Shown here in pieces: positions 1-42,444 of a stretch of DNA of 42,444 nucleotides. Source of the stretch: Saprospiraceae bacterium (GTDB taxonomy: Bacteria; Bacteroidota; Bacteroidia; Chitinophagales; Saprospiraceae); assembly GCA_019634275.1 (NCBI GenBank), contig JAHQVP010000354.1, forward strand, positions 1-42,444, read 5' to 3'. Every line of letters starts with the position of its first letter. Position 1 is the stretch's first letter. Under the pieces are notes generated by a model. That model saw only the letters and a list, made by a program, of their open reading frames with translations. It was not told where the DNA came from and did no database searches. The position numbers and the translations under genes are program-made.

Positions 1-216
1 ATGTTGATCGGGATCGCATATCGCGACGACATCTACTGGTGCGACTTGGATGAGACGAAACAGATCACTCTTGCCATACCAGCCTGTGCCGATGAGACCC
101 ACACGCCTGGCCTCTGCTGGATAGATGATGTCCAGCCCATTGGCACCTAGTGTTGACAGGGCCAAGGCTGCAGAACTGGTTTTGAGAAATGCCCGGCGAT
201 TGATGTTAAAACTCAT
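1..216 (-). CDS. Gfo/Idh/MocA-family oxidoreductase with Tat signal, N-terminal 72 codons only (runs off the window)
   Basis: Reverse-strand translation gives MSFNINRRAFLKTSSAALALSTLGANGLDIIYPAEARRVGLIGTGWYGKSDLFRLIQVAPVDVVAICDPDQH. It has a twin-arginine RRAFLK leader followed by a Rossmann-type GLIGTGWYGKSD motif. Absent from the ORF track because it is open at the window edge. Confidence 0.8.
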   Translation of the reverse strand, partial: MSFNINRRAFLKTSSAALALSTLGANGLDIIYPAEARRVGLIGTGWYGKSDLFRLIQVAPVDVVAICDPDQH

Positions 217-305
217 GCGAAGTATGCTTTGATCTTGTGATCGAGAAAATAGGGAATTCGTCGCTAAAAGTCAGACAGACATGTTGGAGTGATTTGTGTC
301 AGACC

Positions 306-3278
306 TTACTCCTTGAGCAGGTCGTCCAGAGCATGCACGCGTCCATTTGCGATGACCTTGACCATGGACCGTGTATTCCTTATGTCTTCCAGTGGATTAT
401 CCGCAAGGATAAGCATGTCTGCAAGTTTCCCCGACTCAATGGAGCCCAGCTCGTGATCAGCATGCAGTAGTTTTGCGGCATTCACGGTACAAGTCCTTAA
501 GACTTCATAATTGCTCAGGCCTGCATGATGGTAACTTTCCAGCTCCATATGCAGTCCAAATCCATAGGGGATAATAGGCCCATCTGTTCCAGCAGTCACC
601 AGCCCACCTTTTCGGTGTACATCACCCACCATCTTCATGGTGCTCTCGAATCGCTCCTTATACCGCCCATGATGTTCCCGATAGGCACTCAAGGCTCCTC
701 GCGTAGCACCGATCATTCCTGGATTGGCAAATCGAATCACACGGGGGTCGTTTAGAGGGCTGTCGTCCAGAGACAATAGATAATTGTACGCGATATAGAT
801 GCCCGTTGTTGGTGTAAAGGTGATGCCTGATTTTGCAATCAAAGAGGTGACGTCTCTATATGCCCTATTTTGACTGGAAAATTTGGCCGAATACCCGCGT
901 CGACTGGTCCCGGATACGTGCTCGATGCCGTCAATGCCCATGGCTACGGCTGGGAATAGTTCGTGGGAAGACACCGGGATGCCCATCTCATGGGCGGCGG
1001 AAATGATGTCTCTCTGTAGTGGATCGGACAGTCGGACATAGGTCTTGATCATGTCAAAATCGAGCCTCCTTGCGCGTTCTAATTCCAGTAGGATTTGTTC
1101 TTTTGAGGATAATGCGGAAGCTCCCGGATAGTATATCCGATTGCCATCAAATGGACTGCCGGTAAAGAAGATGCGCGGACCAATGGAATGACCGGATTCT
1201 CGGGCTTCGCGGCGGTTTAGCGCATCATATGGTTCACTGGCTGGATCCCTGGTGCTGGTCACCCCCCAACTCAGCCATGCCAGGTCCAGGTTCCTCCCTT
1301 CGTAGCTCCCTTGATGGGAATGACCATCGATCAGGCCGGGCATCACAAAGTGGTTCGAAGCATCGATGTATTCCACATTTTCGTCCTGCGAAGCCTGATG
1401 AGGACGAACCTCCGTGATGCGATTGCCGGAGATTACGATGTCCACATCATGCAGCAACAGCGAGTCCAGTCCTGTAAACAGTGTTCCCGCATGCACGATC
1501 TTACGTCCGTCAGGTGACTGTCTATGCCACGTCTTATTTGGTACAATGGGGGTAATCTTACCAGATGGAAGGTGCACTTTCTTGAGTGTATCCGTGGCCA
1601 TAAAGAGCACTTCGTCTGAGGCGCCGTTCCAACTGGGGCTGTCCGCCAGGCCTTGGTAGAGCAATCGGGGTTGGGCTGTGACGGTAGTCCCTTCCAGTGT
1701 TGCCAGCCATAATCTACCGGAAGAGATCGTGGCGATATGTTGTCCATTAGGAGAAATCATCGGTCCGTCCTTGGCGCGGACTCCCAGCGACATGTCCTCC
1801 ATGCCCCGCAATCGATCCACCAGCGATCCATCCAAGGAATAGAACAATGCTCGATTGATGCCTTCGCGAAAGCGGGAGGAGTAGGGCGTCAAAGTACTCA
1901 CGGCCACGGCCCGACCATCCCCTGTCCAGCTGGGTGCGCCGATGCTGCTCTGGAGCATGGGGCTTATGGCGGACATGGATTCGGACGAAAGATCATAACA
2001 ACTGATGCGGCCCAACCGGGGACCAAAATTGCTGGCAAGTGCGATTTTGTCTCCCGATGGCGACCATGCAATGCCTGATACCAATCCCACGGTCGGATGG
2101 AGCATTTTGGGCTCGGAACCATCCAACGCTTGGATGTACAGAGCAAACGCACCAGATCGGTCGCCGAGATAAGCCAATGAGGTGCCATCGGGCGACCATA
2201 TCGGCGAAAGCTCCATGTGGTGATCATGGGTCACCTGAGTACAGGTGCCGTCCAGCTCAATGGTCCAGATGTCCCCCAACATGACCACGGCTACTTTCTG
2301 ACCATCAGGGGAAAGCGCCGGTTGGGCCAGACCCTTGATCGGCAAGTCCGCCTCAGGGTCATGATTTCTGGACTTAAAAGGGTACTGTGGACGCTCTAAA
2401 TCAGCGGAATACTGAAACGAGATCGCATGGGCAGTTTCCTGCTGCAGATCCTGCTGATGGATTAAACCATTTCCGGTAAAGGCGATTATAGAGTCGTCAA
2501 TCCAATTGGCTCGAAATGGAAAGACATCGTCGAGACTGTTGACCGGCTTTGCCTGCTTATCCTCAATATGCAGTGCCATCAATACGCTAGCACTATCGGT
2601 CAGCTGGTTAAAAAGTATGGAGCGTTGATCTGGGCTCCAAGAAGGTCCAAAGAGCGGATCAGGACTATCATGAATCAATTGCATCTGACGCTCCTCGACG
2701 TGCATGCGGTAGAGGCCTGGAGCATTAGGATCGTCACTGACGAAAACAACTTCTTCACCGCTTGGAGACCAGGCTGGAGCATACGTATTATGGGGTTTGT
2801 CCGTAAGAGGGCTTACCGTCCCGCCTTCCATATCATAGATCCAAAGGTCATAGGATCCTGCTCGATCCGATGAGAACACAATGGTGCGTCCATCTGGACT
2901 CCAGTGTGGTTCTCGGTGGTCGTAGATACCATCTGTCAGCTGCTCGAGGTTATGTCCGTCTCGATCAAGGGTGTAGATGTGCCAGTTTCCTTCCCAGTAG
3001 GCCTGGAAGGTCAGTTTGCTTCCGTCAGGATGCCAACTGGGTTGACGGGCATTGCCGAATATGTCAGTGATGGCCCGTGCCTTACCTCCCTCAGCGGGAA
3101 GAATCCAGATGCGACCCAGCGCATCGAAAGCCATTTCCTGTGAGGTAGGGGATACTGCCACAGCACAATTGGTACATTGGTCAAGCGCAATCTGTCTAGG
3201 AGTAGACTGTTGGGAGGAAGAACAGCCAAGCGTACCTAACATAACGGCTGCCCATGCAATAAGGAAGGACCATGGCAT
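306..3278 (-). CDS. Lipoprotein with N-terminal TolB/PD40 beta-propeller repeats and C-terminal metal-dependent amidohydrolase domain
   Basis: Lipobox LGTLGC; repeated W/SPDG(x)K/R propeller motifs; DGHSH (HxH), IKTY Lys, SSHE, GIEH and AGTDGP match amidohydrolase metal-ligand positions. Confidence 0.88.
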   Translation of the reverse strand: MPWSFLIAWAAVMLGTLGCSSSQQSTPRQIALDQCTNCAVAVSPTSQEMAFDALGRIWILPAEGGKARAITDIFGNARQPSWHPDGSKLTFQAYWEGNWHIYTLDRDGHNLEQLTDGIYDHREPHWSPDGRTIVFSSDRAGSYDLWIYDMEGGTVSPLTDKPHNTYAPAWSPSGEEVVFVSDDPNAPGLYRMHVEERQMQLIHDSPDPLFGPSWSPDQRSILFNQLTDSASVLMALHIEDKQAKPVNSLDDVFPFRANWIDDSIIAFTGNGLIHQQDLQQETAHAISFQYSADLERPQYPFKSRNHDPEADLPIKGLAQPALSPDGQKVAVVMLGDIWTIELDGTCTQVTHDHHMELSPIWSPDGTSLAYLGDRSGAFALYIQALDGSEPKMLHPTVGLVSGIAWSPSGDKIALASNFGPRLGRISCYDLSSESMSAISPMLQSSIGAPSWTGDGRAVAVSTLTPYSSRFREGINRALFYSLDGSLVDRLRGMEDMSLGVRAKDGPMISPNGQHIATISSGRLWLATLEGTTVTAQPRLLYQGLADSPSWNGASDEVLFMATDTLKKVHLPSGKITPIVPNKTWHRQSPDGRKIVHAGTLFTGLDSLLLHDVDIVISGNRITEVRPHQASQDENVEYIDASNHFVMPGLIDGHSHQGSYEGRNLDLAWLSWGVTSTRDPASEPYDALNRREARESGHSIGPRIFFTGSPFDGNRIYYPGASALSSKEQILLELERARRLDFDMIKTYVRLSDPLQRDIISAAHEMGIPVSSHELFPAVAMGIDGIEHVSGTSRRGYSAKFSSQNRAYRDVTSLIAKSGITFTPTTGIYIAYNYLLSLDDSPLNDPRVIRFANPGMIGATRGALSAYREHHGRYKERFESTMKMVGDVHRKGGLVTAGTDGPIIPYGFGLHMELESYHHAGLSNYEVLRTCTVNAAKLLHADHELGSIESGKLADMLILADNPLEDIRNTRSMVKVIANGRVHALDDLLKE

Positions 3279-3280
3279 CG

Positions 3281-4222
3281 TCAGAAGAATGTTTTGATGT
3301 CGGCTTCCGCTGCAATGTATCCAAAACTAGACCAGGCATCACCGGCCAGGATGTCGTCAAGAATCTCCTTGGCCCTGGTACGATTGCCTTCCAGTAGGTA
3401 CCAATTGGCCAGGCCGAATCGTATCGCATCGGAAGCAGGAGCATCCGAGTCTGCGTTGTCTGTCAGCGCGTCTTCGGTGATCGCTCCTTTGTAGAACAGA
3501 CAGAGTTTATGATAGGCTGTATTTTCTATCACATCCATCTCTGCATTGACGGCTTCCAGGTATTGACTGGCCATGCCCTCTTGTTCAATTCGCCGATTTA
3601 TCATGTATAACCAGTGAGTAGCGGATACGATGTTGTCCGGTGTACCTGCCGTGCCCAGGCATTTTAAATAGGCATGGTTGGCTTTCTGGTAGTCACCTTT
3701 TAAAAAGTAGGACAAGCCTAGATGATACCATACGTTGCCCTGCAAAGTACTGACCGGAATGTTGCGTGCATTTGGCATACCATCGGGCTCTACTTGGATG
3801 GGCATGCCTCGCATCAATCGCACCGCTTCCAGAAAATCGGCGATGGCCAAATCCAACTTCCGGATGCTGATGTACCGATGACCGCGGTGACGATAGAACC
3901 GAGGATCTTGGGGAAATTCCTTGATGCCCTTGGCATACACCTTCATGGCTTCCCCATATTTTCCTTGATAGGCAGTAAATCGACCCAACCAGATGAGATT
4001 ATCGGCAGAGGGATCTGCTTCGTAAGCCTTGCGATGCTCCTCATATCGGGCGAGCAATTTCTCACTTGGTTCCGCGGAATAAAGCGGCTTGCCAAGCAAG
4101 GAAATGGCGTCGGGCTTGCGTGCTGGTTCCGTTGCGACAGAAGCTTTTGAAGGAGATTCACCGCAGCGCGCAACCAGGAGTCCAAGCAGAGCGACTAGAA
4201 AGACATTTGCTACCTTGTACAT
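3281..4222 (-). CDS. TPR-repeat lipoprotein
   Basis: Lipobox-like LLVARC; TPR-like helices (AMKVYAKGIKEFPQDPRFYRHRGHRYISIRKLDLAIADFLEAVRL). Only 2 nt upstream of the propeller/amidohydrolase gene. Confidence 0.75.
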   Translation of the reverse strand: MYKVANVFLVALLGLLVARCGESPSKASVATEPARKPDAISLLGKPLYSAEPSEKLLARYEEHRKAYEADPSADNLIWLGRFTAYQGKYGEAMKVYAKGIKEFPQDPRFYRHRGHRYISIRKLDLAIADFLEAVRLMRGMPIQVEPDGMPNARNIPVSTLQGNVWYHLGLSYFLKGDYQKANHAYLKCLGTAGTPDNIVSATHWLYMINRRIEQEGMASQYLEAVNAEMDVIENTAYHKLCLFYKGAITEDALTDNADSDAPASDAIRFGLANWYLLEGNRTRAKEILDDILAGDAWSSFGYIAAEADIKTFF

Positions 4223-4248
4223 GATCGAAAAGATCCAAAAGAAAAGCT

Positions 4249-6276
4249 ATGAAAACAAATCTGACTTTGCTCTTTGCCATCATGGCAATTGCCTCCACCC
4301 TATGTGGGCAAGCCCCATCCTTTGAAGAGGTAATATCCCTTCAGTCGGTCTATGGCCCTAGTATTTCTCCTGACGGGAAACACGTGCTTTTTAGTCGTTC
4401 TAGCACGGACTGGGAGGAAAATCGATTCGATCGTGAAATATGGATTTCTCAAAATGGCGATCGCCCATTCCCTTTGACAAATACCCCTGATGGCAATAGC
4501 TTTGATGCAAAGTGGTCGCCAGACGGAAAGTGGATCGCCTTTCGTGCAGCAAGAGCTGAGAAGACTCAGCTGTATCTCATTCGACCCAATGGTGGCGAAG
4601 CCATGCAGCTTACGCATTCGGAAAGGAGCATCGGCGGATATGAGTGGTCTCCGGATGGCAGCAGGATCGCGTACGCGCAGTCAATCGATGACAACGAAGA
4701 CAAGAAGAAGCGCAGTAAGAAATATGGTGAATTTGCCGTCGAGGATCAAGAATTTTCACTTTCTGAACTGTGGATCATGGAGGTGGATTTTGATCGATTG
4801 GGCCATCAGCCGCTGCCCGCCGAAAGGAATGATTCTTCCTATCAGGAGCGCTTAAAACCACATCGCTGCAAACATGCACCCTATAGCATAGAGGGTTTCT
4901 ATTGGTCTCCTGACGGTACACAGATTGCTTTTAGCCATCAACCTGATCCGCTGATCAATTCTTTTTTCAAAGCGGGCATTTCAATTTATGACCTGGGACA
5001 AGACACTTCAAGTCTTCTGATTGACCACCCCAGCTCAGATTTTTTGATGGCATGGTCACCTAGTGGCGACGAGATTCTCTACGCCAGTGCTATGGACGAT
5101 ACCACGTCTAACTACTACACCAACAATCGGAGCTTCATCATCAATCTTTCCACTCGTGTTTCGCGCGAGATTGGGACCAATCTTGATGAAGACCTTGGGA
5201 GTCTCACCTGGACAAAGGCGGGCATTCTCGGCACCGCCTGGCAGAAGACGACTCGCAATCTCTACCGGGTAGATCCGGTCAATGGTATGGTGACAGAAAT
5301 ACCCACGCCCTTGCGTTTGTTTTACTCCTATTCCGTTTCCAAGGACGGCACCCGCATGGCCTACTCAGGACGACAGGAACAGACACTGTCAGAAATCTAC
5401 CTTGCTGATTTTCCCTTGGACAATAGCAAACAGATCACGCAGGTGCAACAACAACTGCAGGATTGGGAGGTGGGAACTTCAGAAGTCGTGCAATGGTCCA
5501 GTAAGGATGGTGCCACCATTGAGGGGATCCTCCACAAGCCAGAAAACTATGATCCTGGACGACAGTATCCCTTGATGGTGGTGATCCATGGTGGTCCGAC
5601 GGGAATATCCACTCCGGAGCCGGTGCCAGCATATGTGTACCCTCAGGTACAATGGCTGGACAAAGGGGCGTTGGTTTTGAGACCTAACTATAGAGGTTCT
5701 GCAGGGTATGGAGCAGACTTCAGAGCACTTAATGTTCGAAATCTGGGAGTTGGCGATGCCTGGGATGTGGAATCCGGCGTTCAACACCTCATTGATCAAG
5801 GGATGGTACATCCGGACAGTGTGGCATCTATGGGATGGAGTCAGGGAGGATACATCTCTGCCTTCCTGGCCACCAATTCGACCATGTTTAAGGCTATCTC
5901 GGTGGGTGCCGGGATCTCCAACTGGATGACCTATTACGTTAACACCGACATTCATCCTTTCACACGCCAATATCTGCAAGCAACGCCGTGGTCTGACAAG
6001 CAGATTTATGAGAAGACGTCGCCGATGACCAACATCAACGACGCGACCACGCCCACATTAATCCAACATGGTGAATTTGACCGCCGCGTTCCGGTACCAA
6101 ATGCCTATGAACTTTTTCAAGGGTTACAGGATGTAGGGGTTCCGACGGAGTTGATCATATACAAGGGCTTCGGGCATGGGATTACAAAACCCAAGGAACG
6201 ACTTGCAGCCATGTGGCACAACTGGATATGGGTGGGTAAGCATGTGTGGGGAGAGCAACTGACATTGCCGGAGTGA
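4249..6276 (+). CDS. S9 family (prolyl oligopeptidase-like) serine peptidase with N-terminal WD40-like propeller
   Basis: SPDGK propeller repeats; GWSQGGY nucleophile elbow; C-terminal Asp (HGEFDRRVP) and His (GHGITKP); Sec signal MKTNLTLLFAIMAIASTLCGQ. Confidence 0.92.
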   Translation: MKTNLTLLFAIMAIASTLCGQAPSFEEVISLQSVYGPSISPDGKHVLFSRSSTDWEENRFDREIWISQNGDRPFPLTNTPDGNSFDAKWSPDGKWIAFRAARAEKTQLYLIRPNGGEAMQLTHSERSIGGYEWSPDGSRIAYAQSIDDNEDKKKRSKKYGEFAVEDQEFSLSELWIMEVDFDRLGHQPLPAERNDSSYQERLKPHRCKHAPYSIEGFYWSPDGTQIAFSHQPDPLINSFFKAGISIYDLGQDTSSLLIDHPSSDFLMAWSPSGDEILYASAMDDTTSNYYTNNRSFIINLSTRVSREIGTNLDEDLGSLTWTKAGILGTAWQKTTRNLYRVDPVNGMVTEIPTPLRLFYSYSVSKDGTRMAYSGRQEQTLSEIYLADFPLDNSKQITQVQQQLQDWEVGTSEVVQWSSKDGATIEGILHKPENYDPGRQYPLMVVIHGGPTGISTPEPVPAYVYPQVQWLDKGALVLRPNYRGSAGYGADFRALNVRNLGVGDAWDVESGVQHLIDQGMVHPDSVASMGWSQGGYISAFLATNSTMFKAISVGAGISNWMTYYVNTDIHPFTRQYLQATPWSDKQIYEKTSPMTNINDATTPTLIQHGEFDRRVPVPNAYELFQGLQDVGVPTELIIYKGFGHGITKPKERLAAMWHNWIWVGKHVWGEQLTLPE

Positions 6277-6387
6277 TGCTTGAGACTACAGGATTACGAG
6301 ACTTTCCCGATTAAGAGACATATCGGCCGTTGGCACTGGGAGGTATTTCTTACCAAAGAGAGATGACACCAAAAGTCTATTAGATTG

Positions 6388-6405
6388 GAGCAGTGTCCGC
6401 TGCTC
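6388..6405. terminator. Possible hairpin between convergent genes (GAGCAG-TGTCCG-CTGCTC)
   Basis: 6-bp perfect inverted repeat with 6-nt loop in the convergent 6276/6454 intergenic region. No adjacent U-tract, so a weak call. Confidence 0.25.
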
Positions 6406-6453
6406 TCCCTGACATAGATGTCCTCATGCATTACATTGGAATTGGCAAATAAG

Positions 6454-7548
6454 CTAGAGCCCCGGATCTTGAAAATCAGGATTGGTAAGGAATGCCTCAT
6501 CCGTGAGCGTGCCGAGAAAGGACTTGATGGCCTCCAACTGAAGCGGCTCCAGATTGAGCGGTCTCATTAGGGGGTGTCGGTACCGTCCTGCTCCACCTGT
6601 GTTGTAGTGTTCGAGAACTTGGTCGATGTTTTCAAATCGGCCATCATGCATGTAGGGGGCGGTCAATAATACATTGCGCAAAGTGGGTACTTTAAATTTC
6701 CCAAGATCAAGTGCCTCGCCGGTGATTTCGCCACGACCGCCGTCTGCAAATCCCATGGGATCGTTGACATCGTCCAACCCGTTATTTCGAAATTCTTGAA
6801 TGGCAAAGAATGGAGGATTGTGGCAATGGCCACACTCTGCGTCAGGAATATTATCCTCGAGGTCAAAGAAAAGGCTGTAGCCCAGGAATTCTTCATCCGT
6901 AAAATCGTATTCGCCCCGAACCCATCGATCCCATTTTGACGACCCACTGCTCACCAAGGTCCGTTCAAATTGAGCGATGGCTTTGACGGCCAGATCGCGT
7001 GAAATCTCAGATTTGTTCTCAATGCCGAAAGCCGTTCTAAAAAGAGCAGGGTACTCCTCGTCATCTCGGAGCCTCTCTTCTACCTGACTCCAGGTATTGT
7101 GCAGTTCAATTGGATCTTCGATGGGCGCCAGTGCTTGATCCTCCACAGTAGCAAACTTGCCATCCCAATGGAAACCGTGAGGATCAAATCCAATATTGAG
7201 AAGGGATGGTGCGCTGCGCCTACCGGCAAGTCCGTCAATGCCCAGGCTGACGGCCAAGCCATCCGTAAAGCTAAGCTGAGGATCGTGGCAGGAAGCACAT
7301 GACATGGTGAAATCAGCGGAAAGCAATTTATCGAAAAAGATCTTTCTCCCAAGGAGAACACCTTCTTCAGTCAGTGGATTGTCGGATGGAGAGGTCATGG
7401 GAGGAAACTCAGCGGGAACACTGAGGTCCAAAGGAGTTGGGTCATAGCGCAGATCGGTTAGATCTCCATCGGGGTCATCTGGATCACAGCAGGTAAGGAT
7501 AAATCCTGCCAGAAGCAAAGTCAGTACCTGATAAACTTTAGACTGCAT
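6454..7548 (-). CDS. Di-heme cytochrome c peroxidase / MauG-MbnH family lipoprotein (copy 1)
   Basis: Two CXXCH motifs (CASCHD, CGHCHN); KVPTLRNVLLTAPYMHDGRF family motif. Start set at the internal Met (MQSKVYQVLTLLLAGFILTCC, lipobox) rather than 7626, because that gives a signal peptide and lies downstream of a candidate -7 element. Confidence 0.9.
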   Translation of the reverse strand: MQSKVYQVLTLLLAGFILTCCDPDDPDGDLTDLRYDPTPLDLSVPAEFPPMTSPSDNPLTEEGVLLGRKIFFDKLLSADFTMSCASCHDPQLSFTDGLAVSLGIDGLAGRRSAPSLLNIGFDPHGFHWDGKFATVEDQALAPIEDPIELHNTWSQVEERLRDDEEYPALFRTAFGIENKSEISRDLAVKAIAQFERTLVSSGSSKWDRWVRGEYDFTDEEFLGYSLFFDLEDNIPDAECGHCHNPPFFAIQEFRNNGLDDVNDPMGFADGGRGEITGEALDLGKFKVPTLRNVLLTAPYMHDGRFENIDQVLEHYNTGGAGRYRHPLMRPLNLEPLQLEAIKSFLGTLTDEAFLTNPDFQDPGL

Positions 7549-7569
7549 TTGTGGTACAGAATTAAACGA

Positions 7570-7577
7570 AAAAGGTA
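7570..7577 (-). promoter_or_regulatory. Candidate Bacteroidota -7 element (TACCTTTT) for the copy-1 di-heme gene
   Basis: Reverse strand reads TACCTTTT, one mismatch to TAnnTTTG, about 22 nt upstream of the proposed start at 7548. No clear -33 element. Confidence 0.3.
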
Positions 7578-7640
7578 ACCCATTTCGCACATCTTGTTTT
7601 CGGTTTAGCAACAATCGAAAGGGCAAATCGTTTCTAGTAT

Positions 7641-8372
7641 ATGCATAAAACGGTGCTTGTCTTGGCTTTGCTATTTGCGGTCTCAGCCACAGGGTGTCGC
7701 AAAGACATCCCCCTGGAGATCGCGATACAACTTACTTACCAGGGCGAACCACTTGTTTTAGATCAATCCATGGTTTTTCCCGATGGGAAGGCATTTCGCG
7801 TGTTGCGCGTCAGCTTTTACGTATCCGACCTCATGGTAAGTGATGGATCGGAATCGATTCTTTTGAAGGAGGTCGATTTTGTCAATCCCTCGGCCGGTCA
7901 CCTCAGTAGCGAAAGTGCTGCTGGAGGGTATCCCTATATTGAGACCAAGGTTGATTTGGAAACCATCAAGGATGTTTCGTTTAATTTGGGATTGACCGAA
8001 GCACAAAATGAATCGGTTCCCGCTGATTTTTCCACCGATCATCCTCAAAGCAAGCCCGGAGAATATTGGCTGGCGTGGGACAGCTACATTTTTATAAAGA
8101 TTGAGGGTTGGGTGGATTTGGACGATGATGGTGATGCTGAAACAGGGATGAATTTACATCTTGGATCTGACGCAGTAATGCGCCCAATCCAACTGAATGC
8201 AGAGGGTTTGGGTTCTCGCTTAAAACTAGAGGTTGACCTGTATGATGTGTTTAAGCAGGAGCAGGTCTATGATATTGCAGAAAACCCCGGATTGCATTCG
8301 CTCAGTCAATTGCCTGCGGCAGAAGAATTGGCTGATAATTTTTCGAAATCGATAACCATTAAATCTTTATAA
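7641..8372 (+). CDS. MbnP-like lipoprotein 1 (copper-binding-protein family)
   Basis: Lipobox SATGC; FRVLRVSFYVSDL; YWLAWDSYIFIKIEGWVDLDDDG followed by NLHLGS, which resembles the MbnP family core. Confidence 0.78.
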   Translation: MHKTVLVLALLFAVSATGCRKDIPLEIAIQLTYQGEPLVLDQSMVFPDGKAFRVLRVSFYVSDLMVSDGSESILLKEVDFVNPSAGHLSSESAAGGYPYIETKVDLETIKDVSFNLGLTEAQNESVPADFSTDHPQSKPGEYWLAWDSYIFIKIEGWVDLDDDGDAETGMNLHLGSDAVMRPIQLNAEGLGSRLKLEVDLYDVFKQEQVYDIAENPGLHSLSQLPAAEELADNFSKSITIKSL

Positions 8373-8375
8373 CAA

Positions 8376-9113
8376 ATGAAAACAGTGTTTAAGGGATTGT
8401 TAGTTGCCTCCATAGTTCTGGCGATTGGGTGCAACAAAGACAGTGATGATGACGGCCCTGATACCGCCAGTCTAGTGCTTGATTTTTCCTTCAAGTCAGG
8501 AGCGGAGGATGTCGCCTTGGGAGAGACCTATACCATTAATGGTACTGCGATCGATTTTGAAGCAATCAACTACTACGTGGGGGGATTGAAGCTGACCCAG
8601 GAAAATGGCAATACGGTTGATATTGGCAATCAATACCTTTTGGCTGGCATTGGCAATACAGCGTCGTTGCAAGGCACCCTCGAGATCAGTAATTTTTCGG
8701 ATGCTGTATTTTTTGTCGGCGTGGATGAGACCACCAATGCGCAAACAGAGGCCGATTTTACCAGTCGTCCGCCTGGAGACCCCCTTGGCATTCAAGACCC
8801 CGCCATGCACTGGAATTGGATGACCGGGTACAAGTTCTTGCGGATTGATGGGAATGTGGATGTAGATGGAGACGGCACAACAGAGACTCCGGTCGCATAT
8901 CACTTGGGATCTGCTGCGATGTTGAAAAATCTCTCCTTTACGGAGACCATAAGCATAAGCAAAGGCGCAAATACCGTCACTTTCGAACTTGATTTGGCAA
9001 AACTATTTGCCAATGTGGACCTCACGACCGAGCTGGACACTCATACGGGCAATAATCTCCCTTTGGCCGAAAGACTTCGTGACAATCTGGAGCAAGCCCT
9101 GGATCTTAAATGA
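8376..9113 (+). CDS. MbnP-like lipoprotein 2
   Basis: Lipobox VLAIGC; IDFEAINYYVGGLKL; MHWNWMTGYKFLRIDGNVDVDGDG followed by AYHLGS. Same architecture as the preceding gene, from which it is separated by 3 nt. Confidence 0.82.
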   Translation: MKTVFKGLLVASIVLAIGCNKDSDDDGPDTASLVLDFSFKSGAEDVALGETYTINGTAIDFEAINYYVGGLKLTQENGNTVDIGNQYLLAGIGNTASLQGTLEISNFSDAVFFVGVDETTNAQTEADFTSRPPGDPLGIQDPAMHWNWMTGYKFLRIDGNVDVDGDGTTETPVAYHLGSAAMLKNLSFTETISISKGANTVTFELDLAKLFANVDLTTELDTHTGNNLPLAERLRDNLEQALDLK

Positions 9114-9132
9114 TAGGAAATCGCTGGCCAGC

Positions 9133-9930
9133 ATGAAATTACAGAAGACATTTTACGCAACGATTGGTTTGACCCTCTTGCTGACGTCGCTAATGGCACA
9201 GCAAGAGAATGTCACATCGATCAAACCCATTCTGCTAGACCGATCTGTCTTGTCTGGCGTGGGTTTAGAGAAAGTGCCAATCAAGGACGAGCCAGAGAAA
9301 GATTTTTTTCAGAAGAATATCTACCGTGGCAATCAGTTGAGCGTCTACGTGGTCTCTACTGAAACATGGAGCAACAAAATGACGGATTTTCCTTTTGATG
9401 AATTTGTCTACATGTTGCATGGAGAAGCACTGGTGAAACCTTTGGAGGGAAAGGCGCAACTTTTTCATTCCGGTGACTTCTTTTTTGCCCCCAAAGGATT
9501 CACCGGAGAGTGGGATATCAGGGCAGGAAACAATCTGCACTACGAATTATCGATCATTGCTACTAAAAGAGCAAAAGCAGAAGGGGGATCGCATCAGCTC
9601 GGACATAAGTTATTTGATAGGTCGACACTGTCGGGAGCCCACATCGAATTGGATAGCGACAACCGATATGCGGAGGAATTGCACAAAGGGGTGGAATTGA
9701 CGATTGCACTTATGGCGGAAAAACCCACGCAGAGGTTGATCACAGAATCGAAGAATGACCAATTCATTCACTTGCTTTCGGGACAGTTACAGCTGGAAGA
9801 TCCAGAAGGAAGTCAGCACACGTTTTATAGTGGTGATTTTTTGGTAGTTCCTGAGGGATTTCACGGAAAATGGAACAGCCAAGGCCACGGAATCATTAAA
9901 TACTTGTCAGTCGTGAAGAGCGATGCTTGA
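9133..9930 (+). CDS. Secreted double-cupin protein
   Basis: Sec signal MKLQKTFYATIGLTLLLTSLMAQ at the internal Met (the ORF track start at 8989 overlaps the preceding gene). Two cupin-like halves: FDEFVYMLHGEALV...FHSGDFFFAPKGFTGEW and NDQFIHLLSGQLQL...YSGDFLVVPEGFHGKW. Confidence 0.78.
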   Translation: MKLQKTFYATIGLTLLLTSLMAQQENVTSIKPILLDRSVLSGVGLEKVPIKDEPEKDFFQKNIYRGNQLSVYVVSTETWSNKMTDFPFDEFVYMLHGEALVKPLEGKAQLFHSGDFFFAPKGFTGEWDIRAGNNLHYELSIIATKRAKAEGGSHQLGHKLFDRSTLSGAHIELDSDNRYAEELHKGVELTIALMAEKPTQRLITESKNDQFIHLLSGQLQLEDPEGSQHTFYSGDFLVVPEGFHGKWNSQGHGIIKYLSVVKSDA

Positions 9931-9970
9931 GCAAGATATCGTGAGATGACTATTGAAGATTTGATGAATA

Positions 9971-10963
9971 ATGAATTTTAGTCATCGATTTTCACGGAGG
10001 CAAATTTGGATTTATTCCTTGGCATGGTTGCTTGCCGGCTGCTCAGCGCCAGTTTCATCTGATTTTTTTCCATATCATTTTCCTGAAGTAGACATCCCAT
10101 CGGACAATGCTATAACGGATACGAGAGTGGCCTTGGGTGAGCGGTTATTTTTCGACCCACTCCTCTCGGCAGATACCAGCATTTCGTGCGTGCATTGCCA
10201 TCTGCCAGAATACGCCTTTGCCGATACGACCGCCCTTTCCGATGGGGTTGCAGGTGCATTGGGAAAACGGAATGCCCCAAGCCTCTTCAATCGAGCGTAC
10301 CTGGGATTGATCAACAAGGATGGCGGGGTGAAGAATTTGGATCTGCAGGCCCTGGTGCCGATCGAGGATGAGCACGAGATGGCCCTGCCCGTTCTCAAAC
10401 TGCAGGAGCGGCTGCGAAACGACCGCGAATATCAGGAGATGAGCATGCTGGCTTACGGTAGGCAGCCTGATGCATACGTGGTCACGCGAGCACTTGCCTC
10501 CTATGTGCGTACACTGATCAGCGCAGATGCTCCCTATGATCGTCATTTGCAAGGTGATGCCACGGCGCTTGGGGCAGATGCTCAGGCAGGAATGCACTTG
10601 TTTGAGAGTGATCGACTTGGATGCTGCAATTGTCATGCTGGTGTGTTGTTGACCACCCATGATTTTGCGAACAATGGTTTGTACGAACAGTATGCCGACC
10701 GGGGCAGAGGTCTCATAACGATGGACAGCAGCGATTACGGAAAGTTCAGAATCCCCTCGCTACGAAACGTGTCTTTGACGGCTCCGTATATGCACGACGG
10801 GAGCCTGTCCTCTCTGGATGAGGTGATTGATCATTATGCTTTCTTTGCATCTCGACAGGGGAGAGACGATCGGCTGCGCACCTTTGAGTTGACCGCCATG
10901 GAAAGACAGCAATTGAAAGCATTTCTAGATTCCTTAACGGGCAGCACTGACGGAGCGTATTAG
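9971..10963 (+). CDS. Di-heme cytochrome c peroxidase / MauG-MbnH family lipoprotein (copy 2)
   Basis: Two CXXCH motifs (CVHCHL, CCNCHA); KFRIPSLRNVSLTAPYMHDGS; lipobox WLLAGC. Confidence 0.9.
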   Translation: MNFSHRFSRRQIWIYSLAWLLAGCSAPVSSDFFPYHFPEVDIPSDNAITDTRVALGERLFFDPLLSADTSISCVHCHLPEYAFADTTALSDGVAGALGKRNAPSLFNRAYLGLINKDGGVKNLDLQALVPIEDEHEMALPVLKLQERLRNDREYQEMSMLAYGRQPDAYVVTRALASYVRTLISADAPYDRHLQGDATALGADAQAGMHLFESDRLGCCNCHAGVLLTTHDFANNGLYEQYADRGRGLITMDSSDYGKFRIPSLRNVSLTAPYMHDGSLSSLDEVIDHYAFFASRQGRDDRLRTFELTAMERQQLKAFLDSLTGSTDGAY

Positions 10964-11000
10964 GCGGGTCTGGAGGCAATAGCTACCTTGCATTTTAACT

Positions 11001-11513
11001 ATGCAATCGACCATTATCCAGGGAAGTGCCCGCAAAGACGGCCATACACAGCAGATCGCGAAAATCGTGTCTGAAGTCGTAGGCGCGGACATCCTACATC
11101 TGCAAGGAATCAACCTGGCGCCCTACCAATATGATCACCTGTACCCACATGAAGACGATTTTCTTGCCGTCATGGAACGAGTCGTCTCTTGCGAAAATCT
11201 GATTTTCATCACCCCCGTCTACTGGTACGCCATGAGTGGTCTGATGAAGAACTTTTTTGATCGCATAACGGACTGCATCAAAGTCGAAAAGGCAGTAGGC
11301 AAAAAGTTGAAAGACATGAACATGATGGCGATCTCCTGTGGATCGGATTCAGAACCTGTTCCCGGTTTCTTTGTCCCATTTAGAAGAAGTGCAACATACC
11401 TTGGCATGCACTACTTGGGAGATACGCATACCTGGTTGGAGCGTGCGGCTGACGGACCACAAGGCATAGAGAAGTTGCATCAACTGCTTTCCCGCATCAC
11501 AGACAGGCACTAG
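11001..11513 (+). CDS. NAD(P)H-dependent FMN reductase / flavodoxin-family oxidoreductase
   Basis: QGSARKDGHTQQIAKIV FMN-binding loop; FITPVYWYAMSGLMKNFFDRI typical of NADPH-dependent FMN reductases. Confidence 0.85.
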   Translation: MQSTIIQGSARKDGHTQQIAKIVSEVVGADILHLQGINLAPYQYDHLYPHEDDFLAVMERVVSCENLIFITPVYWYAMSGLMKNFFDRITDCIKVEKAVGKKLKDMNMMAISCGSDSEPVPGFFVPFRRSATYLGMHYLGDTHTWLERAADGPQGIEKLHQLLSRITDRH

Positions 11514-11568
11514 TGGCTTGCACCACTTCACACCTCGATCACGCTTTAAAACCCAACGTGGAGATGGC

Positions 11569-12768
11569 TTAGACCGAATATTTAGTGGTCATAATCATCA
11601 TGGGTAAGCCATCCAAATCGTGGTAGAATGGATGATATCGATCTGTGTCGTAATGCTTTTCGACATCGACCACTTTGCTCATGCTGGTCACCGTGCTGAT
11701 GGGCACACTCCCGTACTGCCCGTGTTGGAGACACACCAATTTGCCACTTTCGCCATTCTTGATGAGATCAAATGCCAAAGTCCCATAGGCCATTGGTACG
11801 ATGGCGTCCATCGCATCAGGATCTCCACATCGCACCATATAGCCGAGTCGTTGGCTGATGGTATTGATGCGCCTGCCTTTGTTGAATTTAGGTGAAAGCT
11901 CTTTTATTTTGTTTGAGACAAGGTCGCCGATGCCTCCCAATTTGGCATGACCATATGCATCCTTTTCATCATCGGAAAACATCATATCACCTCCGGCAAT
12001 TTGAGCGCCCTCTGATACCAGTACTATCGAATAGTTGCTGGGATTGTCGTAACGATCCTGCACCAACAACTCAGTGAGTTTCTCAATGTCAAACTGATGC
12101 TCAGGAATGACACAGCGATGCGCCGCCCCGGCCATGGTGGGCAGCATGGCGGTGAATCCTGCATATCGGCCAAATACCTCCAAAACGGCGATCCGCTCAT
12201 GCGAACCAACGGAGGTCCGTAAGTTGTTGATCAACGAGATCGTACGCGAGATGCAAGTACTGAATCCTATGCAATAGTCTGTACCCGGTACATCATTGTC
12301 CATTGTCTTTGGAATGGCATTTACTTTGACGCCCTGGTCATTCAGATGTACTGCATAGCTCAGGGTGTCATCTCCTCCCGTGGCAATCAGATGATCAATT
12401 CCAATCCATTCGAGGTTTTTGATCACCTCCGGCGTCAGGTCATTGATTTCATCTTGATAAGTATCCTTCAAGTGTTCTGGGACCATGGCCTTGGCTACCT
12501 TACTTGGCTTCGTCCGGCTGGTATGCAAGAATGTTCCTCCCGTACGCGCCGCCTTATCTACGACTTGCTTGGTTAGTTCGATAAAGTTTGCACTGTTGTC
12601 GTAGTCCTTATCTCGAATCACGTCAATAATACCGCCCCATCCTCTGCGGAGGCCGATGACTTTATATCCTTCACGGACTGCTCTGATGGTTACTGCGCGA
12701 ATTGCTGGATTCAACCCCGGGACATCTCCGCCGCCGGTCAGGATTCCAATCACCCCTTTATTTGCCAT
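11569..12768 (-). CDS. 6-phosphofructokinase with PPi-type donor-site signature
   Basis: GILTGGGDVPGLNPAIR; GGDDT (Asp in place of the ATP-type Gly) and PKTMDND (Lys in place of the ATP-type Gly); VFGRYAGFTA. Confidence 0.9.
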   Translation of the reverse strand: MANKGVIGILTGGGDVPGLNPAIRAVTIRAVREGYKVIGLRRGWGGIIDVIRDKDYDNSANFIELTKQVVDKAARTGGTFLHTSRTKPSKVAKAMVPEHLKDTYQDEINDLTPEVIKNLEWIGIDHLIATGGDDTLSYAVHLNDQGVKVNAIPKTMDNDVPGTDYCIGFSTCISRTISLINNLRTSVGSHERIAVLEVFGRYAGFTAMLPTMAGAAHRCVIPEHQFDIEKLTELLVQDRYDNPSNYSIVLVSEGAQIAGGDMMFSDDEKDAYGHAKLGGIGDLVSNKIKELSPKFNKGRRINTISQRLGYMVRCGDPDAMDAIVPMAYGTLAFDLIKNGESGKLVCLQHGQYGSVPISTVTSMSKVVDVEKHYDTDRYHPFYHDLDGLPMMIMTTKYSV

Positions 12769-12901
12769 GTTTTTGTGTGTTTATGTATTTGCACTAATTT
12801 TCAGAAGGCGTTGAAAGTAATGAAATACATGGATATGCCTATTGCCAAAAAGGCGGAGAATTGCCGTTGAACCGATAAAATAGAAAATCGACTGGGGTTG
12901 C

Positions 12902-13213
12902 CTACCGGACGGATTTCTCCACCCAGGATACGTAACGTTCGTTGCCATCCATCGCCCAATCTACGATACAGGGTACTTCGTAGGGATGAAGTTCAATTAG
13001 GCGGGCGCGGATGCCAGGGATGAGCGTGTTCGTCGTTTTGAGATGCGCAGCGATTTCTTTTTCCTCCTGCATTTGCCCTTCCCATGAATACAGGGAGGAA
13101 ATGGGAAATAGATTTCCACAAGCGATTAATTTTTCTGCCAAAAGCTGTCGGACGATCTCTTTGGCCACCTCCTCACTGGGGAAAGTGACGTACACGATGT
13201 GTACGTTGCTCAA
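12902..13213 (-). CDS. cutA: CutA1-family divalent-cation tolerance protein
   Basis: VHIVYVTFPSEEVAKEIVRQLLAEKLIACGNLFPISSLYSWEG and ELHPYEVPCIVDW. Likely TTG start overlapping the pfkA TGA stop (TTGA). Confidence 0.88.
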   Translation of the reverse strand: MSNVHIVYVTFPSEEVAKEIVRQLLAEKLIACGNLFPISSLYSWEGQMQEEKEIAAHLKTTNTLIPGIRARLIELHPYEVPCIVDWAMDGNERYVSWVEKSVR

Positions 13214-14190
13214 CTTAAGATGCTTGGGAGTGACAAAATGTTGCTGTCTATGGGTTTCAGTTTTTTGATCGCATCCTTCAATGGTACGTAGACCACTTCG
13301 TTGTTTTGGATTCCACACATCACATTGTGATGTCCGTTGAGCAGCCCTTCTACTGCGCCATGTCCCATCCTTGTGGCCAGCACGCGATCCTGTGCCGTGG
13401 GCGATCCCCCACGTTGCAGATGGCCAATGACCGCTACTTTTGTTTCGTACTGGGTGAACTTCTTCTCCACGATCTTGGCGATGCGGTGGGCATTTCCATT
13501 CTCATTGCCTTCGGCCACGATAATAAGTCCAAACAATTTCTTCTTGAGGGCCATCTTTTCCAGTTGGCCCAGCAGCTCATCAACATCAGTCTCCGACTCC
13601 GGGATTAGGATCCCACTCGCTCCGCTACCTAGGCCAGTATACATGGCTATGTATCCTGAATGTCGACCCATTACTTCCACAAAAAATAATCGATTGTGGG
13701 AGTCTGCCGTATCTCGGATTTTGTCCACTGCATCGATGGCCGTATTGACAGCGGTATCGAATCCGATGGTATAGTCGGTTCCAAAGATGTCGTTGTCGAT
13801 CGTGCCGGGGACGCCCATCATCGGAAAGTCAAATTCGGACTGAAAAATCTGCGCACCAGTGAAAGTTCCATTTCCGCCAATGGCAACGACGGCATCGATA
13901 TCATTGGCGATCAGTGTCTGATGTGCCTGTTTTCGACCTGCCTTGTTCATAAATTCCTTACTGCGCGCGGTCTTGAGCGTGGTGCCTCCCTTATGGATGA
14001 TGTTAGCAACATCGCCTTTTTCCAGACGGATTATTTCGCCGTTAATCATCCCCTGGTAGCCATTGTAGATCCCATAGACGTGGAGGTCATGAAAATTGCC
14101 GGTCCGGACTACCGCTCGAATCGCCGCATTCATTCCCGGAGCGTCACCCCCTGAACACAATACTGCAATCCGCTTTATCTTATCTGCCAT
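13210..14190 (-). CDS. pfkA: 6-phosphofructokinase with ATP-type signature
   Basis: IAVLCSGGDAPGMNAAIRAVVR; GGNGT and PGTIDND; EVMGRHSGYIA. Start set at MADKIKRIAVL. Confidence 0.92.
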   Translation of the reverse strand: MADKIKRIAVLCSGGDAPGMNAAIRAVVRTGNFHDLHVYGIYNGYQGMINGEIIRLEKGDVANIIHKGGTTLKTARSKEFMNKAGRKQAHQTLIANDIDAVVAIGGNGTFTGAQIFQSEFDFPMMGVPGTIDNDIFGTDYTIGFDTAVNTAIDAVDKIRDTADSHNRLFFVEVMGRHSGYIAMYTGLGSGASGILIPESETDVDELLGQLEKMALKKKLFGLIIVAEGNENGNAHRIAKIVEKKFTQYETKVAVIGHLQRGGSPTAQDRVLATRMGHGAVEGLLNGHHNVMCGIQNNEVVYVPLKDAIKKLKPIDSNILSLPSILS

Positions 14191-15034
14191 GGTGTTGTGA
14201 TTTTTGATGGTACTTAGCAAGCCCTTCAATGGGCCGACGAACTACCGTACCCAGTGTCAAGCCTGCTGCTCTTAATTGGTCTCGTAAAGAATCGCAAAAA
14301 TAGAAAGCTATCGAACCCACAAAGTGAATTTTATGTAAACTTTTATATCGCAAAAGGTGCGAATGTATAAATTCTTGAAATTCTGTAGCTACTAAGGTTT
14401 TAATGGAGGCATGATCGCGATTCTCAATGGCATGTCGGGCAAAAGATGCAATGAAACGATTTGGAGCGGGATGAGCATAGAGTTGGGGAACCAATTGTTC
14501 GGGCGGGGGAATGACTGTTTTAAGTGTACGATGCAAATCCGGAGGCAATTGCTCATAGTAATAGGCTTTTAACAGTCTTCGACCGATGGATATTCCGGAC
14601 CCTTCGTCCGCCAGGAGATATCCAAGATTGACACCCCTTCCGATGATTTCACCCTGTCTAAATTGGCAGACATTGCTGCCCGTACCAAGAATGGCTACTA
14701 CTCCTTCGTCTACCTCTTCGCCGAACAACGACCTTGCGGCTCCTAAGATGTCTGACCCAACGAATACCGATATGGATCCGGACATCTCGCGAAAGCATGC
14801 CCTGACCCGCTCTATGGCTTCTGGCCCATTCACTCCTGTGCCGTAGTAGTGAATGGCATCAATGCTGTGCTCGGGCAGTGATTTCTCGATAGTCTCGACC
14901 ATACCCAGACCTACAGATTTGTCGTTTGCCGTAGGATTGAAACCACCTGTAGTAAAGTGGTGAATCTCGCCCTTCTGAATTAAAGCCCAATCTGCCGAGG
15001 TCGACCCAATGTCGCCAATGAGGAGCGTCTTCAT
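14180..15034 (-). CDS. BadF/BadG/BcrA/BcrD-family ATPase, N-acetylglucosamine-kinase-like
   Basis: MKTLLIGDIGSTSADWALI phosphate-1 motif; AILGTGSNVCQF; LLADEGSGISIGRRLL. Start set at MKTLLIG; 3' end overlaps the pfkA start by 11 nt. Confidence 0.83.
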   Translation of the reverse strand: MKTLLIGDIGSTSADWALIQKGEIHHFTTGGFNPTANDKSVGLGMVETIEKSLPEHSIDAIHYYGTGVNGPEAIERVRACFREMSGSISVFVGSDILGAARSLFGEEVDEGVVAILGTGSNVCQFRQGEIIGRGVNLGYLLADEGSGISIGRRLLKAYYYEQLPPDLHRTLKTVIPPPEQLVPQLYAHPAPNRFIASFARHAIENRDHASIKTLVATEFQEFIHSHLLRYKSLHKIHFVGSIAFYFCDSLRDQLRAAGLTLGTVVRRPIEGLAKYHQKSQHHGR

Positions 15035-15179
15035 ACTAGGGCGTAGATTTTGCAAGTGCAGCGGCAGGAGTGCCAGATAGTCCCGATCCGTATATTCATC
15101 CTTGATCCCATTTGAGGGCATTTGCAGATGCAAGGTATGGCGCTCGTTACAAATGCCCATAAATCCTGACGAATCTGTC

Positions 15180-15187
15180 TATGTTTG
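15180..15187 (+). promoter_or_regulatory. Candidate Bacteroidota -7 promoter element TATGTTTG
   Basis: Perfect TAnnTTTG match 18 nt upstream of the ATG at 15206. No clear -33 TTG/TTTG at the expected distance. Confidence 0.4.
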
Positions 15188-15205
15188 TTCTTCAAACACT
15201 TGCAT

Positions 15206-16096
15206 ATGAAAGAAGTCGCAGTAATTGGAGCAGGGACCATGGGCAATGGTATCGCACATGTATTTGCACAGCATGGATTTCAGGTCCAATTGGTAGATCT
15301 GCAAGAAGAGGCCATCGAACGTGCCCTTGGGATCATCGCACACAATTTGGATCGCCTGGTCGCCAAACAGCGCATCTCGACCGCAGACAAAGTGAGTACA
15401 CTGGTAAATATTCAAGGCTCTACCTCTGTGGCGCAGTCGGTCGCATCTGCAGACTTGGTGATCGAAGCAGCTTCTGAATCCCTTGAGGTAAAACAAAAGA
15501 TCTTTGGCGTCGTGGATGATCATGCCCCCGAGCATTGCATCTTAGCATCCAATACATCCAGTATCTCGATAACCCAACTGGCCTCTGCAACACATCGACC
15601 TAAACAAGTCATCGGTATGCAATTCATGAACCCCGTTCCCATCATGAGGTTAGTTGAGGTGATCAAGGGGTATCGGACATCTGAACAGGTCACGCGGCAA
15701 ATTCTTTCCCTCACTAAAGAGATTGGCAAGATCCCAGTAGTGGTGGAGGATTATCCAGGGTTCGTGGCCAATCGCATTTTGATTCCCATGATCAATGAAG
15801 CGATATATACCCTGCAGGAAGGGGTTTCGGGCGTCGAGGAAATTGATCAGGTGATGAAGCTGGGCATGGCGCATCCCATGGGACCGTTGCAATTGGCTGA
15901 TTTTATTGGGCTGGATGTGTGTCTTTCGATTTTGCATGTTTTGCAGGAGGGCTTCGGTCAGGCCAAATATGCGCCGTGCCCACTATTGGTCAACATGGTT
16001 CATGCCGGTGTGCTAGGTCGGAAAAGCGGTATGGGGTTCTACGACTATTCGTTAGGAACAAAGGAATTGGTTGTCAGTCCGCAGTTTTCCAACTAG
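15206..16096 (+). CDS. 3-hydroxyacyl-CoA dehydrogenase (3-hydroxybutyryl-CoA dehydrogenase type)
   Basis: MKEVAVIGAGTMGNGIAHVFAQHG NAD-binding motif; SNTSSISIT; GMQFMNPVPIMRLVEVI; GFVANRILIPMINEA. Confidence 0.95.
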   Translation: MKEVAVIGAGTMGNGIAHVFAQHGFQVQLVDLQEEAIERALGIIAHNLDRLVAKQRISTADKVSTLVNIQGSTSVAQSVASADLVIEAASESLEVKQKIFGVVDDHAPEHCILASNTSSISITQLASATHRPKQVIGMQFMNPVPIMRLVEVIKGYRTSEQVTRQILSLTKEIGKIPVVVEDYPGFVANRILIPMINEAIYTLQEGVSGVEEIDQVMKLGMAHPMGPLQLADFIGLDVCLSILHVLQEGFGQAKYAPCPLLVNMVHAGVLGRKSGMGFYDYSLGTKELVVSPQFSN

Positions 16097-16175
16097 CTTA
16101 CGTCAAGGCGCTGAAACGATCAATCTAGTACGAAAGCGGTATCACTGCGAGTTGGTTGGTTGTAGATCTCCCGTC

Positions 16176-17222
16176 CTATGCCTTAGACAAGGTAAAACCG
16201 AATGTTGAACCTACATCAGGTGCACTCCGCAGATTTACGGTCTGATTGTGGGCTTCAATGATGTGCTTGACAATCGCCAGACCCAGACCAGAACCTCCCA
16301 CCTCGCGCGATCGACTTTTGTCCACCCTATAAAATCGGTCAAATACATGCTTGACATGATGCTCTGCCATGCCAATGCCATTGTCAGCCACCTCGACAAG
16401 GATGTGGTCTGCCATGTCGTAAAACGCAACTTTGGTCGTACCACCTGTCTTTCCATATTTTATGGAGTTAATGATCAGGTTATCCAGTACCTGTCGAATG
16501 TAATTGGTGTCCGCATTAACCAGGTACCCTTGCGAGGCGCCGTCTTTATATATCAAAGACACCCCCTTTTCGCTTGCAGCCAATTCATGAGCCTCGAATA
16601 CTTCATGAACAAGTGCCTTTATATCGAAGGCGCTGATGTCCAGCAGGAGTTTACCTGATTCGAGTTTGGAAATGGTTTCGAGATCCTCTACAATCGTGAT
16701 CAGGCGATCCACGTTTTTTGCACATCGTCGCAGGTATCGAACATTGACCTCTTCGTCATCCAGCCCTCCATCAATGAGTGTATGCACATATCCCTGAATG
16801 TTGAAGATGGGCGTTTTGAGCTCGTGTGATACGTTGCCCAAAAATTCTCGACGGTAGGTCTCCAAGCTCTTGAGTTCTGAGATTTCGCGCTCATTATCTT
16901 GTGCCCAAGCGGCAACATCCTTCTCCACATCTTCGATGATCGTAGCATCGCTGTCGATGCTTTTGTTCTTTTGGGACGGATCGAGCTTGACCTTGTGGAT
17001 GTTTTTGTAGATCAGCTTGATCTTGCGATAGATGTAGTTCTTTATGAAGTACAGCGTGACGAAGTAAGCTGCCAAAAAAGTAACCCCATAACGCAAGATC
17101 CAAATGCCGCTGCCCTGGTTTCCCAGTGTGAATTCGATCAAAATAAAGACGAGAAGGATGATGGTGGAGGTAACAATCGAAATGTATACGGAAATCTGAC
17201 GGGGAGTGAGATTCTTAAGCAT
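16176..17222 (-). CDS. Membrane sensor histidine kinase (PhoR-like)
   Basis: Two N-terminal TM segments; H-box FLGNVSHELKTPIFNIQGY; N-box LDNLIINSIKYG; G-boxes VADNGIGM and GGSGLGLAIVKHIIEAH. Confidence 0.95.
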   Translation of the reverse strand: MLKNLTPRQISVYISIVTSTIILLVFILIEFTLGNQGSGIWILRYGVTFLAAYFVTLYFIKNYIYRKIKLIYKNIHKVKLDPSQKNKSIDSDATIIEDVEKDVAAWAQDNEREISELKSLETYRREFLGNVSHELKTPIFNIQGYVHTLIDGGLDDEEVNVRYLRRCAKNVDRLITIVEDLETISKLESGKLLLDISAFDIKALVHEVFEAHELAASEKGVSLIYKDGASQGYLVNADTNYIRQVLDNLIINSIKYGKTGGTTKVAFYDMADHILVEVADNGIGMAEHHVKHVFDRFYRVDKSRSREVGGSGLGLAIVKHIIEAHNQTVNLRSAPDVGSTFGFTLSKA

Positions 17223-17225
17223 CTG

Positions 17226-17921
17226 CTATGCATCTATTTTGTAACCCACGCCCTTAAGTGTCCTGATGTAGCCATCGCCAATCTTCTCGCGAATGCGGCG
17301 AATGTGGACGTCGATCGTGCGTTCTCCTACAATGATGTCGCTTCCCCAAACTTGACGATAAATTTCATCCCGAGTAAATACCCGTCCGGGATAGCTGAGA
17401 AGAAGGGCTAGGATTTTAAACTCTTTCTTTGCCAAGTCAATCTTCTTGCCGGAGACCTCTACTTCAAATTTTTCTGCATTCAAGGTCATTTCTCCCAGCG
17501 TGATGGTGTTGTTTTGATCACGGTTTGAGTACCGTCCGGCTCTGCGCAAGAGGGCGGAGATGCGGCTCTTCAATACACTGGGCCGTATTGGCTTGACAAT
17601 AAAGTCATCGCCACCATAATCGAAAGCAGCGATCTGGGTATAATCTTCTCCACGCGCCGTGAGAAAAGCGATCAGGGTATTGTCAAATTTATCTTGCTCC
17701 CGAAGTTGACGGCATACTTCCATGCCATCCATATCCGTCATCATGACATCGAGCAGGATCAAGTTGGGTTGAAACTCACTGGCTACTTCTAGACCGGTGG
17801 AACCACTGTTGGCGGTCTTTACTTGATATCCCTCCTTGAGGAGGTTGTACGAAATAACGTCGGTCACATCTAGCTCGTCGTCGATCACCAAGATCTTTGT
17901 GTCGCGGGTATCAGAGGTCAT
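17226..17921 (-). CDS. OmpR/PhoB-family response regulator
   Basis: Receiver domain (DDE, LILLDVMM, VKPIRP) and winged-helix C-terminus (RVFTRDEIYRQVWGSDIIVGERTIDVHIRRIREKIG). Confidence 0.96.
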   Translation of the reverse strand: MTSDTRDTKILVIDDELDVTDVISYNLLKEGYQVKTANSGSTGLEVASEFQPNLILLDVMMTDMDGMEVCRQLREQDKFDNTLIAFLTARGEDYTQIAAFDYGGDDFIVKPIRPSVLKSRISALLRRAGRYSNRDQNNTITLGEMTLNAEKFEVEVSGKKIDLAKKEFKILALLLSYPGRVFTRDEIYRQVWGSDIIVGERTIDVHIRRIREKIGDGYIRTLKGVGYKIDA

Positions 17922-17928
17922 GGTTTAT

Positions 17929-18279
17929 CTATAGGTTACTGGCACGAACATCGATGAATTCGGATTCGAGTTTATCAATGTGCTTAATGACTGCCTGAAC
18001 GATCGAATCCAATCGAATCGGGTCGCGATGAACAAAGTCCATGTTTTTTTGAAATTCTGCTTTGCTGATTCCGTACTTTTTTGAAAGTTGATCAGAATAG
18101 ACAGTCGCAATACTGTCCTTTTTAGATTTGTAAGTATCGGCAAATGCCGCATTTAATACAAGTGCATCAGTGAACAGTGGTACCATGATGGAATCTGGCA
18201 AAGGCACAAAGTCAACGTCCCCTTTTCCGGATTGACAGGATAACATCGTCAAGGCACATATGAAGAACAAAGGCCTCAC
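17929..18279 (-). CDS. DUF4296-type small lipoprotein
   Basis: Lipobox LTMLSC; YSDQLSKKYGISKAEFQKNMDFVHRDPIRLDSIVQAVIKHIDKLES resembles DUF4296 proteins of Bacteroidota. Confidence 0.75.
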   Translation of the reverse strand: MRPLFFICALTMLSCQSGKGDVDFVPLPDSIMVPLFTDALVLNAAFADTYKSKKDSIATVYSDQLSKKYGISKAEFQKNMDFVHRDPIRLDSIVQAVIKHIDKLESEFIDVRASNL

Positions 18280-18776
18280 AGGAGATTAAACATCTTGGGA
18301 TAGTAGAAGGCCTCCATCCGCGCATGATTAGGGTCAAAGTCCAACCACTTATCTGACTGTGAAACAATCTTGAGGATGCCCGTAGTAGGAACATTGTCAA
18401 TGGAGCGTTGGCTAAAATGATTGGCTACGTGGGTAAATCCAGGATTATGACCAAAAATATAGACGGCCTGAATTTCATCCGGGAGTTCTTGCACAACACT
18501 GAGAATCGTTTCAATTCCTGCATGATACAGTCTCCGATCGATCACAATGCATTCTTTAGTCATTCCCAGGGCTTTGCGAAAACAGCTCGCAGTAGCTTTT
18601 GCTCGTTTGGCAGGGCTGGTAATCAGGAGATCGGCAGCTTCTCCATCAGCAGCCATTTTTTGCGCCATGTAGGGCGCATCCCTTTTACCCCTCTTATTGA
18701 GAGGACGGTCTCTGTCATCCAAACTGGGGTCTGCCCAACTTGATTTTGCGTGCCGTACAAAATATACTGTCTTCAT
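18276..18776 (-). CDS. SixA-like histidine phosphatase
   Basis: VYFVRHAKSSWADPSLDDRDRPLNKRGKRDAP RHG motif; YIFGHNPGFTHV. ATGA overlap with the DUF4296 gene. Confidence 0.9.
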   Translation of the reverse strand: MKTVYFVRHAKSSWADPSLDDRDRPLNKRGKRDAPYMAQKMAADGEAADLLITSPAKRAKATASCFRKALGMTKECIVIDRRLYHAGIETILSVVQELPDEIQAVYIFGHNPGFTHVANHFSQRSIDNVPTTGILKIVSQSDKWLDFDPNHARMEAFYYPKMFNLL

Positions 18777-18888
18777 GTCTCCGTAAACGTCGTGTGAAAG
18801 TACACTTACTAACGCTTAGATGCTCCAAGAAGTTTGCTGTTTAGTACTCAAAGAGTTGCCTTATCTTTATGAGTTGAGCGGAAGAAAG

Positions 18889-20535
18889 ATGCTGAAACAA
18901 ACATTTGCTTTAAACAACTATAGCATGTACATCCAGCAAGATGTGCTGCATGAAGCACAGCAGCTGGTCCAAAATAATTGGGTTGAACTGGTTGAAGTGC
19001 GAGACGACATTCATGTTTTTCAGGTCAAAAACACGGAAACCGAGTCTTATGAAGTGGAAGTACAGTTTGCACGGCGTAAGGTGCGCAACTACACTTGCGA
19101 TTGTTTAGAAGATCGCACGGGCTTTTGCCGACACATTGCAGGTGCGCTGATGGTGCTGGACCGGAAAAAGCAGAAAGAAACCAAGCAACGGCGAAGAAGC
19201 CATAAACCTTCCTTAAAAAGTCTTTCTACCCGTAGCATTCTGCATCAGGTATCGGATCAGGAACTTCGCCAGTTCCTGCTCCAGCATGCCCAACTGGATG
19301 AAAGGCTGGCTGTAGCGCTTAAGACGCGTTTTGCACACAAGATCGATCTTCACGAAGAGTACAATCATCAAAAATACTACCAGTTGCTGCGTAGTTTTTG
19401 GAAGTTGACAGCCGCCAAACGAAGCGTGTCTGCCTTCAAAAAATTGGATCGACATCTCAGAGAATTGTTGGCATTAAGCGAAGACCTGCTTGCCCGTGAG
19501 GATATCCGCGAGGCATATGCACTCCTTTTTGGGCTTCAGAAATTTCTGATGGTTGGACAGTTCAGTCAGCAATCTGATGTAATGAGGGCGTGCGAGACCG
19601 AACTCTGCCAGCAGTTTGTTAATCTCCTTGGTAGCGAATACTCGCCAAAGCTGAAGAGTCGGCATTTTACTGAATTGGCTGAATTGATCGAGGAGGGGAA
19701 ATATGTACCTCCAGACCCAGCGCTCAATCTGTTCCTGGCTTTGTTTCAATTTGGTGATCGTTCCATACGAAATCAAATCGAGGAAAAGTTGATGTCGTCC
19801 ATTTCTCTTGCGGATGAGGCGGGATTGCAGAGTCTGATTGCAATTTTTGTGCAGCAAGAGGCTATTGCCACTAAAATAGATGTATTCGAGCCATTCTTTG
19901 GGAAGCTGAAGTTCTTTCAATTGTTTTTTCAAACCATTAAGGGCACCTATGCCGAAGAAGACTTTTTTGATCTTGCCAAATTGCTCTATGACCGTGTGCG
20001 AGGTGCGGGTACTGCCCAGTCGCTGTTTCAACAAGTGGCCTCAATCCTGACCGACAATGCTTATCAGTTGGAATGGCATCTGACTCATTTTGATAAGACT
20101 CATCAGTTTGAATTGTTGCCTATCGTAAAGCGCCTGGCTGGAGAACGCTGGCATACCCATCAGAAGAAGGCAGAAGCACTGTTCCTGGCTGTCGATGACT
20201 TTGACGGATTGGTTAAGCTCTATGCAATGGACGAGAATAATGTCAAATTGATGGACTTGCTTGCTCAACAGAAAGACCTAGAGCGTCTGCTGGAATGCGC
20301 TGCCCATGTCACAGCGGATCATGCCAAGGAGGTTTTGCTCCTGGTCCAAAATGGGTTTTTGACATATTTAAAAGCGCATGTGGGATATCCAAGTGCTCAG
20401 GCAGTTGCAGAGTATCTGCGTACCATGGACCAGAGCTGGTTGCGTCGACTTGTTCCAGATCTGGCGATGGCCATTCGCTCTGAGTACGGTGATCGAAAAT
20501 TGCTCATAAAATCGCTCGCTGGGCAACCTTTATGA
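18889..20535 (+). CDS. SWIM zinc-finger protein of unknown function
   Basis: VRNYTCDCLEDRTGFCRHIAGALMVL matches CxCx(n)CxH SWIM. Start uncertain: 18820 or MLKQTFALNNY at 18889. Confidence 0.8.
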   Translation: MLKQTFALNNYSMYIQQDVLHEAQQLVQNNWVELVEVRDDIHVFQVKNTETESYEVEVQFARRKVRNYTCDCLEDRTGFCRHIAGALMVLDRKKQKETKQRRRSHKPSLKSLSTRSILHQVSDQELRQFLLQHAQLDERLAVALKTRFAHKIDLHEEYNHQKYYQLLRSFWKLTAAKRSVSAFKKLDRHLRELLALSEDLLAREDIREAYALLFGLQKFLMVGQFSQQSDVMRACETELCQQFVNLLGSEYSPKLKSRHFTELAELIEEGKYVPPDPALNLFLALFQFGDRSIRNQIEEKLMSSISLADEAGLQSLIAIFVQQEAIATKIDVFEPFFGKLKFFQLFFQTIKGTYAEEDFFDLAKLLYDRVRGAGTAQSLFQQVASILTDNAYQLEWHLTHFDKTHQFELLPIVKRLAGERWHTHQKKAEALFLAVDDFDGLVKLYAMDENNVKLMDLLAQQKDLERLLECAAHVTADHAKEVLLLVQNGFLTYLKAHVGYPSAQAVAEYLRTMDQSWLRRLVPDLAMAIRSEYGDRKLLIKSLAGQPL

Positions 20536-20996
20536 AAAATGAACTGTGGTGGGTGGGAAAAACGAAGATGCCGGAGATCAGGGCACTGACCGACCTGTAC
20601 CTCAAAAGGGCAAATCATCTGGGATCGCTGACCATCAACGAATGGCAAGATGCCAGAAGCAAAGATCCAGGTAAGGCACGCGAAGAGATTGGAAAGAAAA
20701 TGCTCGAGAAGATCCGCAGCGGGGATTTTCTCATCCTATTGGACGAAAAGGGAAAGGCCTATTCTTCCAGACAATTTGCGTCTTTTCTTGATCGCACCTC
20801 CATGCTTGGAAAGCAGCGTGCAATCTTTGTTATCGGAGGGGCATATGGGTTTTCTGATGCGCTTAAATCCAGAGCGGATCATCTGTTCGCCCTATCGAAA
20901 ATGACATTCCCCCATGATCTTGTGCGCATTGTCTTTCTTGAACAGTATTATCGGGCACTTTCCATTCAAAAAAACTTACCGTATCATCATTCATGA
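20532..20996 (+). CDS. rlmH: 23S rRNA (pseudouridine1915-N3)-methyltransferase RlmH
   Basis: FVIGGAYGFSDALKSRADHLFALSKMTFPHDLVRIVFLEQYYRALSIQKNLPYHH is a near-diagnostic RlmH C-terminus. ATGA overlap with the SWIM gene. Confidence 0.96.
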   Translation: MKNELWWVGKTKMPEIRALTDLYLKRANHLGSLTINEWQDARSKDPGKAREEIGKKMLEKIRSGDFLILLDEKGKAYSSRQFASFLDRTSMLGKQRAIFVIGGAYGFSDALKSRADHLFALSKMTFPHDLVRIVFLEQYYRALSIQKNLPYHHS

Positions 20997-21625
20997 GCAG
21001 TATTTCACTTACCATCGTCATTGTGATACTCACCGTCCTGGTTTCCTATCGGGCTTTCAATGACCAGCAGCTTTTTTATCGACTTGCGCATTGGCCCATC
21101 AGGGAGCACCACAAGAAAGAGTACTATCGAATGGTGACGTCAGGATTCGTACATGGGGATTGGATCCACTTGTTGATCAACATGTTTGTGTTTTGGAACT
21201 TTGGGGAGATCGTCGAACAATACTTCTACTCGTTTTTTGGTCCGATCATGGGGGGGATCTTGTTTGTGCTTGTATACCTGGGCATTATTGTTCTGGCCTC
21301 CCTGGGCACCTTCTATAAGAAACGGGACAAGGAAAGTTATGTAGCTGTGGGCGCTTCCGGGGGCGTATCCGGCATCGTCTTCATTTTTATTCTCTTTTAT
21401 CCGTGGGAACCGCTCTATTTATATGGCATCATACCAATTCCGGGTATCATTGCCGGCATTCTATATCTATGGTATTCTTCTTACGCTGGCAAGCATATGA
21501 AAGGTAAAATTGATCATGATGCCCACTTCTATGGAGCCGTTCTAGGTGTCGTGCTGATGATTTTACTGAAGCCCAGTGTGTTGAAAATGTTTATCAACAA
21601 ACTCATTGCTGATTTTCCCCTCTAA
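20993..21625 (+). CDS. Rhomboid-family intramembrane serine protease
   Basis: Multi-TM; HLLINMFVFWNFG; catalytic GASGGVSG and HFYGAVLG (HxxGxxxG). ATGA overlap with rlmH. Confidence 0.9.
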   Translation: MSSISLTIVIVILTVLVSYRAFNDQQLFYRLAHWPIREHHKKEYYRMVTSGFVHGDWIHLLINMFVFWNFGEIVEQYFYSFFGPIMGGILFVLVYLGIIVLASLGTFYKKRDKESYVAVGASGGVSGIVFIFILFYPWEPLYLYGIIPIPGIIAGILYLWYSSYAGKHMKGKIDHDAHFYGAVLGVVLMILLKPSVLKMFINKLIADFPL

Positions 21626-21629
21626 GAGT

Positions 21630-24584
21630 TTATGTCTGCCAGTAGTCCGCTACGCGGTGGTGCGACAAGATCTGTGAGATTCGGTGGCAAAACATCTCTA
21701 CTTGATCCTCCGATATCACGAGTGGAGGTTTGATTTTCAGCACATTGTTTTGAAGACCATCGGTCGACATGAGAATCCCGTATTGGAGTGCTCTCGCAAC
21801 AATATATCGCGCCAAATCAGGAGCAGGAGTCTTGTGGCTGTCAGAGACGAATTCTAAGCCAATAAACAGTCCCTCTCCCCGCACGTCTCCAAGCACCGGG
21901 TACTGCTCTTGCAGGCTGTACATTCTCTTTTTGATGAGATTGCCCATGCGCTCAGCATGAGAGACCAGCCCTTCCTCATTTAGAATGTCCAGCACAGCAC
22001 TGCCTGCCGCACACGATACCGGATTGCCGGCAAAAGTGTTGAAATACTCCATTCCGTTAGCAAATGCAGCAGCCACTTCTCTGGTGGCCACTACTGCAGC
22101 AAGAGGGTGCCCATTGCCAATGGGTTTGCCAATGGTGACCATATCGGGTGCCAATCCATGCATTTCGAAAGACCAAAAGCTCGATCCCATTCGTCCGCAA
22201 CCCGTTTGGACCTCGTCGGCAATGCACAAACAGTTTTGTGCTTGTAAGTCAGCATATAGGGTAGAAAAATAGTCTTCGGGTGGTACAATCTGGCCACCAC
22301 AACTGAGGATCGATTCATGAATAAACGCAGCCGGTGGGCTGTGGAATCGCTCCATGGCCAGTTGCAGATCATGCTGATAGGAAGCTACTGCTGCGCGATT
22401 TTCGTATACACCACGATAAGGATCTGGCATAGGTAAGATCTGGACAGATTCTGGTCTGCCCTGGCCACCCTTTCGGGCAAACTTGTAAGAACTCACTTCA
22501 ATGCAGGACTGCGTGTGACCATGATAAGCGCCCTCTAGTGCCAGTACTTCTTGTCGCCCGGTTATGGTTCTCGCCATGCGCAAGGCAAGATCATTGGCTT
22601 CACTACCCGAGTTGCATAGATAGACGACCTCTAAGTGATCTGGAGTTGAGGCGAGTAGTTTTTGACAAAAGGACAGAATGTTTTGATGGAGATAGCGGGT
22701 GTTGGTATTGAGCGTAGCAGCCTGTTGACGAATGGCTTCTACCACCCGTGGATGCTCGTGCCCTACGTGGGCAACATTATTGACCAGATCAAGATAGCGC
22801 TGTCCACGAGCAGAGACCAAGTGGATGCCTTGCCCTCTGACGATGTGGAGTGGTAAGTCATAGGACAGGCTCATGTTGGCTGGTAGGAGACTTGAGCGAT
22901 GCTCAATTAACAAATTGCTTTCCACGCCGGAATATTCTGCAATTTTTGAATCTAGGCCGAGCATTGTTGCTGGCGAAGGACTTAGCTTTCGCCAGACCGA
23001 AAGATAGGCTGGAGATGAAACACCTAGTGCCCCGGGGCGTTTATCAAGCCAGTCTGTAAAATACTGTACGTGTACGTGTGGTGTCCAATTTCCATTGTGT
23101 TCAAATGCTCCAATGTGGGCGAAAACGGTGCCTTTCTTGATGCTTTGTCCAACCTTAATCTTATCCAGGTCCTTTAGATGGAGGTGGCCGAAGAGAACGA
23201 AGCCGTCTTCGCATTTCAAGATGATCGTTGGGCCATAGTCTCGAGGTCCCGCACAATTCATCACTCGATAAACACGGCAATCCATGGGTGCATAGAGAGG
23301 AGTTCCTGCTGGAGCAAAGATGTCAATGCCCAAATGGATGGTCCTCCGCAAATCACCGAGGTCTGATGCTTCGCAAAAAGCCGACGAAGTATAGATGGGA
23401 CGCGGTTCACCATGACGTCCAATGCCCATCTGACTTGCATCGAGAAGGGTCTTTATCCGGCGATCCAACACGGCACTATCCTCAATTTCGGCTTGCGTGC
23501 CGAGGCGTGTCGACTGTACGCTGAGATCAACAATGGGGAGGTCCTTTAAGGCAATCGCTTTACCCAATAGAGGAAACCAGCGCTTACTCTGGGACAGTAT
23601 CGCTTTTTTCTCAGGCCAACAAGCCGCCTTGAAACAGGCTATTGCCCATGCATCGTCATGGTCATCCATATAGCGGAGAAGCGTCCAACCACTTTCATTG
23701 CTTACCTGGTTATATGCGTTCGAGGGATCGCTCTGCTGCCGGAGGGTAGAGTGCGTCAAACTGATGAGCAGGCGTAATTTTATGAGGTAGGGCAGGGCTT
23801 CAACCTCGGTCTCACTCAGGGGATGGCACCGATGATAACCTCTAACCAGTGCCATCGCTGTAAGCCATGGGGCTTTTCTTCCCATCATTAGGTAGGTGCA
23901 AGCAATCGCAATGTCCAGGCAGGTCTTGGTAAGACAGGCGTCCCCAAAATCGATAAACTTGACTGCTATTTCGTCTTGTCTTTGGTCTACTACAATGTTA
24001 TGATCATTGGCATCATGATAGCATACGGAGGTCCGTAGCAGTGGGAGGCGTGGCACCAGTTCTCGTTCGATGGAGGCCAGCGCATCCGTCACCAACTTTT
24101 GATCTTGCTCTGCAAAGATGGAGACATGCTCATGTACCCAGGGAAGGTTGTCGATTTTCCAAATGTGGTCTTGCCCTGCTGCCTTGTGTTGAAAATCTTG
24201 CAGGCAATTTGTCAGCTTAGCCAATTCAGTTCCAATCTGCACGAGGAGGTCATCGTCAACAGGCTTAAAGTCCTTCAGGAGGCATCCTGTTGCCCAGGAG
24301 AACAACCGCACATGCAATATGGAGCCCTCCTTGGTAGCCAAACGATTCTCCCGTAGCAAACGAGGACAAGCCACGTCGCTATGTCTTTCGATATGTTGCA
24401 ATAATGCGTTTTCGAAGTCGACTCGGTCTTCCGCAATGGATGGGTGACTTATACGCAGAAGATATGTTTCAGAAGAGCTGACTACTTTCCACAGTGAATC
24501 CATCTCACTGTTTAGTTCTTCAAGGGAGAGGAGGCTGATGCCCCACCCGTCGAGAATCTTTTTAATTTCTTCCTGCTTGACCAC
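21630..24584 (-). CDS. Tri-domain fusion: APH-type kinase, M23 (LytM) peptidase-like domain, class-III PLP aminotransferase/phospho-lyase-like
   Basis: [15 protein letters not shown] (HxDxxxxN) and KFIDFGD. M23: [17 protein letters not shown] and [57 protein letters not shown] start; no signal peptide seen. Confidence 0.92.
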
Positions 24585-24659
24585 GATCGTATCTTCGATT
24601 TAAGGAAGCTGCAAATTGCTAAATTTAGTCCTCAACTCAACATGCTTTAATCGGTTCTC

Positions 24660-25544
24660 ATGCGAGCGTTGGTCATATCCGGAGGTGGTGCAAAGGGGGC
24701 ATTTGGTGGTGGTGTTGCAGAGTATCTCATTCGAGAGCGGGGCATTCACTATGATATGTATACCGGATCCTCTACTGGGGCTCTCATTGTTCCACTATTA
24801 GCCGCGGGCTCTATTGACAAGGCTCGAATGGTGTATACCAATGTGACACAGAAGGACATTTTCTCAAGCCATCCCTTTCATGTCATTTGCCGCGATGGCA
24901 AGCTTAAAACCAGAATCAACCACCTGGGCATTTTGCGCATGTTTATGCGTGGGAAAAAAACTTTCGGAGAAAGCAATGCCCTGCGAAAATTGGTGGAGCG
25001 AACCTTCACTCGTGAAGAATATGAACGCATTCGAGAGCGCCGCATCAAGGTGGCCATCACCGTTTCCAATTTTTCAAGAAACGTAGTGGAGCATAAATAC
25101 CTACGCGATCACACCTATGAGGACTTTGTGGAATGGATCTGGATCAGTGCCAATTTTGTCCCATTCATGAGTTTAGCCGTCAAGAATGGTCAAGAGTATG
25201 CGGATGGGGGCTTTGGAAACTTCATACCCATACGCGAGGCCATTGACATGGGCGCAACCGAAATAGATGCCGTTATCTTGACGACCCGCAGGAAAAAGGC
25301 CAATAAGGTGCATAGCCGCAATGCATTTGACCTCATGATGAGCTCACTCGATTTTATGCTGGCTCAGATTGCTACCGACGAGAAGTACATCGGTCTTTTA
25401 GAGAGTATGCGTCATCAGCTCAAGATTCGCTACTTCCACATACCGAGAGTACTGACGGAGAACTCATTGCACTTTGATCCGGTGGAGATGCGAAAATGGT
25501 GGCAAGAAGGAATAGAGCACGCCCGATCCACCTATAAGGATTAG
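24660..25544 (+). CDS. Patatin-like phospholipase family protein
   Basis: LVISGGGAKGAFGGGV oxyanion loop; GSSTG nucleophile elbow; YADGGFGNFIP with DGG dyad motif. Confidence 0.92.
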   Translation: MRALVISGGGAKGAFGGGVAEYLIRERGIHYDMYTGSSTGALIVPLLAAGSIDKARMVYTNVTQKDIFSSHPFHVICRDGKLKTRINHLGILRMFMRGKKTFGESNALRKLVERTFTREEYERIRERRIKVAITVSNFSRNVVEHKYLRDHTYEDFVEWIWISANFVPFMSLAVKNGQEYADGGFGNFIPIREAIDMGATEIDAVILTTRRKKANKVHSRNAFDLMMSSLDFMLAQIATDEKYIGLLESMRHQLKIRYFHIPRVLTENSLHFDPVEMRKWWQEGIEHARSTYKD

Positions 25545-25609
25545 ATGGTGGCTCCTGTTTCTGCAACCAGATCGCAAAATTGCTGTTGAAGCACCAAAGG
25601 AGGTTCGTC

Positions 25610-26566
25610 ATGGAGAAAAAAAGAATAATAAAGGATTCTGCAATCGTAGGGGCTCGCCTTGCCAAAACCCAAATTGTTCAAGAATCTGGTATGTATGCCA
25701 AGGGAGATGAGCGCACCATTTATCAAGTCCTGGATAGCGATCGGACCAAGGTAGGCACACTTCCCATTTTGCGAGCTTTTGCGGGCGACCACGTGGACCA
25801 TGTGTCACCCTATGTACTGTTTGATGAGTTTGGACCGGTGGAGGTAGAGGCAGGTGCCGCTCCTCTGCGGGTAGATGCACATCCCCACGCTGGGGTCACT
25901 CCTACGACGTATTTTATTGCAGGAAGTGGACATCACAAGGACAGTCTTGACTACGATTTTCAGATTGGTAAGGGCGACTTTATGATGTTTAGTTCAGGAC
26001 GAGGAGCGATTCATATGGAAGAGTCTGGCCAACAGCTGCAGCAACACGGAGGAGCCTACCATGGCTTTCAGATCTGGCTCAATACACCATCAGCCTATAA
26101 ATTTGCCCCACCGGAGACCATCGTGTTCGGAGAGGAGAAGATGAGCGAACTGGAAACGGCAGATTTTTCTGCCAAGGTGATTCTCGGCCAGCTTGGCGAT
26201 GCTGCTGCGAAAGTCTCCTTGCACAGCCCGGCATTTTACTACCACATTAAGTTGAAACCGGGCGGCCGTATCGATTTAGACACCGATCCTACCCATAATG
26301 CATTTGCATACCTGGTGAATGGTCAGATGGAGGCTCAAGGAAATCGAAAGATAGTTGAGAATCAGATTGTGTTGTTTGAAAGGGGTGCCAGCAAAGTGCG
26401 GTTTTTCAGCCAGGAAGGAGCTGAGTTCTTGATGCTGGGGGGAGAACCCCTGGACGAGGTTGTCTATTCCTACGGCCCCTTTGTTATGAATACAGAAGAA
26501 CAAATCCGACAATGCATTTTGAATTACCGGCTTGGAAAGATGGGAGACCCGGCCCTGGTCAACTAG
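25610..26566 (+). CDS. Pirin family protein
   Basis: VDHVSPYVLFDEFGPVEV; HPHAGVTPTTYFIAGSGHHKDSL; GDFMMFSSGRGAIHMEE; GFQIWLNTP. AAAGGAGG Shine-Dalgarno-like sequence before the ATG at 25610 supports that start over 25580. Confidence 0.9.
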   Translation: MEKKRIIKDSAIVGARLAKTQIVQESGMYAKGDERTIYQVLDSDRTKVGTLPILRAFAGDHVDHVSPYVLFDEFGPVEVEAGAAPLRVDAHPHAGVTPTTYFIAGSGHHKDSLDYDFQIGKGDFMMFSSGRGAIHMEESGQQLQQHGGAYHGFQIWLNTPSAYKFAPPETIVFGEEKMSELETADFSAKVILGQLGDAAAKVSLHSPAFYYHIKLKPGGRIDLDTDPTHNAFAYLVNGQMEAQGNRKIVENQIVLFERGASKVRFFSQEGAEFLMLGGEPLDEVVYSYGPFVMNTEEQIRQCILNYRLGKMGDPALVN

Positions 26567-26636
26567 CACTTTTGGCACCAAGTTAAATCAGGATTGCTTC
26601 AGAATTGAATGTTAGTTTTTTCCGTACTTGCAGAAG

Positions 26637-26681
26637 ATGTATAAACTATGTTGCAGGTGCCCTGAACGGGACATTTGCTAG
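26637..26681 (+). other. Candidate 14-codon Cys-rich upstream ORF (MYKLCCRCPERDIC)
   Basis: ATG TAT AAA CTA TGT TGC AGG TGC CCT GAA CGG GAC ATT TGC TAG, ending 6 nt before the RND adaptor start. Too short for statistical support. Confidence 0.2.
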
Positions 26682-26687
26682 GATCTC

Positions 26688-27749
26688 ATGCGGCCACTCA
26701 TTTTGATACTCCTTGTCATTGCCGGACTTGCCGGTTGGAAGTATTATGCGAATAAGTCGGACGATGCGCCGGTGCAACCCCGCAGCCGAACTGCACGAGG
26801 AGCCATTGCAGTGGAAGTCTATATTGCTTCGGAGGAGGCCAGCGAAAATGTCATCAATGCTACGGGTACGATTGTGGCCAATGAACAGGTTGATCTGCAA
26901 AGTGAGACGACGGGCCGTCTTATAGAACTCAATATTAGCGAAGGGAGCTATGTACGCAAGGACGATGTCATTGCTCGAATAGACGCCCGTGACCTGCTGG
27001 CCCAGAGGAAAAAGGTGAAGTTCGAACAAGACCTGGCGCAACAGATCGAGGCTCGACAAAAAAAGCTGCTTGATATTGATGCCATAAGTAAGGAAGAGTA
27101 TGACATCTCGGTGAATCGGGTCAATACACTGGATATCGATTTGGAACTGCTTGATGTACAAATTGCCAAGACCGTAGTCCGAGCACCCTTTAATGGCTAC
27201 ATTGGTTTCAAGAATGTTAGTCTTGGAGCCTATCTGACGCCCAATATTGTAATCGCAACACTCCTTCAGACCAATCCTGCAAAGATTGATTTTAGCATTC
27301 CAGAAAAATACGCCGCAAAGGTAACCCCCGGAACTCAGGTGTCTTTTTCCATCGATGGACAGGACAAGCAATTTCAAGCCACAATCCGTGCACTGGATCC
27401 CAAGATAGACGAAGACCTGCGAACCTTGCGGCTTCGTGCATATGCTCAGAACACCGGTCGGGCTTTGTTGCCCGGGATGTTTGCTCGAGTAGAAGTGCCT
27501 TTGGGGGCGGAGCAGTCCATTATGGTGCCTACCCAAGCCATCATTCCGATTCTGAAAGGCAAGAAGGTTTTTGTCAAACGTGCCGGAAAAGTAAAAGGAG
27601 TGGAAGTGTTGACGGGGGTCCGTACGGATGAGAAAGTCCAGATTCGAGAAGGCCTGGCCTTAGGAGACTCTGTTATCGTCAGTGCACTGATGTCCCTACG
27701 AGAAGGCACGTCGGTCCAAACAAAATCGGTAGTGAATTCAGGAATCTAG
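26688..27749 (+). CDS. RND efflux periplasmic adaptor (HlyD/AcrA family)
   Basis: N-terminal anchor; VDLQSETTGRLIELNISEGSYVRKDDVIARID; TVVRAPFNGYIGFKNVSLGAYLTPN lipoyl-like motif. Confidence 0.95.
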   Translation: MRPLILILLVIAGLAGWKYYANKSDDAPVQPRSRTARGAIAVEVYIASEEASENVINATGTIVANEQVDLQSETTGRLIELNISEGSYVRKDDVIARIDARDLLAQRKKVKFEQDLAQQIEARQKKLLDIDAISKEEYDISVNRVNTLDIDLELLDVQIAKTVVRAPFNGYIGFKNVSLGAYLTPNIVIATLLQTNPAKIDFSIPEKYAAKVTPGTQVSFSIDGQDKQFQATIRALDPKIDEDLRTLRLRAYAQNTGRALLPGMFARVEVPLGAEQSIMVPTQAIIPILKGKKVFVKRAGKVKGVEVLTGVRTDEKVQIREGLALGDSVIVSALMSLREGTSVQTKSVVNSGI

Positions 27750-30700
27750 ATGTCATTACCAACGCTCTGCATAAAGAGGCCGGTGCTGGCCATCGTAATG
27801 AATCTCCTCATTCTGTTGTTTGGCATCATTGCATTTCAGTCGCTGGGTGTGCGGGAGTATCCCTCGATTGATCCCCCAATCGTTTCGGTAAGGACCGCTT
27901 ATCCCGGGGCCAACTCCGCCATTATCGAAGCAGAAATCACAGAGCCTCTTGAGAAAGTGATCAACAGCGTCGAAGGGATTCGTTCGATCAGCTCATCCAG
28001 CAATCAAGGGTCAAGTTCCATTACAATTGAGTTTGATCTCAATACCAAGATGGAACAGGCGGCCAATGATATTCGAGATAAGGTCTCCCAAGCCGCGAGA
28101 AGTTTGCCCCGAGATATCGATGGGCTTCCTATTGTCAGCAAGGCTGATGCGGACAGTGAGACCATCATGGCTTTTACGCTGCAAAGTGAAAATCGCAACC
28201 TGCTCGAACTCAGCGACTATGCCGAAAATGTTATCGCACCGCGCTTTGAAACAGTTTCAGATGTCAGTGGGGTACGCATCTGGGGCATGAAGCGGTACTC
28301 GATGCGCATTTGGATGGATCCTGAGCGTATGGCCGCTCAAGGCGTCACTACTCAGGATATAAAGGCGGCCTTGGATAGAGAAAATGTGGAGTTGCCGAGT
28401 GGAAAACTTCAAGGAAACACCACTGAGCTGGCCGTTAAAACAATCGGGAGATTCAAAACCGAAGAAGATTTTAATCAGCTGATCATTCGGACGGAGGGAG
28501 AAAAGATCATCCGCCTGGAAGATGTAGGTTATGCTGTGCTCGGGCCTGAAAATGAGCAGTCCATTTTGCGAGTAAACAACATTCCGCGCGTCGGAGTAGC
28601 CATCCAACCTCAGCCTGGTGCCAACTATCTGGATATTGCCGAGGAGGTGAGGGCTCGAGCAGCGCAGGTTCGGCAGGATCTTCCGGCTGATATGACATTA
28701 TTCAAGTTTCTGGACTACACCACCTTTATCCAGAAATCAATCAGCGAAGTCCAGGAGACCATATTCATTGCTGTCGGATTGGTCATTATCATCATTTTTA
28801 TCTTTTTCCGCGATTGGGTAATCGCGATCCGCCCCTTAATCGACATACCGGTTTCGCTTGTGGGTACCTTCTTTATCATGTATCTGCTGGGTTTTTCCGT
28901 CAATGTGCTGACTTTATTGGCGGTTGTACTGGCCACTGGTTTGGTGGTCGACGATGGAATCGTCGTTACAGAAAACATCTACAAGAAGATCGAGGCAGGT
29001 CAGAATCCCATCGAAGCGGCCATTCGGGGTTCGAATGAAATCATGTTTGCGGTCATATCAACCTCCATCACATTGGCGGTGGTCTTCCTGCCCGTTATCT
29101 TTATGGAGGGATTTGTGGGCAAGTTATTTCAAGAGTTCGGCATTGTCTTGGCGTCGGCCGTCTTGATTTCTTCTTTTGTGTCGTTGACACTCACGCCAAT
29201 GCTCAATGCCTATTTGATCCGAAAAAAGACGGGGGGCAATCGCTTTTATCAGATGACAGAACCCTTTTTTGCATGGATGGATCGCAGCTATCGTGATGGA
29301 CTGGGACAGTTTTTGAGCGTCCGGTGGGTAGCCATTGTGATACTGCTGCTTACCGGTGCTATGATTTACTTCTTTGGTTCGCAATTGCAGTCGGAATTGG
29401 CCCCCTTAGATGATCGTTCGGTGGTAAGGGCCAGCATGATTACGCCTGAGGGGTCATCTTATGAATTTATGGATGACTATGTACAACGAGCTGCGCAGAT
29501 GTTGATGGACAGCATTCCCGAGAATCTAGGCGTCATGACCTATACCGCCCCGGGATTTTCTGGTCCTGGCGGGGCCAACACGGCATTCTCCAGAGTTACC
29601 TTAGTCGAACCGCACGAGAGAACCCGGACACAGGATGAATTGACCCGATATGTCAACAGCCAATTTAGGAAGATGCCTGATGCAAGGGCATTCGCAAGTC
29701 AACGACAAACAATTGCCCTTAACCGGCGTGGAGGTCTTCCGGTACAATACGTAATCCAGGCGCCGGATCTGGAGAAGCTGCGCGAGTACATGCCGGAGTT
29801 TATGGCTCGAGTTCAGGCCGATCCAACGTTCACTATTTCTGACATGAACCTCAAGTTCAATAAACCAGAACTTGAAGTCTCTATTGATCGGTCAAAAGCC
29901 AAGAGCATGGGGGTCTCCGTCTCCGATGTGGGCAATACGATGCAATTGGCCTTTGCTGGGCAACGGTTTGGCTACTTCAACATGAATGGTCGCCAATATC
30001 CGATCATAGGACAGTTTGATCGCAGCAACAGAGATGAACCTCTGGATCTCAAATCCCTTTACGTTAAGAACAACCAAGGGGTCTCCATCCAATTGGACAA
30101 CATCGTGACCACGCAGGAAGAGAGCAGTCCTCCTCAACTTTATCATTACAACAGATTTATGAGCGCCACGGTCTCAGCAGGATTGGCCAATGGCAAAACC
30201 ATTGCCGATGGCATCGAGGCCATGCAACGCATTGAAGCTGAACTGGACGATCCACTGATCCGTACCGAGTTGACTGGGAGTTCGCGTGACTTTATTGAAA
30301 GCTCCAACAGCACACTCTTTTCTCTTATCCTAGCGCTCATTCTGGTATACTTAATCTTAGCAGCTCAATTTGAGAGTTTTGTAGATCCATTGACGATTAT
30401 GCTTACTGTACCGCTTGCCATTGCAGGAGCTGTATTTACGCTTTGGTTTTTTGACCAGACCCTGAATATTTTTAGTCAGATTGGAATCATTATGCTGGTT
30501 GGGTTGGTAACAAAGAATGGCATCTTGATCGTCGAGTTTGCCAATCAGCTGCGCGAGCAAGGCAAGGGCATCCGCGAGGCAGTGCTTGAGGCCGCCTCTC
30601 TACGAATGAGACCCATCGTTATGACGACCTTGGCGACCTGTCTTGGGGCGCTTCCGATTGCTCTTGCATTGGGTTCAGCAGGGGCAAGTCGCATGTCCAT

Positions 30701-30839
30701 GGGCATAGCAGTGATAGGGGGACTCATCTTCTCTCTGGCCCTTACGCTTTATGTGATTCCTGCGATGTATACGTTTTTCAGCAGAGAGAAGAACTATGCA
30801 CGCCAGCAGCAAGTGGAGCTTATTGCAGACTCATTGTAA
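27750..30839 (+). CDS. RND efflux inner-membrane permease (AcrB/MexF-like)
   Basis: 1029 aa; REYPSIDPPIVSVRTAYPGA; VLATGLVVDDGIVVTENI; GLVTKNGILIVEFANQLREQG. ATG directly follows the adaptor stop codon. Confidence 0.97.
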   Translation: MSLPTLCIKRPVLAIVMNLLILLFGIIAFQSLGVREYPSIDPPIVSVRTAYPGANSAIIEAEITEPLEKVINSVEGIRSISSSSNQGSSSITIEFDLNTKMEQAANDIRDKVSQAARSLPRDIDGLPIVSKADADSETIMAFTLQSENRNLLELSDYAENVIAPRFETVSDVSGVRIWGMKRYSMRIWMDPERMAAQGVTTQDIKAALDRENVELPSGKLQGNTTELAVKTIGRFKTEEDFNQLIIRTEGEKIIRLEDVGYAVLGPENEQSILRVNNIPRVGVAIQPQPGANYLDIAEEVRARAAQVRQDLPADMTLFKFLDYTTFIQKSISEVQETIFIAVGLVIIIIFIFFRDWVIAIRPLIDIPVSLVGTFFIMYLLGFSVNVLTLLAVVLATGLVVDDGIVVTENIYKKIEAGQNPIEAAIRGSNEIMFAVISTSITLAVVFLPVIFMEGFVGKLFQEFGIVLASAVLISSFVSLTLTPMLNAYLIRKKTGGNRFYQMTEPFFAWMDRSYRDGLGQFLSVRWVAIVILLLTGAMIYFFGSQLQSELAPLDDRSVVRASMITPEGSSYEFMDDYVQRAAQMLMDSIPENLGVMTYTAPGFSGPGGANTAFSRVTLVEPHERTRTQDELTRYVNSQFRKMPDARAFASQRQTIALNRRGGLPVQYVIQAPDLEKLREYMPEFMARVQADPTFTISDMNLKFNKPELEVSIDRSKAKSMGVSVSDVGNTMQLAFAGQRFGYFNMNGRQYPIIGQFDRSNRDEPLDLKSLYVKNNQGVSIQLDNIVTTQEESSPPQLYHYNRFMSATVSAGLANGKTIADGIEAMQRIEAELDDPLIRTELTGSSRDFIESSNSTLFSLILALILVYLILAAQFESFVDPLTIMLTVPLAIAGAVFTLWFFDQTLNIFSQIGIIMLVGLVTKNGILIVEFANQLREQGKGIREAVLEAASLRMRPIVMTTLATCLGALPIALALGSAGASRMSMGIAVIGGLIFSLALTLYVIPAMYTFFSREKNYARQQQVELIADSL

Positions 30840-30849
30840 CTCGGATTTA

Positions 30850-32163
30850 ATGGATCATCTGGTGAAAAAATTGACCTTTCTACTGGTGCTGATGGCTTCC
30901 CAGGTTGGTTTGATCTGGGCGCAGCCTGTGTTGACTTTGTCTGAGGCCATCGATACCGCACTCGTTCGAAATCTGACGATTACCGTGGCCGAAATGGGGG
31001 AAGAAGCAGCTCAGCGCGGAGTGTATCGCTCAGCCGCTGGATTTGGTCCACAGCTTTCACTAAATGGAAACTTTAATACCACACTCAACAATGTAAATCA
31101 AAATTTTATTGATGGCCGTAACCTCAGTCGATTTGGTCGTGCTTTTGCCCCCAATATCGCACTGGTGCTGGATTGGACTTTGTATGATGGCGGTCGTATG
31201 CAAGCCATTCTGGATCGTCTTAAGGTGCTCGGAGAGACAGCGAGCCTGGACAAGAGATTGGCCATGCAGAACGTGGTGATGGCGACGATGGACGCCTACT
31301 ATGAAGTGGTGTTTCAGGCTTCTCGCGTTGCTTATCTGGAAACCATCATTGCTTATTATGAGGAACGACTGGACATCACTGAAGAACGTTGGCAGGTGGG
31401 ACGTGGATCTAAACTGGATTTTCTCCAGGCTCGGACAGATCTTAATGCACAGTTGGCCGAACGCAGTCTTGCCCAGGGTGAGTTGCTGACGGCCAAGATT
31501 GCCCTTAACGGGGTGATGAATGTTCCGTTGGACCGCGATTTTCAAACTACCGTGCCGGACAGAGGGCAAACTGTATACGACCTCGATGAGCTCAAAGAGC
31601 AAGCCCGTTTAACAAATCCTGTACTTTTAAGAGGTGCCCGGATGGAAGCGCTCGGAAGGCTGGCCGAAGTGGAATTGGCTGCCGCCAGAAAACCTCAGGT
31701 TGGATTTCGGGGGCAGGCTGGGTATAGCTACTTAAATACCAATGCAGGATTTCTACTTTCCAATCAGAATGCCGCATTGACTTTAGGACTAAGTGCGCGA
31801 TGGTCGATCTACGATGGGCAGCATTTAAAACGCAGTGAAGAAATTGCGCACCTGCTGACCGAACAGGCTACGGTTCAGAAGAATAGTACGGAACAGGCCG
31901 TCATGACCGACCTGATGATTGCGTTTAACCGATATGAATCCGATCGCGAACAGCTAGCTTTTGAAAACGAGAATAGTGCCCTTGCGGAGGAGAACCTGAC
32001 CATATCGGCGGAGAAATTCAAGCTTGGTGCGTCTACTATCCTCGAAGTCATCGAAGCCCAGCGCTCCTATGATATAGCACTGAATCGGTTAGTAGATGCA
32101 GAACACAACCTTCGACTAAGTGAGTTGGATCTGCTTGTATTAAGTGGTTCCCTAATCCAATAG
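30850..32163 (+). CDS. TolC-family outer-membrane efflux protein
   Basis: Signal peptide MDHLVKKLTFLLVLMASQVGLIWAQ; LTLSEAIDTALVRN; coiled-coil OEP repeats ending in VIEAQRSYDIALNRLVDAEHNLRLSELDLLVLSG. Confidence 0.93.
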   Translation: MDHLVKKLTFLLVLMASQVGLIWAQPVLTLSEAIDTALVRNLTITVAEMGEEAAQRGVYRSAAGFGPQLSLNGNFNTTLNNVNQNFIDGRNLSRFGRAFAPNIALVLDWTLYDGGRMQAILDRLKVLGETASLDKRLAMQNVVMATMDAYYEVVFQASRVAYLETIIAYYEERLDITEERWQVGRGSKLDFLQARTDLNAQLAERSLAQGELLTAKIALNGVMNVPLDRDFQTTVPDRGQTVYDLDELKEQARLTNPVLLRGARMEALGRLAEVELAAARKPQVGFRGQAGYSYLNTNAGFLLSNQNAALTLGLSARWSIYDGQHLKRSEEIAHLLTEQATVQKNSTEQAVMTDLMIAFNRYESDREQLAFENENSALAEENLTISAEKFKLGASTILEVIEAQRSYDIALNRLVDAEHNLRLSELDLLVLSGSLIQ

Positions 32164-32211
32164 GTCTAAGGCTGCGGGAGATTCAAGATCATTCTTACCT
32201 TGAGTCTCTTT

Positions 32212-33561
32212 ATGACCCTGAAAAACTACCGAGAAGATTTCCGACTAAATCTAAAACTTGCCCTCCCCATCATGGGAGCGCAGTTAGGACAGGTCACGGT
32301 AAACATTGCAGACAACATCATGGTGGGTCGCCTCGGAGCCGCTCCACTGGCCTCCATATCCGTGTCAATAGCGATTCTCATCATTTTTATGGTCGTTGGG
32401 ATGGGCATTTCGTTTGCTCTTCCTCCTCTCGTCTCCGAAGCAGATGGGGCCAATAATCGTAGTGGGATCGGTTCCTTTTTTAGGCACAGCCTGCTCATCA
32501 ACATCGGCTTTGCGGTGGTCTCTTGTCTCTTGATCGCCTCTTTCATACCGCACATGGCAATCCTGCGTCATGATCCGGAGGTCATCACGCTTGCCAAGCC
32601 GTATCTGCTGATCTCTGCCTTTGCATTGATCCCTTTTATGTTTTTTCAGACCCTGCGGTGCTATTCAGATGGTCTATCCAACACGGTAATACCGATGAAA
32701 GCCATTATTGTGGGCAACATCGTGAACCTCCTCCTTAATTACGTGCTGATATTTGGGAAGTGGGGTTTTCCTCAAATGGGGGTGGCAGGTGCAGCATGGG
32801 CAAGCCTTGTCGCACGTCTGGTGATGATTGGCGTGATCCTGTATTTGATTATGCGCCGGCAGCGTCTTTGGATTCACTTGCGCCGCGCATTTGTTGGCCG
32901 CTTTGAATCGTTGGTCGTCAAGCGGCTGATTGCATTGGGTGTACCCACCTCCTTGCAAATGTTTTTTGAAGTTTCCGCGTTTTCGGGAGCTGCATTACTC
33001 ATGGGCATGGTAGGGAAAAATGAACAAGCGGCTCATCAGATTACCATCAATATGGCCTCTACCACCTTCTTGATTGCGACCGGTGTTGGGATGGCCAGCA
33101 CCATTCGCGTAGGCAATCGACTGGGTGAGCGCAATACACTCGGAGCCCGGCGAGCGGGATTTGCCGCGATATTGCAGATTGTGCTCTTCATGCTGTGTAC
33201 CGCCCTGATATTGGTTGTTTTCCGGGGGTTCTTACCCAAGCTATACATGTCTGATCCCATGGTACTGCCCATTGCCTCTCATCTTTTGCTCTTTGCCGCT
33301 TTATTCCAAATTCCGGATGGTGTACAGGTAGTGGCCGTCGGTGCCTTGCGGGGATTACAAGATGTACGCATCCCTACGTTCATTTGTTTCGTAGCGTATT
33401 GGATCTTCGGGTTGCCTCTTAGCTATGTAGGCACCTTCGTCTGGGGCTGGGGGCCTGCCGGCATCTGGATTGGCCTGGTGGTGGGATTGAGTATTGCTGC
33501 GGGGCTGTTGACCTATCGGTTCTACCTGAAGTCCCGGGATCAGCTTTCCCCTACTGCATAA
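32212..33561 (+). CDS. MATE family efflux transporter
   Basis: About 12 TM segments; LALPIMGAQLGQVTVNIADNIMVGRLG; TRVGNRLGE-like TIRVGNRLGERN. Confidence 0.95.
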   Translation: MTLKNYREDFRLNLKLALPIMGAQLGQVTVNIADNIMVGRLGAAPLASISVSIAILIIFMVVGMGISFALPPLVSEADGANNRSGIGSFFRHSLLINIGFAVVSCLLIASFIPHMAILRHDPEVITLAKPYLLISAFALIPFMFFQTLRCYSDGLSNTVIPMKAIIVGNIVNLLLNYVLIFGKWGFPQMGVAGAAWASLVARLVMIGVILYLIMRRQRLWIHLRRAFVGRFESLVVKRLIALGVPTSLQMFFEVSAFSGAALLMGMVGKNEQAAHQITINMASTTFLIATGVGMASTIRVGNRLGERNTLGARRAGFAAILQIVLFMLCTALILVVFRGFLPKLYMSDPMVLPIASHLLLFAALFQIPDGVQVVAVGALRGLQDVRIPTFICFVAYWIFGLPLSYVGTFVWGWGPAGIWIGLVVGLSIAAGLLTYRFYLKSRDQLSPTA

Positions 33562-33699
33562 CTTTTTACCGGAGCAGAGTCCTCGGATGTGCGATATTCC
33601 ATGCAAGGGCTGGCAAAGGATGTGTTGTATTCGTTCTGGAAAAAGTTAAAGTTAAAGGATCAGAGAAGGTGAGGGAGACTATTCGACTATCTTCTGACC

Positions 33700-35850
33700 A
33701 TGAGGATTTTAATGCCAGTAGTAGAAAAAGTATGCGGCAGATCACAGCTGATGTTGGTGCTGTTTTATGGTGTTTTTGCTGTCAATGTAGCCGCTCAGGA
33801 CCGCTACCATCAGGAATTGATTCAGGAGTTGGAGAATCTATATCAGGTCACTGATCCCAATTTTGTGCTGTATGATACCGAGTCGGCGATTAGAGACAAT
33901 AAGTACTTATACGGCGATGCCACTCAGACCCATTTGGACGTTGAGAATTTTGCTTTTTCGATTCAAACCAGCATAAACGTGTTCGAGGCCGGTGAAAACA
34001 TTTGGGACACCGGCACTGGATTGAATAACGTGCAGCCTGTAGCAGCGGGGGACGCTGTCCTGTTCACCTTTTGGGCTAAGCAAAACTCGTCCAGTTCGGG
34101 GTTGAATGTCTTTATTGAGAATGCCACCACTTTTGCTAAGGAGGCATTCTTCAGTATTTCTTTTTCTTCAGACTGGGCGCAGTATTTTGTACCCTTCGAG
34201 GCTACCCAAGCCTATGCTGCAGGAGAACTGACCTTTGGTTTTCACCTTGCTGCCCAGGTGCAAGAGATCTCAATAGGGGGATTTACTGCCTTAAATTATG
34301 GATCGATTGACATCGATCAGTTGCCTTCCACAATTGCTCCTGAGCGATATGGAGGTTTTGAGGCTGATGCCGCCTGGCGATTCCCGGCCCAAGAAAGGAT
34401 AGATTCGCTTCGTAAAAGTCGCTTGGAAGTAAGTATTGTTGATGGTTCCGGAAATCCCATCTCAGATGCGCAAGTCCAGATAAAGATGAGAAGGCATGCA
34501 TTTGGATTTGGATCGGCGGTCGTTACCGGGCGATTTCCAGGCAATCGAAATGCGAACGAGACATATGTCGATCGGATCTTTGATCTCGATGGAGCGGGTC
34601 ACGGATTCAATGAGGTCGTGACAGAAAATGCACTGAAGTGGGATGGCTGGGAGGAAGAGTGGATCGGTACACCGGAAGAGACCCTATCTGCCATAAGGAT
34701 GTTATCCGACAGCGGTCTTACCGTGCGAGGACACACCTTGGTTTGGCCGGGTTGGAGTCACTTGCCATCAGACATGGAGTCCAATCAGACCGATCTGGAG
34801 TACATGCGGGGTCGAATGTCTGAACGGATTATGTCCATGTTGACGCACCCTGAGCTCTCGGAGATCATTACCGAGTGGGACGTGCTAAACGAAATAACAC
34901 AGGTCCGAGATTTGGAAAAGGCCTTTGATGTCGATCAAACGTTGGAATCTGGCAGAGAAATTTATCAGGAGATCCTGGCACAGGTCAACGAAGTACAGCC
35001 AGAATTCACGCATTATATCAATGATTATGTAGTCTTATCGGGTGGGGGATCGGGACAATCTGTTGTGGATCGGTATACCTCCTATTTGGACGAAATTGAA
35101 GCAAGCGGGGTGCGCTTCGACGGCATTGGATTTCAATGCCATATTGGAACGCAACCCACCTCGATCTTAAAGGTGGAAGAGGTCTTGGATGAGTTCTTTC
35201 TGCGGTATGGAAAACGGATGAAAATAACAGAGTACGACATCAATCCCAGTGTCGATGAGGAGACACAAGCACGTTATCTTGACGATTTCCTTACCATGGT
35301 TTTTAGTCATCCCGGAGTGGATGCTTTTATTATGTGGGGCTTCTGGGATGGCAACCATTGGAAGCAAAATGCACCCATCTTTAACCTCGATTGGTCGGTC
35401 AAACCTTCTGGTCAGGTCTTCTTTGACAAGGTGTTCGGAGAATGGTGGACGGACTCTTCCTTTGTGAGCAGCGATGTGGAGATGGTCCAGATACCTGTTT
35501 TTAATGGAGAGCATGAAATCATAGTCTCGTACAATGGAGAAGTGGATCGCCGGGTCTTTTCGACCGATACGACATCGCAGATGAGGTTTGTGTTTGAGAG
35601 CACGAGCACACGTGATGAATCTCTTCAGTACCAATTTTCTGTGGGACCCAATCCAAGTCGTGGTACCATCGCTTTGCATGGAGATCTGGCTAAGATTTCA
35701 GCGCTTGCAGTGTACAGTCTTAATGGACGGCATCTGATGGACTGTGCCCCAGAACATCGCCTGGCGTTGGATTTACCACCCGGGGTCTACTTTCTACGGA
35801 TAACGACTCGTAGAGGAATAGAAAATCATCGAATGGTGATAGCGCGCTAG
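33700..35850 (+). CDS. GH10 endo-1,4-beta-xylanase with N-terminal CBM-like region and T9SS C-terminal sorting domain
   Basis: GHTLVWPGW, TEWDVLNEI (acid/base Glu), KITEYDIN (nucleophile Glu), GFWDGNHW; C-terminus FSVGPNPSRGTIALHG...VYSLNGRHLM...LPPGVYFLRITTRRGIENHRMVI. Confidence 0.93.
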   Translation: MRILMPVVEKVCGRSQLMLVLFYGVFAVNVAAQDRYHQELIQELENLYQVTDPNFVLYDTESAIRDNKYLYGDATQTHLDVENFAFSIQTSINVFEAGENIWDTGTGLNNVQPVAAGDAVLFTFWAKQNSSSSGLNVFIENATTFAKEAFFSISFSSDWAQYFVPFEATQAYAAGELTFGFHLAAQVQEISIGGFTALNYGSIDIDQLPSTIAPERYGGFEADAAWRFPAQERIDSLRKSRLEVSIVDGSGNPISDAQVQIKMRRHAFGFGSAVVTGRFPGNRNANETYVDRIFDLDGAGHGFNEVVTENALKWDGWEEEWIGTPEETLSAIRMLSDSGLTVRGHTLVWPGWSHLPSDMESNQTDLEYMRGRMSERIMSMLTHPELSEIITEWDVLNEITQVRDLEKAFDVDQTLESGREIYQEILAQVNEVQPEFTHYINDYVVLSGGGSGQSVVDRYTSYLDEIEASGVRFDGIGFQCHIGTQPTSILKVEEVLDEFFLRYGKRMKITEYDINPSVDEETQARYLDDFLTMVFSHPGVDAFIMWGFWDGNHWKQNAPIFNLDWSVKPSGQVFFDKVFGEWWTDSSFVSSDVEMVQIPVFNGEHEIIVSYNGEVDRRVFSTDTTSQMRFVFESTSTRDESLQYQFSVGPNPSRGTIALHGDLAKISALAVYSLNGRHLMDCAPEHRLALDLPPGVYFLRITTRRGIENHRMVIAR

Positions 35851-36065
35851 GGTAGGGGATCGATATCCTCTGGTATGACCTCTTTGACTCTGCCGACTTC
35901 TCCAGTATCCAATTGTACTTTGATGCCGTGAGGATGGAAGGGTTTGCTTGTTAGTAGCCTCTTGACCAATCCCTGGGTAAGGAGACCTGATCTTTGATCC
36001 TGCTTTTGTACAATGTTCACGAGGTCGCCCTGTTTGATGTTTTTTCGGTATCTGCCGTCCATCAT
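35847..36065 (-). CDS. YwbE family protein
   Basis: GRYRKNIKQGDLVNIVQKQDQRSGLLTQGLVKRLLTSKPFHPHGIKVQLDTGEVGRVKEV matches the small YwbE/DUF2196 family. Start overlaps the upstream stop (ATGA). Confidence 0.85.
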   Translation of the reverse strand: MMDGRYRKNIKQGDLVNIVQKQDQRSGLLTQGLVKRLLTSKPFHPHGIKVQLDTGEVGRVKEVIPEDIDPLP

Positions 36066-36916
36066 TCCTCCTCGCTAGCTTCGACGACAAGGTGAATCCC
36101 TTCGGGGGTAAGCCTGACCATGCGTCGTTTGTACAAATGGCCAAGTGCACGCTTAAACGACTTTTTGCTAATCCCCAATGTTTGGTTGATTTCTTCGGGA
36201 CTGCTCTTGTCGGTCAGTTGTAGAGATCCATTGTTTCGCTCAAGTGTTTCCAATAGGAGAGTGCTGACGGGATCGATTTCGGCACGATAACCCACGGGTC
36301 TAAAGACGAGATCAATTTTGCCGTCTTCACGAACCTGTTTCACAAAGGCGCGTTGGGTGGAGCCGAGTATGATCCGTTGATGTACATCGGAGTGAAAGAA
36401 GAGACCTCCATATAATCCATTGACAATGGCTCGGACGCCGAGATCGGTTCGTTCGTATAGAAGGGCCTCTACTTCTTGATTTTGATTCAGACGAGCATCT
36501 GCTGGCTTCAAAAAGCGGCGAACACGCGTAGAACCGAAAAGGCGCTGGGTACGCTCATCGAGCAGAAGATACACCAGATGATAATCGCCTTTGCGAAGCT
36601 TTTGGATCTGTTCGGCATAGGGTACAAAGAGATCCTTAGGCAATCCCCAATCCATAAAGGCTCCAACACTACTGACATCCCTGACCTTTAGCCAGGCAAA
36701 CTCGCCAAGGAACAACTTGGGAGTCATGGTAGTGGCGATGGGGCGATCTTCCGAATCTGTGTAGAGGAAAACATCAATTTCATCACCAGGAGCGAAGGAT
36801 TCGGGAACCCAAGCATTTGGCAGAAGCACTTCCTCACCGGAATCATCCTTCAAGTAAAACCCATGAAGTGTCTGGCGAGAAGCACTCAACGTATTGACAG
36901 TTCCCAATTTCATCAC
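36062..36916 (-). CDS. cvfB: CvfB-like S1-domain RNA-binding protein
   Basis: Tandem S1-like segments (LKVRDVSSVGAFMDWGLPKDLFVPYAEQ; GLFFHSDVH) and C-terminal winged helix (LGISKKSFKRALGHLYKRRMVRLTPEGI). Confidence 0.87.
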   Translation of the reverse strand: MMKLGTVNTLSASRQTLHGFYLKDDSGEEVLLPNAWVPESFAPGDEIDVFLYTDSEDRPIATTMTPKLFLGEFAWLKVRDVSSVGAFMDWGLPKDLFVPYAEQIQKLRKGDYHLVYLLLDERTQRLFGSTRVRRFLKPADARLNQNQEVEALLYERTDLGVRAIVNGLYGGLFFHSDVHQRIILGSTQRAFVKQVREDGKIDLVFRPVGYRAEIDPVSTLLLETLERNNGSLQLTDKSSPEEINQTLGISKKSFKRALGHLYKRRMVRLTPEGIHLVVEASEEE

Positions 36917-37025
36917 TTAAAGATAGGTTTTGCCCAAATGGGGTTGGATGTTTCCTGATGCATTGCCTCCATGTAAATCGGGCTAACTGGACCAATCAAG
37001 TAAAAATGACGACAATTTGATTTGC

Positions 37026-38037
37026 CTAATTGCTGTGCATCAACCATGCTTTGAGGAAACCGTCCAACTCCCCGTTAAGCACCGCGTCAGGATCATGGGT
37101 TTGATGGTTGGTGCGATGATCTTTTACACGACGATCATCCAACACATAACTTCGAATCTGAGACCCCCATTCATTCTTCATTTTGCCGGCCTCGATTTTC
37201 TCCCTCTCAGCTTGCTTTTTCTGCAGTTCCAGTTCGTAGATGCGCGATTTAAGCATGGTGATGGCCTTCTCCCGATTAAGATGTTGAGAACGCTCCTGCT
37301 GGCATTCCACAACCAAACCAGTAGGCAGGTGTCGCACCCTTACGGCAGATTCCGTTTTGTTGACATGTTGCCCCCCAGCACCACTCGCACGAAAGGTGTC
37401 CCAATCAAGATCTGCTGGGTTGACATCGACCTCAATGCGGTTATCGATCAGGGGATGAACGAATACACTCGAAAAAGAGGTCATACGCTTGCCTTGTGAA
37501 TTGAATGGACTGATGCGCACCAACCGATGGACTCCATTCTCCCCTTTCAGCATGCCGTAGGCAAAGTCTCCTTTGATCTCAATGGTTACAGACCACATGA
37601 GGTACATGCGTAAGAGCATTTCACTCCAGTCGCAACTCTCTGTACCCCCCGCTCCTGCGTTGATTTCCAGTAGGCAGCCCAACTCGTCTTCTTCTTGATC
37701 CAGGGTAGACTTAAACTCTACCTCGTCTACAGCAGTGACGGTTGTCTTGTATATCTTTTCTACTTCTTCTTCCGTGAATTCACCTTCCTTATAGAATTCG
37801 AAGGAGACCTCGAGTTCTTCGACCTGACTGGCGAGGTCGTCATATTCTTTGGTCCAGAATTTAAGAGAGGAAATTTCTTTGAGCAAAGCCTCCGCTTTCT
37901 TTGGATCGTTCCAAAAATTGGGATCGAGGGTCAGCTGCTCTTTTTGTTCTATACGATGGGTACGGCTATCGTAGTCAAAGATACCGTTTTAGGGCCCCCA
38001 ATCGATTCTTCACTTCTTGCAGCTGTTCTATTGTCAT
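37026..38037 (-). CDS. prfB: Peptide chain release factor 2, expressed through a programmed +1 frameshift
   Basis: ATG at 38037 gives MTIEQLQEVKNRLGALKRYL then in-frame TGA. A +1 shift at CTT TGA C continues DYDSRTHRIEQKEQLTLDPNFWNDPKKAEA into the listed ORF (37026..37886). SPF and GGQ motifs are present (RISPFNSQ, GAGGQHVN). Confidence 0.95.
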
Positions 38038-38912
38038 TGGTTTACTTTTTCCAGTTCGACGTAAAAATACAAATTGGCGCCTCCTGGAATGGTTTGGTAA
38101 CCACTTGCACCATATCCCAGTTCGGACGGGATAAACAAAGAAGCACGAGCGCCTTCTGAAAGGTTCATAAGTCCTTCATCCCAGCCGGCAATGACCTGGC
38201 GTCTCCCGATTGGGAAAGTGTACGGCTCACCGTCTTGAAAGGAATTGTCAAACATGAGGCCGTTGTCTAAAAGACCGTAGTACTGCACGCTGATCATCTT
38301 CCCTGTGACCGGTTTTTTGCCATTTCCCGGCTCATGGATGACGTACTGCAGGCCGTTATCACCGTCTTTAATGTCGTCAAGGTCTTTACTCAGGTATTTC
38401 GCAAGGGTTTCTTGCGCGAGGTCACTCACCTCCGCCTGTCGAGCACGAACAGCCGCGGTACGTGCTTCTCTTGCCTGGGCGGCGGCTTGCATTTCTTCCT
38501 GAAAGGCCTCCTCGCTCTTAATCTCTACCAGCTTGAGGTCGTAGGCGATTTCATCAAGGTGCGCAAACGCAGGTGGGACAGAGGGCATGGAATCCAATGG
38601 GAATATAAGAGTCATGCTGTCACCGACACTCATGAGACGCAGGCCTTCAATGATGGGTGCAGCAGCGTCTTGACTTGGATCCTCCGGTATACGTAAACGT
38701 GGTAGCTCTGACATCCCGGCGCTGGAATTGATCAGTGAATCCCCTGCGCGCATGGTCACATGAAAGTAAGTGTATTCACCCGGCTTCGGGAGGTCGCCGG
38801 GGACGTCCATATGCATGGTGTATTCATATCCAGAAGCAGTGGTTTTAGGTCCCTCTTTGCAAGAAAAGAGGAGGACGGCGGCAAGCAGCAATAAGGCATG
38901 GTTTCTTTTCAT
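38034..38912 (-). CDS. FKBP-type peptidyl-prolyl isomerase lipoprotein
   Basis: Lipobox LLFSC; C-terminal FKBP core VQYYGLLDNGLMFDNSFQDGEPYTFPIGRRQVIAGWDEGLMNLSEGARASLFIPSELGYGASG. Stop overlaps the prfB start (ATGA). Confidence 0.92.
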   Translation of the reverse strand: MKRNHALLLLAAVLLFSCKEGPKTTASGYEYTMHMDVPGDLPKPGEYTYFHVTMRAGDSLINSSAGMSELPRLRIPEDPSQDAAAPIIEGLRLMSVGDSMTLIFPLDSMPSVPPAFAHLDEIAYDLKLVEIKSEEAFQEEMQAAAQAREARTAAVRARQAEVSDLAQETLAKYLSKDLDDIKDGDNGLQYVIHEPGNGKKPVTGKMISVQYYGLLDNGLMFDNSFQDGEPYTFPIGRRQVIAGWDEGLMNLSEGARASLFIPSELGYGASGYQTIPGGANLYFYVELEKVNQ

Positions 38913-39928
38913 CAGGTGTATATTGATTTCTCTAATTCTGTTTTGTATTCTGGTAGGACTTCTTTGAATTTATCAATGGCGGAAGCTAGACTTTTTTTCC
39001 AATAGCCACCCGCAGCATTTTTGTGACCACCTCCATTAAAGTAGGTTTTTGCAATTTCTTCTACGGAGAAATCACCCTTTGACCGGAATGAAATCTTGAC
39101 GATGGTCTGCTGCTGCCTGAAAAATACAGCACACTTTACATTCTTTAGTTTAAGAAGGTAATTAACAATGCCTTCCGTATCTCCACGCTGAATGTCAAAG
39201 ACTTGAAAATCATGTTTATTAAGGAAGAAGATACCCGTTTGGTATTCTTCCAAGATCTCCATTCGATTGTAGATGCAGTGCCCTAGCAGTCGAAGGTTCT
39301 TTTCCTCTAAGGTTTGAAATATGAGCTGATGGAGATAATGGTTGTCAACGCCAATATCCTTTAAGTCAGCGACCGTACGAAACAAGGCCGCAGAGGTAGC
39401 ATATTGAAACGAACCCGTGTCGGTAATAATGCCGGTGTACAGGCACTCAGCAATGGTCAGATCGACGGGCGGCCCATCGGCATACTCCTTTATAAATCGA
39501 TACACCAATTCGCAAGTAGAACTGGCGGTGGTGTCGGACAAAATATAGTCACCCAGAGGATCTGGATACAAATGGTGATCAATCAGCATATTGAAGTAAC
39601 TGCCTTGCTGCAGCTTCTCACCGAGTTTGTCAATGCGCTGTAAGGAGTTGTAATCGAGCATGATAGACACCTCTGCAGCCTCGAGTATGCCGTCGATTTC
39701 TTCAGGTTCTAAATCGTAGATCCTGATCTGATCAGCCCCTTTCATCCAGAAGAAGGATGCGGGATACTCGGAGGGAAAGATGACCGTGACCTTGTGCCCC
39801 ATCTGGTTGAGCCAGTGCCACATGGCCAACGAAGAACCAAGCGCATCGCCATCGGGATTGCGATGACTGGTGATGACCACGTTACGCGGTCTGCTCAGTT
39901 CTTTTTTTACCTGTTCGATCTCAACCAT
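38912..39928 (-). CDS. nrnA: DHH-family phosphoesterase (NrnA-like oligoribonuclease / pAp phosphatase)
   Basis: SHRNPDGDALGSSLA, LDYNSLQR, IDHHLYPD, YTGIITDTGSF, GGGHKNAAGG. Confidence 0.92.
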   Translation of the reverse strand: MVEIEQVKKELSRPRNVVITSHRNPDGDALGSSLAMWHWLNQMGHKVTVIFPSEYPASFFWMKGADQIRIYDLEPEEIDGILEAAEVSIMLDYNSLQRIDKLGEKLQQGSYFNMLIDHHLYPDPLGDYILSDTTASSTCELVYRFIKEYADGPPVDLTIAECLYTGIITDTGSFQYATSAALFRTVADLKDIGVDNHYLHQLIFQTLEEKNLRLLGHCIYNRMEILEEYQTGIFFLNKHDFQVFDIQRGDTEGIVNYLLKLKNVKCAVFFRQQQTIVKISFRSKGDFSVEEIAKTYFNGGGHKNAAGGYWKKSLASAIDKFKEVLPEYKTELEKSIYT

Positions 39929-39969
39929 GGGGTCTCGTATTGCTGGAAATCTATCTTGACAATCCTTCT

Positions 39970-40389
39970 CTAGAAGAACATTTCGGTCCCGGCAAAATGA
40001 AAGTTGGCTTCCCGGAGTGCGTTTTCATCAGAATCAGCGCCGTGTACCGCATTCTCCCCCACATTGGTGGCATACAGCGCACGGATCGTGCCGGGAGCTG
40101 CTTCTGCTGGATTGGTGGCTCCAATCAATGTGCGAAAGTCAGCGACCGCATTTTCTTTTTGCAAGACCGCAGCTACGATGGGTCCGGAAGACATAAACTC
40201 CACTAGTTCGCCATAAAAGGGTCTTTCCTTATGTACCTCATAGAATTCTCCCGCTTTGGCGGGTGACAAGTGGGTGTACTTCATGGCGACAATCTTAAAG
40301 CCTGCTTCATTCATTTTGGCGAGAATCGCTCCAATGTGACCATTTCGAACAGCGTCCGGTTTGATCATCGTAAAAGTGAGGTTGCTCAT
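39970..40389 (-). CDS. ndk: Nucleoside-diphosphate kinase
   Basis: [56 protein letters not shown] containing the active-site His. Confidence 0.97.
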
Positions 40390-40420
40390 ATGTCAGTCTA
40401 TTGTTATTTGATAAGGGCGC

Positions 40421-40428
40421 CAAAGGTA
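40421..40428 (-). promoter_or_regulatory. Candidate Bacteroidota -7 promoter element TACCTTTG for ndk
   Basis: Reverse strand reads TACCTTTG, a perfect TAnnTTTG match, about 31 nt upstream of the ndk ATG. Confidence 0.45.
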
Positions 40429-40489
40429 CAATTCGAAACCTTCAATTGTCGAAAATCTCCAAAATACATGGGAATACCGTCAACCTCCC

Positions 40490-42444
40490 TTAGAGCTTAG
40501 CCAGGGTCACGCCGTCACCTCCCTGGTTGGCTTCGGGGTGCCAGATTTCAATTTCTTGCGGATAGGCCTCTAGAATCTCTCTGACGATGCGACGAAGTAC
40601 TCCGCTTCCTTTTCCATGGATGATCTCGACAGATGGAAGATTTGAGATCACCGCCTGGTCGATAAAGCGCTCTAATCTAGGGGAGGCTTCTTCCTTGCTA
40701 AGTCCACGAAGATCCAGCTTACGATAGGTCTCCTTGTTGGGGTCTATCGAGGTCCTTACACTCCGTGTAGGATTAAGATCGATGGCTTCCTGGCCATGGA
40801 CCAAGTCGGATAACTTTGCATCTACCGTTAGATTGCCTGATTGAATGGTGGCTTTGGCTTTCTTTATTTTGATGATCGTACCTGCAATGCCTCCCATCTT
40901 AAACCGCACATGATCCCCCTCTTCAAACGGCTTAGCGGTCTTGTTTTCAGACTGCTCCGCAAATATGCCTTCTTGGATTTCTTCAATGTCAGAAGAAAGT
41001 GCTTTTTGCTCGGCTTTGATCTTCTTTGAAAGTGCTTTGGCAGCATCGATTTTCTCTTTTTCGCGGATGTCCTGAATCAGCCTTTGCAGTTCCTTGTTGG
41101 CTTCGTTCTTAGTCGCGATGATCTCGGTCTTTTCACGCACCTTGAGCTTCTTCCTCCGGACGTCCAGTTCCGCCCGCAGTTGTTCGTAAGTGCCAATGAG
41201 TTTGTCCAATTGCTTCTCTTTGGCAAGCAACGCCTGCTTTTGTTTATCAACGGTCTTTTTTTCCTTTCGCAGGCTCGTGATGAGATCTTCCATGCTCCCG
41301 CGCTTGCCCAACAGGGCCTTTGCCTTGGCAATGATTTTCCGGGACAGACCACTCCTCCGTGCCATCTCAAAAGCATAGGAAGATCCCGGTGTATCTGCTA
41401 TGAGGGAAAAAGTAGGTCGCAAATGTTGGGCATCGAATTCCATACCGGCGTTCTTGATGCCTTTGATATGGGAGGCCAACAACTTGAGGTTACCGTAGTG
41501 CGTGGTGACCAAGCCCCGGACCTGTTTCTTGTGCAGAGAAAGCAGAATGGCTTCCGACAATGCACCGCCAATGCTGGGATCTGTTCCGGATCCAAATTCA
41601 TCCAGCAGGACTAAGGTGTTTTCGTCTGCAACGGACAAAAACTGTCTGAGGTTTTTGAGATGAGAGGAATACGTACTGAGGTCTTCCTCAATGGATTGTT
41701 GATCTCCAATATCCCCGCAGATTTTTGAAAAGATCCCAACTCTACTCTCCTTGGATGCCGGTATCAGTAGACTGCTTTGTACCATCATCTGGAGTAGACC
41801 AAAGGCTTTGAGCGTTACGGTCTTCCCCCCCGCATTCGGTCCTGAGATAATCACTATGGTGGATTCCTTATCTATGGCCAGATCAAAGGGGATGACCGCA
41901 CTCCGATCACTTTGGTTCTTGAGTACCAAAAGCGGGTGCTGACCTTGGACCAGGTGACTGGATCTCTCCTCGACCACCTGCGGCATGGAAGCATCTAAAG
42001 CCTTGGCTTGCAACGCTTTGGCCTGTACGACGTCAAGGTTGATGATGACGTGTTCATTGGTTTCAAGCTGTTCGAGATGTAATCGCAGTTGCGCAGCCAG
42101 TGCTTTGAGGATTCGATTTATTTCCGCTTTCTCGTCGTTGCGCAGGTCGAAAAGGTCATTGTTGAGCAACATGACTTGTTCGGGCTCGATAAAAAAAGTA
42201 CGGCCGGTGGCAGAGGTATCATGGATGATGCCCCTCACTTTACGTTTGTTTTCCGGTAGTACGGCCAATACCCTTCTCCCATTTCGAATGGTCTCCCCAC
42301 TTTCTGCTAGGTATCCCAATTGCTTGAATCGACCCATCTCCTGATTAAAGGCGCGATCGATGCTCTGAAACTTATAGCGTATCTCCCGACGGATCCGCAG
42401 CAATTCTTCGGAAGCACTGTCCAGCACTTCGCCTTCGTCATCAA
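40490..42444 (-). CDS. mutS2: MutS2 / Smr-domain endonuclease, N-terminus truncated by the window
   Basis: Walker A SGPNAGGKTVTLKAFG; Walker B TLVLLDEFGSGTDP; C-terminal Smr (KLDLRGLSKEEA, VEIIHGKGSGVLRRIV). The frame stays open to the window edge. Confidence 0.96.
   Translation of the reverse strand, partial: DDEGEVLDSASEELLRIRREIRYKFQSIDRAFNQEMGRFKQLGYLAESGETIRNGRRVLAVLPENKRKVRGIIHDTSATGRTFFIEPEQVMLLNNDLFDLRNDEKAEINRILKALAAQLRLHLEQLETNEHVIINLDVVQAKALQAKALDASMPQVVEERSSHLVQGQHPLLVLKNQSDRSAVIPFDLAIDKESTIVIISGPNAGGKTVTLKAFGLLQMMVQSSLLIPASKESRVGIFSKICGDIGDQQSIEEDLSTYSSHLKNLRQFLSVADENTLVLLDEFGSGTDPSIGGALSEAILLSLHKKQVRGLVTTHYGNLKLLASHIKGIKNAGMEFDAQHLRPTFSLIADTPGSSYAFEMARRSGLSRKIIAKAKALLGKRGSMEDLITSLRKEKKTVDKQKQALLAKEKQLDKLIGTYEQLRAELDVRRKKLKVREKTEIIATKNEANKELQRLIQDIREKEKIDAAKALSKKIKAEQKALSSDIEEIQEGIFAEQSENKTAKPFEEGDHVRFKMGGIAGTIIKIKKAKATIQSGNLTVDAKLSDLVHGQEAIDLNPTRSVRTSIDPNKETYRKLDLRGLSKEEASPRLERFIDQAVISNLPSVEIIHGKGSGVLRRIVREILEAYPQEIEIWHPEANQGGDGVTLAKL

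Follow-up and report, generated by a model that had tools for sequence, protein, structure and literature searches.

Gene content and genomic context

The window analyzed in this study is the whole 42,444-nucleotide stretch of a Saprospiraceae contig, and within it five adjacent genes were found, all with the coordinates and orientations given in a preliminary description made from the sequence alone. The first, encoding the di-heme MauG/MbnH-like lipoprotein MbnH1 (6454..7548, minus strand), is divergent from the other four, which encode the MbnP-fold lipoprotein MbnP1 (7641..8372, plus strand), the MbnP lipoprotein MbnP2 (8376..9113, plus strand), a secreted double-cupin protein lying between MbnP2 and MbnH2 (9133..9930, plus strand), and a second di-heme MauG/MbnH-like lipoprotein, MbnH2 (9971..10963, plus strand). 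Each di-heme protein carries two CXXCH motifs, at 7285-7299 and 6820-6834 in MbnH1 (residues 84 and 239) and at 10187-10201 and 10622-10636 in MbnH2 (residues 73 and 218), and lipoprotein signals are present on all four of the redox/metal proteins MbnH1, MbnP1, MbnP2, and MbnH2. The start of MbnH1 was placed at the ATG at 7548, where its lipoprotein signal begins; the open reading frame extends further, to a TTG at 7626 that lies ahead of the signal peptide. In the MbnH2 signal, a Tat-like SRR was dropped as a feature of interest, as it is not kept in the orthologue of a same-genus genome (G001). The divergent MbnH1 and MbnP1 genes are separated by 92 bp (7549..7640), presumed to be a shared regulatory region; across five such regions, extracted without formal alignment, no obvious conserved operator was seen.

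In the source assembly (4.29 Mb, 368 contigs, 89.8% complete), no MbnPs were found besides MbnP1 and MbnP2. The closest named relatives of MbnH2 are Saprospiraceae metagenome-assembled genomes (MAGs), bearing out the earlier assignment of the DNA to Bacteroidota. Additionally, the earlier observation that no MbnB/MbnC genes are visible in the window extends, for MbnB, to the 89.8% complete assembly, in which no homologue (PF05114) was matched, and a methanobactin link for the locus was rejected on this ground.

Family membership and fold

Both enzymes matched the CCP_MauG Pfam family (E=1.9e-52 for MbnH1 and E=8.2e-43 for MbnH2), and both MbnPs exceeded the 27-bit cut-off of the Pfam MbnP family, PF20243 (E=1.1e-14 and 55.2 bits for MbnP1; E=1.8e-26 and 93.7 bits for MbnP2), so that the MbnP-like and MauG/MbnH-like identities first proposed are supported by matches above cut-off. 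The NCBIfam models returned scores below their cut-offs, with 19 and 49 bits for the two MbnPs against TIGR04052 (MbnP, cut-off 140 bits) and 230 and 228 bits for the two enzymes against TIGR04039 (MbnH, cut-off 362.85 bits); membership of the MbnPs in the family thus stands by the Pfam model and does not extend to the stricter TIGR04052.

At the structural level, an AlphaFold model of MbnP1 built from 23 sequences (mean pLDDT 94.1) gave MbnP 7L6G as its sole Foldseek match (E=7e-8, probability 1.00, TM 0.62), the next-best match being at E=0.15. The same structure was the top match of an MbnP2 profile drawn from 14 relatives (E=2.5e-5), with the MHWNW of MbnP2 aligned on MAWNW and the His of its YHxG on the His of HVG. 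The best PDB match of MbnH1 and of MbnH2 was MbnH 6E1C. The MbnH2 model (pLDDT 56) was too poor to use, and the Trp position in this protein was therefore taken from the alignment to solved relatives.

Two types of MbnP

MbnP2 carries the canonical M144-H-W146-N-W148 motif (WxW) together with His176; Met144, Trp146, Trp148, and His176 are invariant or nearly so among MbnP2 relatives, and the same holds for the corresponding residues of 20 further MbnPs from the order. In MbnP1 the motif is EYWLAW (E-Y-W143-x-x-W146), i.e., a WxxW with neither a WxW nor a Met at -2. The clade of MbnP1 has Trp143, Trp146 (W-x-x-W), Ser148, His173, and His219 as invariants and Glu, His, Tyr, or other residues at the Met position, and it separates from the MbnP2 lineage in the MbnP tree (44 rows; node value 98, starred).

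In the study of Manesis and colleagues (2021), the first Trp of the MbnP WxW is reported to be converted to kynurenine, with a Met and a His as the copper ligands. On this precedent, the Met/Trp/His set of MbnP2 would represent metal ligands, and MbnP1 may be a candidate substrate because its first Trp, Trp143, sits at the oxidized position. Judging from its motif, the putative metal site of MbnP1 cannot be the same as the MbnP2-type site.

An MbnH clade without the inter-heme tryptophan

Trp128 of MbnH1 (codon 7165-7167) is followed by Gln at +10, Pro at +14, and Glu at +20, a spacing that matches Trp93, Gln103, Pro107, and Glu113 in MauG. The Gln, Pro, and Glu are kept in MbnH2, in which Lys116 (codon 10316-10318) replaces the inter-heme Trp. 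The second axial position is occupied by Tyr315 in MbnH1 and Tyr289 in MbnH2, aligned with the Tyr of 6E1C and the Met of 3O5C. With MbnP1 lacking both the WxW and the Met and MbnH2 lacking the inter-heme Trp, the two pairs are therefore not equivalent. The preliminary description had overlooked both of these absences.

Within the MbnH2 clade the inter-heme Trp was missing in 86 of 92 proteins and mostly replaced by a positive residue (over all 92, the position holds Arg in 55, Lys in 16, Phe in 8, Trp in 6, Met in 4, and Ala, Tyr, and Thr in one each), and the residues of the heme motifs, the peroxide pocket, and the axial Tyr are kept in the Trp-less clade. All 74 proteins of the MbnH1 clades H1a and H1b have the Trp. 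On a 226-sequence enzyme tree, a quick tree without bootstraps, the Trp/no-Trp label changed 5 times vs. approximately 70 times after shuffling. By its distribution over the aligned sequences, the missing Trp is a clade-level trait, and MbnH2 belongs to a large and overlooked lineage in which the residue thought to wire the two hemes together has been lost. MbnH 6E1C itself was placed nearer to MbnH2 than to MbnH1 with moderate support (SH-aLRT 85-92), and a separate MbnH lineage contained two more cases of Trp loss (Arg at locus L009 and Leu at locus L034).

Modular organization and probable enzyme-substrate pairing

Adjacency of mbnH and mbnP genes is conserved across genomes, and four recurrent arrangements were distinguished. 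The commonest is P(MHWxW)-MbnH2-MbnH1b, with 30 loci in its commonest spelling and a range that spans Flavobacteriales to Chitinophagales. At 14 loci P(MHWxW)-MbnH2 stands by itself; P(WxxW)-MbnH1a was found in Saprospiraceae, in most cases accompanied by an additional, degenerate MbnP; and P(WxxW) stands alone at 8 loci. The window combines P(MHWxW)-MbnH2 with P(WxxW)-MbnH1a, the MbnH1a gene being divergent. This composite order (divergent MbnH1, then MbnP1-MbnP2-MbnH2) also occurs in G001 (L077) and at loci L195, L196, and L197; since G001 and three named MAGs share the window's gene order at 56-64% identity, the order is not a product of chance.

In these modules the WxxW-type MbnP1 is next to the H1a clade and the MHWxW-type MbnP2 next to the H2 clade, and elsewhere the two modules are separate. 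Where the partners are split, a strong MbnH1 match (E of 1e-93 or better) occurs elsewhere in the genome; this holds for 9 of the 10 genomes whose MbnP1 is an orphan and for all five with P1-P2-H2. The module splitting, this co-occurrence in trans, and the MbnP tree suggest that MbnH1 serves MbnP1 and that MbnH2 serves MbnP2, and they support one enzyme per MbnP in this lineage, with the enzyme specificity predicted from the sequence comparisons. The dedication of each di-heme enzyme to one MbnP, as put forward in the preliminary description, is therefore upheld for this lineage and fails as a general rule, as most Bacteroidota tandem loci have one MbnP with both enzyme types; strict one-to-one pairing is not universal because of these many loci. 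Overall, we favor, with reasonable if incomplete confidence, the reading of the locus as two protein-maturation pairs side by side, MbnH1/MbnP1 and MbnH2/MbnP2, in each of which Trp oxidation would yield a metal-holding partner.

It is rather unlikely that MbnH1 and MbnH2 instead act jointly on the MbnPs, as a heterodimer or in successive steps, with the Trp-bearing enzyme responsible for oxidation over long range and its Trp-less counterpart acting as an accessory or regulatory subunit. Such cooperation would agree with the prevalence of the single-MbnP arrangement MbnP-MbnH2-MbnH1b and with the finding, at loci fetched by enzyme similarity alone, of a Trp-bearing enzyme within three genes of 31 of 45 Trp-less enzymes; however, approximately 38 loci have MbnH2 and an MbnP without any MbnH1-clade enzyme, and MbnH2 retains the Gln, the Glu, the Tyr, and both heme motifs, unlike a degenerate subunit.

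Given the loss of the inter-heme Trp, MbnH2 might not be a Trp-oxidizing enzyme at all. One alternative makes it an ordinary peroxide-reducing di-heme peroxidase, with MbnP2 as its electron donor or a mere neighbor, as its bCcP-type sequence and the peroxide turnover of the Trp-less enzyme BthA (PMC6405878) would allow. This alternative was judged improbable, since MbnH2 has an axial Tyr where bCcPs carry Met, the Trp, Met, and His of MbnP2 are nearly invariant, and an MbnP lies within three genes of 41 of the 45 Trp-less enzymes found by enzyme similarity alone (in the second locus set, L155-L194, an MbnP was nearby in 29 of 34). BthA of Burkholderia has Ser257 at the inter-heme position and still forms bis-Fe(IV) (PMC6405878); therefore, the Trp loss in MbnH2 is not proof of inactivity.

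The cupin protein, which has two Cupin_3 stretches (E=8e-22) and an ordinary signal peptide, had been proposed as a new component of the system. Its gene is missing from all four loci of the same layout, in which the MbnP2 and MbnH2 genes overlap or, in G001, have 4 bp between them, and its homologues were found in 7 of 148 other genomes searched, all in unrelated neighborhoods. The proposed role and the expected co-occurrence across relatives were consequently abandoned, and by this distribution the cupin gene is probably a lineage-specific insertion, i.e., a passenger. A single five-gene copper system with the cupin as a functional part would fit its secretion, its co-directional gene, and its gaps of 19 and 40 bp, but is very improbable in light of the cupin-less loci and of the seven relatives whose homologues lie elsewhere. 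As a separate observation, genome G082 encodes, approximately 6.4 kb from an MbnP/MbnH1 pair, a protein of 570 residues that is 34% identical to the cupin; this proximity was regarded as chance.

Copper context

A regular-expression search for copper genes returned almost nothing, and the figures given here come from HMM scans of neighbor genes, with MbnP1/MbnH1 loci as the comparison. Among 131 genes flanking MbnP-MbnH2-MbnH1b loci, the scans recovered the copper-linked families HYC_CC_PP (11), HMA, multicopper oxidase, HMBD, and DUF3347 (3 each), and CusB-type HlyD (2), as well as AraC-type regulators (6). In comparison, the 78 genes flanking MbnP1/MbnH1a loci gave DnaQ-type exonuclease (16), ApbE (12), TerC (5), and DoxX (3), with none of the families just named for the tandem loci among the matches listed; no copper-type neighbor was seen among the genes checked beside the window's own locus. 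On the basis of these flanking-gene families, a role in copper handling is plausible for loci of the MbnH2 type but finds no support for those of the MbnP1/MbnH1 type.

Proposed mechanism

From the conserved residues and gene pairings, we infer a scheme of Trp oxidation, kynurenine formation, metal binding and identity, and an electron path in MbnH2 as follows. Each lipid-anchored, secreted di-heme enzyme would use H2O2 to oxidize a Trp on its partner MbnP; the expected product is kynurenine, as in methanotroph MbnH/MbnP, and would let the partner hold a metal ion. For the MbnH2 and MbnP2 pair, the retention of the Met-x-Trp-x-Trp motif and the His in MbnP2 points to Trp146 as the likely site of oxidation and to Cu(I) as the likely metal. 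The MbnH1 and MbnP1 pair keeps the oxidizable Trp143, and its product or metal site is probably different because MbnP1 has Trp-x-x-Trp with Glu replacing the Met. Lacking the Trp relay, MbnH2 would depend on another path or on a different division of labor between its hemes, and the cupin would have no part as a lineage-specific passenger. A more specific version, in which a large Bacteroidota MbnH lineage oxidizes protein Trp without the relay, having a positive residue instead, the paralogous MbnH1/MbnP1 pair forms a further metal site with a modified Trp but no copper, and the window has the two systems fused in one locus, is a tentative possibility that we hold with clearly less confidence than the two-pair reading.

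Relation to known systems

The closest characterized system is MbnH/MbnP of Methylosinus trichosporium OB3b (6E1C, 7L6G), with which the locus shares the MbnP1 fold, the WxW/Met/His set of MbnP2, and an enzyme adjoining its partner. It differs from the OB3b system in having two pairs, no methanobactin genes found (MbnB searched), a WxxW without Met in MbnP1, no inter-heme Trp in MbnH2, and NCBIfam scores below cut-off. MauG resembles MbnH1 and MbnH2 in its axial Tyr and clear sequence match, but has another substrate protein, and its Trp93 has no equivalent in MbnH2. BthA is, like MbnH2, a naturally occurring di-heme enzyme that has no inter-heme Trp, although its sequence match is weak and it has Ser rather than the Arg or Lys typical of the MbnH2 clade; we know of no MbnP partner for BthA. 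A further parallel is provided by CorA/CorB and MopE/SACCP of methanotrophs, in which a secreted or surface copper protein has a Trp converted to kynurenine and its gene is transcribed together with that of a di-heme peroxidase-like protein (PMC3912023, PMC3423442); the MbnP sequence is not markedly similar to MopE or CorA (PMC3621798). MbnP/MbnH pairs are known far beyond methanobactin producers (PMC3621798). No report of a Trp-less MbnH clade or a WxxW MbnP class was found in a literature search that missed the main MbnH/MbnP papers (2019, 2021), and this negative result is therefore not proof of novelty.

The inter-heme and long-range oxidation route in MauG-type enzymes has been argued mainly from mutational work on a single enzyme. 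The clade described here, in which more than 80 natural sequences lack the relay Trp but keep the hemes, peroxide pocket, and partner gene, offers matched natural enzymes for testing this route, and the Trp-less enzymes are often encoded beside a Trp-bearing sister. The clade further suggests that metal sites of the kynurenine type are common among Bacteroidota from the environment, with at least two kinds of such site.

Variation among MbnP-like proteins

Loci from other genomes (L numbers, with coordinates counted within each locus) that pair MbnP1, the MbnP-fold lipoprotein with a W-x-x-W motif, with its inferred di-heme partner MbnH1 usually encode an additional MbnP-like protein (L105:6996-7817 and L108:3657-4490, among others), which has lost the Trp motif and opens, after the signal, with a conserved C-x-x-x-E-G-C-L. 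In genome G060, an orphan MbnP1 (L089:6196-7104) reads SEYCADW, with Cys replacing the oxidisable Trp, and an MbnH1 gene is still present despite this substitution. A locus of the typical Bacteroidota kind, with MbnP followed by the di-heme enzymes MbnH2 and MbnH1b, was also found on a contig labelled Phycisphaerales (L226, JASGCQ010000067.1); misbinning of the contig, or a transfer, is the probable explanation.

Neighbouring genes and possible metal handling

Genes for an ApbE flavin transferase, a DnaQ-like exonuclease, TerC and DoxX repeatedly adjoin the MbnP1/MbnH1 loci (flanks of L103-L113 and L249-L271). HupE/UreJ-family membrane proteins adjoin MbnP1 genes in two genomes (L079:7913-8521; L086:6590-7201), a hint that nickel or another metal may be transported. 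In the window, approximately 2 kb from the locus, two phosphofructokinase-like genes and, between them, a small gene that reads like CutA, associated with divalent-cation tolerance, were recognized by eye only (11569-14229).

A secreted protein of approximately 300-350 aa, often carrying a CDxCGC-like motif at its N-terminus, had no match in Pfam or NCBIfam and is absent from the window genome (L093:7431-8486; L158:2884-3954; L195:1364-2263, the last in a locus sharing the window's composite gene order; plus relatives). Immediately upstream lies a gene for a secreted protein of approximately 130-155 aa that contains the motif C-x-G-x-C-Y and matched no family (L093:8527-8931; L158:2330-2797; L199:4280-4684). 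Among the 19 genomes carrying the CDxCGC-like protein, nine encode an MbnP no more than approximately 1.6 kb from its gene, and the protein is possibly an outer-membrane partner in metal handling.
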